A stretch of DNA of 64,000 nt from Polytrichum commune (Eukaryota; Streptophyta; Polytrichopsida; Polytrichales; Polytrichaceae), in assembly GCA_950295325.1 (NCBI GenBank), contig OX485809.1, positions 38,285,081 to 38,349,080 on the forward strand. Direction: 5' to 3'. This document shows positions 1-64,000 of the stretch, in pieces. Below the pieces are notes generated by a model. It was not told the origin of the DNA and made no database searches. It saw only the letters and a program-made list of their open reading frames with translations. The position numbers were made by a program, and so were the translations under genes. Numbering within the stretch: the first letter of the stretch is position 1; each line of letters opens with the position of its first letter.

Positions 1-230
1 TCAACCCATTGTAGTAGTTTTAAACGGTATAGATGCCTAGAGGCATAGGAGTTCACATTTGTTGTTTGTTAACATAAGTAACTTTGTGAAGTGCATGGTA
101 ACTATGTTTGGTATGTTTACCATAGCACATTGGAGTGCTTGAGATGATAGGTTTATGTTTTAGTATGCAAAAGGTCGGTAGTATTGAGCTGTGAGCCCAA
201 TATTGTGCCCACATGTCAACTTACCACTAA
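1..230 (+). repeat. Dispersed repeat, fragment cut by the window edge
   Basis: This stretch resembles the inside of the TIR element at 10574-11048. Both share an ACATAAGTAA word, then CATTGGAGTGCTTGAGATGA or close variants, then TTTTAGTATGCAA. A further fragment lies at 2420-2575. The copy probably starts before the window. No coding potential is visible. Homology is judged by eye. Confidence 0.5.
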
Positions 231-631
231 GAAAATCATAAAAGACTTCAGCGTTGTGGTTGCGGTTTGGTCAAAGGGATAACAAGAGTGAAGCATTAGA
301 GTTTAGACTTGGTTTTCATTAATTTAGATTTGGATTGAGTTAAGTATCTAGAGTAGGTTATTAGAAGTGGAAAAAAACCAAAAGGAGTTAAGTAGTTAAT
401 TAGTGGGTGATTGATGCGGGGTTCAAATGGTTGGAGGCAAGCACGTTGAGCATTTAAACCTAAGATGGTGTCCATTCAAAGGGGGGGGGGTTCCCATAAT
501 CGGTGGATAAGCAGCTGGATTTCCGGGGAGTCGGCTGGGGAGTCCGGGAAGTCCCGAGCAGGCCCTCTCTCAGTCTCTCTCTCTCGGGAAGAAAACAGGG
601 GAAGCCCTGAACTAGGGGGGGGGGATTTTGA

Positions 632-764
632 ATGTGGGAGCTATCCGATGTGAGTGAGGAGGAAAAAAAGGATCGCCAGCAGAACAAGGCAGGGCCTTCC
701 GGCGGTCGTCTTCATCAGCTCGGGGTGATCTCAAGCACAGATCAAGGTGTAGATCCCAGTCTGA
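632..764 (+). CDS. Possible partial exon, unknown product
   Basis: From an ATG at 632 a frame reads MWELSDVSEEEKKDRQQNKA followed by Gly, Pro, Ser and His residues, a hydrophilic, acidic-then-basic composition typical of real plant protein N-termini. The frame reaches the left end of the TIR element at 765 and stops soon after inside it. Removing that element and one copy of its TGA target duplication lets the frame run on to 1284, with a GTGAGG donor-like site just after. The piece is short, no family is recognised, and chance in a GC-rich segment is possible. Confidence 0.25.
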
Positions 765-1267
765 GGGCCACTTCACACACGAGCCAAGAGCCGTGACCAT
801 GAGTTTGTGAGAGCCCAAGGAAAGTGTTCAAAGGCCGTTCCAAGACCACCTACAAAATCATGTAGTGTGGTCATGGACCCTCAAGTGTAGTGTGAAGTCA
901 TATGTGACCGGGCCCTCAACCAAATGCTATTTCAATGAATTTCTATTCATGTGGGTCCTCACACATGATAAAATAGAATAAATCAACGGTTGTGAGCGTT
1001 CAGAGTGCCACGGTCTCCCGGTTTTGTGTTAGACCTCCCCTCCAAGAGGTGGTTTTGAAATATAGTCCAAGTGACCGTGCAACATGATCCATTCGATGCC
1101 ATGTAGGAGTCCATGTAGACTTTACATCCATCTTGCATTCACATACTCCGTTGGTCCCTCAAGCGTGGTGTGAAGTAGCGAACTTGGACCGGCTCCGCCT
1201 TATCCACCAATGAGAGTGCTTGAAGTGTAATGGTCACGGGCTCTCGGTCTTGTGTGTGAAGTGGCCC
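765..1267. mobile_element. Non-autonomous TIR element, GGGCCACTTCACAC ends
   Basis: The left end reads GGGCCACTTCACACAC and the right end is its reverse complement; similarity continues about 40 bp inward around the words AGAGCC and GTGACCAT. Both sides are flanked by the trinucleotide TGA (762-764 and 1268-1270), a 3-bp target duplication. The 503-bp interior has no transposase. GGGCC-type ends with a 3-bp duplication fit PIF/Harbinger-like elements, although that superfamily usually targets TTA/TAA. Relatives lie at 37960-38160 and 44155-44612, and similar termini at 14477-14847. Confidence 0.75.
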
Positions 1268-1427
1268 TGATTCACAGGGTGAGGGGAAGTGTGCGGAGCT
1301 GACCCACTACTTCTGATTCAAAGACAGGAAGAAGGCCAAGGGAACCGCTCGGCGTGACGAGGAAGAGTGTGTTCAGCCTGCTTGCGGGCAATGGATTAAT
1401 CTGATCGGAGCCAAATGTTGCAAATTC

Positions 1428-1790
1428 ATGCCAGCAGAATGGGGCAACCCAGCTAGCATTCGCCGAATTGAGGCAGAGCGAGTAAGTGAATTCGCATCAG
1501 TTGCATTATACAGTTTGTTGGGTTTGAATACAACCACATGTAGCATTTGGTATGAGATTCAATGCCGCGTTCGGGGGGTGGTTGGTGAAAATCTACCACA
1601 AGGCGGTATCTCCTCCCCTCCAATTCGGATATACAGCGGCAGGTTGCCGGGCGAAGAGACCAGCCAAACTGGGTTGTCTTGGTGCTTCAACGGATTAGGC
1701 ACGGTTGCTGGGCCATCCTTGTGCCGGAGCAATCTTAGACTCACTGGGATGAAAGTTGGAATTCCCTGCCCTCAGCTAGCAGCGTCTTGA
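1428..1790 (+). CDS. 120-codon open frame, unknown
   Basis: An open frame from ATG to TGA inside the GC-rich island. It shows no recognised domain, no signal peptide and no membrane segment. A strong donor-like GA/GTAAGT lies at about codon 18, so only the first codons may be exonic and the rest intron. A second frame follows directly at 1787-2011 in another register. It may equally be a chance opening in GC-rich DNA. Confidence 0.2.
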   Translation: MPAEWGNPASIRRIEAERVSEFASVALYSLLGLNTTTCSIWYEIQCRVRGVVGENLPQGGISSPPIRIYSGRLPGEETSQTGLSWCFNGLGTVAGPSLCRSNLRLTGMKVGIPCPQLAAS

Positions 1791-2419
1791 ACAAAGGGCC
1801 ATTTTTGCAAGATCAGGGGCAGAGCGACTCCAGAGGGGGACTCACGGCGGCAATGGTGAGGGCTGCCCAGAGGGTCCTTGAAGCATGCCAAGTGGCAGAG
1901 GCGACAGGGGTTCCCGATTGTGGCTGCTGGAACAAGGTTACACTTACGGCGTTGGGAAGACGGAGCATTCGGTTAGCATTGTTTATGATTTCCTCTATGG
2001 CAGCAGTGTGAATGAGGGGGATTGGGGTAGTAGGAAGTTGGTATTTAGGGGGATGTTTTTTTAGGAATTAGTTAAATTAAACGTAATGGGTATGGGCAAA
2101 CCAAATGTGCGATTGGTATTGCTTCAATGCCATTACAACGATACTTGGTTGGTGTGTGGTTCATTGTGGTAGAATTAGGCTTGGAGTGAGTATTGAGAAA
2201 GTGGTGGATGTGTGTGCGTGGCAATGAGAACACAAGCAAGAAGTATTTATGAATACTTGAACTTCTATCAATTGAATAAAGGCTTGTGTTCAATACCCAT
2301 GTTGTTTGAACATTGGGGGCTTGACTCCATTGGCCAAGTGGGATCAATTAAAATGCATGTGAGCCACAAGCTCTTACCCGAACTATGACGCATAAGGGTG
2401 GGGGTTTAGGGCTAACATG

Positions 2420-2575
2420 AGCATACTATTGGCAAGTGTCCATTGATTAATCTAGGCAAAGACCTCACAATATTATTGAGCATACTAATACAAAAATATT
2501 AATAAGCACAAAAACACCAAGTGTCATGAGGTTATACTAATGGTCACATTGTTGGCCATTAGTGCCCCTTAGCCT
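2420..2575 (+). repeat. Fragment of the 10.6-11.0 kb repeat
   Basis: It shares CACAATATTATTGAGCATAC, AATATTAATA and CCAAGTGT in the same order as 10860-10990, with clear divergence. No coding content. The flanking 2041-2420 and 2576-2984 hold nothing I can name. Confidence 0.5.
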
Positions 2576-2984
2576 AAGCCTCTAGATTTTTTTGTATATA
2601 GACTACAATGACCACTGCATTGCTTGCACACATGGAATGACATATGTTATAAAAAGTAGCCTTGCATGTGTGAATGCAAAAAGTTTTTGAGACATCGAAT
2701 GTTCTAAAACATCCAACGTCCAAGTAAAGTGTTCCAATAGAAAGCCACATCTCACCCACAAGGACAAAAAACCAAAAACATTGTAATCGCAAGCCCAAGA
2801 TTTGTGAACTTGGTCTTTTGTCTTATAGTATTTTGAGAGGCAACGAACATTTTGGGACATTTGACGACCATGTAGAATACCATGATTGGACGACGAACAT
2901 TCTCAAGTGTCAATTGTTAAAGAGGCGGCTCCCCAACTTGTAAGAGGGTCCTTGACGTTCAAAATCATCTAGCATTTGATGTGT

Positions 2985-3149
2985 GCGAGTGGTGTTAGAT
3001 AAGTGGGTCTTAAACAGACATTTTCCCTCTACACCAATTTCTCAAAGGTTATGAAACACAACACCATGCTCAATACAACCATCTCGGGTTTACATATGAG
3101 CTTGAGGCCATGATGAAGGTGAAGTATCCCTCATTCAAGCCAACACTAG

Positions 3150-3193
<44 letters not shown>
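2985..3193 (+). repeat. SINE-like repeat ending in a (CT)n tail
   Basis: The body runs through AGTGGGTCTTAAA, ACACCAATTTCT, CGGGTTTACATATGAGCTTG and AAGTATCCCTCATTCA, then passes into about 20 CT dinucleotides (3153-3192). The same order, ending in CT repeats, is seen at 9185-9340 and 30928-31065, and inverted at 27215-27312. The word GGTTCACATACGAG in the sister copies resembles a pol III B box, so a tRNA-derived SINE is possible. No protein is encoded. Confidence 0.55.
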
Positions 3194-3194
3194 G

Positions 3195-4470
3195 TTCTTG
3201 CTTAAAGCCAAATGTTCACTCTAAGCTCATGAACCTTCACTTTATACACCTTGCAAACAATTCTTTTTTTGTTATAATATTAATTAAAAAAAGACAGACG
3301 TTGAATCATGAAATACCTCTTACATACACATGGAAAGCAAATATAATTACCATGTGAATTGATTTTTCATGAGTATGGATGAATGGAACAAAGTAACCAG
3401 AGTTAAGGACGTGGAACACGTCTTTAACCCATGGTAAACTTAGGGTTTGACATAACTTACCACGGGTAAGATCTTCAATATAAACCCTCAAACCCTAAAA
3501 GAGGCTCTTTTTTACCATTCACACAAGAGCTTGGTGCAGTAACTTAGTGCACACTTACTGGGATACTAGATACATGTGTTAAGTAAAGGATACTAGAGCT
3601 ATTCACCAAGCGGAGTATTCTACTTGTGGTGATACACTCATGGCTAAGGAACAGGTTTGAACACCCATTTGACATTGTGCAATGAGTGTTACTATTTGAA
3701 ATACTATTATGCATTTGATGTAGTTTAATGTGTGCGACATGGATAACAACTGGGTCCTGATGTTATTTACCTCGTGTACGTAACTAATCCTCAATTATTT
3801 GTTGGTTGGTTGCATGGGCACATGTGACGCAGGCCCTTCACACTCTCAATATAATGATGTATTGTGACTATGACATATAATGCATTTCCTTTGGTTAAGG
3901 CTACTAGGCATATATCCTAGTATGTATTCCATATATATGGTAGATAGGTTACTTATATGTTGGAGCAACGCATGAAGATGGTGATTAAATCTACCAAGGT
4001 ATGGAATAGTCAGCCACAGTTTGTTATTGGTACTCATGAACAATATATGAATACTGAAACCCTAAGTATGATGCAAATACTTATGAGGCACAGTATGACA
4101 TACTATAGCATGTTTATGTTGTTTACATACAATTAGACATGAGTACAAACATTAAGCATTGTGCATTGTTAGCAATGAGGTACTATATAGGAAGGTTTTG
4201 GTTTGAAAGACTGAGTGTTATGAGGGTTCCCACCCACCCACCCTTGCAAAGCAATGAGGAAGATATTGAAGGATTAGGCCTCTGAAAAGAGGAAGTTCAA
4301 GCTTTGCATAAAGCATTGAAAAGTCATCTCTCTCTCTCTTTTGATGAGCAAGTCCAGGTTGTGACCATAACCACTTTCGTCATAATCTTTGGAGCTTGCA
4401 TGAATATCTTATTCATTGTCAAAGTGAAGGTTGCTTGACTTACTAAATGACCAAACTTGTCCTCCCCCCT
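3195..4470. other. AT-rich non-coding stretch
   Basis: No gene, TIR pair or recognised domain. Only short chance frames occur. The part near 4240-4440 weakly resembles the SINE-like repeats at 23165 and 25950 (shared words around TTTGGAGCTTGCATGA and ATTCAT), which would make it a decayed fragment. Confidence 0.5.
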
Positions 4471-4471
4471 A

Positions 4472-4504
<33 letters not shown>
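4471..4504. repeat. (AAT)n microsatellite
   Basis: About eleven uninterrupted ATA/AAT units. Simple repeat only. Confidence 0.9.
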
Positions 4505-4508
<4 letters not shown>

Positions 4509-4939
4509 ATTGTGTCTAGAATGATTTACAAATTTTGAACATGTAGTCGAGTTTTTTCTCAACCAATGTCATTTTGATGTCAAATCTTAGGATTCACACC
4601 CAATCATAAGTGACCGTTTCAGATGAAAACCGAATTAGGCACATCTCCCTTGTTACTATACTGGACCCATCTTTTGGAAGCAATTTTTTTTGTTTATTGG
4701 GTCACAGAAAAATCGTAGTTTAATGATTTTTGCGGTCAAGAGTCTTAAGACACTTATTATATCCTACAATAATCTAAAATGTCATTGGAAAGCTCCATGG
4801 CCTTCATCCATCTACAAAATTTTAACTTTGGACAGATGGCCAGTTTTGGCAAAAATTATACATGCATCATGTTCTCCACCGGTTTAGAAGGTCTGAAAAT
4901 AAAAGGAAATTCCCCAATGCAACAATCAACCCCTTGCAA

Positions 4940-5150
4940 TTCATCAGGAAATCTATGTATCTAGTTAAGAAATCAGTGAACTTGCACTTCAAATAACCAT
5001 AACTAAATCAAGAAAGGTTCAGTTTTCAATCCGGTTTTTGCGGATATCTCATCGTAGATTTGCTAATGTAGCACGAGTTTTGTTGTGTACATCTGATTGG
5101 TAGAAGTTGGAGAACATGAGAAACGAACCAAGTAACACCTAGACACCTTA
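4940..5150 (+). repeat. Dispersed repeat family A, 3' half
   Basis: It carries the family words AACCATAACTAAATC, TTTTCAATCCGGTTT, GTTTTGTTGTGT and TAGAAGTTGGAGAACATGA. The most complete copy is at 59640-60080 (about 430 bp). Other copies: 5625-5900 (inverted), 13860-14250, 36400-36720, 53140-53510, 48050-48190 and 61970-62160. It encodes nothing and I found no inverted termini. Class unknown. Confidence 0.65.
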
Positions 5151-5624
5151 TGGTTGTATCACACTTAGGATGATCTATGTCAACCCCCAAGTGAAATATT
5201 TGACAAATCACACAACAACCACAACTCTCAATCCTCTCCTCCTCTCTCGACACTCTTCCCCGTTGACAATTACAACTCCATTCGCCTTGTAAACATCAAC
5301 AAACGTTTGTCAACACCTCCCCAACCACACCCCCTCAAATAGTCTTGGTCAAAATGCTCACAAGGAGGAAGGGTGTTTCCATGGTTGTCATTTTTACATC
5401 CTCGGCAATGAAGTCATTGCTCAAAATGAATTTGAATTGCAATAATAATTAAAAGCATCATAAAAAAAAAGGTTCAAAATAATGACTATCTATAGAATTC
5501 GGTGGGATGTTTTCAATATCATGATGACATGGTTGCCATTTCATTTGCTAAAAATAAGGTACATGGGTGTATTTTGAATTGTTATTTATGTCCTCAAATT
5601 CCACTAATTAGGTTCATACAAAAA
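5151..5624. other. Non-coding stretch
   Basis: I see no gene or repeat boundary here. The interval lies between a direct and an inverted copy of family A and may have been part of a larger nested structure. Confidence 0.4.
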
Positions 5625-5900
5625 AACTTGAGTTACATTAGCAAATCTACGATGAAATATTAACAATGGTTATATTGAAAATCAGATCCCCAATTAGACC
5701 TCTTTGGTTTCAATGTGGTTATGATAATTCAATGTTTGCTAATTCTTTAACATCATACATGGTTCTTCCTAGTAAGTGGTCATTATTGAGTGTAGAGTAG
5801 TTACTAATATTTGAAGACATAGTCCATATTGTTTTAAACATGTGTCTGTATGATGTTTTCTCTTTGATCCACATACCAATCAAATCTAGGGGCCATGTTC
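5625..5900 (-). repeat. Dispersed repeat family A, inverted copy
   Basis: Read on the minus strand it shows the family order: ATCAAAGAGAAAACATCATA, ACACATGTTTAAAA, CTTCAAATATTAGTAACTAC, ACTCAATAATGACC. It is inverted relative to 4940-5150. Confidence 0.6.
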
Positions 5901-5984
5901 AGATAATGAGCCACTTAACACCCCATCTACCTAAAGCTAGGTCTTTAGCATGGCACCTTTGCACCTTGGGCAGGATAGTTGTAC

Positions 5985-6115
5985 ATGCCGAGAGGGAATT
6001 GTCACATATGCATAATAATTCTCATCCATCCAACACAAAAACTTGACCCCCTATAAGTTTGTGGTTGATTCATCCCAAATAGCTTCGACTATACTCATTT
6101 GGGGTCATAAGAGTT
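5985..6115 (+). repeat. Dispersed repeat family C fragment
   Basis: The words GAGGGAATTGTCACATATGC, CTCATCCATCCAACA, AACTTGACCCCCTATAAG and GATTCATCCCAAAT recur at 12760-12870, 21279-21530, 32850-32960 and in the tandem array at 58.1 kb. It is part of a family that also occurs as foldbacks. Confidence 0.5.
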
Positions 6116-6334
6116 GATTTAATAGTGAAAAAAAACTTTCAAAAGCTATTATTGGGACTAACATTTATTTTAGGGGTTTCATGTTGGATGAATGAAAAGG
6201 CATGATGATCGGTCACTCCTATATGATCATTTCCTCTCACCACTTTTCAAGGTCCTTGTAAATTCACAAATAATTTGGCATGGATTGAAAGAGTAAAGAA
6301 ATATTCTATGACATGGGAAGGGAGGGTCTTGATA

Positions 6335-6590
6335 CATGCTATAGAAGGGAGGGAATCATTGTATATGAACATACCTCTCATTCATCCAACATGAAAACCC
6401 CCAAACATTATGCAGCCTGAGGGTTACTTTTTTAAAAGTTGAGATGACATAGAACTTAGCATTAAAACCCCAAATTACTCTACTCAAGACCATTTAAGAT
6501 GAATCAACAACAAACCTATAGGGTATCCAATATTTATCTTAGATGGATGAGAGATATGCTCATGTACAATAATGCCCTCTCTTATGCCGT
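6335..6590. mobile_element. Foldback element of family C
   Basis: The left arm (AGGGAGGGAATCATTGTATA then CATACCTCTCATTCATC) is repeated in inverted form on the right, ending near GAGAGGGC. The arms are imperfect and about 50 bp long. There is no coding capacity and no clear target duplication. A second foldback copy is at 21279-21530. Confidence 0.5.
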
Positions 6591-6599
6591 AAGAGTATG

Positions 6600-7670
6600 A
6601 CGGAGGCCATTGCATATTGGCAACACAAAGAATTGTCAAAATGTTGGGATTTGTTGTGAAAAGTTCATGGGTTTTTACAACTTTAATGGCCTTCAAGCCT
6701 TCAGAAGCTTCAAAGAGAAAGACTCCTCCGACCACAACGTATGCGTTATCTGAGCATAATTTGTATGAAGTATGAATACATTTTAATGCATTTGGAGGGC
6801 ATAAAATAAAAATTTGGTGTTGGAATCGGACCAATGACATAATTGAGTGTACTTTTACCTTATTGCGGCTTGGTTTTGATGATTTTTATTTGAAGTATTC
6901 AAGAGAGGAGCAAAGCCACACATGGATGATTATACAAATTTTCACCCAATTAGTGCTACATTCATCCAAATGTTGGCGATCTCGTCCATTTTTTATGAAC
7001 AATATAGATATTTATGACTATTTCATCCAAAAGGATACTGAATAACCATTGAATATTCCAATTTAAAAAAATCACAAATCATTGGCGCATAGTCAGATTA
7101 AATATCATTGCTTGGTTTTGTGTGAAACAACCCTTAATACAACCAACGATGGAGGTATATTACACTGACAAAATAGAGTTAATTGAAATTTTTGGGATCA
7201 ATTGCGGTCGAATCACCTTAATGGTCTTTTGTTCGAGTGTACCATAAAATTTTGGAGGGCTTTTTGAGTTTCATACGCCAACATGTTTCATTTTTGTATA
7301 ACTAAGAATGTTCTCATTTCCTTTGTCATCCATGTGCACATGCATCTCTTTACTCCTCTCACCACTTGTGTACTACTCAAACAAACCAAACTTAGGAAAG
7401 GACTTCAACTTTTTCCAAATTTGTTTACCCTAAAATAAAGAAAAAGAACTCCCCTCCGTAGTTTTATTTTGAGGGCACTCACACAAGTGTTGGAAGTAAC
7501 AAATATGAGAAATTCCATCAAAAATCTTGAATTGATCTCCACTTTTGATGACTCCCCTAGTGGCCCTTTTTGTTGATACTTTAAAAGGTGCCAATTGCTC
7601 AAGACTACGGAATATGATGATCAAAAAGTATGATGCCAACTAGGAGGCTCAGTAACTCGTGGAGCCTTTA
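6600..7670. other. Non-coding stretch
   Basis: There are several 60-70 codon frames but none shows a domain, biased composition or splice context. Nothing else is recognised. Confidence 0.4.
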
Positions 7671-7673
7671 CTT

Positions 7674-7686
7674 CCCCCCCCCCCCC
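7674..7686. repeat. Poly-C run (13)
   Basis: An uninterrupted run of 13 C, followed by TTTACTTTT repeats and, at 7827-7855, a short (CATA)n tract. It is one of eleven C or G runs of at least ten bases in the window. Confidence 0.9.
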
Positions 7687-7689
7687 TTT

Positions 7690-9184
7690 ACTTTTTACTT
7701 TTTACTCCCTCATTCCTTCTACTTCTACTTTACAACCCGAGGGAGAATATTATTATTATTTATAACATCCCAACAACCGTGGTCCTTCTCTTTGACCTCG
7801 TTGGTCAATCGGGTCCAACAAACACTCATTTTACATACATACATACATACATGTTTATACATATATAAAAGCTTCAAGTGCATTCCGACAAAGTGAGGTC
7901 AAACTTCATGTCCCCATGCACGTGAGCACGGGATGAAAATATTAAGAATATAAACCAAAGTGAGGCCAACAATTGTCATTGATGACATCACTTGTTCTTG
8001 AGCAATGTGACTTGAAAGGACACACATATCGCCCCGTCTTCATTTTAATATGGCAAAACGTCTTGAATTCATAATAGGGACCGTAGAGTTTCTTTCTTTT
8101 TGAATGTTGATATCTCATTTAGGCATATCATAGTTCAAATTGCATGACTCTGAAATATAGAATTGTAGATTCCATATTAAGTCAACGTATCCCATGTCAT
8201 AGATTTTGAAGCGATTCATGGAGCTAGAAGTTGTTTAATGGTGGAGGCCCACTATTATTTTGCATTTGAGATCATTGTCGCAAGTCATGTTTGCATGCTA
8301 CTAATTAAAGTGACGGGTTGTGAACCTCATCATAAGTTCATTGATCGATCACCAAAGCAATACATACAACTTTAGGATAACAAGTAATATGGATTGTTGG
8401 AGCTTTGGATGGGCTTTGGACGAGCACCCATCCAAGTCTTTGATTTGGAGTTGGGCTCTCCAAGTGAAGAATGGTTATGAGAATATTATGATTCTTTCCA
8501 ATCCCACCACACAACATCACTTACCATGTCACTCGTGCTCCCGTTCTTAAAGGTGAGGGAAGGTGAGAGGTATTTGCAAATGACAACAATTATTTTAGGG
8601 TAGGAAATCTGGGACGACTTGGTTGTTGTATGTCATGTTATTTTATGTAGATGTCAATTGACTTTCATTTTTTTTTTTGACAACGCCATGTAGCACTTTG
8701 GAGTTGAAGTTGAGCGTCAAATGAAATTTGTCAAACATACACATTGGTGATTATGTTCGAAGACAAGTCTAGAATTTGAATAGACTTTAGTAGTTGTCAT
8801 CTGGACCATATATGCCGATACCCATAGCCAACGTTTTTGCTCACACCCCCCCCCCCCCCAATTAACATAGCCAGGTGTGGAATTATGCAACTTGAGCTAC
8901 ATTGCTACAATGCTTAATTTGAGAAAGTCTGTAAAGAAACTACATAATTGCCAAATAAGGGGGGAACAATTTCCATAACAAATTCATGGTCCCTCAAAGC
9001 ATCAATGTGTTTTTGATAGATGCTATGAACTTGAGATGCAAGTAAGGTGAGATATGTGGGCCTATTGTGAATGCTTCCAACTCCACATAGAGAGAAGAGA
9101 TTGGGGGGGGGGACACAAAAACCATCTCATGGTGTTTTGTGATCTTTGTACACCAATCTTGCTTCGATTTTAGTTTTTGAACAC
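7690..9184. other. Non-coding stretch with a poly-C run
   Basis: No gene found. It includes a 14-C run at 8846-8859 and a 10-G run at 9103-9112. Small hairpins such as TTGGATGGG/CCCATCCAA near 8405-8435 are too short to call. Confidence 0.4.
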
Positions 9185-9340
9185 AAACTACCTCTAGCAA
9201 GAGGCAGTAGAACTTGTCCCATAACCTTGCTCAATAAACCCGCCCCGGATTCACGTATGAACTCGTGCTATGATCAAAGTGAAGTGTCCCTCATTCATGT
9301 CAACCCTAAAGTTGGCGTCGTCTCTCTCTTTCTCTTGGAC
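9185..9340 (+). repeat. SINE-like repeat with CT-rich tail
   Basis: This copy has AACTTGTCCCATAACC, GATTCACGTATGAACT, ATGATCAAAGTGAAG and GTCAACCCTAAA, then TCTCTCTCTTTCTC. It aligns with 2985-3193 and 30928-31065 in the same orientation. Confidence 0.6.
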
Positions 9341-10573
9341 ACAAAGGGACTCATTCAATGGACCGTATTTGCTTTGTATTTAGAATGTGAAGCAAGGAGT
9401 GGTGCTTTTTTAGATGATTGGGATGGCCGCTTGTGCTTCACATAAAAGGCCATGGAGATGCCTCCATGGCCATGACGCCAATTCCAATCATATGAACACA
9501 ATACTTGTATATTTGGCCCACCAATTGGAAGACACTTTACATCTAGAGCAAGCAATCCAAGGCAACAATGGCGTTTGTAGGTGCCCTCTTTCTATTGACC
9601 GGTTATACATGTAATATAAAATGCATTTTCACATGCAACTACACTCTTTATGAACTAGTTAGCCATTGAGAGGAGAGTGGATGACGAGTGGTGGAAGAGG
9701 CGCGTCATCCACCTTCTCGAGTTCGTCATAACCTTTTCACTACAAGTTATGTATGAAATGTCGTCTACGTAGATAATAAGCAAGAGAGTTGTTGGAAGTG
9801 CCTTTCATTCAAGAGTAATCAATTATGGTAAATACTATGAGTCAACCTATAAACGAGGAAACCAACGGTAAAAAATCAAGGAAATTACTGTGGATTGAAC
9901 AAAATTTGAAATCACTATTTTTTCAAAACTTTCCTTTTTCAATGTAACTTGTCTAGAAATGTATTTTCCTTCAATTTTTGTGTTTTACAAAAAATAATAT
10001 AGTTTCCTTTGAAGGCACCTAAGTAGGATGGGTATTGGAGGGATTGATGCAAATAAATATCCTTAATTAGAAGGTTCCATGTTGTTTTAATGCATGTTGT
10101 TTGTATATTGTGGGCCACAATACTAAACTGGAAGGCAAGTCACACTACAAGAATGCCTATAACATTAACCTTTTACACCTGATATTTTGGGTTGCAAGTT
10201 AGCATGGCTTATGAATTCATGGAATAGTAATATTTAAAATAATGAAATAAGAAAATATATTTAATATAGGGTATTATATTGATATTATATTTCTCCACCC
10301 ATAATAGTTCATGTTTGTGTAGAAAACATTGATTCCATATTCCTTTTACTTTTTACTTTTTTGAAGCAAGAGGCCAAAAAGCCAATGCTAAATGCATAAA
10401 GAAACAAAGAAGACTCGCCCACTTTGAGGTAGGCGGGGCCCCTTGGACGCGCCACCATATTACCAATTTTGAATACCCTAAAGAGAAATATGTTGTAGGT
10501 CAAGAAAATTTATATTGACTAGAATTCTCTTAGTGTGACAAAAGTATAGTGTGCCACAATAATAAGTGTTGAA
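9341..10573. other. Non-coding stretch
   Basis: No gene or TIR pair found. A near-perfect hairpin GGCCATGGAG/CTCCATGGCC with a 4-base loop lies near 9448-9473. Everything else looks like decayed intergenic DNA. Confidence 0.4.
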
Positions 10574-11048
10574 GGTGTATACCGTTTATGGTATTTAGTG
10601 TCATGTACATTAGTTGCAACATGCCTAAACTAGATGCCCAAAGGTCTCAAAGTGCCATATTTGCTAATTGCCAATATGATATTATTCATCAACATAAGTA
10701 AAAAAATGATGTGAAAAAATATTTACACTATGACAATTAGTGTACACATTGGGATATTTGAGATGATAATATTTCATTTTAGTATGCAAGGGAGGATATT
10801 GTCGAGTATACTAATACCAAGTGTCATTTGTGTAAACTTTAGTCAACTTGTAGACCACTTAGTAACACCTCATAATATTATTGAACATACTCATGCCAAG
10901 ATATTAATATGTGCAATTGAACGCCAAGTGTAATTAGGTGACGTTGATGATGAACTTGGTGATCATTAGTGTAACTGAACATACACCTCGAAATAGGGTG
11001 AGTGACACTATTACGTATTTGACACTAAATACCATAAAGGGTGTAGTG
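10574..11048. mobile_element. TIR element, ATTTAGTGTCA termini
   Basis: Left end words ATACCGTTTATGG and TATTTAGTGTCA are mirrored at the right end as TGACACTAAATACCATAAAG and GGTGTAG. The 475-bp interior has no long frame. Its middle part is the dispersed repeat also found at 1-230 and 2420-2575. The CTACACC...ATTTAGTGT termini link it to the elements at 17467, 19814 and 39802. Boundaries are good to about 5 bp; no target duplication was fixed. Confidence 0.6.
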
Positions 11049-11194
11049 GAATGGCCAAATGATCCTTGTTGTGTTTGTGCCCCAAGTAGAGGTCTTGAAA
11101 TCTTGTTTTATGTTCAACCCATTATATCTTTGATTCATGTTGTATACACTCTTACAACCTTTTGGGGTTATCTTATCTAAAATAGGTCAAAATA

Positions 11195-12466
11195 TTGTTC
11201 TCCCTCTTCAATATGACACGTTTGGGAAACACAAAAAGTCGTATTATCGAGGTGTTGTCTTCTCATTAATATGACAAATGGCGTAAAGTTGTCGTATTAT
11301 TGACGGAATACAAAAACATAAGTAATTTGAGCTTTAAAATATATACAATGAGTTCAAGCTATATAGATGGTATGAAGTAATAACATATAATCCCAAACAA
11401 ATATAAATATTCTCAAGAACTCTTGAATTAGGAGTCCAAAGATCTCTGGTGTTGCCTACCCAAGTTAGCAACTATCATCTTATCTAAATTCCCTACAAAC
11501 TTTTGAAAACTAATAATTTTATAAACACCAAAATATAAAGAGTTCTCTAGTAAGAAGCTAGACAACAATCATGCATGACATTTAGCATCACTAAGCTTTA
11601 TTATAGGTGGAGCAACATCATCCACATCCATGGGGAGGTCATTCCATTATAAAGTTGAACCACCACATGCAAACACTTTACATGTAAGAAAACCTACTTT
11701 TTACATAAAGCATCACCAAAGTGGGTCCAACTTTTATCAAGTTTTTTTCATGAGTAGATATACACAATACCTATTACATAGTAAAACATTGTAACACAAT
11801 TTGATGACCTTTTTTTTATATATATATAGAACATACCGTTTCTAACTAGAATGACACAAAATTGAACTAAAACAATTACTACAAAATGAAGATGACTAAA
11901 AGTTTCAAAAAAATAAAAAAGATACTATCAATGATTATGTATATGTAGAAAAAATATCATAAATTTTAAATTTATCTATGCCATGTAATATAGGGGTAGC
12001 AAAATTTGTTCGCACATGGTGTTCAACTTGACAATGGAGTGGCCTCCCCGTGTTGACATCTACTAAATATACTAAATCTAGAGCAACATTAAGACAAAAC
12101 AAAATTGGAGACTGTGCACAAGATATTGGTGATACTATATCACCATGAGTACAAGGCAACATAAAAGGCATGAGGCCACTCTAACCCTAACCATGTTCAT
12201 TCTACAGTAGTAACCCTAATTCTAATTAAGTTCTCAAGTATTTCCCAAGTGAAAATGGATGTATTTTAGATGTACATAACATAGATGAGAGAAATTTTAG
12301 CATTAACTAGCTCTTTATATAACAAAATGGAGATTCTAAATGTCGCATTATTAAGTGTCGTAGTCGTATAAAAGAGGGAGTTTTAAACTAAAAAATTTGG
12401 TCATGCAAAAATGTGTTGTAATATTGAGGCCATTTAGACGAGTGTCGTATTAACGAGGTTAGACTG
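11195..12466. mobile_element. pogo/Tigger-like element, longer copy
   Basis: It is flanked by TA on both sides (11193-11194 and 12467-12468). The right end read inward is CAGTCTAACCTCGTTAATAC, the typical look of pogo-group termini; the left end TTGTTCTCCCTCTTCAATAT is a diverged match. The internally deleted relative at 45946-46691 matches both flanks of this copy but lacks roughly 11628-12178. That extra block includes a minus-strand frame (11935-12171) containing TGRPLHCQVEHHV, also present at 61722-61925. No complete transposase is visible. Confidence 0.7.
11935..12171 (-). pseudogene. Conserved peptide fragment inside the pogo-like element
   Basis: The frame contains TGRPLHCQVEHHVRTNFA followed by TPILHG. 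A second copy at 61722-61925 keeps TGRSLHCQVEHHV and TKFAIPILH on the same strand. Conservation at the peptide level between two diverged DNA copies suggests a once-coding segment of the parent element. I cannot assign it to a transposase domain; it could be a captured gene piece. Confidence 0.35.
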
Positions 12467-12468
12467 TA

Positions 12469-13364
12469 GATGACAAACCACATGAAATTGGTATTTAATT
12501 TTTCCGGTGTGGATAAGGTAGTCATGCCTAATTCAATAACCCATTGCAATCGGACAACCACATTTGAGTAGTACGTGGATTGGTGTGGCTCTAAAAACGG
12601 ACACCAAAATACAAATGTTTACAAAAGATTGGATTAAGTGCTCAAAATATGATAATCATTCTTGGTTCATGAAAGCACCTATCCACATGTTGTATCATGT
12701 CATCTCCATGCAAGTAAATTTACAAGAGAAAAACAGGTAAGATGAAATCATCACATATGAGGGGACCTCTTATTCATGAAGGGTGAATTATCACATTTGA
12801 GTGTAACTCTTACTTATCCAACATAATAACCTTGAAATAATATGTAGTTCATAGGTTTTTTGTGAAGTCATTTGGCACATCATATTTAGCTCTAGAGACC
12901 CAAAATAATCTAATCCCTAAATAACAATCTAACTCCAAAACAATATTAACATGTTCACTATAACTTTGCTGATCCAGCTTGATATGAGTTCACTTGACTA
13001 ATTTTAGGTATTTGACCCTAATTTAAGGGCTATGCTTTTCTTTAAAGAGTAAAAATCCATTGGTTCTACAATAGTATCTAGCATTTTTTGGGGGAGTGAA
13101 TTGTGAGTTGTATGGACCATGTAAATATTCACAACACTTATTCCAGGGGAAGGATGAAAACGTTGATTATTATGTAACGTCCATATATAGTTTTGTAGAT
13201 ATACTATCTTTTAAATCATGATCTGAGATCCCTAATCATTCTCAAGAAGAGATTTGCAATGTCATTGACAATCATTATTGTAAAATGAAAAAAATCATTG
13301 TATTGTTTTTTCATTTCAATGGGGGTTTTTTTTTTTTGGAATGATATAGCAACCAAACTGGTGT
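12469..13364. other. Non-coding stretch with a family C fragment
   Basis: A family C fragment lies at about 12760-12870 (GAATTATCACATTTGAG, ATCCAACATAATAACCTTGA). Nothing else is recognised. Confidence 0.4.
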
Positions 13365-13830
13365 CTAGCACGGGCCATCATTACATTGATTGTCCCATTT
13401 AGGTGCATGGTATTAAATCCCAAAACACACACTATTTTGCCAAATCTCGAAATTAGCAAGGGCTCAAAATTTTATTGAGTGATACTAAATTCATGAATAC
13501 ATGTTCATGCACCTTACATATCAAGAAAATCAATGCATGCTCTAAGGTGTTTGTAGGGTGTAAAATTTGTTTTGGTGAGCTCAAAGAGTCTTTTTCTTCT
13601 TCATCTTCTCCTCAATCAGTGTCACCCACTCCCAAGGTATCTCCTAACACCAAGAAACTGAAGAGAACTTGCGTTGAGAGTTTCCAGCAATTTGACACTT
13701 TTGGACTCCTGAAGCCCTACATCTTCTAGTGGCACTAATTTCATAGTGTGAAGAAATTTCGTACCAACTTCACTAATTTCCCACACGCACTTCTAGCCCA
13801 CCCTCACTAAATGGGATAAATAGTGTGATG
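13365..13830 (+). repeat. Dispersed repeat family E
   Basis: It begins ACATTGATTGTCCCATTTAG and includes AAAACACACACTATTTTG, AGTGATACTAAATTCATGAA and, at the end, AATTTCCCACACGCACTTCT. The same blocks in the same order occur at 40425-40830; the second half recurs at 28330-28590. A 70-codon opening within it is not conserved as protein. Confidence 0.55.
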
Positions 13831-13859
13831 TACCTTACAAATGAGGGTGGGGGAAGTTT

Positions 13860-14250
13860 TGGTTTGAGGTGACTTAAGTTAAGATGGATAGGTCTTGAGT
13901 GGCTTGCTTTCTTAATTAGACCCCTATATTTGATTTTTGTGTTGTTCATTGAGGATCGAAGATCAAACATCATAAAGACGCATGTTTATAAGAGATTGGA
14001 CTACATCTTCAAACATCAACAACTATTCTACACTCAATAATGAACATAATTTGGAGGACCTATGTATTCACTTAAAAAACCAGCAAACATGCACTTTCAA
14101 TAATCATAACTAAATCGGGGGAGATCTGATTTTCAATCCGGTTTGTGCAAATGTTTCATTGTAAATTTGCGAATGCAACATGAATTTTGTTGTGTAAATC
14201 TAATCAGTAGAAGTTGGAGAACATGAAGAACGAACCAAATAACAATCCAC
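13860..14250 (+). repeat. Dispersed repeat family A, near full length
   Basis: It runs from AGATGGATAGGTCTTGAGTG through CAATAATGAACATAATTTGG and TTTTCAATCCGGTTTGTG to AGTAGAAGTTGGAGAACATG. It aligns along its whole length with 59640-60080. Confidence 0.65.
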
Positions 14251-14476
14251 GTATAAACCTGAGAAGGTTTGACCGGATGCGCAAGGCAGGGCACATGTCT
14301 CCAAATCGGGGAAAGGCATGTTGCCTCTTCCATCATAGGGGGACAACCGCCTCATTCTTAGTAAAATGATCATTTATTAATCACTTCGAGGAGAGGAGGC
14401 ATTTATGAGAAGGGGTTGGATTGCGTGCCCACAAAACAAAATTGTTTGAGTTACAATCGTGACTTATGTGCAATTG

Positions 14477-14847
14477 GGGCCGCTTCTCACGGGTCCCAAG
14501 TCCCCCTCATGTCCGACCAAACTTGTGAGCCTCAAGTAATCACTAAAATATGGTTAATTATTCATAAAGTTGGATCTTGATTACTTTATACAAAATAGTT
14601 GTAGAACTTGGGTTGAGAGTTGGGTCTAGTTTTTTGCTCAATCCAACTGGCAACACAAGTTCCAAGTCTCGCCTTCAAAAAGTGTTTCCGTGTAGGCATT
14701 CATGTCGTAGTTGGGACTCGGGGCTTGGGACCCCGTGTGGAAGTCGCAAGTCTTAACTTAGCTCCCTTGCTCTCAACAATTGAGATTGCATGAACTTACC
14801 TCATGTGACTTGGGACTTAGGACTTAGGACCCCGTGTGAACTGGCCC
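14477..14847. mobile_element. TIR element with GGGCC ends
   Basis: The left end is GGGCCGCTTCTCACGGGTCC and the right end read inward is GGGCCAGTTCACACGGGGTC, extending into the CCAAGTCC words. Flanks are TTG and TTA, a possible degenerate 3-bp target duplication. The interior (371 bp total) is non-coding and rich in GGGACTT/AAGTCCC words. The ends resemble those at 765-1267. Confidence 0.6.
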
Positions 14848-14855
14848 TTAGGTTA

Positions 14856-14957
14856 AGGGTTAGTTTCCATGTAAGCCGCTCACCCCACCAAATTCTAGTG
14901 GAATCTAAAATTTTGCTAGAATCTGGTGGGTGAGCAACCTACGTGGAAACTAACCCT
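14856..14957. mobile_element. 102-bp foldback MITE
   Basis: Nearly the whole element is one hairpin. The left arm starts AGGGTTAGTTTCCATGTA and the right arm read inward starts AGGGTTAGTTTCCACGTA; pairing continues through GCTCACC and ATTCTAG to a short central loop. No protein. It abuts the right end of the preceding TIR element with an 8-bp gap. Confidence 0.7.
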
Positions 14958-15620
14958 AGTTGCCTTTGCAGAGAGGTGGCCTCTTTCACAACGATCATCT
15001 TGGGGCAGAATCTGATCACAAAAATTGGTAACTTTGCTTATGCACTATATAGGTGTACCTTGGTTTCTAATATGAATTCTTGTATTTCCTATCCATGGTA
15101 TTAAATACTAAAAGCACTATGGAATGTTGATAGATCAATGTGTGGCAACTGTAGGGCAATGTTTTTTTCTCATTTACATGTCCAAACCAAGAGATGCTTG
15201 ACTACATCATGCAAGGTATGGAAGGCGGACTTTGACCAACTGAATTCATGGTAGCCATGTTAGGGGGTCCAATAGTAATCAACCCTTTCGTAGATCTATG
15301 GAGGTATGCGATGTTAATTCCAGAGCTTGTTGAAAGAAAACTATTGTTTTTCAAACGCCATGAGGGATTCCCAACGTTTCCACCTTCAACTTACAAGCAT
15401 GCAACCCAAATCGAACCAACATAGATTAAAGCAAACTTCACATCAGAGGACCCAACTGAGGATGGGCTTTCACAAGTTGATTTGTGGTAACCATCTCTAG
15501 GGGTTCCCTAAAACCACTCGGATAGAACGTGACATTCATCCTAAACTATACCAACAACAATAACAACTTTGTCCAACTCCGTCCATTGTTGAAATTTAAA
15601 ATTGGGGAGAACTTGAAACT
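14958..15620. other. Non-coding stretch
   Basis: No gene, TIR pair or repeated block found by eye. Confidence 0.4.
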
Positions 15621-15924
15621 ATAATTCTCTATAGATATATACATATATCTTCTTTCTTCCCAATGCCCCATTCCGTTTTTCGAGATGTAAGGTTTATATT
15701 GTACCGAATGAATACTTGCCACAACAACATAGACGAAAGACCAACTTTGACCGTACCCGATCTTAACCCCAAAATCAAGGCGGTCAGGGTATCCCCATGC
15801 ACTTGTCGCCTAGCCCCCGCCAATCACTTGGTGTGGGGAGATATTTGGGCATAATCGGTCAAGTTCCCAAGCTCAACGGGTCACATGTCGTCGGGATCGT
15901 TCGGTCTTTCTTTACTAATAAGAG

Positions 15925-16302
15925 GTGAAGTATGTATTAGGTAATCGTTTTATTGGAACCGGTTATCGGTGCAGAACCGGTTCTGCACCGATAACCGGTT
16001 CCAATAAAACGATTACCGGACGTAACCGGTTGGCCACTTTGTTGAGCCGCGCAGGTGACCTAAACAGTGGGTCACTTGTCACCATAACTGATTTAGATGA
16101 TCATAACCGGCTGGGATGTCGAGGTTATCGTCTGCAAACCTGTGTGCTCAAAGCCAATCGTGTAGTGCCACCTCGGCGAAACAAAGCGGCCAACCGGTTA
16201 CGTTCCTTAGATTTCTTCGAAACACGATTTGGTAATGTTTTAGAAGTCTCGATGAACTTCGACGACCATTTATTTCTCGAGCTCAATCGACTGGTTCATT
16301 GA
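15925..16302 (+). CDS. 125-codon open frame running through the palindrome
   Basis: The frame opens just before the perfect palindrome and stays open through a locally GC-richer segment. The translation is basic and Arg/Asn-rich with no recognised domain. The first 30 residues are simply the palindrome read through, so coding origin is doubtful. Several YAACCGG words recur within it. I treat it as a chance opening. Confidence 0.15.
   Translation: MKYVLGNRFIGTGYRCRTGSAPITGSNKTITGRNRLATLLSRAGDLNSGSLVTITDLDDHNRLGCRGYRLQTCVLKANRVVPPRRNKAANRLRSLDFFETRFGNVLEVSMNFDDHLFLELNRLVH
15940..16017. repeat. 78-bp perfect palindrome with AACCGGTT octamers
   Basis: Positions 15940-15978 are the exact reverse complement of 15979-16017: 39-bp arms with no spacer. 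The centre is AACCGGTT (15975-15982); two further octamers lie at 15957-15964 and 15993-16000, giving exact 18-bp spacing. Two more lie just outside (16024-16031 and 16192-16199). The flanks do not extend the symmetry. It could be a true cruciform-forming element, a fresh foldback insertion, or a hairpin artefact of sequencing or assembly. Confidence 0.95.
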
Positions 16303-16639
16303 TAACAAGCAGTTTAGGCACATGTTTCCACCAAAGTCTCCTTAAAAGACTATGATACCCTGTTTTTGGGATGAGACCATAGAGTAAGCTCTATGGATTA
16401 TAGCCCAAAGTTGTTTGTAGAGAGCATAAGTTCTAAGTGTGAATCCAAATTCCCGCTCTAAATTTAAGAGTTGATCCAAAAAACATTCCCAACTATCCCG
16501 GCCATCGTTATTCATACTTGTCATGTACGATTCCATGTAGATTTCCCATCCACTGAAGATGTTATTTGTTGTAATCCAAAACTACATTCATGTAAACATC
16601 ATAAAGTGGGGGCCCATGACACTCTCAATCAATGAAAAA

Positions 16640-16930
16640 TCGAAGGATTCTCAAGAGCCATGGCGTAATGACTTTCTATGTAAACATAATACCCTTATAC
16701 CTACGATCGGGGAGAACCAGCAATTAGATACATATGAACCGGTTGAGTTTGAAAAATAACCGATTGAAGTTCAAGACTCCAGGAGGATTACCGATCACTT
16801 CTAAAAGAGTTTATAGAATATAACCCAAATTAATATAAGAAAAACCGGAGGATGTCAACATGTAACCCGGTTGGACTTGCAAACACTAGGATCTCAACCG
16901 ACTATGCCCAAAAATCTCCCCAATCACTAC
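16640..16930 (+). repeat. Local repeat family R, copy 1
   Basis: It carries TATGAACCGGTTGAGTTTGA, AAATAACCGATTGAAGTTCA and GGTTGGACTTGCAAAC, then AACCGACTATGCCCAAAAAT. Related copies: 17820-18060, 18225-18610 and 39745-40270; a weaker match is at 33200-33290. The stretch AAATAACCGATTGAAG is the unoccupied counterpart of the insertion at 39802-40106. Confidence 0.65.
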
Positions 16931-17221
16931 TGCCTCATACCTAGATGAAAGCCTCTCTCTCTCTCTCTCGCCTTGCCATTTGTGCGCTTGTTGGGAGGTG
17001 TACCCTAGGAACGGGTTCCCACTCTCTCCGTTGAACGAATGAATGTGTAAGTTAGTAATAATATTAAGTAAGTGAGTTGTGTTGTGTTGTAGAGCTGCAA
17101 GTCGTGGTACCATTCTGACATTCCGTGGCCCCGCGGGTTTACTTTGGGTCTATGAGCGGCGACAGGCCCAAAGTTCCGGGAATTGCTCCCCCACGCACAT
17201 TAAATAAGAAAAGGTGCCAGG

Positions 17222-17272
17222 CTCGCATTTGTAGATAGATAGATATATATATATAGAGAGAGAGAGAGCGAG
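17222..17272. repeat. (GATA)/(TA)/(GA) compound microsatellite
   Basis: TAGATAGATAGATATATA passes into (GA)n. A (CT)n run also lies at 16953-16969. Simple repeats only. Confidence 0.85.
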
Positions 17273-17466
17273 ATAATTGGGATAATGGATCGAGCTCATG
17301 GAATTGTTGACCTTCTTGTGAGCGTGAAGAGATATGAAAGCATGCATGTACGGGAACGAACGCATGGGCCGGAGTGGGCAAGGATTGGTGACACTCACCA
17401 TGTGAATCGAACGGTGAAACAATGCAATGGAAGGGGAGAGAGAATCGACCGACCCACCGACCGACC

Positions 17467-17811
17467 ACTACACTAAATAGGTAGATTAGTGTTGGAAACA
17501 CTAATAGTCGTCGAAAACGCTAAATGTAAATTGTCTCTATAGTGTTAGAACACTAAATGTCAACTCTAACACTATTTGTACCAAGTAGTAACTTTAAATA
17601 TTTACATGAGCGCATTTAGTGTTAGATGATATTTTGTAAATCTTGGAATGAAGAATTGAAGGAAGAAGAATATGAGAACCTCGTAAAAGGTATAATTTGT
17701 TCAAACCCTATTCAAACACTAATTATAATGTCAGTTGAAAATTAGTGTTTTAGGTACTTTTGCATCTAACACTAATCTTCATCTAACACTAATCTACCTA
17801 TTTAGTGTAGT
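17467..17811. mobile_element. TIR element, ACTACACTAAATAGG ends
   Basis: The left end ACTACACTAAATAGGTAGAT and the right end are reverse complements for at least 26 bp, on through TAGTGTT. The 345-bp interior is full of AGTGTTAGA/TCTAACACT words in both directions, like subterminal binding repeats. It splits a family R copy: left flank GAGAGAATCGACC, right flank TTACAGATGAGCCG, matching contiguous sequence at 18235-18285. No target duplication could be fixed. Confidence 0.7.
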
Positions 17812-17819
17812 TACAGATG

Positions 17820-18060
17820 AGCCGATTAAGGGGAGTATGAGAACTAGCCGGTCAAAGTTCATCAAGGTTTTAGGAAAATTACCCATCGTATAGAGGAATC
17901 CATAGAATGTACCTCACATTTGTAAAGAGGAACCGAAAATAAACAACATGGAACCGGTTGGACTTGGAAATATTAGGATCTTCACCGATTATGCTCCAAA
18001 ATCGTCCCAAACAATGAGGTGAAACATTGGGTATGGACATACCATCACTAAGTTAGGGCC
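17820..18060 (+). repeat. Local repeat family R, copy 2 (empty site)
   Basis: It contains AGTATGAGAACTAGCCGGTC uninterrupted, which is the empty version of the MITE insertion site at 18299-18409. It continues through GAGGAATCCATAGAATGTAC, ATGGAACCGGTTGGACTTGG and TCTTCACCGATTATGC in step with copy 3. Confidence 0.75.
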
Positions 18061-18224
18061 GCTTCACACTATGGCCGTCGAAGTCGAGAGGCCGTGGGAT
18101 TGAGTGGTCAAACTTTGTTGAGAGTCCAAAGAAATGGGCTGAAAATAGACAGCGAATAAAGTATAGTAATTGGAGCCTTCGGCCGGGCATAGTATGAAGC
18201 CTTCAAAGGCCAAGTTACAGATGA

Positions 18225-18610
18225 AGGTTGAAGGGGAGAGAGAACCCACCGATTGACCGCCCGCTAGTTATAGATGAACCGGTTGATGGGAGTAGTATGA
18301 GAACTAGGGTTTGGGCGAACCAACCCATACACTCGGTCCTTGTTGGATGCCTAAACCCTTGCCTCCAAGGAACCAGTGTACGGATTGGTTTGCCCCAGCC
18401 GAGAACTAGCCGGTCAAAGTTCATAAAAAATTCAGGAGCATTACCCATCATGTAGAGGAATCCATAGAATGTACCTCACATTAGTATAGAGAAATCGAAA
18501 AACATGGAACCGGTTGGACTTGGAAATACTAGGATCTTCACCGGCTATGCTCTAAAGGCGTCCCATACATCGAGGTGAAAACATTGGGTATGAACATAAT
18601 ATTACTAAGT
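18225..18610 (+). repeat. Local repeat family R, copy 3 (filled site)
   Basis: It aligns with 17820-18060 apart from the 93-bp MITE plus 9-bp duplication. Shared blocks include CCGGTCAAAGTTCAT, GAGGAATCCATAGAATGTAC and GGTTGGACTTGGAAATA. Copies 2 and 3 are head to tail, so a local duplication preceded the MITE insertion. Confidence 0.7.
18308..18400. mobile_element. 93-bp MITE with 9-bp target duplication
   Basis: It is flanked by GAGAACTAG at 18299-18307 and 18401-18409. The ends are GGTTTGGGCGAACCAACC and, read inward from the right, GGCTGGGGCAAACCAATC; the whole unit folds into one hairpin. The empty site is present at 17838-17850. A sister copy is at 50591-50684. A 9-10 bp duplication fits Mutator-like elements. 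No coding capacity. Confidence 0.9.
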
Positions 18611-18919
18611 TCGAAGCAAGCATTTTTATTTTGTTTTGCTATTATCAGGTGATGCTTGGTCACAACCCAATGTTGGTCTAATATATAGGGTGAATGCATG
18701 GCATCGATAGTCTACGTCAATAATGGTATCAAAGGACCTACATGTGGATATCACAACTGTAATACCAATCAAATATTGATGTTTGATGGATACATCCTTG
18801 ATATATCACTCATGCGTTTTTTTAATAACCTAGTTCAAGTGTAGGCCAAGATACCACTCATAATTGCAAACATATAATACTCATGAAACTTGTCTTCACA
18901 TTGTTGAACTTCATGTTCA

Positions 18920-19318
18920 TGCCCCGATCACACCAAACTTAAAGTTCATTTTCAGTAGATGAATATGTCTCTAATAGTGATTTTCATGGTGGGCCATCGC
19001 CGTCCATGATGTATGACGGCGACGGAGATGGCCACCATCTATAATCTGACATCCACGTTTGGATGTCCGTCGGACATGTGGGTCCCACCACCGAAAACGG
19101 TAACCCCTCCAATATTAGCCTCTGCCGGTCACTCTATTCCGGTTGCTACACCTTAAAAGTCTATGCCAACTCATTTGACCGGTCATGACGGTGGCCACCG
19201 GCCACCAAAATGTTGACCAAACCGGGATGTTGGTGTGAACAACTTGGCATCTGGCCGTCATCACATCCCCAACTATTTCACATCCGGAAGTTGACGGAAA
19301 GTTGGTGTGATCGGGGCA
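18920..19318. mobile_element. TIR element, TGCCCCGATCACACC ends
   Basis: Both ends read TGCCCCGATCACACCAA inward, a 17-bp perfect match with weaker similarity beyond. The flanks are TCA on each side (18917-18919 and 19319-19321). The 399-bp interior is GC-richer than the surroundings, rich in GGCCACC and CCGGTCA words, and non-coding. A 3-bp duplication suggests PIF/Harbinger-like or CACTA-like mobility; no transposase is present to decide. Confidence 0.8.
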
Positions 19319-19813
19319 TCACCCTTTGTAAGTGAGAGAGATGCCATGTTCCATGGGGACCTTGCCAACACATCATTGAGACTTAGGCCACCATTTTGTT
19401 CAAGAATCACAACTTACTTATTCCTAGCCCTTGGCTATATTATTCTCATGTCTAAGCAGAGAAAACATGCAACTTATCAAATATTATGGTAGGTCTCCAA
19501 TATGGCATCTTTTTGGATAACACTCTTATGGATCCACATAACACTCTTATAGATTTGAATAATGTTATGTGACTTGATGCACAATGCTCATGGTGTTTAA
19601 GGGTGGCTAGATAAACAATATTGTTGGGAGGGATAGATAGGAGCATACTATTACTTTTGTCCTAAACTATTTAAGGAAGATTCAACACCTCTCCTTTGAC
19701 CCACCCAACATGTTGCCCTCTCGGAACAAAACTTGTCAAAGTGGCTTGCAAAGAAACGAGAACCTTTCGTAACCATAGGAATCCAATTTGCACGAGCTTA
19801 AGTTTTGGAATGA

Positions 19814-20186
19814 AGTGCACTAAGTATGATATTTAGTGTTATATGGTATTTGATGTCAGTGTGGAAACTTTTCGGATGACACTTCTTATGAATAAGTTTA
19901 GAAACACTGTCATGGATGAGGGATGAGTTCATCCATGGGCCAAAAACCCTACCTTACCTTCTCTTGTCAGCAATTTGTGATAGTTGGATTTTCATGGATG
20001 AAGAGTCACTTGGAAAGTGATTGTATTTGCAACATTGTAAATCTATTTTCCCCCAAAAAAATTCCAAGGGATGACAAATAATTTTGGGTTAGCATTTAGT
20101 GTTGGTGACACTCAACTGCGGTTTACAATTAGTATTGAGCAAGACAAATTAGAATTGGTGACATTAAACATCATATTTAGTATAGT
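19814..20186. mobile_element. Diverged TIR element, ATATGATATTTAGTG-type ends
   Basis: The left end AGTGCACTAAGTATGATATT and the right end read inward, ACTATACTAAATATGATGTT, are imperfect inverted repeats. They match the ends of the element at 39802-40106. The 373-bp interior is non-coding. Confidence 0.55.
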
Positions 20187-20189
20187 TTT

Positions 20190-21250
20190 CCTTTGATTGA
20201 TCAATTTCATGCTAACCCATATGTTTTGGGAATGATTTTAGGGTGAACTTGACTAAAAAGATCAAGACTTTCTCAACCTATTATCCTTCATCAATTCAAA
20301 CAAGTCTGTACACAGTCTTGTAAGTTGTGGTGATTTCATTGTATTTCAACACTTACGAAAGATGTAGAAAGAAAAATTCGACAAAATATGCCCATGATCT
20401 CCATAAATATTTGGCATCTATATGTATAATGGTTTTGTGCCATATTGACTATCAACCTTCAATAGTAGCAACCAATGCGAATAAGGGGCAATGAGGGATA
20501 TTGAATGTAACAATATGATGAGAAGAATTGGGATAGGGATTTATTAGGTCATGTTTCCATTCTTAAGACTATCATGACCATTGAAACTAGATTGAAGAAC
20601 ACTTTGGACAATCAAGACCGTCGATATAGTGATATTAGTCTTGGTTGAACATCTTATATATTTCTTGCATATTTCATGCTACTTACATATCTATGTCTTT
20701 TCATTGGAATACTCGATCGTAAGGATAATTTGGAGTTTTAATGTAAATAACCTCAAGGGAAGCCCTAAAAAATGCTTAGAGCTTGAAAGAAGGAAGAAAG
20801 ATGACGAGATAATTACAAGAAGGAGGAGGAGGAAGGGAGGAAGGAAAGGACCATGGATTCGTGATGTCTACATAAACTTGTCCACTACAAAGATGAATAT
20901 GGGGTGAATTATATTATAGTATGTATATGGATGTTTTAAGACAGTTGGATTCCAAAAATGGCATCAAAGATCCCAAATAGTATAGGGAGATCACTTAAAA
21001 TAAATTTATCCTCAATCATATAGGAGACTTGTTTTTACCATAGTCTGTCCATCCACATTGGATGAGTTTACATGGACATCATGAATCCCAAGCCAAAGGA
21101 AAGAATGTGGATTTTACTTGTTTTGTCATACTTCAATATATACATAGTCTACTTGCCAATGAATAGCATTTGCTTGTTTTGCCTATAAAATAATAAATCT
21201 TTCATTATTCTATGGATATAGTGTAGGGGTCTTAAGAAGCAAAGGTGAGC
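20190..21250. other. Non-coding stretch
   Basis: No gene, domain or TIR pair recognised. A purine-rich tract (AGAAGGAGGAGGAGGAAGG) lies at about 20818-20840 inside a 92-codon chance frame. Confidence 0.4.
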
Positions 21251-21278
21251 CTTGAGTGAGGTGTATTATGGTAGCAAG

Positions 21279-21530
21279 AGGAGAGAGGGAATTATCACAT
21301 ACAAGCATACTAGCGTACCTCTCATTCCTTCAACTTACAACTCTAAAATAATATGCAGTTCAAAAGTTTTTATTTTTTATATATTTGACAATGAAATTTG
21401 CTTTGAAGAATTTGGATTAGTCCAGTCCATATCATTTGTGACCAATTGACCACAAACTTATGAGGGTCAAGTTTTTTATATGTTGGATGGATGAGAGTTA
21501 CACTAGTGTGTGATACTTCCCTCTCTCGTG
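21279..21530. mobile_element. Foldback element of family C
   Basis: The left arm GAGAGAGGGAATTATCACAT then CTCTCATTCC, and the right arm read inward GAGAGGGAAGTATCACACAC then CTCTCATCCATCC, form imperfect inverted repeats of about 50 bp. Same structure as 6335-6590. Class unknown. Confidence 0.55.
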
Positions 21531-21823
21531 TCAAGAAAGTAATATGGTTTATTTAAATCTAAAATTAAAATTAAAACAAAAAACTCAAAATCAATCTTGC
21601 TTACCTTTATGTACTAGAACTTAACATGTTTTTTTTTATTTAATTTTTTTCCCCCTAATACCGGTGACATGTTTGTTCATCCTTGCAAAGTGAACAATAC
21701 TTAGACTAAATATCGTTCATTTTGCAAGGGTGTTTGAACATATTTGAAAACCATGGTTATAAAATTTCCGACTCTATGGGTGCAACAATCTAGTGCTGAG
21801 TAACATACGGCACGTACTTCCTA

Positions 21824-21895
21824 GTGGTATTGGGAGAATTGAACTCTCAATCTCTTGCAACCTAAGCAAGAATCATACCACAAGGCCAATTTTCT
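21824..21895 (-). pseudogene. tRNA-Pro(AGG)-like degenerate sequence
   Basis: On the minus strand GTGGTATGATTCTTGCTTAG is the D-arm to anticodon region of plant tRNA-Pro. The anticodon stem TTGC/GCAA closes a loop with AGG, and GAGAGTTCAATTCTC matches the T arm and B box. The acceptor stem is poorly paired, so this is a pseudogene or the head of a tRNA-derived SINE, not a working tRNA. Confidence 0.6.
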
Positions 21896-22079
21896 CACCT
21901 TCATAGCTCACCTTCCAACTTTCAACTTTCATAACTGAAAGCATTTTTGGAGTTATGAGTGGAATGTGGATGACCATTGGGCTACTTAGATTTAAAGCAA
22001 TCATGTCACCTATCCTTTAGACAAATGTATGCATAATGTACATTGTTGCAACTATAATGGCCAAGAACACACTTACTTA

Positions 22080-22297
22080 CACTGTTTATCCCAATTAGTG
22101 CGTGCTACTATTCAAAGTTATGCAGTGCTATGACTATCTAACGTGAACGTGATATTTTGACCAAGTGATGTCATTTACGTTCTACAATGTCCAAATAACC
22201 CACTGAACTTTTGTTAGTAAGAATTGAACTCACGAGTAAGACGTCATTGCATTGCGTAACCCCAAATAGTAACATGCGATGATTGGGATAATCAATG
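22080..22297. mobile_element. MITE family M1, TA-flanked
   Basis: It is flanked by TA (22078-22079 and 22298-22299). Ends: CACTGTTTATCCCAATTAGT and, read inward from the right, CATTGATTATCCCAATCATC. Related copies: 55688-55910 and 45928-46891 (interrupted), with a fragment at 58985-59055. The TA duplication fits Tc1/mariner-type mobility. Non-coding. Confidence 0.75.
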
Positions 22298-22344
22298 TAG
22301 GTATCATCATAAGATTAATAAACCATTTTTGCATCAAACCCGAT

Positions 22345-22560
22345 ATTTGCATCCACACTAATAATATGTGAATTCAAATTGCCTTCGCAAATATGTTGCC
22401 TCTTTACCCATGCAAATTGGCTTGGATCCAAACCATATCACTTTTTATTTGATTCGTCTACCTAACAGATTATATTATGTTATTGTAGTAGTACATTTTT
22501 TGAAAAGATTTGAAATGTCAATATATTAACGCAGGACAACCTAGTTGCACATACCAAATT
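22345..22560. mobile_element. Short TIR-like repeat M3
   Basis: It shows GCAAATATGTTGCCTC on the left and GACAACCTAGTTGCACATAC on the right. A related unit at 39012-39232 keeps TGCGCAATTAGGTTGCC and GGCAACCTAATTGCA as inverted ends. This copy is more decayed. Confidence 0.45.
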
Positions 22561-23164
22561 TATTTGTAATTTAACATGAGTGTCAAGGACATAACCTGGT
22601 ACATAGACCGGTCGGTAAGTATATATATATATAGAGAGAGAGAAAGATGGAGATAGAGAAAGAGAGAGTTTAAGGTGAGGTACGCACAACTTACAATTGC
22701 GACCACCATGGTCAATTGGGAAATTGTATGCATAGTTCACAAACAAGCCATGCAAAGTGGACAACATAGGGTGGAACAATACCCAATAGCCTACTCAAAA
22801 TTTGCACTACTTTATTTGTAGTGGCCTCCACCACTATTAGATTCGCACTCAAAAAGTGAGCCACAAGCGGGAGATCACAAAAGAAGTCCGACCGGTCCCG
22901 TTCGACTATTCACAATCAATCAAGCAATCACATGATCAATAATTCATCTGCTCATTTTATGCGAGTGACATGAGTGTCACCATGTTCCCAGTTGAGCCCC
23001 CTTAGCCCTCATATTGTCAAGCAACTCTTATAAAGTGTTTAGAATCTTGTAGAACGTGGTGATCGTATTCATTTTAAAACGCAAGTAGTATAGGGCTTGC
23101 ATACTTTGATATTTGTTTTAGAAGTTGTCATCTTAACCTTTAAAGGACTAAAGGGGCTGAATGT
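22561..23164. other. Non-coding stretch with (TA)n(GA)n
   Basis: A TATATATATATAGAGAGAGA tract lies at about 22620-22641. No gene seen. Confidence 0.45.
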
Positions 23165-23350
23165 ACGACATGTAAGGTAAGCGGGCTTTAAATGGACACT
23201 TTTAGCCCTACACCCACTTCTTGTCGGATACGAAACATGCGATTAGCGCATCATGAGTAGCAAGTTCAAATTGTGCATGTCGCCATTTTCCACATAATTT
23301 TTGGAGCTTAGATGAGAATCTTATTCATTATTAAAGTGAAGTCTTTTTCT
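23165..23350 (+). repeat. SINE-like repeat, copy related to 25950
   Basis: The blocks GGCTTTAAATGGACACTTTT, CCCACTTCTTGTCGGA, ATGAAACATG-type words and AAATTGTGCATGTCGCC recur at 25950-26130 in order. The first block resembles 2990-3040. Non-coding. Confidence 0.5.
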
Positions 23351-23394
23351 TTTTTCTTGTCAAATGATTATGAATGTGGCCCCAATTATCATTA

Positions 23395-23582
23395 GAAGAA
23401 AAGTTGTCCTTTACAACCATCCATTGCGACTCATGGCGAGAAAACACATAAATAAATTATTTTGGTTGCAGTTTTTGGTCATTGGGTAACTAAAATCCTT
23501 TGGTAGTCAACAAAAATGATGCATTCATGCGTTTTCTTGCCATGAGTTGCAATGGCCAAGTTGCAATGGACAACTTTTCTTC
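23395..23582. mobile_element. 188-bp MITE with long inverted ends, TA-flanked
   Basis: It is flanked by TA at 23393-23394 and 23583-23584. Both ends read GAAGAAAAGTTGTCC inward and continue through CCATTGCRACTCATGGC to AGAAAAC, about 50 bp of imperfect inverted repeat. Only about 85 bp of unique interior remains. Non-coding. Confidence 0.75.
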
Positions 23583-24600
23583 TATTGGATGTTGATTGTT
23601 GAATCTAGAATAGTCCCCAAGCAGTTGATGTATTGAAGCATGTGTCTAGACTTCAATCTCTTTGAAATATATGTCTATTTGGTATTTGTTCTTAGATCTA
23701 CACCTACCCACAAGCCACTCAAATATAAGTGTGTGATTAAAATAAGTAACCAAATCATGCATGCATTACCTTACACATAATTTCTACAAGTTCTTCCTAC
23801 ATAGTCTCTAGTATAATTGTTTTGGAGTGACATCCTACTAACCTTTGAGTCAATAAGCAAATATTTTCAAGGAAGATCGCCGATTCACATTTGTGTTTTC
23901 TAGTCCATATTGCAACATTGAACATTCAAATTAGTGACGACAAGCATAATAAAGCCTCAAGGCATTTCCATTGCCGCCACCACATTTTCCTCCAATTCGT
24001 ACATCACAATGGTGGTGGAGCTGGTGGAGTACCTAGAACCCCATTCAATACTAGAAGGTACTCTCCTAATAACACTTTATGCATAATATTAACCTATCCT
24101 TAACTACTTTATTGATGTCAACACACATGCACATTATTTTCTTACAAGTTTTTAAAGGATAATAATATTACATAATTGGTCTTGTAGCAATGTTGCCTCC
24201 ACAACCATGGTTTAGTGGCGTTAGAAGGAGACATGATAGCAACGATACCAATGCTCTTAGGTAACATGTTTAACATTGATTGAAATTGTGTTGGTCGTGA
24301 TTGTAAAGTCTCTAGATCTTTCACAATGGTAGATTTGTATCATATTTTCAAAAATAATGACATGTTGCCTAAGTTTCATATGTTGTTAGAAAGCGTGAGA
24401 TTTGGGTTGGTGCACGTCGATAGCCATGTGTTTGGTTATCATGTGCAATGAAAGGGTAGTTTGGGACATATGAATGTAATAGTTCTAAAAATGGACTATG
24501 CACCACAATAGTTCTCAAAATATTGGGGTTTCTCAAAAGAAATGTAGGGAGTTAAAATGGCAACTCCTCTATTCAAAATTCTATAGAGCTATGATTTTTG

Positions 24601-24670
24601 GGGTATTGTGAGAATAGAACTTCGACCTCTTGCACTTTGACCAAGATTAATACCAGTAGACCAAATACCC
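24601..24670 (-). pseudogene. tRNA-Pro-like pseudogene with intact acceptor stem
   Basis: The minus strand begins GGGTATTTGGTCTACTGGTA and ends AATACCC; GGGTATT pairs perfectly with AATACCC as a 7-bp acceptor stem. TTGGTCTACTGGTAT is the tRNA-Pro D arm, and CTTGG...GCAAG brackets a 7-base loop with AAA at the anticodon position. The T stem is mismatched, so function is unlikely. Length is 70 nt. Confidence 0.65.
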
Positions 24671-24679
24671 ATTTGATGA

Positions 24680-25949
24680 CCCTCGAAATCAACCTCCAAA
24701 GTTTATTCTTCAATATTTATGAGAATAAGAACTTTGTTTGATATTGGTGGTACTTGAAATTTTGACAACATTATTTCTTGAATGAAATAATTTAGGTAAA
24801 ATTCTATGTGCTAAATTCCAAAGCTTGAAGAAGCTCTATAGTATTCTAACACGAGATAAACATGACACGTATTTGAATAGGTCAATCATACAAGTCCAAA
24901 CATCTTCAATATGTGTTTAAAAAAGATTGTATCATTATGATTGGAATGCATGTGAATAATGAGTTTTCATGTGGGGTTAGCTTCTCACACTTTTCTAAAG
25001 GTATAAATGCCTAGGCTTAAGCACCTTTGTCTTGAGGCCCAAAATGAACCTCGGGAGCATTCATGGTTAAGGAATTCTACACATTTGTTAGACAACATAG
25101 TACACTCATAGGAATCATAAAGTGATTCATATCCGGACATTCTTCCGACATGCTTTTACTTTTGACCTTCATGCAAATTATGTGCATGTTGGATCATCAC
25201 CAAGCGCCACATGTCAAGCTAGTCATATGTATGCACTTGTCAAGCTTGTCACACAACTTTACCGAATGTCACATACTCGACCCATAGTAGAATCTCACAA
25301 ACATCTTTAGGCCTTTCCACTTGCATGCCCAATGCTTTGTTCTCACCTAAAAGTATGTGAGCTTTATGTGATCACTCATCTTAATCATACACCTACATTT
25401 GGATAAAACATGGCAAGGCTTCTCCGAAATCTTGTGGTATCATTACAAGGAAAGTGGTTCTCTTTGACATGTGGCCCATGACATGTGGCCCATGACATGA
25501 AAAACATTAATCATTGGACTTGGTGTGCTGAAAATATAGACACCATTCTAGTCAAAATTTCACATAATTGACAAAGACTGTGAGATCACTAAGACAAGAG
25601 AATCTTTTCTTTAAATATTTATAACTTTTGCATGTCAACTTCATTTTGAAGTTTGATTTGCAAATTGCCAACCAAATGAGACTAATTAAAATGTACGTGA
25701 AGTTCAAAGTGCCCACAATAGGGCCACAAACCTTAAATGAATTGTCGGGTCATCCGCTCTTTCCATTGGACACAATTTAGTTCAACATGATGGAGTTCGA
25801 CACGGCAAGATTGAAGCATATCTTTAGAGTGGAAGAGGGTCCAACCCATTTGTAAAGTGATAGTAATCTGCTTAGAATGTAGTAAATTTTGTTCACTCGA
25901 GAACATTGATCTAGGGTGTGTATAGTTTGATTACCATTTTGGAGGCATA
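24680..25949. other. Non-coding stretch
   Basis: No gene found. A 15-bp unit (GACATGTGGCCCAT) is tandemly repeated twice near 25465-25497. Nothing else recognised. Confidence 0.4.
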
Positions 25950-26130
25950 AGTAAGTAGGGTGTAGGCCTTAAATGGACACTTTTTTAACTGTGTGCCCAC
26001 TTCTTATAGGAAATGAAATATGGATTTAGTGCAAGATGATAAGCAAATCCAAATTGTGCCAGTAGCCAACTTCCCAGAGATTCCTATGCTCATATAAATG
26101 CCTTATTAAAGGAATGTTCTTGAGCTCATT
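25950..26130 (+). repeat. SINE-like repeat, copy related to 23165
   Basis: It shows GTAGGCCTTAAATGGACACT, GCCCACTTCTTATAGGA and AAATCCAAATTGTGCCAG, aligning with 23165-23350. Non-coding. Confidence 0.5.
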
Positions 26131-26357
26131 GAATGATCATATAATTCCTTTCCAAGTTATGTTGACTATTGAGTTTAGAAGGGTTAACAAATTATGAGTT
26201 CGTAGTTCAATCTCATTTCAAGATATGTCTTTTTGGTTTTCCGTTTTTACATTCACCCTTGGCCACACATTGTGCATGTGCATGTGTGTGGTCAAGAAAA
26301 GTAACTAAGTAAGGACAACATATCTTATCAAATTTTTTGACCCACTATGGTCATGTA

Positions 26358-26987
26358 CCGTAGCACCATAGCTGGTTCGTGCACCTCAAAACGAATATTT
26401 ATTTATTTTTTGAAAAATAAGGTTCTCCAACTAAAAATATAAATTATGAAATTTTGTCAGTCCTATGATTTAAAAATATTTAATACTTTTTTTTGGTAAG
26501 GTCCAGCAACACTGGAAGTAGGTTGTTCTTTTTTTCATTCATTCGTGGCGGCTTCTTGGCCTTAAACCTAAGTATCCACCTTAACCTTACTTAGTGTGGC
26601 TCTTGTTTGTCTTTGCACAATGTATGTGTGGGGTCTTTTGTATGTATTTGCACTTTGACATGTGTGAGAAGAGTGTTAGAAATGACACCAAAACAACGAT
26701 GGGTTGATTTTGCTTTTATCCCTATTAGCAAGGAGGAGAGGGAGATGGATATAAAAAGAGAGTTTGCCACTTTGAGTGAGCAGGGTGCTGAGTCATTAAT
26801 ACGTTAGCATGCAACCTCTTATGGCAAATTAACGTGATTGGAGCTTAGAAGAGTCCAAATTTTCCATTAATTAGTTTTTTTGTGATATATTTTTCACTTA
26901 TTCATTTGATTGGGTTCATAATTTCCATTTTTTTTCGGTTTTTTCATTTGGGATTTATTTTTGCACGAAGTAGCTATGGTGCCACAG
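26358..26987. mobile_element. TIR element, CCGTAGCACCATAG ends
   Basis: The left end CCGTAGCACCATAGCTGGTT and the right end read inward, CTGTGGCACCATAGCTACTT, are inverted repeats. The left flank is TA, the right TG. CATAGCTGGTTCG is shared with the TA-flanked element at 48379-49319, which suggests one superfamily. The interior encodes short frames only. Weak extra symmetry (GACCCACT / AGTGGATC) lies just outside, so the borders may be slightly wider. Confidence 0.6.
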
Positions 26988-27214
26988 TGGATCAAAACAC
27001 AACTCAATCTACCATTCCAAGCAGTGAATGGGAGAATTTTGAGCCAACTTGGGATTTCTTCTTCTCCTTCTTCTTAATAATCGATTCACTATTCATTGGA
27101 GTACTTTGATTATTCCTTGTCATGGTTTTGTTAAGCTCCTTATGGGACCAGCCTGACAGGAGAAAACAAAGCCATTGCAACAACAATAATGACCCAATTC
27201 CACATGCAATAAGA

Positions 27215-27312
27215 TTAAGGTTGAGAGAGATAGAGAGTTGATGCCAAGTGTAGGTTGGCGTGAATGAGGGGTACTTCACCCTTGATCAAAGTTGCAAACT
27301 CGAATGTAAACC
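27215..27312 (-). repeat. SINE-like repeat, inverted copy
   Basis: On the minus strand it reads CTTTGATCAAGGGTGAAGTA, CCCCTCATTCACGCCAACC, then TCTCTATCTCTCTC. This is the 3' half of the 2985-3193 family with its pyrimidine tail. Confidence 0.6.
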
Positions 27313-28329
27313 TGCGAAGGATATACATGCGTTAATGGTTAAATCCAATTAACCCAATTTTGTACTTGCCATGAAATATGTTGGGTTGTCTGTGTAGGCA
27401 TCCCAAAACAAAAATAAGAAACAAAATGCATGGATCTTGCCAATATTGTGGTACCTTTCTTTTTACCACAATATTATGGTACCATGGGTTTGATGGATCG
27501 CCTAATCTCCTTTTCAAAAGATAAAGAAAATAAATAAAAAATCGGATCAACAAATTATCTAAGGTCTATACCATTTGTATCAAGTGGAAACTCTTTAGCA
27601 GCCTAGAGTTAACATGTCTGATTTCTAAGCCGAGAAGAATTTACGTCTAGCCAACAACCTACACCCTTCCATACTAGTGTACACATTTATGGTATAATAT
27701 TCTAAATTGGTACAAGTGGACGGCTAACTTTAAAAATAGAAATCCTAATTTCATAAACAAGCCATTTGTATGATCAGATCCACCATTATAGGTTCATATT
27801 ATCTTTAAGTTGTTGAATTAGAACAAACATCATGAAACAAATTTGAGGAGGTTTTGGCTTGAGCATTTAGGGGTTAATTTCATGTCGGTGACAAACACCA
27901 AATTTGTTATCTTTCTCTTTCATATTTAATGGGGTCAAAGAGGCAAACCTACTAGGATTATGAAAGATCTCTCATCTTTTTTTAGCACTCACTTTTGAGT
28001 TGCCCGGTTGGTAGGAAGCCTCACTCCATGATTCACATAGTTGCAAGAGGCCCACCACGACTTTGGAAGGCCCAACGGAACTAGCGGACCAAATGGCTCG
28101 CCGGTTGGGATTGTTTCATCACGAGTCACTAATAAAGACAACTTGTGTGGCCGGCCTCCCCCCCCCCCCCCCTTCGGGATGCCAATAGCCTTTGGTCGGG
28201 CCCAATGTCCCACAAGGCCAAATGGGCCCTTGAGAGTCATGTGGAAGTGACGAAAGCCGGTTTTCAATGTGGGATGGATTTCATTATATATTTTAATGAA
28301 TGGTACAATTGCATAGAAGTTGATAATTT
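27313..28329. other. Non-coding stretch with a 15-C run
   Basis: A 12-bp arm hairpin AATATTGTGGTA/TACCACAATATT lies at about 27443-27476. A run of 15 C sits at 28158-28172 inside a local GC-rich patch (28010-28260). The overlapping frames there come from low stop density. No gene recognised. Confidence 0.45.
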
Positions 28330-28590
28330 ATGTAAAGCAACTCTATAAGACGTCTAGCCGCACCGAGTGAACAACGTTTCAATTAAAGGAGGGTTTCATG
28401 CTTGTTCTCTTTCCATGAATAGAGTTGCTATGAATAATGTTTTCAACAAATACCTAGTATCGAGATGAACAATGCTTCCTAGATCTTTTCGAGGCACTAA
28501 GTTCATGGCATACAAACATCTAGTATCACCTTCAGTAATTTCCCACATGCACTACTAACCCTCCCTCACTGATTGTGATAATTAGTGTAG
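28330..28590 (+). repeat. Dispersed repeat family E, second half
   Basis: AGATGAACAATGCTTCCTAG and TTTCCCACATGCACTACTAA match 40590-40830 and 13715-13830. Confidence 0.55.
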
Positions 28591-30927
28591 CAACCGGTAA
28601 AATTGCATGCATGTTTTATGAAGAGTTTAAGGTGTATCTTATTTTCTACTTTAGTGTCTGGGATTAAGGACATAGTACAAGCTTAAAAAATCCCCAACCA
28701 TGCAAATAGGTTCTATGAGGTTACTACTTTGGTATTTTGAAAACTGACTTCAAACAACGTCACTTTGATTTAGAGTTCAAAAAGTTGCAAACCGACTAGG
28801 GGTTTAAGACTGGGAATGCATAACACCAAAAACCCTTGAATTCCTCAATCAAATTGTGAGAAATCTACTTCTACGATTCTTTGTATCCCTTCATAACTCA
28901 AATTATGAAACTGGGTTATTTTGAGTGCTAAAACCGGAGTTAACATCTAGTTTTAGGCAATCCCCTAAAATTTTGAAGAGAAAAGGTAATAAAAAAAACA
29001 CTTAAATCTAAAAGGACCGTATGTTTCTTCACGACAAGGTCTTGAGAATCCAAAACCTTTGAGATATAACTTTGTTGCATGAGGGGTGCACACAATATTG
29101 GTTGTACCTATCCATGTGGGTGCAAAAGAGGGTTAATATGTAGTTAAGGTTGGGGAATACAAAAGCATACATAGTTGTAAGGAATATATTCTCTTGGTTT
29201 TGTAGATACACTAAGTTTTTTTTTTCTACTGCAATAAGAGTTGTTAGCTTAGATGAAGAATTTCAAAGTCACATGCGTCATATATTTGGGGGCATGGGTA
29301 TATTCATAGGCATTTCATCATGATCCCACCTTGCTTCAAAACTTGAGGTTGTTTTTTACCCATAACTTTGTACATGTCTCCTTTTTGGTGATCCAAAACC
29401 TTGCATACAAGAGTTTTTAATTTAGGAGTGACACATGCACATCATTTTGATTCCAATCGTGCATGCACCCCCCGGGGTTTGACAGGAAGTCCATGTCTTG
29501 GGGCCTACTAATTCCAATTCCAAAACTCGTACTATACCTAGATTTCTTACCAACCTATGACATAAGTTGTCTATGAATCTATATGATGTCTATGAATCTA
29601 TATGACATAAGTTGTACACAAATATGCGCAATCAGGTTGCCTCTTTACCCATGCAATCCACCGCGGGTATAAATCAATTTACATTGTACGAGTAGATTCC
29701 ACTCCATTTGAGTATATGATGTCATGGGCCATTTTTGAATTGTAGCTTTAGTGGTGCAAGTAATGACTGGGTGAGTGAAGCCCTAGTAGTGTCCAATATT
29801 GAAGACTTCAACACTTGCCAAATGCCATATTGGCCACCATTTTTAAAAAATAAAAAATTTGTTGTTGTTGGAGGGGGGGGGGGGCACTTCACAAAAGTGT
29901 GCTTTGCAAAGATTCCACCCTTCACAGTAAAGGCCTCTCTAGAAATTGCTTGTCACAAAATATAGTGGCTACAATTTGCAAATAGAAACATAGTTGGATT
30001 CCAATCTTGGCACTCTAGGAGACTCTTCCAAATTCCAATAAATCTTGCACTTTCGACTCTGCAACTTTGACTCGGCATTAACTGCAACTTGAGCTTGGCA
30101 AGCACAACTATATGTGAATGTGGATTTTCTAAATAGAATTGGGTGAAGAGTGATCGCAAAAGTCGATTGATGCATTGATGCGAGTGTCACTATGCGGTCT
30201 TCTAGTGGAAAGTATAAATTGGGCTAGAATTTTTAACACTTGAAAATCGACCAAAAACCGGAGGGCTTTGCCTTTGGAGTTGGATGATGATTAAGTGCAT
30301 TATGCAGGAAATCTTAATAATTTTAGTGCATCATATTATTGTGTGTACTTCTTCAATATAGTGAGACATCAACTTATTTTCATATTCAATACAAAATGGC
30401 CAATATCTTCTTCTTCTTCTTCTTCTTTTTGTTGGTGAAGTGTGATTATTTTGAAGCCCTTCACATTAAGATGCATGTGCACACTTCAAACTTGAAAACT
30501 GAGCCCTAGTAGTGCTCGTAGGTTTGAATATATGTATCTTATTATATACTTATTTACACCTATTTGTGTCAAAGTCCTAACAAAGGATGTTGTGACGGTG
30601 CCGGTGCATGAATTGCTTAAACTTGCTTAACTTCTTCATGGGCCCTTCAACCAGGCATGTAGTTCATGAGCCCCACAGGCCTCCTTGAGAGAACCTTTGT
30701 AGCAAGATATTAGTTTAATCGGGTGACCGCCCTCACATTTTACGTGGGCCTCTAACTCATGTCCCAACCGAGTCTTGTGTCGGTGGGGATTACAATCACA
30801 TCTCAAACCACGTTACCTCACAAAAAGTGGGTTGTATGTAAAGTGTGATGACACTATTTGTTTCAATTATTGCGAACACGAGTTGAATATAAGAAATCGA
30901 CATGGTTATCAAAAGGAATCATTTCGG
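28591..30927. other. Long non-coding stretch
   Basis: No gene. Small features: a tandem pair of GTCTATGAATCTATATGA at 29570-29605, a 12-G run at 29873-29884 and a (CTT)n tract at 30409-30428. Short overlapping frames at 29720-30190 lack domains. No TIR pair found. Confidence 0.45.
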
Positions 30928-31065
30928 ACATGGAGCAACAAACTTGTCCCATAGCCGTGCTGCATAAACATGCTTCGGGTTCACATACGAGCTTGCGGCT
31001 ATGATCAAGGATGAAGCTTGTCCCTCATTCACGCCAACCCTAAATTGGTCTCTCTCTCTCTCTCC
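30928..31065 (+). repeat. SINE-like repeat with (CT)n tail
   Basis: It has ACAAACTTGTCCCATAGCC, GGGTTCACATACGAGCTTG and CCCTCATTCACGCCAACCC, then (CT)n at 31051-31063. It is the best-preserved copy for the B-box-like word GGTTCACATACGAG. Confidence 0.65.
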
Positions 31066-31311
31066 GGGATGGAGACGTGAAGTGGCTCCGTAGTGGCTTG
31101 TCTTTTTAAAGAGAGGCCATGTGGGGGGTCTCTTTGACAATACTAGGTTATGATATATTCCTTTGACTTGAAACCCCATGCAATTATAAGTGCAGCGGTG
31201 GAGTCTATCAATCCCACACAAACAAGTCTTGTTGAAAAACAATGACCAAAACAACATGATAATTAAGAGAGACCACAAACCAATCCTAGCCAACTCAAAA
31301 TTGTTGGTAAA

Positions 31312-31328
31312 CCCCCCCCCCCCCCCCC
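31312..31328. repeat. Poly-C run (17)
   Basis: The longest mononucleotide C run in the window, immediately followed by nine A. Confidence 0.9.
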
Positions 31329-31429
31329 AAAAAAAAAATCATTTCATTTTCAAAATTTGTATTATGATACCCATGATCCATACCAATGAAAACCAGTCTT
31401 TCTTTGAGTAGAAACGCCCGCTCTCAACT

Positions 31430-32290
31430 TTGATTAGAACATGATGAATTTGAGCTTCATAAAACCTCCATCTCGGATGAGAGTCGTAGAAAACGAAGAT
31501 CGCTAACCCCAAAAGAAGGTTCGACCTTCCGACCAAACTCCCCAGAATTAGAGACACGTGAGCCTCCAAATCCATTTACCTCGGCCCCAATCCCAAACAC
31601 CTTGGGTGGTTTTTCCCTATTCCAAGTTGTGTGTGTGCAGGCAGGCAAGCGCGTGGGGCCATCCATGGGAGCATTGAAGTGATGGAATGGTGGATATAAT
31701 GGCAGTGGATGTGGAGGACTTTCTCTCTCTCCCTCTCTCTGAAGCTTTCTCTCATATATATAACTTATATTCGATGCGTTGATGACGACGTCATCGTTGT
31801 CCGGGAGCCAATATTAAGTTAGACTCGGTCCAAGCTTCCGTCCACTCCTCTGTCTGCCTGCATGTAAAGAATGTTTCATCGTGCGCCATTGTCAAAAATT
31901 AATGTCATTGTTTTCCCAGCCTGCAAAATTCCCTGACACCCAAACGACTTCTTCACGACATTACCACCACCACCACCACCACCACCAGGGTATTAACTTA
32001 GTAGCGCAGTAGTGGTAGGAGTAGTAGTAGTGGGGGTACGTACTTACTGGACTTATTACCTCGAGCTTTCGCGAATCCCAAGAGCCCCACTGCTGCTGCT
32101 GCTGCTACCATTCAACCCACAGCTTTCAAGAAACAAAAGAACTCCTGGCATGGTTTAATTTCACGACTCCCTCGCATATATGCACTGCCCGCCCATGGAT
32201 TCCCAAGTCAAGCAGCCCCAAAAAAACCCACCCTTTTTGTTGTTCGGCTTCAATCTCATCCGTAGCGTTACTCAGCACCTTGGCTGCAGT
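31430..32290. other. GC-richer segment with promoter-like words
   Basis: This interval is richer in GC than its surroundings. It has a pyrimidine-rich tract (31719-31755), a TATATATAA word (31756-31764), GATGACGACGTCATC (ACGT-core, bZIP-type) near 31781, (CCA)n at 31963-31986 and (CTG)n at 32089-32106. These resemble plant promoter or 5' leader sequence, but I cannot attach a coding exon on either strand. Confidence 0.3.
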
Positions 32291-32294
32291 TCAT

Positions 32295-32400
32295 GGTGTG
32301 GGACTAAGTGTTGGACGAGCATAGTTCTCCTTTAATTCCGGGATTCCTCCGTTCATGGGGGAGCACTCAATCTTTGTGTACTGTAGAGTTTTCGACAAAC
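32295..32400 (+). repeat. Dispersed repeat shared with 38680-38790
   Basis: GGACGAGCATAGTTCTCCTT, CATGGGGGAGCACTCA and TGTAGAGTTTTC match GGGCGAGCATACTTCTCTTT, TATGGGGAGCACACA and TGTAGAGTTTCC at 38690-38770. Confidence 0.55.
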
Positions 32401-32512
32401 GACGACTCTAGTTCATCTATCATCGCCCTACAAAACTTCAAAATAACCCAAACCTTATATCAAATCCTTCACAACCTCGTTGTAAAAAAATTGCCGTCCA
32501 ATAAATCGCATT

Positions 32513-32790
32513 TCTAATTCCCAACAATTCCAAACTTGACAAACAACGAGCACCCAATTACCCCCCATCAACCCCTCCATTGCATTTACTCACAACATGA
32601 CCTCTTGCTAGAAGATAGGTAATACCCCTAATCCACCCGTTAAGACACGCCTAATTCTCAACAATTCCAAACTTGACAAACAACAAGCACTCAATTACCC
32701 CCCCCCCCCTCCTTCCATTAAACCTCTCCACTGCATTTACTCACAACATGACCCCTTGCTGGAAAATAGGTTAAACTCCTTTTACCACCC
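32513..32790 (+). repeat. Tandem duplication, about 135-bp unit
   Basis: Two head-to-tail units share AACAATTCCAAACTTGACAA, GCATTTACTCACAACATGAC and CACCCGTNAAGACAC. The second has a 12-C run (32698-32709) where the first has six C. Divergence is moderate. Confidence 0.75.
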
Positions 32791-33058
32791 GTCAAGACAC
32801 ACGTCTTAGCCTAGTTGTCGACGAACAGAGAAAAAGAAACACCGTATACAAACATGCCCTCTCATCCATCCATCCATCCATTCATCATGAAACTTGACCT
32901 CTTATAGGTGTGTTACCGATTCATCTCAAATTACCTCGAGTAAACAATTCCCTAAGTCGAGTGTCAAACGAACTCAAAAAAGTAACCTCCAAGTTACACA
33001 CTATTTTAGGTTTTTCCTTTTAATGTTGGATGAATGAGAGGCACATACATACACTCCT

Positions 33059-33177
33059 ATGCACAACATAAATTCCTTCTCTCTCTCCTTCCTTGGCGAA
33101 TGGGCTATTATTCATGCTGGTGCCTTCACACATCTCTCTCTCTCTCTATCTCTCTCTCTACACCTCCTGTATGTGTG
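33059..33177. repeat. CT-rich tracts
   Basis: Two (CT)n-type tracts (33079-33090 and 33131-33160). They may be simple repeats or a leader-like Y-patch; no gene can be attached. Confidence 0.6.
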
Positions 33178-33512
33178 TAGTATACTAAACTCATCAATAA
33201 ACAGGGGCAACCAACTGCTAGTTACAGATGAAGCAGTTTGAGTTGGGAGAGAAAGCTGGTTGAGATTCGAGAGTTGAGGAACAATGAGAATATACATCGA
33301 ATTTTAGAGAAAGAGAAACGGAGCGATGCCAGCATGGAGACTTGGGGGAAAAAACAACATGAGGATTTCTTCCGTCCGATTGTGCACCCAAAATCTTCTT
33401 CCCGGACACTGAGGTGCACTTGGCAAAGCACTGACTCAAACACATCACGGTGGCAGATGGGGCCAGAAATTGGAGGTAGTTAACTTAACTCCACTTTCGT
33501 GCCGCAAAAAGG

Positions 33513-33998
33513 TTAGTGGTGATGGCGGTTCGTTAGTCGTACATTGCTTGGGAAAGAGCCCCGATTATTGAATATGTGGATTCGAATAGAGACTTTGAGC
33601 GGCTTGCTTGGGTGCGTTACGATTGTCGGGATGTGGCGAGTCGGGGAACCAAAGTTCGGTGGAGTTGCCGCGATGCGTTTTATGGAAGGACCACGCATGG
33701 TAACTTTTTGTGTTTGTGGGTCTTTTTTCCTTTGTTTTTTCCGGGTTAGTTTTTTTGGACGCCGCCCCCACCGACCGACTCCAAACAAAACGAGTCTTTC
33801 CGGTATTCTTGGCGCCCTATTCTTGTTTGGTTTGAAGCCGCATGCATGCAGGCCCATATGAATAGAAGGTGCGGGAACAAAAGGGCACCCGAATCCACAC
33901 ACGAATGCGTGCGGGGGCACCTTGTAGGCTTGTGCATTGGCTTTAGTCGATTTGGTAGGGCCTCGTCGAGCGACCAAGAGGCATCCAACCCCACCCAA
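33513..33998 (-). CDS. Longest open frame in the window (161 codons), unknown
   Basis: The frame lies in a GC-rich block that is also open for 105 and 119 codons on the other strand, so low stop density rather than coding may explain it. The product would be very basic (RRPKKLTRKKQRKKD near the middle) with no recognised domain, signal peptide or membrane segment. No splice or conservation evidence supports it. Confidence 0.15.
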   Translation of the reverse strand: MGGVGCLLVARRGPTKSTKANAQAYKVPPHAFVCGFGCPFVPAPSIHMGLHACGFKPNKNRAPRIPERLVLFGVGRWGRRPKKLTRKKQRKKDPQTQKVTMRGPSIKRIAATPPNFGSPTRHIPTIVTHPSKPLKVSIRIHIFNNRGSFPSNVRLTNRHHH

Positions 33999-34139
33999 TC
34001 ATATGGGCCTTCAAGAGGGCTCGTGAATTATCGGTTGGGAGCCGCCTCCCATAATTCCGCAATTGGCCTAGGGACTCGTGGCATCCATGTAATTTATGCA
34101 TCCATCGTGAATGAAGAATACAAGTCGTTACGTTTGTGC

Positions 34140-34440
34140 CCATGGAATAAAACTGAATTTAAGGTTTGGAAAGTTGAAAGGCTTGTGGCACTGCAACGAA
34201 TGTAACATGCAAGTGTTTCAAAAAAGATAAATTTTTGTAGTAATGAAGTGCAATGGCCTCTATGAGATTGAGGTCAATACCCATTTGATGGTCCAATGGG
34301 AAGAAAGACTTGAGATTGCCTAGTTGTACATTCTGAAATAAGGAAGGAAGCCTATCTCTAATGAAGTTGCACATGCCTTGGATATCTCCAAGGCACAAGT
34401 AAGCATCCATTTTCTTTTAGGCTTGACCCAACATACTTGT
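34140..34440 (-). pseudogene. LINE reverse-transcriptase C-terminus, decayed copy 1
   Basis: The minus-strand translation includes IRDRLPSLFQNVQLG, LKSFFPLDHQMGIDLNLIEA and ALHYYKNLSFL. It aligns with the tail of the copies at 42870-43245 and 49470-49830, which also keep the Cys/His knuckle typical of LINE-type polyproteins. The Cys/His part is lost here. The following CACAAGCCTTTCAACTTTCC is the shared 3' untranslated end. Only the terminal part of the element survives, as with 5'-truncated LINEs. Confidence 0.6.
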
Positions 34441-34763
34441 AAACTTGTGAATTGAGCTTGAGCTTGAGCTTTGTGTGGTTGGACCTTCAAAGACCATGTA
34501 CCCCAACTAAATAGCTTGTAAAACTTCCACACCCCGTGTTTGACACTTTCAATGGGCTTGGAATTCGTGACATCTATGTAATCTCATCCATCATAGAATC
34601 CTCTACATGTAAAAGGCCGAATTATTCCAACCAAAGCATCCAAACTAATTCATTTCCATGATTGATTATTACAAGCAAATCATCTATAGAATAAAACCAT
34701 CTTGACTGATTGATTTTTGGCTAACCACACTTTCTTTGAAGGGTGAATCAGAAATCCACAGTA

Positions 34764-35404
34764 TCGTAGACATGCTACTAACCGTGCAGCACCACTTACC
34801 GTGCATGTCACGATACTCCACCATGCCACTTACCGTGCACTTATAATCTCGGCCGTCAAATTATATCACATGCAATCTCAACCGTCCGATGTCTCTCAAA
34901 CTCAATCATGACCGCGCCAATGACCTAAAACATCACTGTCAACTCACACTCATCATGGAGTTTCCTTCAGTCGAATCACATAGCAAGGTGTAGATGTAGC
35001 AATTTGATGAAGATGAAAAGAGCAGACCTTGCCATGGCCAAAAAAGAAGCAAAAATTTCAACAACAACTTGAGAAGAAAATGGCTACACAAGTCAAAAGG
35101 ACAATATCAAAACCTCATCAATTTCCTATGCCTACAAGGAAGAGGGCAACATTTGTAGCTCCTTTAGTGAAACCTAACATGCACGGTTAGTGAATGGCAC
35201 ATTGATCACACATTGATGCATATAGTTGTGAACTTGATTGTAGAAAGGTTACAACTTTTCAAATACAATTGTCATTTCATTTTACCACAATACTCTCATC
35301 TCATTTACTAATTACAAATTTTTTTTTTAAAAAAAAAAGGTTTAACCCACCTTGTGGAAAACCATTTGAAACCCAAATATGCACGGTTAGTAGCATGTCT
35401 ACGA
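34764..35404. mobile_element. TIR element, TCGTAGACATGCTACTAACC ends, TA-flanked
   Basis: Both ends read TCGTAGACATGCTACTAACC then GTGCA inward, 25 bp perfect, and are flanked by TA (34762-34763 and 35405-35406). Inside the left end the word TACCGTGCA or TAACCGTGCA occurs three times, and once more near 35180 inverted, like subterminal transposase-binding repeats. The 641-bp interior is non-coding. Ends and TA target fit a Tc1/mariner-like element. Confidence 0.8.
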
Positions 35405-35538
35405 TAGCAGGGATTCAAAGACATATTTGGTGTAGTTACAGACTCTGCACTCAAGTGGCTAGGGATTTGCGGTGTCTACACATTAAACTTGGTAAGGTAA
35501 AAAATTGACAAATTATGCTACAAATGATTTGACAATTC

Positions 35539-35574
35539 TTCTTCTTCTTCTTCTTCTTCTTCTTCTCCTTCTTT
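35539..35574. repeat. (CTT)n microsatellite
   Basis: About eleven CTT units with one interruption. Confidence 0.9.
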
Positions 35575-36078
35575 TAAGATTCATAAAGATCTATTGTGGG
35601 GGTTCGAAGGTTTATTCAAACTAATTTATCATGATCATCAGTTATATTATCTCCAAAGCTACAATCAAGTATGTCAACACATGCTCGTTCATGTTGTCAT
35701 GGGATCAATGTATGGCGTTCACCTCAAGTCATGTGGAGTATATAACTCTCCCACTTCTAAACTTTGTAAAATTGGTAATGTGTTCATGTTATAGTGTTAT
35801 ATTGTAATAGTATTTCAATGTTCTAATGGTACATTATAGTAATTGTGTTTTCTTTTTCTTTTTCTTTTTCTGATGTGCTACTAAAGGTTATTGATAATAA
35901 ATAACAAGGTGAGAATGATTTTTGATGTTCCTAGAAGAGTTACGTTGTGGGGGATTATCAAAATCCACTACTAACATGCTTTTATAGCTTAAAGAGGTCC
36001 CTTTGGTTACCTCAAGAATGGATGGTTACATGATCGTAATTAGTGGGTTGATACCCAAGGTGACCGTTATGCTCCTTT

Positions 36079-36103
36079 CAAGGGGTTTAGGGTTTAGGGT
36101 TTG
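36079..36103. repeat. Short interstitial telomere-like tract
   Basis: GGGGTTTAGGGTTTAGGGTT: about three TTTAGGG units, the plant telomere motif. Too short to mean a fusion; such tracts are common near plant promoters and repeats. Confidence 0.6.
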
Positions 36104-36399
36104 TTGTGGCAATGCATAAGAGATCACCATAGAGACCACCATAGTGAACTCTACTTGAGAGAGGTTTCATGCAGTCCACTTTGGCACACTATTGTAGGAG
36201 CTAGGTGAAATGGACCCATCAAAATAATTCTTCATAAATATGCACTAATATAGACATATCCAACTATAAGCCTACTTGGAACCAACACCATGTACTAGTG
36301 TTATACATTTGAAGCCCCCAAATGCAAGATTGGGGGTGCATATATAGTGTGGTTTTGAGTTCAATGTCGGGGTTGTACTTATGTTCATGAGGTGGAGAA

Positions 36400-36720
36400 A
36401 ACTAAGGTATGAAGCTGTTACTTGATGACTTTTTTGATTGGACACCTGTATTCAATTGGTGTGTGGTTAGGTGAGGATCAAAGAACAAACACGGTTCAAA
36501 CACATGTTTAAATAATATTGGATTACGTCTACAGGTTTTAATAACTACTCCCACTCAATAATGAACATAATTGGGAGGACCTATATATTAAGGCAAGGAT
36601 TCGACAAACATGCACTTCCGATAACCAAAAGCTAATTTTTGGGAGGTCCGACAATCAATCCAGTTTTGGCTGATGCTTCGTCATAAATCTAATCAATAGA
36701 AGTTGGAGAATGTCTATATA
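36400..36720 (+). repeat. Dispersed repeat family A
   Basis: CTCAATAATGAACATAATTG, GGAGGACCTATATATTAAGG, ACATGCACTTCCGATAACCA and TAGAAGTTGGAGAATG follow the family order. Somewhat rearranged at its 3' end. Confidence 0.6.
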
Positions 36721-37035
36721 CAATGGAGCTTGTGGTGGTGGTGGGATGGACACATGTCCAACTAGCTTTTTTTTCTTTTAAAAAAAAAATTTACATTGCC
36801 AACAATTCTTCCCCACAACAAACATGTGACAAAAGAAAGAGGAGGCAAACGTGGAAAGTTAGGGGGGTTACAAGTGCAAAAGGTGGGGATGGTTAGGGAA
36901 ACCAAAAGGAGTTCGTGGACATAAAGATAAGGTGGTGACATGGCATGGGCAATAAAACAAAGTAATATGGAATTCTTAAAAAGTGGAGAAATTTCATTTT
37001 TCTTCTTATTGTAAGCACTCCAAGGTGGCATGGTG

Positions 37036-37090
37036 ACGGGTCATGGGAGCTTGTGAGCATGGGCATGGGCATGGACATGGACATGGGCGT
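37036..37090. repeat. Hexanucleotide minisatellite (CATGGG/CATGGA)
   Basis: About seven ATGGGC or ATGGAC units in a row. Confidence 0.75.
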
Positions 37091-37959
37091 ACATGCACAT
37101 GATTGCATGGTTGCATGGGATTAGGTTCTTCCAATATATTGATTCATATGCATGGGTGCAATGGGATGGGATGGCACATATCCAAGATAGTGAAAACAAG
37201 CCGAATGACACCCACATACATTACCTTAGTGTTGCAAACAAACATATGATAGATGGATGTGATGGCTTTATAGGAAGGCAAGGACGAAGCTATGTAATTC
37301 ATTTGCTCCTGTAATGCTTAAAATCATAGATTCTTTGCTCCTCCAACCAAAGCTTCATGTATGTACTCCCCAACGGTTCATGAAATCTACATTAAATAGT
37401 CTTATTGGTGTGGGAATTAAATGTGGGTCACACTAATTTTCTAGTCAAGGTGGCATTAAAGTGGGTCCAACACCCTAGGTTTTATTCTAATACCTTGACC
37501 ACACCTACTAGTGGGCACAACCAGTAGACGGCTCTGACAAATATGGGGAGCTTTTCATTTTCTTTTAGCTAGTGAATGGTTGAAACTCAACTACGTTACA
37601 TGCAGTCGTTGGCTAAAAGCAACGGAAAAGTCTCTCATATTGGTGGGAGTTGTCCACTAGATGTGCCCACCAATAGGTGTGAAGAGGTATGTCTTCATGA
37701 AGACTTCCAACCAACACATTGAATATTAGTCAAAGGACTAAAGTAGTACAAAATAGAGTAACCATCAACATTAATTATTTATGAAAATAATTAAAGGGGC
37801 CCACACGAATATGTTATTAGAAATTTAGCATGGGTTGAAATTCAATGTTGCTACATTATTTCTCATTATAAGAAATTCACATGGACTCTAAAAAATTACT
37901 GTGGCCCACAATAAGGGGAATATGTAGTGTAGTGTGCTCAATGCTTGTAGTTAGATGCT

Positions 37960-38160
37960 AAGGATCACTTTACACCATGGCCAAAGGCCAATACCACAAA
38001 AGTGTAAGACCCTTTGTAACTTGTCCAAAGGCGGTGCTATGGAAAATTGCATTTAAGTTAAGTGTAGTCATGGGCCTTCAAATGTAGTGTCAAAACATAC
38101 ACAATTGGGCTCTTGACCAATTGTTGTTCATTTTCATTTTCATTTACATGGATATTTCTA
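37960..38160. repeat. Fragment related to the element at 765-1267
   Basis: CACTTTACACCATGGCC starts it. AAGTGTAGT, GGGCCTTCAAATGTAGTGTC and TTGACCAA...TTCATTTTCATTTACATGG follow in the same order as 815-955. The right terminus is missing. Confidence 0.5.
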
Positions 38161-38256
38161 TACAACAGGTTGTAATGACTCAATGATTGTAAGATTTTGA
38201 AGTGTCATGATAGTGAGGAGAATCCAATGTACTTATCATGAGCACAATAAATAAAT

Positions 38257-38283
38257 ATGTGTGTGTGTGTGTGTGTGTGTGTG
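38257..38283. repeat. (GT)n microsatellite
   Basis: About thirteen GT units. A second GT tract lies at 41193-41218. Confidence 0.9.
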
Positions 38284-38679
38284 GTTTCTTGGCATAATTG
38301 AAGCACAATCCTTTTGTATTTACATGTCAAATGTATCGCCAAGTTCATGGTTAATGAGAAAATTAAAGACTATTGTGATAAATTTGCAAATTCTTAAGTG
38401 ACATAGGACAATTCTTCAATGATGTAGGTCAAATAGGAAAGACATGTACGCTTGTAGAGAAAACTTTAACTGACAAGGACTTTGAGGATTAAAAGTTGGT
38501 ACAATTTGCTTAGGATCCAAATGTGTCCATGTAGCTTAGCATAGCAATGTTTATTCAACTTATATATTGTTTTGTTTAAGTAAGGTACGTTTACCCAAAA
38601 GCCATCACTATGTACCACACTAATTAGGGTGATATGTAGTTATTACATGACATTACTTAGCTCTTTGGTTGCATTTCTT

Positions 38680-38790
38680 GGGACCATATGTCGGGCGAGC
38701 ATACTTCTCTTTTAATTTCAATATTCATCATTTATGGGGAGCACACATGTTATGAATTGTAGAGTTTCCAAAAAGAAATATTAATTTATC
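38680..38790 (+). repeat. Dispersed repeat shared with 32295-32400
   Basis: See the partner entry at 32295; the shared words are in the same order and strand. The rest of 38300-39010 shows no gene. Confidence 0.55.
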
Positions 38791-39011
38791 AAAGTTTTTT
38801 TAAAATCACAACCTCTATCTTTGGAAGGAGGCCATCATCTAATTACTTAGTAATGTTATGTGTAGTACTAGAATAAAGATAGGATTATGTTCCATTTTTA
38901 GAAATAAATAAAAATAATATTATGACATAAATTTTCAAGTAATACAATAACTATGACCTGAATAAATTTCTCTTATGGAGGGTGAAAAGTATTGTGTGCA
39001 ATTGGATCTAA

Positions 39012-39232
39012 ACTGATATGCGCAATTAGGTTGCCTTTGTGAATATGTTGGCTCTTTATGCATACAAATTACACTTACTCAAAATTAGATTGCAAAATCT
39101 TGTAACTTTTTTCATTCATCTGTATAGCAACCACATTTAAACTTAAAATCATGTGCTTTGCTACTATGGTAAATTAAAAAAACAAAATGGACAGTTGATA
39201 TATTAGCATGGGGCAACCTAATTGCAGATACC
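39012..39232. mobile_element. Short TIR element M3
   Basis: Left TATGCGCAATTAGGTTGCC and right GGCAACCTAATTGCAGATA are inverted repeats. 221 bp, AT-rich, non-coding. It is related to 22345-22560; a further end-like fragment is at 29620-29660. Confidence 0.6.
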
Positions 39233-39744
39233 AATGTAGAAATTACTTAGAGTTGAAAATACTTGTGAGCATAATTGAGGAATCACCGCCAAAACACAAC
39301 GTTTTTCTCAAATATGCAATCATGGCATCTTGTGTTTGCAAGCCGCTGGGAATTGTTGCATATAAGCATACCTCTAGAGTATTCATTTGTGTTGGAATCA
39401 TGTCCACTATAAGTTTATTGTTGACTTGTCTCACATGCTTCTCATTAGACTAAGTTGAGCTCTTTGTAGTCAAATTTTTAGCATCAATCAGACTAAGAAT
39501 AACAATTTCTAGCCTAGTTAGCCTTGCCCACCCATCCTAGAACGACAAGTTAAAAAAATTGTCCTTATTTAATTTAATCCCTTTTGTCATAGCCCAACAA
39601 TACACTCTTAGCATGCAAACTTGAGAAAACTAATGTGACAAGTTTGTGGTTACGCTCCCAAACTCACCATTTAGGTGACACACATGTAGTTTGGCCTCCC
39701 ATTTGACCCCAAGATCTTAAAGGTGACTCTAGTGTCTCCCATAC

Positions 39745-40270
39745 AATGAAGGGGGAGAACCGGCTGCTAGTTATAAATTAACCTGTTGAGTCTGAGAAAT
39801 AACTACACCAAATATGATATTTAGTGTTTGATTAGATTTAGTGCTTTACCACCCTACTCTGCTCAACATTAATTTTCAATTCTTTGATAATTAGTGTTAG
39901 ACATAAATGCGCCGCCGCCGCTTTCCTTGTTGCCACCTCTTTCCTACTAAACACTAAATTCGTGCATGTAACTTTCACATATTACCATAGATGATATTTA
40001 GTGTTTGAGTTTACATTTAATGTTACTTACTTTCATAGGGTTAGTGATATTTAGTGTAGTGTTCGTATTTAGTGTATTTAACACTAAATATCATATTTTG
40101 TGTAGTTGAAGTTCAAAGACTCCCGAAAAATAACTGATCATTTTAGAGAAATCTATGGAATATACCTGTAATTATTAAAAAAAGTGAGAACATCAGAACA
40201 TCTAAGTGGTTGGACTTGGAAGCATTAGGGCTTTGATCAATTATGCCCAAAAAACTCCCCGGACACTGAT
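39745..40270 (+). repeat. Local repeat family R, copy 4, split by an insertion
   Basis: It starts GAGAACCGGCTGCTAGTTAT, is interrupted after GTCTGAGAAATAAC by the TIR element at 39802-40106, and resumes TTGAAGTTCAAAGACTCC, then GGTTGGACTTGGAAGCATTA. The uninterrupted form is 16735-16900. Confidence 0.7.
39802..40106. mobile_element. TIR element, ACTACACCAAATATGAT ends
   Basis: Left ACTACACCAAATATGATATT and right, read inward, ACTACACAAAATATGATATT are inverted repeats continuing to TAGTGTT. 305 bp; the interior carries many ATTTAGTGTT words in both directions. It is inserted in family R copy 4. The target duplication is unclear because the empty site AAATAACCGATTGAAG differs by a few bases. 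Confidence 0.75.
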
Positions 40271-40424
40271 TCATATTTTATATATCTAGGCCTCCCTAGA
40301 ATTTATAGAATGCACATCTAGAGTACATGTGTCGTCATCAAAATGGATCCATTATTTTGTGTCAGGCTCAAAAGCGTCAAACCTTTTAATACTGGCCTAT
40401 TTCACTAAACAAATGTGTGCTACA

Positions 40425-40830
40425 TACACTGATTGTCCCAATTAGTGCGTGTGGTAATCTCAAAACACACACTATTTTGTCAAGTCTCAAACTTAATGAA
40501 AGCTGAATTGATTTGTAAAGTGATACTAAATCCATAAACATATGCTCATTTACCATACATTCAAGAAAAATTAGTACGTGCTCTGAAGATGGTTGTAGAG
40601 TGATAAAAAAAACTTTTATGCAAACACATGCTTGTCAATGAATAGCGCGAGTACTTTCAGTGAATGATGATTCTATGGATAGTGTTTTCAATGAATAGTG
40701 TCAAGATGAACAATACTTCCTAGATCTTTTGGTGACACTAGTTTCATAGGGTAAAGAAATTTAGTAACACCTTCACAAATTTCCCACACGCACTATTAGA
40801 CCTCCCTCGCTAATTAGTATAATAACACCA
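40425..40830 (+). repeat. Dispersed repeat family E, near full length
   Basis: TACACTGATTGTCCCAATTA and AAAACACACACTATTTTGTC open it; CAATACTTCCTAGATCTTTT and TTTCCCACACGCACTATTAG close it. The opening words resemble the ends of MITE M1, so family E may be a larger relative of M1. Confidence 0.55.
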
Positions 40831-42354
40831 AATGCCCATTGAAAACTTGTTATGTATGAAGGCTATAAGGCTCAAAGTATAACAATTTTGAAGTAAAGTT
40901 GTTGATCAAAAGATCACAGCCATACATGTGGTGTCCTCAAATGACTTGGAGAAATCCATGTAAGCATTAATAGTTCAAATTGTAATATATGATTATTTAA
41001 ACATGAAGATTGCATAGATTTGGGTTGCAGTTTTGAGTTGTAATCCATGATGTGCCAGGAGGTAAGGATACCAACATTTAAAAAAGTAAAAAATGCATGA
41101 TAGGGATAGAACTGCTATATGCATGAGAATTTATTCTCATTCAAAGCATTTTTGGGTGAAATTTTTAATGTCATATACAAAACGACAATCAAGGTGTGTG
41201 TGTGTGTGTGTGTGTGTCAAATTCTTATTACATGTCTTACGTATGCCGATTGCACACGGATTGTAAAATGTTAATACTTCAAAAATTAATTGATCCAAAC
41301 TAAAAACTAACATAACGAGATTCTTATGAAAATGATCCAAAAAACAATCACAAAAAGCTGTGGATGCCATCTGATGCCCCTCAAATGATGTCATTTACAT
41401 CCTTGTTCATCATTCTAAATGCTCTTGTTTGGACATAAAAGTCCTCATAAACTTTAAGAATTTAACTCCCAAGCATTTGAGAGATCCTATCCGGACCTTG
41501 ACACCCACATATGTCGTCACAAACATGTACTCGAGCTACCTACCTACTTTCAAAATGAACAAATTATGTCAAAAGAAAATCTATATGAAATTGAACTCAT
41601 TCAACAAGCACACTCTTCAAAATTGTTTGACACTTTAATGTCATTAAAGACACAAGTTCAAATACACAATCTCATGTCCTTGAATACAAATCATATGCTT
41701 AGGGTATTGACCATCAAAGTCACAAAGTAATATAGTTTTGATGCCACTGTCACTAAAGATGCTGAAGTGCTCAATAAGGTTGCAAATTCATGATTCTAAA
41801 AAACACGGATTTTAAAACTTGGTGTGAGGACGTGTGTAGAAAGTGTGTATAAAAGTTGTACATTGAGCTCTTAGACTTTCTTCACAGGGCTGGGCTACTA
41901 AATAACTGCTTGAGTGAGTACCTTACATAATTGAAGCATGGTTGTGGAGAAGGAACACCGTCGTGGGCGTTAATATAAGTTCCTGAGGGCGCCGCCAAAC
42001 CAGCCTTTGTCCCAGTTTTTGTTTTGGTTTGGTGTTTTTGTCGTATTTGTAACTAAAAGCACCTCTGCCTGCAACTAAGCCAACACCAAATGGTCTGATC
42101 AACTGCAGCAATGACACACCTGAAGTGTCCATGAGGTTAGAGTAGTCCCCCACGCTCAGATGTTCTTTGTCGCCTACTTATTAAGAGACTTGTGGACCAA
42201 TCCCTAAATAAGTAACCGACGTGAACTTGAGCCCGTTGGTCCTACCCTGTTCGAGAAGCCTCTTGGTGCAGAGTGGGGTTTATTGTCTGCCTTGCGGTGG
42301 GTGGGTTCTTGGCTTTCTACCTGCCTATCTAGTTTATCCTGTCAAGTAGAGAGA
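40831..42354. other. Non-coding stretch
   Basis: It holds a (GT)n tract at 41193-41218. No gene, TIR pair or domain recognised; frames of 69-85 codons here have no coding character. Confidence 0.4.
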
Positions 42355-42360
42355 AGATGT

Positions 42361-42425
42361 CACAGTGGGGATCGAACCGCGAACCACTTCATTCGTAAAT
42401 GAGTACCTCTCCACTATCACTTGGT
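42361..42425 (-). repeat. tRNA-like sequence, possible SINE head
   Basis: On the minus strand GATAGTGGAGAGGTACTCAT resembles an A-box region, CATT-TACG-AATG an anticodon-like hairpin, and GCGGTTCGATCCCCAC a B box and T arm. Acceptor pairing is weak. A tRNA-derived SINE is more likely than a working tRNA. Another B-box-like word (GGGTTCAATCC) lies at about 42508 on the plus strand. Confidence 0.45.
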
Positions 42426-42869
42426 AGTTTAGGGTCACCTCGGGCTGGATCGATCCCTACATTAGTGTTATTTGTAGAGTCCCTCAAAGAAGAGGGACAA
42501 AAACCGTGGGTTCAATCCTTCTTTCGGAAAACTTTTTCTGAAGAGCTCATTAGTTCGTCGTGTATCGGAGCCTGTTTTGAATGTTGGGTGATTTTGTGGG
42601 GATTTTTCCTTTCCACCTCTCAAATTTTGAGATAATTTTAGGATCTAAAATAAGGTATGTATGTGGAACTCGCTATCCTAAATCTCGGATTGGCCTATGT
42701 TGGGCTAGCTTGGCCCACCCATCTTGGTAGGACAAGTTAGAAAGTTGGTTTTACTAGCCCGACATCACTCTTTGTGTATGATAAATTAAGCATTCAAAAA
42801 ACTTTGATAAATATGTGTTAGTTCTCATAAACTTAGGGTTTGGGACTAAACTCATGGTTTCACCTGCTT

Positions 42870-43245
42870 TAGTTTATGTATTACTCAATTGAAATGAAAT
42901 AGAATTCAAAGTTTGGGAAGTCAAAAGGCTTGTGGGACTAGAAGTACTTCTAGATGGTGCCAAAAATAATGACTTTCTAGAGTAACGGAGTGCACTGGTC
43001 TCCCTGAGATATAGGCTAATATGATCTTGATAGCTCAATTGGAAGAAAGACTTGAGAGTCTCTAGTACTAGGTTATGGAATAGGGTAGGCACTCTATCTC
43101 GAATGGAGTTAGAAAGGGGCTAGTACAAAGTGTGCCTCATTTTTAGCTACATTGTGAGAGAAAAAAATGGCATAATCTACAATATCTAGGGATAGGATAG
43201 TTGGCCAACAACCAATGTCAATGGCACGTCTATGATGTGAGGTGC
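42870..43245 (-). pseudogene. LINE reverse-transcriptase C-terminus, decayed copy 2
   Basis: Read on the minus strand in two frames: TIPIPRYCRLCHFF, then NVAKNEAHFVLAPF with broken frame, then PTLFHNLVLETLKSFFQLSY and LRETSALRYSRKSLF. This matches copy 3 residue by residue, with the zinc-knuckle-like Cys/His lost or shifted. The downstream CACAAGCCTTTTGACTTCCC is the shared 3' end. Internal stops and frameshifts make it a pseudogene. Confidence 0.7.
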
Positions 43246-44154
43246 ATTAGAGTTATCAAATATTTGGACATAGAAAAGTTCCTAAGTATCATAGGTAGTT
43301 CTATTTATTTGTTTTTTTGATAAATTGTTTTTAGATAAAAGGTCATACAACCAACACAATACTTGAAGGCATTATTATTATTGTGTTGCTTGTCTCTCCT
43401 GTTTTACTACCTGTTAATAAACACATGCTCAAGGGGGTTTTCCTTCCTATTCTTGGCCTCGCCCAAGTTTACTATGGAGCTTGGATTTTTTTCCCTTGGG
43501 AATATGTAAATTAAGCTTGGAAACTTCTTGGGAGGCAGCTAAGTTAGTAGGTTTGGCATGTCTATATCTAAAGCATTTGGTGGACTATACTTTTTTGGCT
43601 AACACACCAAAGAGAAGATGCACCCCAAAACATTGGATGATTGCTCCATTCTTTTTAAAGGGGAGGTTTATTTATCCATGGAATCATTACAAATGATCAA
43701 CTTCTTATTCGATTTAGCATGGCATTAATTGTAATGAAATTTGACATTTGACATGTAAATACTTGGGCCAAGGGCTCATTGTTACACACTCTTCACTACA
43801 TGCCTAATTTTCACTCCTTATATGACAAATTTTGGGTGGAGGGATTAAAGAAAGAATTGAACATTGACATGTTTTCGCCTACATGAACATTAGCCCATGA
43901 ACCATGTCATGGTCAAGATTCCCCTTTTTACATGAAAAGCTTAATGCTTAAGCCTACCTTTTGGTCGGCATGTTCCAGAGTTCTTATTTGTAGATGTTAT
44001 GAGGTAATGAATAAGTGTACATGACAAAGTAATACGATGGGAAGACAATAAATTGACTAAGTACTAACCTTACCACTCCAACGTGTGGAAATTCAAGTAA
44101 ATATGAAAAGCTTGGTGTCTTGAGTCATTGCAATTTGATTGCCCTTTATAAATC
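43246..44154. other. Non-coding stretch
   Basis: No gene or TIR pair found. A 71-codon frame at 43481-43696 includes WNHYK at its end but no domain is recognised; weak similarity to copia-type polyprotein tails is possible but not supportable. Confidence 0.35.
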
Positions 44155-44612
44155 ATGGCTACTTTACACTAGAGCTTGAGGGCCCTTGACCCGGGAAATA
44201 CATATTTTGTGATTGGTCAAGCAGCTTGAGACAATCCAAGTTCACTTTACACTTGACCTTGAAAGTCTTTCAGGACAAAAGAGAGTTGCATGGGCGAAAA
44301 TTCTACATGGCATCCTACATGGCAACAAGTGGATAGCGTTTCATGACCTAACGTAAAACTAGAAGTTGTGATAATCAATTTAATCACTATCGGTCTCTTA
44401 GAAATATTACGTTACGATGGTGGGGACCTAAACCCAAACACATGTTATGGTCCCTCAACATGGTCCACTTTCACTTGACACTTAGCTACGAGGACCCATC
44501 AATTGCGAAAGTGGATTTCTATTTCCCATGGTACGGCCTTTGGAAGATTTTGAAGGGCCCTTAGATTTTTCATAGTCACGGCTCTCGGTCTGTGTGTAAA
44601 GTGGCCTTAGCA
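44155..44612. mobile_element. TIR element related to 765-1267
   Basis: The right end read inward is GGCCACTTTACACACAGACC then GAGAGCCGTGACTATG, matching the right end of the 765-1267 element. The left end GGCTACTTTACACTAGAGC is more diverged. About 455 bp, non-coding. The right flank is TTA. Confidence 0.6.
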
Positions 44613-44940
44613 CAGTCCGGGGAGTTCTGTAGAGAAACCGGCTAATTGCCGAGGTTTCTGGAGGTGGCTCGGATTTTACAAATTTTACCCGGAAGTGGCG
44701 TAAAGAGTGCAAAATTTATTGGTTGATAGCCCCCATTTCCTAATGTGTTTAGGCAATTAGCCGGCAATTTTTTTTCATTTATGCAATTTCCGGAAGGTCT
44801 AAAGTGTGGCTGGTTTTATATTTTGGTGGTGGATGTGTCATGATCATTTATTCAATTTTTTTTGAATTAATGTGGATTAATTCAATGTGGGCATTCACTC
44901 TCCATTTATTGTCATCTAAATAGTATCCTTAGCAGGATTT

Positions 44941-44990
44941 GAACCTGGCAAAGCCCCTACCATATTAGGGCTAAGGATTTAGCCTTCGAA
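44941..44990 (-). repeat. Truncated tRNA-like sequence
   Basis: On the minus strand CCTTAGC opens and GCTAAGG closes a perfect 7-bp stem around an A-box-like CTAATATGGTAGGGG and a B-box-like AGGTTCAAATCCT. At about 50 nt it lacks an anticodon arm, so it cannot be a normal tRNA; a SINE head or decayed tRNA gene is likelier. Confidence 0.45.
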
Positions 44991-45049
44991 AAATACAAGC
45001 ACCACAAAAGGGTCCAAGTATTATTCGGAGGCTAGTTAGTATTGAAAAG

Positions 45050-45439
45050 TCACGAGATTTGCGTACCATTGACGTTAGTATCAATTGCCCCAAACGAACA
45101 AGGCACATCACTCATACTCACTGTATTAGGAGAATTCAAATAAGAAGAAGGATTAGCATACAAAAAACGGTATTTACTGTCTTTCTTCCAAAGTGGGATA
45201 GCATCACAAATTATGTCATCTACCTCTTCATATGGCCCTTCTAAGGCAATTCGCAGCATTGCATCGAGATTCCTACTACCCAACCTATTTCTAACTTTGG
45301 TCTTGATCAAATTTTGCACACTGAAAGCACGCTCACATGTCGCAGTAGAAACACATTGCACATGAGCTAACTCTGCAAGAATAAGGAGGTTGGGGTACCG
45401 TGCTTGCAAAGCATGATTCCAAGTTATCATGATCTCCAA
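45050..45439 (-). pseudogene. hAT transposase C-terminal dimerisation fragment
   Basis: The 130-residue frame holds the conserved hAT C-terminal dimerisation region: CVSTATCERAFSVQNLIKTK then VRNRLGSRNLDAMLRIALEG, followed by an acidic stretch and IPLWKKDSKYRF. STATCERAFS and the NRL core are hallmark motifs of plant hAT and related ZNF862-like transposase proteins. The catalytic core and BED finger are absent; the sequence upstream (45440-45480) holds no continuing frame. It is the 3' remnant of an autonomous element. No ends could be assigned, though CGGCAATT/AATTGCCG words nearby (44650-44770 and 45510-45660) may be terminal relics. Confidence 0.85.
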
Positions 45440-45927
45440 CTATGCATAGTATTGAAAACCTTACCTAAAATATATATATTTGGTCGGCTGCCCGCCGTGA
45501 ACATAATTTCTCAATCGGCAATTTGCCGTGGATACTCTAGGGCAGCTTGCCGAAATGCCGGCATTTTATTTTTCTAATCGGCCCATTTCCGTAAACCTTC
45601 ATTTTCTTCCGGAACCCCTTCCTAAACTTTCCAATTGCATTCGGAAATTCTCAAAATCAACCGGCTAGCTCGTAACTAACTGCCGGCACTACCCGTTCAT
45701 TGGGCCTTAGTGGTGAAGTTGAGATGCAATTATTATTAAACCGGTTCCAAGTATGAATGGCAAGCAAATTCGGCAGCGCTTGGGAGCTCAGCTGCTTGCT
45801 ACAAAGTAAGAACTCTTGATGCTTTTTCTCAGGCCCAGTCAAGCTGATTGAAATTGATGTCAACAAAACATCAATGTTGATGTGGACTTCTAGTGGACAA
45901 GGTAAAGGACTGGACACGAGAAAGCTA

Positions 45928-46891
45928 CACTGATTGTTCCAATTACTGTTCTCCCTCTTTAGTATGACACGTTTGGGAAACACCAAAAAAAAGTCGTATT
46001 ATTGAGGTGTCGTCTTCTCGTTAATATGACAAATGGCGTAAAGTTGTCGTATTATCGAGGGAATACGAAAACATAAGTTATATGAGCTTTAGAATATATA
46101 TACAACGAGTTCAAGCAATATAGATGGTATGAAATAATAACTTATAACTCCAAACAAATACAAATATTCTCAAGAACTCTAGAAATAGGAATCCAAAGAT
46201 CTATAGTGTTGCCTACCCAAGTTAGCCACAGTCATCTTATCTAAATTCCCTACTAAGTTTTCAAAACTAGTAATTTCATTGACACCAAAATGTAGAGAGT
46301 TTTCTAATAAGAAACTAGACAACAATGATGCATGATGTTTAGCATCACTAAGCTTTACTATAGGTGGAGCAACGCCATCCATGTCCATTCTACATTGCCC
46401 TAACCATGTCCATTCTATACTAGTAACTCTAATTATCATTAAGTTCCCAATGATAAGTGACGTTCCCAAGTGAAAATGGATGCATTTCAGATATACATAA
46501 TATAGATGAAAGGAATTTTAGCATTAACCACCTCTTTAATATGACAATATGGAGATTCTAAATGTCGCATTATCGCATGTCGTAGTCATATGAAAGAAGG
46601 AGTTTTGAACTAAAAAATTTGGTTGCACAAAAATGTGTCAATATTGAGGGTGTCGTACGAGAATGAGTGTCGTATTAACAAGGTTAGATTGTAGTGTGTG
46701 TTACTCTTCGGAGTTATGCGGTGCTATAACATTCTAATGAGATTGTAGTATTTTACGAATCAAAGTCATTTATGTTCTATAATGTCTGAACAACCTCTTG
46801 ATCTCTTGTTTGTAAAATTGAGCTATTCATGGAGACATTATTGCATTGGGTAATTCTAAATAGTAACATGCACTTATTGGAATAATCGGTG
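45928..46891. mobile_element. MITE M1 copy interrupted by a pogo-like element
   Basis: The outer MITE is flanked by TA (45926-45927 and 46892-46893). Its left 18 bp (45928-45945) reads CACTGATTGTTCCAATTA; the rest resumes at 46694 with GTGTGTTACTC. Joining the two across the inserted element gives the arrangement seen uninterrupted at 22080 and 55688. Its length without the insertion, about 216 bp, agrees with the intact copies. Confidence 0.85.
45946..46691. mobile_element. pogo/Tigger-like element, internally deleted
   Basis: It is inserted at TA (45944-45945, repeated at 46692-46693). Ends: CTGTTCTCCCTCTTTAGTAT and, read inward from the right, CAATCTAACCTTGTTAATAC. About 746 bp; it matches both flanks of the 1272-bp copy at 11195-12466 but lacks the middle. 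Non-autonomous. It is younger than the MITE it sits in. Confidence 0.85.
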
Positions 46892-46893
46892 TA

Positions 46894-48049
46894 GTCGTGG
46901 ACTTGAGGTGACATTCAACCATATTAGAACACATGAATTACTTCTTTTTGGTTTATTTGGCCTCCAAACTTAGCTTCATAGGCCCCATATTAGTGGTCAG
47001 ATGAAGTTTATCATCATAGAACTTGCTAATGCACTCATCTATATAAATAGGCATGTCAATACATGTCGATCCATGTTGCCTTGGGGGTTAGTACGCAATA
47101 TCATCTTGGGTAATATTATCTCCCCATACAATGTAACACTAGCCATCTTTTCATTATTACAATGTTACATTACAACATTTTATTTAATTTGCAGCATTCC
47201 AGGTGCTTTATTGTTACATTGTTATCAATGTTGCTATGGTGATGCATTGAAGACTACTATGATAAACCATGATTGATAGAATAGTGGAACTGGACCCAAT
47301 TGGGATGAATCAATCACAAATATTTTTGGGGTTAAGTTTCATTTAGATCTCCTTTACCTTGGTAGAGGTAGTTGGTGCCAACTCTAAGAGCAAGACATCT
47401 AGCCTTTGCCATGCAAACCTAGATGTCTTAATCTTTGAGCTGGACCCCACCAACCTATTGAAATAAACGGTTATAGTTAAAAATTAATTCCAAATGGATC
47501 ATTCTAGACCAATTTTGGTCTTTGATGCTATCCTCTGGGAGGTCACTGGCAAAAATCATAGAAACAACGTGCGATAAAAAATAAGGTCTAATATATTCAT
47601 TGTAGATAAATTTTGCAAAAAATTTATATATAATATAAGGGGTTTTAAAATAATGAAACATGGTTACATGTAAAATATCATGACATATAATGGCCTCTTT
47701 TATCTAGTCAGTACATGTAAAATAGAGTGGAAACAATTACTAGGGGTAGCGGGTCTAGGGTAGGGTCTGTGCTAGTGGATGAAAAGAGGTAATTTTTTTG
47801 TTGAAAAAGCTTGGATGAATGACTTTGCAGGTTGGCTGGCTTGAACATTATTGAACCAGTGTATCCAATGTGGAGTTAATGTTCTCTACCTACGTGTTAG
47901 GAGGGAAATTTCAACGCGTTGTTGAATTGCAATCTTCTTTCCAATTTTCTTTGGCAGTATAAGTAAAATAGGGTATTTTTAAATGATTCCCCCAAAAAAT
48001 CATGGTTATTGATCGGGTGTATTAAAATATAAGCATTTACCTTTATTAT
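46894..48049. other. Non-coding stretch
   Basis: A short inverted family C fragment lies at 47285-47345 (GGGATGAATCAATCACAAAT). Otherwise nothing is recognised. Confidence 0.4.
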
Positions 48050-48190
48050 GAACATACACCAAGAAGGTATGTGTTACGATGACATTGGACTATGTGCTTG
48101 AAACACAATGTTCCCCACTTAAAATTCAATAATTCACACAATGGGGAGGACCTACGCAAACACTTAAAAAGAAAGAGAATTTAACAATTT
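48050..48190 (+). repeat. Dispersed repeat family A fragment
   Basis: GATGACATTGGACTATGTGC, TTCAATAATTCACACAATGG and GGAGGACCTACGCAAACAC follow the family order. Only the middle third is present. Confidence 0.5.
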
Positions 48191-48378
48191 TAACCTCTTA
48201 TATCTCTTGCATGTCAACTCCAATTCTGAAACTTGCAATGATTGTATGTGTGATTTGTAATTGCTAACTGAGCAACAAGACTCTTGATCCGATCCAACGG
48301 TTTCAAGTTTAGGGAGCTGAAAGTGCCCACAATAGGGCCAAACACCCTAAATTAGTATCCACCTTACTTAGGTGGATA

Positions 48379-49319
48379 CCGTAGGTTCATAGCTGGTTCG
48401 ACAGAAAATAACTCTAAAAATAGATGCCGAAAAATTTGGAATATTATTGGCATTTTTTGCAGAATATAAAATTAATTATTTTTCAAAATTGCCGAAAAGT
48501 AAGAAATTTTTACTTCTCACTAGAATTTTACTAACAGTGGAAGCATATGTGAATTTTGAAAGAGAGAAGGTGCTCCTTTTGTAATCAAGCTCACTTACAT
48601 TAGTCCACAAAGAATATGGGTTAAGAAGTAGCAAGACTCTAGGTGAGGCTTTTCAAATGTGTTGTACACAAATTTTTGGAGTCCAATTGAGCATAGAAGA
48701 TGAAGTTTTATAGAATTTTGTCCAACTAACAAAAGTTGAGAAATCAATCCTTCTTCTACCTCCAACAAGTTTTGTGTCAAAATAAGTCTTTATGCAAAAG
48801 ATATGGACAAAACATTGCGGCCTTGTAAAGATCAAAAAATTAAAATGCGTTCATAACAGTTTTTCAGAGCTCATTTGTGCATAGAAGATCAACTTTTTTG
48901 GAATTTTGTTGGTCTAAGAAAAGTTTACAAATCAAGTAATCTTTCACCTCCAACAAATTTTATGTCATTTGAAGACTCTATGCAAAAGTTATGCGTGTTA
49001 TAAAAATGAAGTCTAACTCGGTGCTTCACCTCAAAGTTTACATATCCCATATGCATTGTTGAACAAAACTCCACTCTACTTGCATAAAGCACAGAGCATT
49101 CTCAACTCTCCACTCACATCTTACTTGTCATTCAATGCAAGAGAGATGTACAAGATATAAGCTTAAATAGAACATTAAAAATGAATTTAAGCCGAATTTT
49201 AAAAAATTAAAAGAGAAATTGCCGAAAATGTGAATATACTATTTTTAGGTGCCGAACCTACTTTTTGACTTTAATTAATTATTCGGCTAACATGTGTCGA
49301 ACCAGCTATGAACCTACGG
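48379..49319. mobile_element. 941-bp TIR element, CCGTAGGTTCATAGCTGG ends, TA-flanked
   Basis: Both ends read CCGTAGGTTCATAGCTGGTT then CGACA inward, a perfect 25-bp match, flanked by TA (48377-48378 and 49320-49321). The interior is very AT-rich with GCCGAAAA words near both ends, and holds two diverged direct repeats of about 130 bp (48680-48815 and 48865-48990) sharing GCATAGAAGAT, CACCTCCAACAA and ATGCAAAAG words. No transposase. CATAGCTGGTTCG links it to 26358-26987. Confidence 0.85.
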
Positions 49320-49469
49320 TAGGGCCCGAACTCAAAGAGCAAGACATCCAACTTCAATGGAGCATACCAGGTACCACATATGGGCCAAAGAACTATTTTA
49401 GCCTTTGTTGGTTTCACAAGGCTTGGTTGAGAATTCCGGGTCCAATTCAGCTGCCCAAAATGACTGAAT

Positions 49470-49830
49470 TAATTAAAATGAAGTCAAATTCAAAGTTTGA
49501 GAAGTCAAAACGTTTACGAAACTAAAACTACATCAAGATGGTGTCAAAAAGGCTAATTTTCTATAGTAACCGAGTGCAGCAGCCTCCATAAGATTAAGGC
49601 TAATATTTTGAATTGATGGTTTGTCCAATTGAAAGAAAGATGAGAGATAACCTAGGACTACATTATGAAATAGGGCCTCTCTTGTGGAGTTGTAGAGGGG
49701 ACACTCCAACACAATGTGTGCCTCATCTTCAACTACATTGTAAGAGAAAAAGTGACATATTTTCTGATCTCTAGGCATTGGGATAGTCGACCACCGGCCA
49801 AGTTCAACGATGAGTCAAAGGTCTAAGCAA
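49470..49830 (-). pseudogene. LINE reverse-transcriptase C-terminus, best copy
   Basis: The translation on the minus strand starts with ELGRWSTIPMPRDQKICHFF, then NVVEDEAHIVLECPLYNSTR, LFHNVVLGYLSSFFQLDKPS and LNLMEAAALGYYRKLAF. The C...C...H...C arrangement before VLECPLYN is the zinc-knuckle-like tail of plant LINE polyproteins; here one Cys is replaced by Phe. A stop codon lies a few residues upstream, so no reverse transcriptase core is attached. The 3' end shares the untranslated tail seen at 34140 and 42870. Confidence 0.75.
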
Positions 49831-50275
49831 TAGGGCCATGTACTCCCATGTACTACCTTGGATGATTGCGATTCTGCCTAATTTTAGATGGATGGGGCCT
49901 CACATGTGTCTTCATATTAGATAAACATGTGGGGGCCTAGCTCATGTGCTGGCTAGGGTTCATGCCACTGGTGTTAGTGGGCCCAAAATAAATTTGAAGA
50001 AGGAAAGAATTGTCATAGGTGATGCACCTTGTTTTCCAAGCATCGGTCCGTCCTAAAAATACGAGTATCCTACCACATTGCCCCCGTTCCTTGAATGCCC
50101 GATGAAGCCGTAGGGATCCCAATGTTCAAGGAACTATGTCAATGCTATGACATGAGAGGGACAAGAATTCTACTGTGCCAAATTTCACCCAGGCCCACTT
50201 ACACCAGTGACATGAACGTTGACCGGCGTATAGTGTGGCCGGGCCTTGATAGAGCAAGGCATCCAAGTTAATGGT

Positions 50276-50583
50276 GAGGCCACACTCGTTTGAAAATGTT
50301 GGTCCCAAAATAGAGATTGGTGGGCCATGGCAAAATAGGTTTGGCCTTGACATGTGCTTGACCTTGAGGGGCATAAACTCCGATTGGAACTGAAAAATTT
50401 CAGCCTTACCAAACCGCCGCCTTGGATCATAGTTGAAAACATGTGTTTCATACCTAATAAAAGAGGGGCCGACCTTGAAATGAAGCTCCTGAAAGTTAAG
50501 CACATGCCAAGACCAAAGTGGCTTTTTACCTTGGCCCACCCATCTCCATTCCGGAACCGGCATTTTTGAACGTGTGTGGCCTC
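50276..50583. mobile_element. Inverted-repeat element, copy 1 (308 bp)
   Basis: The left end GAGGCCACACTCGTTTGAAA and the right end read inward, GAGGCCACACACGTTCAAAA, are inverted repeats that stay alignable for about 85 bp (GAGATTGGTGGGCCA, CTTGACATGTGCTTGACC). A longer relative, 51961-52351, lies 1.7 kb away in the same orientation. There is no coding frame beyond chance and no target duplication could be fixed. The 93-bp MITE at 50591 inserted just beyond its right end. Confidence 0.75.
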
Positions 50584-50590
50584 CACATAA

Positions 50591-50684
50591 GAGTTGGGCG
50601 AACCAACCCATACACTCGTTCCTTGTTTGGATGCCTAAACCCTTGCTTCCAAGGAACCAATGTACCGGTTGGTTCGCCCCAACC
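50591..50684. mobile_element. 94-bp MITE, second copy, 10-bp target duplication
   Basis: Sister of the element at 18308-18400: GGGCGAACCAACCCATACAC, GGATGCCTAAACCCTTGC and GGAACCAATGTACCGG are near-identical. It is flanked by CTCCACATAA on both sides (50581-50590 and 50685-50694). The related sequence at 52350-52358 shows the target region unoccupied. Confidence 0.85.
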
Positions 50685-50699
50685 CTCCACATAAGCAAG

Positions 50700-51560
50700 C
50701 AACTTACTTAGGGCCAAAATGTCCATGGAGCGCACCACACGCCAAGTATATATAGCTTAGCTTACATGGACTTCCATAAGGCGACGTAAGTAAGTGATTT
50801 CTTTCCTTCTTTCTTCCTTTCAGCTGTGGCAAAAGACTATAAGTAAGTAAGTTCTTTCTTTCTTTCTTTCTTGCTTTCAGCTGTGGCTGGTTGCGCGAGC
50901 GAGGGAGGACCCCACAGCATTGAAGGCGCTGGTGGACCGGCCACCCACAACATGTGCGGCCGTCACCACTCCCGAGACCCATCCCCTGCCGGCCAGCCGT
51001 AAGTTAAGTAACCTCAAGCCCCCTCCCCCCTCCCCCCCCCCCCTCCTCCCTCTTTTGGTGTTTTTGAGGACGACACTGCTGCCTCTGCACTTTGTCGGGC
51101 ATGCTTGGTGTTTCTTTTATGAGGTCGGTAGTAGGCTCCTACACGCAAATACGCTTTTAAAGCAGCAGCTAGTACTACTCCTCTCCGGCCCTCCTCATGT
51201 CCATCCGTGTGCAGGTAGGTAAGTTAACTCCAGTGTTGTCCGATCCATACATCCCATTCCCTTTGAATGTTAAGTTTCCTCCCATCTCCTCACATGCTGT
51301 TGATGCGATGCGAAGCGAAGCAACCCACTCATAAGCCGCCACATGAGAGGAAATTGTCATTCACCCGTTTGCCAGGCAACCAAAACTCCCATCACGCTGC
51401 AGTCACGCATCTTCCAGCCCATTTTGTTTTCCCTGTTTTTGTTTTTGTTTTTTTTTGGTTTTGTTTTGGGGGTACGACTGAAAGGCTTCTGGAATCGGCT
51501 TCCGAACGGCGGTTGTAAAGCCACCACGTGTTGCGTGTTTCTCGCAGTCAGTTAACTTTG
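50700..51560. promoter_or_regulatory. Pyrimidine-rich, promoter-like segment
   Basis: It contains (CTTT)n/(CTTC)n tracts (50799-50879), duplicated TTTCAGCTGTGGC words (50818 and 50876), a 12-C run (51032-51043) and a GC content above its surroundings. Splice-acceptor-like and Y-patch-like words suggest a transcription start region, but no coding exon can be joined. Overlapping frames here are chance. Confidence 0.3.
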
Positions 51561-51975
51561 CAAAGATCTGCAAGTTACAAGTGGTAATTCTCAGCGGCCA
51601 CTGTTTGTGCGGCGGATCAGTTCCCTACCTTTTCTTCTACAAAGTCTTCACGAGGGTACGTTGCACGTACGTGAGGAAAAAATGTTGGGTTCAGGGTTCT
51701 TATTATGGCGGGCTTTTAAACGCCATTGACGTAGCCGAGAGGTACATGACAAAGCACGTGACCAAATCTCTGTGACATGGTAGTATATCAGACAGATAGA
51801 CAGACAGACAGACAGATGGGAATCGGGTGGGGAATATGTATTAATACTATTCCAGCCAGCAGGTGGCAAAATTGAGACGTGTGCAATGTGAAGGTACTGA
51901 TCCAATTTGCAGCAAATTTTTAGGAGGATCGACGACTTCCACAGCGCACGCGATGAAGGGGAGGCCACGTACACA
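51520..51975. promoter_or_regulatory. Cluster of ACGT-core boxes
   Basis: CCACGTGT (about 51523), GCACGTACGTGAGG (about 51665), GCACGTGACC (about 51753) and CCACGTACAC (about 51965) are G-box or ABRE-like words within 450 bp. Such boxes bind bZIP and bHLH factors in plants. A (GACA)n microsatellite sits at 51791-51817. The target gene is not visible. Confidence 0.35.
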
Positions 51976-52351
51976 CGGCATCTGAAAACGCTGGGTTCGA
52001 AACAAAGTTTGGTGGGTCAAGGTGTAAAAGAAAATTCTGGCCTTGACATGTGCCCGACCTCGAGGAGCTTGGTCCCTCTTTCATCATCTGCATTTTTTTG
52101 ATTTTGTGTTTTTTCTTATTTTCTCGGGTGGGGTTAAATCCGATTGTTTTCAACTCCGATTGGAACAGAGGTTTTTGAGACTTGCAGAACTGGAATCTTG
52201 GATTGGAGTTGATGAAAACGGATGTTTAACACCCGATGATAAGAGGGATGGACCTTGAAACCAAGGTGAGGCAGTGTCACGCCGAAATACTTTTTCCCTG
52301 GGCTTACCGATCTCCATTTCGAAACCGGTGGTTTCAGACGTGTGTTGCCTC
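51961..52351. mobile_element. Inverted-repeat element, copy 2 (391 bp)
   Basis: It aligns end to end with 50276-50583: GGTGGGTCAAGG, TCTGGCCTTGACATGTGC, AACTCCGATTGGAAC, GATCTCCATTTC, GAAACCGGTGGTTTC. Ends are GAGGCCACGTACACACGGC and, read inward, GAGGCAACACACGTCTGAAA. It is longer than copy 1 because of extra T-rich sequence near 52090-52140. Confidence 0.7.
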
Positions 52352-52479
52352 CACATGAGTCAACATACATATGAGAAACTCATGGGAAATGGCTGCCAAC
52401 TGCATACAAGAAAGCTGTCGCGAAAACAATAATTAAATGTACTTGGAAGTGCTTGAATTGCCAAGGAACCATTAAAGTG

Positions 52480-52860
52480 TGTTTCCCTCTTGGTCAATAT
52501 TAAGCCATGGTACTAAATGGTTGCAGCCAAGGCCAATCCATGATTTATCCACTCGTAATCACTTCCTGGACAAGGGTGAGATGAACGGCTACGTAGTTGA
52601 GTTTGCAGTAGTTTGTGTGTGGTCTCGTCAAGCATTTCTCGTCTGCATTGGTTGGGAGATTGTGAGAATGCAATCCAATGAAATTATGCTTGATTTTTTA
52701 ACTTTTAATTTTTTGTTTTTTGTTTTTTTAGGTCGCAGAAGAGAGACATTCTCACTTGTAATCCAGGTTGTCTGTGTGCTTGTCTGTGGCTTTGTAAAGT
52801 CAGTTGATCTGGCACTTCTATGGAGGGGAGGTAAATGAAGTCCTAGTTTTGGTGATGTTT
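52480..52860 (+). other. Exon-like splice signals, no gene assembled
   Basis: A strong acceptor (T-rich tract then TTTTTTTAG/GTCGCAGAAG at about 52732) and a donor-like GGGGAG/GTAAATG (about 52828) bracket a frame with hydrophobic content. A 119-codon frame spans the region. No domain is recognised. It may be part of an untranslated or lost transcript. Treat as a hint only. Confidence 0.2.
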
Positions 52861-52957
52861 GATGATCTGGTGAAACTTTGGATGTAATATGAAAACTTAT
52901 TGTTCTCACCATTAAGGAAATGCATCTGACGTTATGAAAGGAGGGATAAGTTATACA

Positions 52958-53060
52958 TTCACCCGACATTCTTTGATCTTATCCAAAAGCTCCGCCAAAT
53001 TGATAATATTCTTGGGTCTGTCAGGAGCTTCGTGTTCTTCAATGTGTAAGATCTACTTAT
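52958..53060 (-). other. Short coding-like segment downstream of the gene
   Basis: On the minus strand a 30-codon stretch reads HEAPDRPKNIINLAELLDKI followed by KECR and a stop. It could be an alternative last exon of the coiled-coil gene, joined in phase 0 from an acceptor at TAG/ATC, or it could be chance. The exon at 53854-53931 has a better acceptor. Confidence 0.25.
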
Positions 53061-53139
53061 AGTCTCTAGTCTGAAATGCATTGAGAGAGTTCTGCTGGGA
53101 AGGAGAAGTAGATTTATTGTAGTCCCAAACTAAAACAGT

Positions 53140-53510
53140 ACTAAGGTAACCTTAAAAGGCTGTTTCTTGGTTTATTTTCTTGATTGGACACCTATAAAAG
53201 GATCAAAGAATAAACACCATAAAGACACATGTCTAAAAGAGATTGGACTACATCTTCAAATTTTATTGACTACTCTGACACTCAATAGTGCACACAAATG
53301 GGAGGACCCATGCAATAAATTAGTTAAGGAATCAACAAACTTCTGATAACCATAACAGAATAAAGGGAGGTCCAGATTTCAATATGTTCTTTTGTTGATG
53401 TTTTATCATAGATTTGCTAATGGAACACAAATCTGAAGACTTAAATGTAATTAGTATAATATCTGGGGGACAAGAATTGAATAACACCCGTATGCCTCAC
53501 TGAAGGATTC
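53140..53510 (+). repeat. Dispersed repeat family A, full-length copy
   Basis: CACCATAAAGACACATGTCT, AAGAGATTGGACTACATCTT, GTGCACACAAATGGGAGGAC, GATAACCATAAC and ATAACACCCGTATGCC follow the family order. It lies just beyond the 3' end of the minus-strand gene, probably outside the transcript. Confidence 0.65.
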
Positions 53511-53853
53511 AACATACAGTACCAGTATCACAATTTTTGAGCAAATTGTTTAGTGCATCTCACTTCAATATTACATGGCTGTTTTTGGTGAATAGGAGGA
53601 ATTAATTACGGTCAAAATCTGTTCAGGAAACACATGTTTTCAGCAATCTTAGGTATTTGTAATGGTCAGGAAACTAGGCATTTAGTAGCAGGAAGCAACT
53701 GGATAAATTAATTATGGGTATGGTAACTTCTCGTCTCAAATTTGCGTATGGTACATAATAGGATCCGCAACGGACATATTGGGGATGAAGGGGTGGCTAG
53801 AACTACACCACTAGCGTGATAGTGCTCGATTGAGTATTTTGAGACTATGAAAT

Positions 53854-56800
53854 TTATTCGGTGAGAACAGATGACAAAGATGGGGTGGAGCTGGAATATT
53901 TTGGATTGTTGAGTAGCTCCTGAGGGTCATCCTGCGAGTTAAATGACAACAGATAATCATCTCATCAACTAATTCATGAAAGTATTAAAGGAAATCTATA
54001 GTATTCTATCTAGAAAATCATTTGTTCCACCTTGGATTCTTCTTGATGAGGTCTCTGTATTGGTTTTTTGCACTGTGCATCTGTTGAAGAAAAAGGCATA
54101 GTATAGTTTTTTTCGTTCACTTTATCCTCGGATTCGCTTAGTATGGAATCCCAACCATCATTACATTGTATCCAAAGCTGCATACCTCAGGAGATTACTC
54201 CTGACATCAGTGAAATGCAAAAATGTAAGCAACGCCTAAGAGTTTGATTTACCAGCTCAGCTAATTTGATTGCAGTTTGCTCAAGCTGCTCTCTTAATGT
54301 GCTCCTCATTTCCTCAAATTCCTGCAAAATAAAAGATGAAGAGTACGGAATTTTTAAACACCCCTTCATATGATCAAACTGAGGTCTTATTTTATTCTAG
54401 AATCACCATAAATGCTACCTTTTTCCTGCACAGACAGGATACCTCATTTTAAGATACAAGAGTTTCTGAATGGTGCTGGAATGGAGACATTCATGATGAA
54501 ACATCAAATCCATGGGAATGTTTTTGGACGACACTTACATTTTTCAATTGCTCAACCTCCGAGTTTAGCGAATTCCTGATGTCTCCAATCTCCTGCATCA
54601 CGCAACTAACATTTCGAATCAATGAGTTGAATTTTTCTTCTGCAGACAGCTTGAAGAGAATGTTCAGTTCCAGCAGACTAAAAAATAATGTGCTTCTTGG
54701 TTGTAGGGCTAAAAGGAATGTTTGAGATTTTCTTCTTAAAACATTGCATGGCTTATAAAGGATACTAAGGACAGTCGAACTTATCTTCCCATTCAATCTA
54801 TGGTGTTTGACCAAATGATCGCAACAAGGACTCTGTTGTTATTTTTGAAATTAAAAAATTTCTGGTCTTTTGGGTACTTTCTGCAAACAAATATTGGCCA
54901 GTTGGAAGCTGGACTTGTGACCACCACATATCTACCTCCTGATTAAACCCACCATGTCTACCATTTGATAGCCGAAAAAGCTGCGATCTACCAACCTCCC
55001 GATAAGATTTGACTTGTGTATCAAGCTTTCCTCGCCATGCCTGAAGGTCCTGCCCACCACGGAAGATTGTTTTACAAGACAAAAGAATTTGAGCGTCTGA
55101 ATTGGAAAAGAACCTAATTATATGTGAAAATCCCATAATTTGTCACCAACATTCCCGATTGAAAACTGACACTGATTCAGGTGGTCTCTTGCAAGGCAAG
55201 GCCTCTTGCATCGTTCTTTCTTATTAATACCATTCAGGTATTCATAATGACGATTTCACGCTTTTTGGATACCAGTAGGATATGTGCATTTGACAGGAAT
55301 TTTGTTTCGATACATTCAGGTCTGTATATCATGCAAGAACACTCATACCTAGGTGAAATAGTTCTGGTGTCAATATGGTTTAGAATGGTGTCATTGGTCC
55401 AAATAATAACTCGGGTATAAAAGATTCTCTCACCTTGACATACCCACCAGATATGAAAATTAGATTTACAATTGTGACACCCCATGGATAGGTTCTTTGA
55501 TTCTGTTATTAACTTTGATTATTGATACCATGCCTTCACCTATATTATAGCAAACTAACATTGGTGCATACCATCTTCAAGTTCTGGACATGATTTAAAA
55601 GCTCCACCCTTGACTGGTCCATATTTTGCAACACCGTTTCCTGCATCAAGCAAAAGATATCCGCATTTAGTTGAGTGATGATTACTACACTGATTATCCC
55701 AATTAGTGTGTGATTCTATTTGTAGTTATGCAATGCCATAAGTAATAGTCAATGAGAATGTAATATTTTACCAAGCAAAGTCATCTATGTTCCATAATGT
55801 CTGAACAACCTATTGAACTTTCGTGATTAAAAATTGAACTCCTGAGTTAAATGTTTATTGCACTGCGAATAACTCCAAATAGGAACATGCACTAATTGGG
55901 AGAATCAGTGTACTATGTATCGATATACAGTCCAACATCATGGGAGAATTAATGCAACAAGAAGAATGCTATAATGCTTCGATGGAGTAGTTATAGGTAG
56001 TCCTCGCAAATCCCATCAAAACATGCTAATATCATTGCCCTGTTTTTAATCTTGGGAATACTGAAGATAAAATTAAGTGAATTGTATGTATAACTTGCAA
56101 ATGTCATTTTAGTTCAATTAGCTATTCCACAACAGATCTTACCACAGGTGAGACTGCGCCTGCACTTGCGTGGCCATGTTTATCCTTCAAAATTGAAGAG
56201 AAGGCGTCTTGTTAGGATTCATAATGTAATCTGATATAATATCAAAACATGTGCCTGTTGGAAGAATTGAGCTAGGGGATGTTTTTGAGAACTTTGTGAG
56301 TGGGTTCTGCTGATAGTATTTGTTCGGGTGATGTGAAGAAGGTGGTTTCATTGAAGTATTAAAACTCCAGTCTCCATTTCCAAGATGTCCTACGTTTTCT
56401 TCAAATGTTCGAAGAGGGTCAGGATTTTGAGGATTATTTCCATCAAAACCAGTACTCATTCTCCCCTACCTATTGTGAAATTTTTTCACGAGGAATCTCA
56501 GATCACACTAAAGTTTTCCTTAAAATCTCTCAAAAAACTCATGTTTTGGAAGGGAATCCTTTCCCACTTTTCCACATTTTGTGACGTTTGAGGAGTGTGT
56601 TCAAGTGGTGTTGGAACCCCCGATTCTGGTGAAATGAAGGGAGGATGTTTGACACTGGCCAACAGATGGCTACGTCAAAATGAACTCCTTGCCAAGCTTT
56701 CGAGAGCAGCGTTTTAGGTGCCTCCAGATATTGCTCGCTCACTTTGCCATAATTTCAGACTCTTTGGCATGAACTTGAATTTGGTGAAAATCATGATGAA

Positions 56801-56883
56801 ATTTGAAGCTCACCTGGTTGACAGACATGATTGAGGACAAAGGGGAGGAGGATGGAGTGGCTTCGGCCATTAATTGTGATGAT
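53854..56883 (-). CDS. Intron-rich gene for a small coiled-coil protein
   Basis: Seven coding exons join in frame: 56814-56870 (ATG at 56870; the exon begins at 56883 after an acceptor, so a 5' UTR intron is likely), 56143-56184, 55572-55640, 54992-55049, 54539-54639, 54253-54321 and 53854-53931 (TAA at 53854-53856). All junctions are GT-AG; donors include GTGAGC, GTAAGA, GTATGC, GTAAGT and GTAAAT, and acceptors are pyrimidine-rich. Nearly all junctions are phase 0. The product is about 157 residues: Ser/Pro-rich start MAEATPSSSPLSSIMSVNQ, then DKHGHASAGAVSPV, then heptad-rich helices from about 34 to 132 (WRGKLDTQVKSYRE, SLNSEVEQLKN, EFEEMRSTLREQLEQ) and a Ser-rich tail. An alternative pair of sites (donor at 54996, acceptor before 54592) would drop 17 residues in frame. 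Role unknown; a structural or adaptor coiled coil is inference. I do not recognise the family. Confidence 0.8.
55688..55910. mobile_element. MITE M1 inside the second intron of the gene
   Basis: It is flanked by TA (55686-55687 and 55911-55912). Ends: CACTGATTATCCCAATTAGT and, read inward from the right, CACTGATTCTCCCAATTAGT; 24-bp termini with one or two mismatches. 223 bp, non-coding. It lies between the exons at 55572-55640 and 56143-56184 and leaves their splice sites intact. Confidence 0.85.
56187..56459 (-). other. 90-codon open frame within the first intron
   Basis: The frame starts MSTGFDGNNPQNPDPLRTFE and is hydrophilic, so it could be an extra or alternative exon. Its junctions do not fit cleanly: the only upstream acceptor has a poor pyrimidine tract and no good phase-matched donor joins it to 56184. 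The gene model works without it. Confidence 0.25.
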
Positions 56884-57717
56884 CTGCAAAGCAAAAAATT
56901 TGTGCTGCTTCAGTTGGAGACCCACTGGAACTTCTTAATTTCTTCAATCTAACTTAACCCTCGCCACAGAATGTTGTATCTCATAATTTGATGATTGAAA
57001 CCTATGTCAACAATTCAGGGTGAGGGGATCAATCCCTGTTGAGAGGATTGAAATGCGCAAGCAGAAAAAAAAATAATGTATCTTCTCTTCAACATGTAAT
57101 TGTCCTGCCTGAAGAATGAGAGATTTTTGGATGTCAACCTTAACGTGACCTTTCTCCCCTGATTACCTACCATTTGCAAATCGGTGAGCCACAACTAAGA
57201 TTTCACATTAAATGCGACTTTAAATCATTTTATTTAGGCAGGTTATGACCTCCTGGAGCACCACAATGCTCTAGAAATGATCATGTCGTGACAAACCATG
57301 ACAACGTTGCATTCGGTTGGGATTTCAATGGTTTGCAAGAATTTATGAAATCATGTCAGTGCGACCCTTGCAATCATTTTTGTTTAGCTGCAAGTAATTT
57401 GACATATCGAGAATAATCTGATGTAGCAGAAGAAAGCTCACACTCCCACTGTCAAAGAAAGAGCCATAAATTTATCTGAGCACACAATTTTTTTCGTGTG
57501 GCTTTGAAAGATTACATACATGAAAGTGATTAAGAAATTCAGTTGGGAGTTGTGGATGCTGCATAAACTTGCGTGACCTTCGTGGTGGTAATACAAAAGG
57601 GACCCTTAAGAAATCAACTCAGGGGAGGTTGTTGGGGTTCAATTAGGCGCAATAAATTAGGGTTGCTCCCACCACCTCTTCTTCCACAAGACTTGCATGA
57701 AGCATGAAAAATGGACT

Positions 57718-58074
57718 TCATTGGAAGTTGATTATGGGCACTAGCATAACATTATTCAACTGAGTTTGTATGTTGATGGGGTTGGGAATGAGCAAGATTC
57801 TATTCATAATGATACTATGTTTATTTCCACAACAAAGCATTGCATTGGAAGATTTAGGCCAAAAAACTCGGGTGAAATTGTGTCTTGATATGATTAAAGT
57901 GAAACGGGTTGATAAAAATTGAATAATGTTATGAGCTTTGTAACATGTCTTGCCTAAAGATTCACCTGCCACACAAGGTTGTTGGGGAGTTGAGTCAATG
58001 AAAGAGTGACACTTGTCAAGTTCAAACATTTCAGAGTTTAGAGTGGGACTTCTAAGTGCCTGGATGTAATTCAC
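57718..58074 (-). other. 118-codon open frame upstream of the gene
   Basis: No domain or splice context supports it and it overlaps the start of the tandem repeat region. The gap 56884-57717 should contain the gene's promoter and first untranslated exon. AT-rich words are present but no TATA box or start site could be fixed. Confidence 0.15.
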
Positions 58075-58610
58075 TACATGATTCCCTAATGGGCTTAGAA
58101 ATCATGGCACCCATGTTAGGGCACCCGATAGAGAAATACCACATCCCCTTTAGGTTTGTGCTTGATTCATCCCAACTTCATCTCACTAAACTAATTTGGG
58201 AATCCCATTATTACTTCTAGGGTCAAATTATTATCCTAAATAAGAAATTATGAGTTTAGAGTTTGAAGCTCATTGTGACACTTATAAGTGTTTGGATTTG
58301 GGTCACTAGATAATGCCCTAATGGGCTTAGAATTCATGGCACCCATGTTAGGGCACCCGATAGAGAAATACCACATCCCCTTTAGGTTTGTGCTTGATTC
58401 ATCCCAACTTCATCTCACTAAACTAATTTGGGAATCCCATTATTACTTCTAGGGTCAAATTATTATCCTAAATAAGAAATTATGAGTTTAGAGTTTGAAG
58501 CTCATTGTGACACTTATAAGTGTTTGGATTTGGGTCACTAGATAATGCCCTAATGGGCTTAGAATTCATGGCACCCATGTTAGGGCACCCTGTGAAAAGC
58601 ACGTCCCCTT
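58070..58610. repeat. Tandem repeat, 232-bp unit
   Basis: GGGCTTAGAA/TTCATGGCACCCATG starts at 58091, 58323 and 58555, giving an exact 232-bp period. The first two units are near-identical (one base seen to differ); the third diverges after about 45 bp, and the sequence before 58084 is a diverged version of the unit's end. So an old pair gained a recent near-perfect duplication, or an assembly collapse or expansion occurred. The unit contains family C words (TTTAGGTTTGTGCTTGATTC). Confidence 0.9.
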
Positions 58611-58698
58611 TAGGTTTGTGGTTCATTCATCCCAACTTAAACTCACGGGATTGATTTCAAATTTGCTACTGCTACTTCCAAGGTCATAATTTTTTTTA

Positions 58699-58722
58699 AT
58701 TATATATATATATATATATATA
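58699..58722. repeat. (AT)n microsatellite
   Basis: About eleven AT units after an A/T-rich stretch. Confidence 0.9.
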
Positions 58723-58984
58723 AAATCTACGAATTCTAAGAAGTTCTCAAAGTTTTCACCTTCAACTAACATGGATGCCACGACTCCTAGGCCCACCGAA
58801 CTTAATGCTTGTTGTATACCACACCCCATGATGTACGCCCATATTAGTGTAGTTATGCAAATGGTCACACTCTAATCATGTGATGAATGAACGGTGTGAA
58901 AGCATGAACCTTAAATTGGAAGCTTGACTTAAAGGGAACACGAGTGCTGCTTGGGTTTTTGATGGTCGATGTTATTTGTACTTG

Positions 58985-59055
58985 TTAGGGAGTTGCTACA
59001 CCCATAACCCAATTAGTGCATGTTACTCTGCGGAGTTATGTAGTGCGATAACATT
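58985..59055 (+). repeat. MITE M1 left-end fragment
   Basis: CTACACCCATAACCCAATTA, GTGCATGTTACTCTGCGGAG and TTATGTAGTGCGATAACATT match the left part of the M1 copy at 46694-46745. The right half is missing. Confidence 0.6.
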
Positions 59056-59639
59056 TTATTGGGGAGTTCAATTTAAGCTAACTCCCAAAAGTTGAATATA
59101 TTATTTGGCAATTATAGAAGGTTGCATGAAAAACAATTGGATGTGGCAAGATTCATAACCAATCACTCATCGAAGAGTAGAAGGGCTATCATCAAGACTC
59201 ATCAATATGTTCTTTCATTGAGGTATGATATCATCTATATTTTTCATATTTTGTCTACGAGCTTATTGTTTATGATTGATGATTGTGGGGCTGACACTCC
59301 CTAAAAATTAGAAACTATGTGCAGCCAAAGATGGGGACTTTCCAAGAAAATGATGGCATCAAAAAATTGCAATGGCTTAACAAACAAAAAAGGGCCTTGC
59401 ACAATGTGTGACTTTGAGTTCGAAATTATGTACTTTGGGTGTAGGCTATTATAAATTCCATGAAATTCAATTTACAATATTTTTAAGATACCATGGTATA
59501 AACCATATATCATCAGTCAATGGTTTTTGTTGTTCTTGAGTGCATAATTGCTTCAAGGCTAAATCACATTACAATGAATTATTGGCTCTGCCTTTTGAGA
59601 TGGTTTTCAAAATGAGCCAAAGTTTGGCCTTGGTCATAC

Positions 59640-60080
59640 AACCAACTAGAAATGCCTATGTGTGGAGGATAACATAGGGCATAAGGTAGATAGGTCTTAA
59701 GTGGCTTATTTTCTTAATCAGACCCCTATACTTGATTGGTATGTGGTTCACTGAGGATCAAAGAGAAAACATCATACATATAGTTGTTTCAAAGAGATTG
59801 GACAATATCTTCAAATATTGATAACTAATCTATTATATTCAATAATGAACACAATTGGGAGGAGGTCCTATGTATCTAGTTAATAAATCAACAAACATGC
59901 ACTTCCGATAACCATAACACATCATGGAAAGTCCAATTTTCAACCTACTTTTTACAAATGTTTCATCATAGAGTGTGCTAATGCAACATGAGTTTTGTTG
60001 TGTGAATCTAATCAGTTGAAGTTGTAGAACATGAAAAATGAACTAAATAACACCCACATACCTTAGCATTCTTGCGACAA
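59640..60080 (+). repeat. Dispersed repeat family A, most complete copy
   Basis: It runs from TAGATAGGTCTTAAGTGGC through CCTATACTTGATTGGTATGT, GGTTCACTGAGGATCAAAGA, CAATAATGAACACAATTGGG, GCACTTCCGATAACCATAAC and GAGTTTTGTTGTGTGAATCT to ATAACACCCACATACCTTAG. Over 400 bp with no reading frame. Useful as the reference copy for the family. Confidence 0.7.
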
Positions 60081-60239
60081 GATGCTTGATTATTTGTAAT
60101 AAACATATGGTATATGAAAATGACTCACCCCAACCTTTCAAGGTACTACAATATATGGAAAATTAGAAAATTGCCTAATTGTATGGGACTGTCATTTGAT
60201 TGCTTGTCATCAAGATACTCCTTTGGTAAGATGACTTCA

Positions 60240-60440
60240 TAGAAGTGCAAACTCAATTTCTTGAAGGTTCCAAGCTAGTTCATGAACCTTCTAACCAATG
60301 TTACTAGAGTGTTACCAATTTCATGAACCTTCTAAATTGGTTCATGATTCTTCTAAACTGACTTGACATGTGGCACGCCTCAATTTCATGAAAGTGGAAC
60401 TTTACCTCCACCAATTTTATGAATCTTCCAAGCCAATTTC
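60240..60440 (+). promoter_or_regulatory. Cluster of heat-shock elements
   Basis: Three perfect TTCnnGAAnnTTC trimers occur at 60258-60270, 60279-60291 and 60320-60332, with near matches at 60341-60353, about 60385 and about 60420. This is the binding pattern of heat-shock factors. It is followed by a CT-rich leader-like stretch. Repetition of a short unit (TTCATGAACCTTCTAA) explains part of the cluster. Either a heat-responsive gene promoter or the LTR of a heat-activated retrotransposon is possible. Confidence 0.5.
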
Positions 60441-60620
60441 ATAAAACTTTTTGCACTTTGTGGTTTCTGTATTCTCAACTCTCAACTTCTCACCTCTTCG
60501 TTTCACATTCTTTGCTTTCTCATTATTTATTGGTTCCTCTTTGTTTTGTGTTTGCCTGGAAGCCTCTAGCCTTGAAGTCAGTTTTTCTTTGGTCTTTCAT
60601 TACAATACCTCAAAGCTGGA
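60441..60620 (+). other. CT-rich leader-like stretch
   Basis: Strongly pyrimidine-rich on the plus strand (CTCAACTCTCAACTTCTCAC, CTTTGCTTTCTC), as in plant 5' leaders and retrotransposon LTRs. Two overlapping frames (102 and 95 codons) cross it but look like read-through of composition. No Pol domain, primer-binding site or second LTR was found. Confidence 0.3.
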
Positions 60621-61604
60621 AGCAAACAATGTTGGTTTTTCTATGGACACTGATTACTATACATCAAGGCAAGCAACACAAATCCAATGTAGTTGGAGTG
60701 CGCAATCTCATGAATTTGAGAATGTAGCGTGGTTATAAATGAAGAGTGTTGGCCGAGCAAGTAGAGCACATAATATGTTTGGAGTGTGATGTCCAGTTGT
60801 GCGGTGTTTGGTTGTTGCAACATGTGGTTGTTGGTAGAGCCTCAAATATCGTCTTTGTACTAGGTCTGACTCTAGTATCAATTTGGAAGTGATTCATACA
60901 TTAGTATTCAAAGGGTTTGTTCCACTGGGAGTCAACTCTTCATTGAAAACCTAAATGATGTGCATGAGTCACTATGAATTAAACCCTCTATATACGAGAA
61001 GTTTATAGAGAAAACAAAATGGTATATGTACTAATTGCAAGCTAGAATGGACTCATGTATTTATACTAAGCTCTTCAACTTAATGTAATAAACACCTCAG
61101 CTTCATATGCAAAATTTAAATCATGATTCAAGTACACCCTTATTACATATGAAATCCCACAAAATCATTGTCTTTTTCCATTGAGAAAATCATTGAACAA
61201 ATTTTCATCCATAGCATGTAGCTTGACGATTGCATCAAATAAACAAAGACAAAAGCATAATAACTTAGCCACAATATGGAGAGAAAAACTCAAGGTAGCC
61301 CATGAGCACTCCAAGAGCCTCCAATTTGTACACACCTACAACCCAAAATGCAAATCCTAACAAGTATGAATAGGGTAGTCATTGAGGACTATTATCATAT
61401 GACAATAGTGGATGAAAACATGAACTAGATGAAACTATAACACGTCTATTGTCAATTTTTACTCTAAACCTTAGAGCCCCTTTTTGCACATCTATCTTCA
61501 AATTTCTTGATAACCTTTTTTGATTTACACACCAGAGAAAAAAAATGGTAGTAATAATAATAGATACCATGTATATAGTAAAAAATGGTAACCAAATTTC
61601 ATGA
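60621..61604. other. Non-coding stretch
   Basis: No gene, TIR pair or polymerase motif recognised. It could include the rest of the element whose regulatory end is at 60240-60620. Confidence 0.35.
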
Positions 61605-61850
61605 TTTTTTTTTTTGATAGAACATATTGTTTCTAACTAGAATGATGCAAAATTGAACTAAGACAATTACTACAAAAAAGAAGATGACTAAAAATTTCAA
61701 AAAACTACACAAATTACACTATCAATGGTTATGTATATGTAGAAAAAATGTCATAAATTTAAAAAAATCATCTTTGGCATGTAATATAGGGATAGCAAAC
61801 TTTGTTTGCACATGGTGTTCAACTTGACAATGGAGTGACCTCCCCGTGGG
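61605..61850. repeat. Fragment of the interior of the pogo-like element
   Basis: GAACATATTGTTTCTAACTA, AGAAGATGACTAAAAATTTC, GGTTATGTATATGTAGAAAA and TGGTGTTCAACTTGACAATG align with 11825-12045. The minus-strand peptide LHCQVEHHV is kept. No TIR ends are attached. Confidence 0.65.
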
Positions 61851-61969
61851 ACAAAATTCAAGAGAGACATATGTGTCATTAAAGAAATTCAAATCTTTTG
61901 TTATGGTAGATTTGCATATTCCCATTTAACACAATGATATGACATTGCATGAAACTCATGTGGTGGTAA

Positions 61970-62160
61970 GGTAGACAACTTTTATTTGGTTACTTTTCTT
62001 AATTCAACACCTATATTTGAGTGGTATGTGGTTAGATGAGGCTCCAAGAACAAACAACATCAAGAGACATGTTTTAAAAAAATGGACTGCATGCTCAGAA
62101 GATTATAATAATTTTAGACTCAATATTCAACATAATCAGGGGGGACCTATATGACCATTT
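61970..62160 (+). repeat. Dispersed repeat family A fragment
   Basis: GAGTGGTATGTGGTTAGATG, ACAAACAACATCAAGAGACA and GGGGGGACCTATATGACC follow the 5' half of the family. Confidence 0.55.
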
Positions 62161-64000
62161 AACGAGCACATGAATCTTCACCAAGAAAAACGTGGTGTGA
62201 TATATAAACTTTCCGAGCGGGCCTACCTTGAAAATCAAGGCGGGCAACGCCCCTGGATCTAGATGCTCCCCTCTTTGAGAGTCAACCTCATAGTCAATTA
62301 ATTACTCATGCAATTATAAATTTTCACTCACACTCCATCATCCTCCCTCCTCTTGAGAAACCGACAGATCATCACACGATCCAATTAAGACAAATTGCTG
62401 CACACAAGTCACACTTCAGTAATTATTCCTACTGAATAAAATGCTTTACACCTCGAAATTTTACTTCAGGTTCATGCACTAACCATTTAGACAACACTTG
62501 GGGGGGGGGGTTAGTCATTGGTTGGAGTAGCAATATACGTGCGAACAAATGATAGGGTATTTTAAAAACATGGGGGCTAAAAATTATAAATGGACTTAAG
62601 AGTAATATAGGGTATCAAAAATGGCACTGGACATCTTTAAAGTACTATAGGGTATGAAATAATAGGTAATTTGGAATTATAAGTAATGCAAGCCATTTTT
62701 CTATTAACCCAACGTAGAAATTTACATAATGATAGCATGTGAAAAAAAGAAGAGAATTGAAAGTAATACCCCCCTATAAAATAGTGGTTGTTCGCACCTA
62801 TATCCTTAACTTTTTAACACACTGCCCCCCCCGAGAGACAACATGAGATATTCGCTTGGAGGAACAAGCAGATGGCCCATGACTCATACATCATGATGAT
62901 TCATCAAAACTCAAATATCAATCATCGCCTTCTCTTATTTCATTCAAGGGCTTCACACCCTGTAGCTACACTTAAGGCCATAACCAAGACCTTAAATATG
63001 ATTTATTTACTCTCTCTCCCTCTCTTTTAGAGTCAAGACAACTGGCCATACAAACTCTAGGATGATTTGTCACAATCAACTACCACTTGGAGAAGACAAT
63101 CTCACAAGACAACAAGGGCTTTACACCCAAAGATTTTAACGAGACTATGGTCCTATGCCAAATTTACAAGAGAAAAATATCCACTCTCTTCTCAAGAGGG
63201 ATTATAAATTCATAGTCTAAAAAAGATTTTTTTTTAACTACAAAATAACCTAAATTTTATAAATTACCCCTTCTTGACTAGAAAATGTGGATGGCAATGT
63301 GTTATGATGTGCTAGAATATGCCTTGAAATACAAATGTCATTTTAGGGTCAACAATGTAGGAAGGCGAACCTAATTATGTTTGTGTTCTATTATGAACAC
63401 TGGAATTAAGGGTTGAGTGGACACAAAAGCATATGTCACATGGCTCAAAAACACAAAACCAAGTGCATGTATAGCGTGACCTATGTGCACACACGGCTAG
63501 TCCACTGTGTAGCACACCATCACATAAACAAGTGTCAAGTGGAGGCACCAACATAGGTAGGCTTATGTATCTGCCAATTTTACACTTCAATGAACTATAT
63601 ACAAGGCTTTGTACACAAGTGTGGCATGTCACTTGTGCCCTACTTGTGGTCCCACATTCTCACAATCATAACATTTAAGGCAAAGTGATAATAAGTTATG
63701 AATTCATGAAGCACTCTATCTCATGCAAGAGGAAAGGCATGATCAAGGTTGGTAGCACAAATCGATGCCCATGTATGACCATAATGGATTTGAGAATAAT
63801 TTGACCCCTAGTTTAGATTAAAAAAAAGGAAATAAATTTAAATATTTTGATTCATATGGCTTCCAAATCCAGTTTTAAAGGGTGCTCGGATGAGACATTC
63901 AACACATAAATTGGATCACTTGACAAAGTGTCGGGAAATAAGTAACTAAGGTTAAAAAAAAGAAAAAAAGTTAAGGGGGTAAATAAGTTGATTGGGCCAA
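62161..64000. other. Non-coding right end of the window
   Basis: It holds an 11-G run at 62500-62510, an 8-C run near 62824 and short CT tracts near 63010. An 85-codon minus-strand frame (63375-63632) is Cys-rich but lacks spacing of any zinc finger I know. No gene or TIR pair recognised. Confidence 0.4.

Follow-up and report, generated by a model that had tools for sequence, protein, structure and literature searches.

Among described transposons, those of the Helitron2 type come closest to the DNA analysed here. In the available portion of the relevant literature, asymmetric inverted repeats, the inner one of which lies just before the 3' hairpin, are given as the Helitron2 signature, and Bao and Jurka suggested that the 5' hairpin is opened, and the end point fixed, when the two repeats pair with each other (PMC3627910). 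The 3' hairpin of Helraiser is described, in the part of the report available, as a terminator whose removal lowers transposition and raises read-through (PMC4778049), and a study of maize and rice elements doubted, in the section consulted, that 3' palindromes are needed (PMC2575219). We analysed a 64-kb stretch of plant DNA (hereafter the window) that contains a long perfect palindrome, and conclude that this palindrome belongs to a young member of a small, non-coding type of transposon, a family that probably behaves like non-autonomous rolling-circle elements of the Helitron2/Helentron type. By analogy with those elements, it would work in the manner of Helitron2, of which we regard it as a candidate member.

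The palindrome and the element that carries it

A spacer-free perfect palindrome of 78 bp, claimed in a preliminary description of the window for positions 15940-16017, was recovered exactly: its arms (15940-15978 and 15979-16017) are 39 nt each, 100% complementary and 0 nt apart, compared with 12 nt for the next-best spacer-free arm in a scan over every centre of the 64-kb window. The octamer AACCGGTT, which is its own reverse complement, starts at 15957, 15975, 15993, 16024 and 16192, as had been reported, and occurs 10 times in the window against 0.60 expected, a number reached in 0 of 100 shuffles. Two further properties had gone undescribed, namely a second inverted repeat beside the palindrome, in which 16020-16049 pairs with 16174-16203, and the dispersed-repeat nature of the whole stretch. 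The palindrome is the 3' terminal hairpin of a small dispersed mobile DNA element, which lies on the minus strand at window positions 15935-16202 (268 bp) with the layout 5'-CGTAACCGGTTGG...interior...CCAACCGGTTACG-TCC-hairpin-TAATA-3'. Its features are the following.

15935-16202, minus strand. Complete non-autonomous element of 268 bp, 5'-CGTAACC...CTAATA-3'; a sharply bounded dispersed repeat of the commonest length, its boundaries taken from element-free sites.
15932-15934, minus strand. Triplet CAT at the 3' flank (ATG on the plus strand), most likely the host target; from element-free sites and the frequency of CAT in copies.
15940-16017, no strand. 78-bp spacer-free palindrome, the 3' terminal hairpin in its collapsed form S5-O-U-O-U'-O-S3; from arm comparison and hairpin models.
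15940-15956, no strand. First arm of the basal stem, which nearly all hairpin forms retain; from its match to the consensus arm.
16001-16017, no strand. Other arm of the basal stem; likewise from its match to the consensus arm.
15957-15964, no strand. Octamer AACCGGTT of the outer stem; from the octamer count and as join point of deletion forms.
15975-15982, no strand. Octamer AACCGGTT at the palindrome centre, the putative join point of the collapse; from the hairpin series.
15993-16000, no strand. Octamer AACCGGTT in the outer stem of the other arm; from the octamer count and hairpin models.
16021-16043, minus strand. 3' asymmetric terminal inverted repeat, containing the octamer at 16024-16031; from inverted-repeat comparison.
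16180-16202, minus strand. 5' asymmetric terminal inverted repeat at the 5' end, containing the octamer at 16192-16199; from inverted-repeat comparison.

A comparison of positions 15900-16240 with the genome of the same plant (64 contigs, 408 Mb; the window lies on contig C7) gave 94-100% identity for the 40 of 223 candidates that were scored. The window itself aside, the scored places share both end points to within a few bases, and the host flanks differ among the fetched copies. The 3' terminus ACGATTACCTAATACAT was found at 200 genomic places with at most one mismatch (reversed control 10), and the inverted repeat gave 431 genomic matches with at most two (control 0). Searched genome-wide, as the preliminary description had suggested for the palindrome arm, a 48-nt palindrome core was present at 58 places with at most three mismatches (control 0).

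Our sample comprised 99 elements. Of these, 39 came from the similarity search (its 40 places minus L011, whose flanks match those of L010) and 60 from a 3' pattern containing CAT; the latter consisted of 21 elements (L041-L060) picked partly because their terminus and inverted repeat lie at an unusual distance from each other, and 39 from 40 further stretches, with L087 left out for having no 5' end. Lengths ranged from 219 to 411, the commonest being 268 (38 of 99), and indels in the interior define three subfamilies, A, B and C. Three loci deserve mention on their own account. L087 (G000:C1:40530630-40531213) is a one-ended copy with only the right hairpin arm and TAATA^CAT, preceded by unrelated DNA, and represents an insertion truncated on its 5' side or else the terminus of some longer element. 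At L127:7774-8000 lies an older relative, about 72% identical and in reverse orientation, which was seen up to the end of the fetched stretch. L060 holds two long-form elements in the same orientation, which start 893 bp apart with a partly repeated stretch in between.

The inverted repeats are asymmetric, one being at the 5' end and its partner just inside the 3' hairpin; in 93 of 96 elements the two match in at least 21 of 23 positions. In the window element, the 5' repeat begins at position 1 and the 3' repeat stops 3 nt before the hairpin. The fold predicted for its single-stranded DNA has two neighbouring stems, one of 24 bp between the inverted repeats and one of 37 bp plus loop in the palindrome, and a TAATA tail; its energy of -89 kcal/mol (z -14.1) was matched by 0 of 200 shuffles. 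In folds of the first 110 nt, the 5' repeat pairs with the interior CCGGTTATG region over a loop of about 75 nt, and the first 40-60 nt alone fold weakly. By analogy, such alternative pairings of the 5' repeat would permit the end-setting scheme of Bao and Jurka.

Insertion site

Element-free sites were identified with the joined flanks, minus the 3' triplet, as query, matched to repeat copies in the window; 18 of the 99 elements have such a site spanning the junction. For eight of the 18 (L009, L020, L027, L028, L031, L042, L052 and L118), a host CAT stands exactly at the junction in at least one element-free site, the match for L118 being very good on both sides, and some sites of L020 and L028 show TAT. 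The other ten have a host CAT in none of their element-free sites. The target triplet is CTT for L057 and AAT for L098, and the sites of L001, L025, L038, L059, L089 and L103 have ambiguous or other bases. Those of L014 and L109 contain no extra host bases, CAT being found 5' of the element instead; it may have been duplicated or brought along. These two are the only possible exceptions, among the 18 elements compared, to the usual absence of a target-site duplication.

Among the 39 copies chosen without the CAT-containing pattern, 32 have CAT at the 3' flank. In the 99-element sample, A follows the CAT in 71; on the 5' side, the adjoining base is A in 56 and G in 3. L017 and L031 occupy the same position in two diverged copies of a single repeat. 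On the simplest reading of these junctions, CGTAACC...CTAATA would usually insert directly before a CAT-like triplet of the host, with neither gain nor loss of bases. The two flanks of one copy are no more alike than those of different copies (inverted z 0.2-0.3, direct z 0.9-1.6). Insertion into host hairpins, hinted at by a few flanks, was discarded for want of an overall signal in the inverted comparison.

Comparison with described transposons

The element shares asymmetric terminal inverted repeats, a 3' terminal hairpin and, as a rule, the absence of a target-site duplication with Helitron2/Helentron transposons, and departs from their insertion at TT or TTTT in having a CAT-like target, often with A next to it. 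In the portion of the description available, non-autonomous Helitron2 elements likewise have the 5' repeat at the end, its partner inside the 3' hairpin, a 5' repeat able to pair with the interior, and usually no duplication; however, their target is TTTT^T/C, their 5' start is T rather than CG, their 3' repeat lies 20-30 nt from the end rather than 37-137 nt as in our 99-element set, and the hairpins described there are far shorter than the 45-129 bp found here (PMC3627910). The HINE or DINE-1-like elements of Helentrons, as far as the available text describes them, are also short and non-coding, with terminal or subterminal inverted repeats and a 3' palindrome, but they have palindromes of 5-10 bp, a TT target and terminal T runs, the last two being absent here, where we also found no linked partner (PMC4067079). 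The FoHeli elements of Fusarium, according to the part of the source at hand, resemble ours in their asymmetric inverted repeats and hairpins, and two FoHeli subgroups prefer a site longer than a dinucleotide (TNAT^T), whereas the target itself is different and coding copies are known there (PMC5148889).

The departures from these models leave some room for a transposon of another, perhaps undescribed, class without target duplication, using another HUH nuclease or a recombinase, in which the likeness to Helitron2 would be convergent. We consider this unlikely. The CAT-like target, the CG at the 5' end and the very large hairpin, all unlike the Helitron2/Helentron cases in the published accounts available, speak for it, as does our not finding a coding partner. 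So does the fixed target beside the hairpin-bearing end, which recalls the prokaryotic IS200/IS605 transposons: these have a hairpin next to an end and a fixed target beside that end, and do not duplicate the target. Unlike them, our element resides in a eukaryotic host and has, at its other end, no hairpin comparable to the 3' one; moreover, the Y1 transposase profile (PF01797) gave 0 matches in the genome, with two candidates scored, and matched 5 of 14 control genomes. IS200/IS605 is itself named in the available part of the Helitron2 description, and the arrangement of asymmetric repeats with the inner one before the 3' hairpin, which is the published Helitron2 signature, argues against a separate class (PMC3627910).

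That the element is a canonical non-autonomous Helitron (Helitron1) is very improbable. The usual lack of target duplication, the 3' hairpin, the A favoured on the 5' side (56 of 99) and the presence of Helitron_like_N proteins in the genome would all agree with it, but the ends, CG...CTAATA in place of 5' TC and a terminal 3' CTRR, largely refute it, the target is CAT-like and not A^T, and asymmetric inverted repeats are no Helitron1 feature in the text available to us (PMC3627910). A MITE of a cut-and-paste transposon was rejected on the grounds that the element has no symmetric terminal inverted repeats and, as a rule, no target duplication.

In the search for a partner, Helitron_like_N had 34 matches in the genome, 20 of which were compared and fell into three groups. 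The element's ends were absent from the three of the 34 loci inspected for them (one per group, 20 kb each), motif matches inside the Helitron loci were judged to be chance, and second copies of the groups showed by eye no termini like those of the element. Apart from isolated matches, patterns that exclude the known interior picked up short members and repeat family R, with no evident long element, and the matches to [TA]GTAACCGGTTGGCCCG were dismissed as partner candidates, being located in family R. As a separate observation, the 20 compared places include at least three groups of Helitron RepHel sequences, one of which has 12 copies that are about 91-95% identical to each other and, judged by that identity, would have been fairly recently active.

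The literature searched, judged by titles and the openings of abstracts, contained no plant Helitron2/Helentron family with these ends (Repbase was outside its scope, and the family may already be catalogued), and AACCGGTT was not found in the part covered. As far as this literature shows, the target preference and the octamer-joined hairpin series are new. The ends and the target preference (N^CAT) give a means of tracing this non-canonical, rolling-circle-like plant family in further plants, where programs designed around TC...CTRR ends would overlook it.

Hairpin forms and the origin of the palindrome

Hairpins were obtained for 97 of the 99 elements (none for L089 and L091) and described by models built of a stem S, the octamer O, a 10-nt unit U or its complement and a loop P; nearly all models are octamer joins, and the fit was loose, with up to 9 edits. 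In this sample, the counts of which are not genome frequencies, 22 hairpins are parental (11 by the models and 11 relabelled for a length of at least 112 bp), 70 fit octamer joins or an 18-bp octamer gain, and five fit neither. The window's own kind, S-O-U-O-U'-O-S of 78 bp, accounts for 48 of the 97, five of these being 76-77 bp long, and two 60-bp kinds account for 15. Six hairpins have one octamer join with the loop kept (108a, two; 108b, one; 110a, two; 96c, one), and one of 96 bp has an added 18-bp unit. The simplest join, S-O-S of 42 bp, was not seen among the 97. The basal stem is within one mismatch of the consensus in the left arm of 95 and in the right arm of 94 of the 97, the right arm, next to the 3' end, being partly selected by the 3' search pattern.

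The parental hairpins of related copies are imperfect and 113-129 bp long, and each arm around the loop bears two copies, 18 nt apart, of AACCGGTT or close variants; among the hairpin forms printed, only L056 and L114 contain the exact octamer four times. The window form would have arisen when the inner octamer of one arm was joined to that of the other and the loop was lost, and such a product is spacer-free because the octamer is its own reverse complement. Other octamer joins yield the two 60-bp forms and the forms of 108-110 bp. Parental and collapsed hairpins both occur in each of the three interior subfamilies, with 6 parental hairpins and 40 of the 78 kind in A, 8 and 5 in B, and 8 and 2 in C. 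Four 76-77-bp forms (L058, L102, L121 and L123) retain markers of an asymmetric parent on both the left and the right arm, and thus arose apart from the symmetric forms. L002 and L107 have bodies that are identical in the compared columns and hairpins of 78 and 96 bp, respectively. Judged from the subfamily markers, the body tree being poorly resolved and having no branch at 95% support, the hairpin has evidently collapsed repeatedly. A perfect loop-free form recurs when a longer hairpin loses its loop between short self-palindromic words, and the 97 sampled natural forms of one hairpin make the origin of spacer-free palindromes testable.

This series also bears on the idea, raised in the preliminary description, that the palindrome is a functional AACCGGTT array for a putative dimeric DNA-binding factor, kept by selection; the Grainyhead-type name of the motif stems from that description alone. 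The regular 18-bp steps and the excess of octamers in the window (10 against 0.60 expected) would suit such an array. However, the step is the architecture of the stem (8+10) and follows from these units and the deletion joins, and the number of exact octamers per hairpin varies from 0 to 4 among family copies with the hairpin form, as deletions predict. Individual copies have also lost octamer bases, the rate of change at CpG sites is 3.8% in the hairpin and 4.4% in the rest, and the fetched copies are scattered insertions, leaving a binding array, of the Grainyhead type or otherwise, unsupported and extremely unlikely.

With the palindrome read as the terminal hairpin of a Helitron2-like element, we propose the following course of events. 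The single strand would fold into two adjacent arms: one encloses the interior and is closed by pairing between the asymmetric inverted repeats, the other is the palindrome, and the 5-nt tail TAATA carries the 3' end that joins the host CAT. A partner-supplied HUH-type Rep/helicase would cut the folded strand at either end, with the hairpin as terminator on the 3' side, and join the element, presumably by a rolling-circle mechanism, in front of a CAT-like triplet of the host. The ancestral hairpin would have been 113-129 bp long, with a loop and with AACCGGTT or close variants twice per arm. While the hairpin is folded, a polymerase may skip from one arm's octamer to an octamer of the opposite arm, with loss of the loop and part of the stem, and the spacer-free product would keep the basal stem and still spread. 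A bolder version of this scheme, possible in our view though doubtful, is a plant lineage of HUH-type single-strand transposons that insert 5' of CAT, have a two-hairpin fold and renew their own terminal hairpin: the octamers would allow a decayed long hairpin to become, through polymerase skipping, a shorter perfect one, and palindromes would regenerate recurrently instead of simply decaying.

Age and decay of the hairpin

In the 43 sampled copies with 78-bp hairpins, divergence from their consensus is about 2%; though most of these copies were chosen for their similarity to the window, the suggestion that the palindrome is very young was about right. Substitutions per site among these copies are 0.0161 in the hairpin and 0.0210 in the rest. 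Fourteen of the 43 remain exact palindromes, changes in the hairpin are mostly confined to one arm, and double changes at paired positions number 3 against 0.89 expected (P 0.054). Arm-to-arm correction that would keep the palindrome was set aside, the double changes being suggestive at most and perhaps inflated by hot spots at methylated sites. Active maintenance, which had been offered as an option, is not needed to account for the palindrome, re-formation by new collapses aside.

Copies change at 3.4-4.4% of CG, 3.6-3.8% of CHG and 0.7-1.4% of CHH sites, and this excess of CG and CHG over CHH resembles that of methylated plant transposons. Strand-biased damage from single-strand transposition was considered and rejected: raw hairpin changes are 32 G>A and 12 C>T (P 0.004), and distinct events are 14 and 10 (P 0.54). 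The raw excess of G>A reflects shared inheritance, since the distinct events are even.

Hairpin reads can generate perfect palindromes, and an assembly or read-hairpin artefact had accordingly been named as a possible source. Among 50 listed of the 58 core places, however, 23 are perfect, 14 have one mismatch and 13 have two, many with private one-arm substitutions, and the 39 similarity-fetched copies share the element's ends within different host DNA; we regard an artefact as the least likely explanation of all. The striking palindrome is thus explained with neither a binding factor nor an artefact.

Other repeats

The 12-mer GTAACCGGTTGG, in variants, is common to the element's inverted repeat and the family R repeats at window positions 16725-16937, 17808-18060 and 18401-18611, by either chance or descent. 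The octamer is indeed common to both, as the preliminary description stated, but family R is a separate and far more abundant repeat, with 4359 first-look candidates genome-wide from a query that also covered another repeat. Several copies of the element are nested in family R repeats. One fetched locus encodes a GMGGIGKTTLA stretch, which we take to be of the NBS type and which, like the excess of changes at CG and CHG sites, points to a plant host. The window also contains a 232-bp tandem repeat at 58071-58646, with 2.5 copies and 95% matches.
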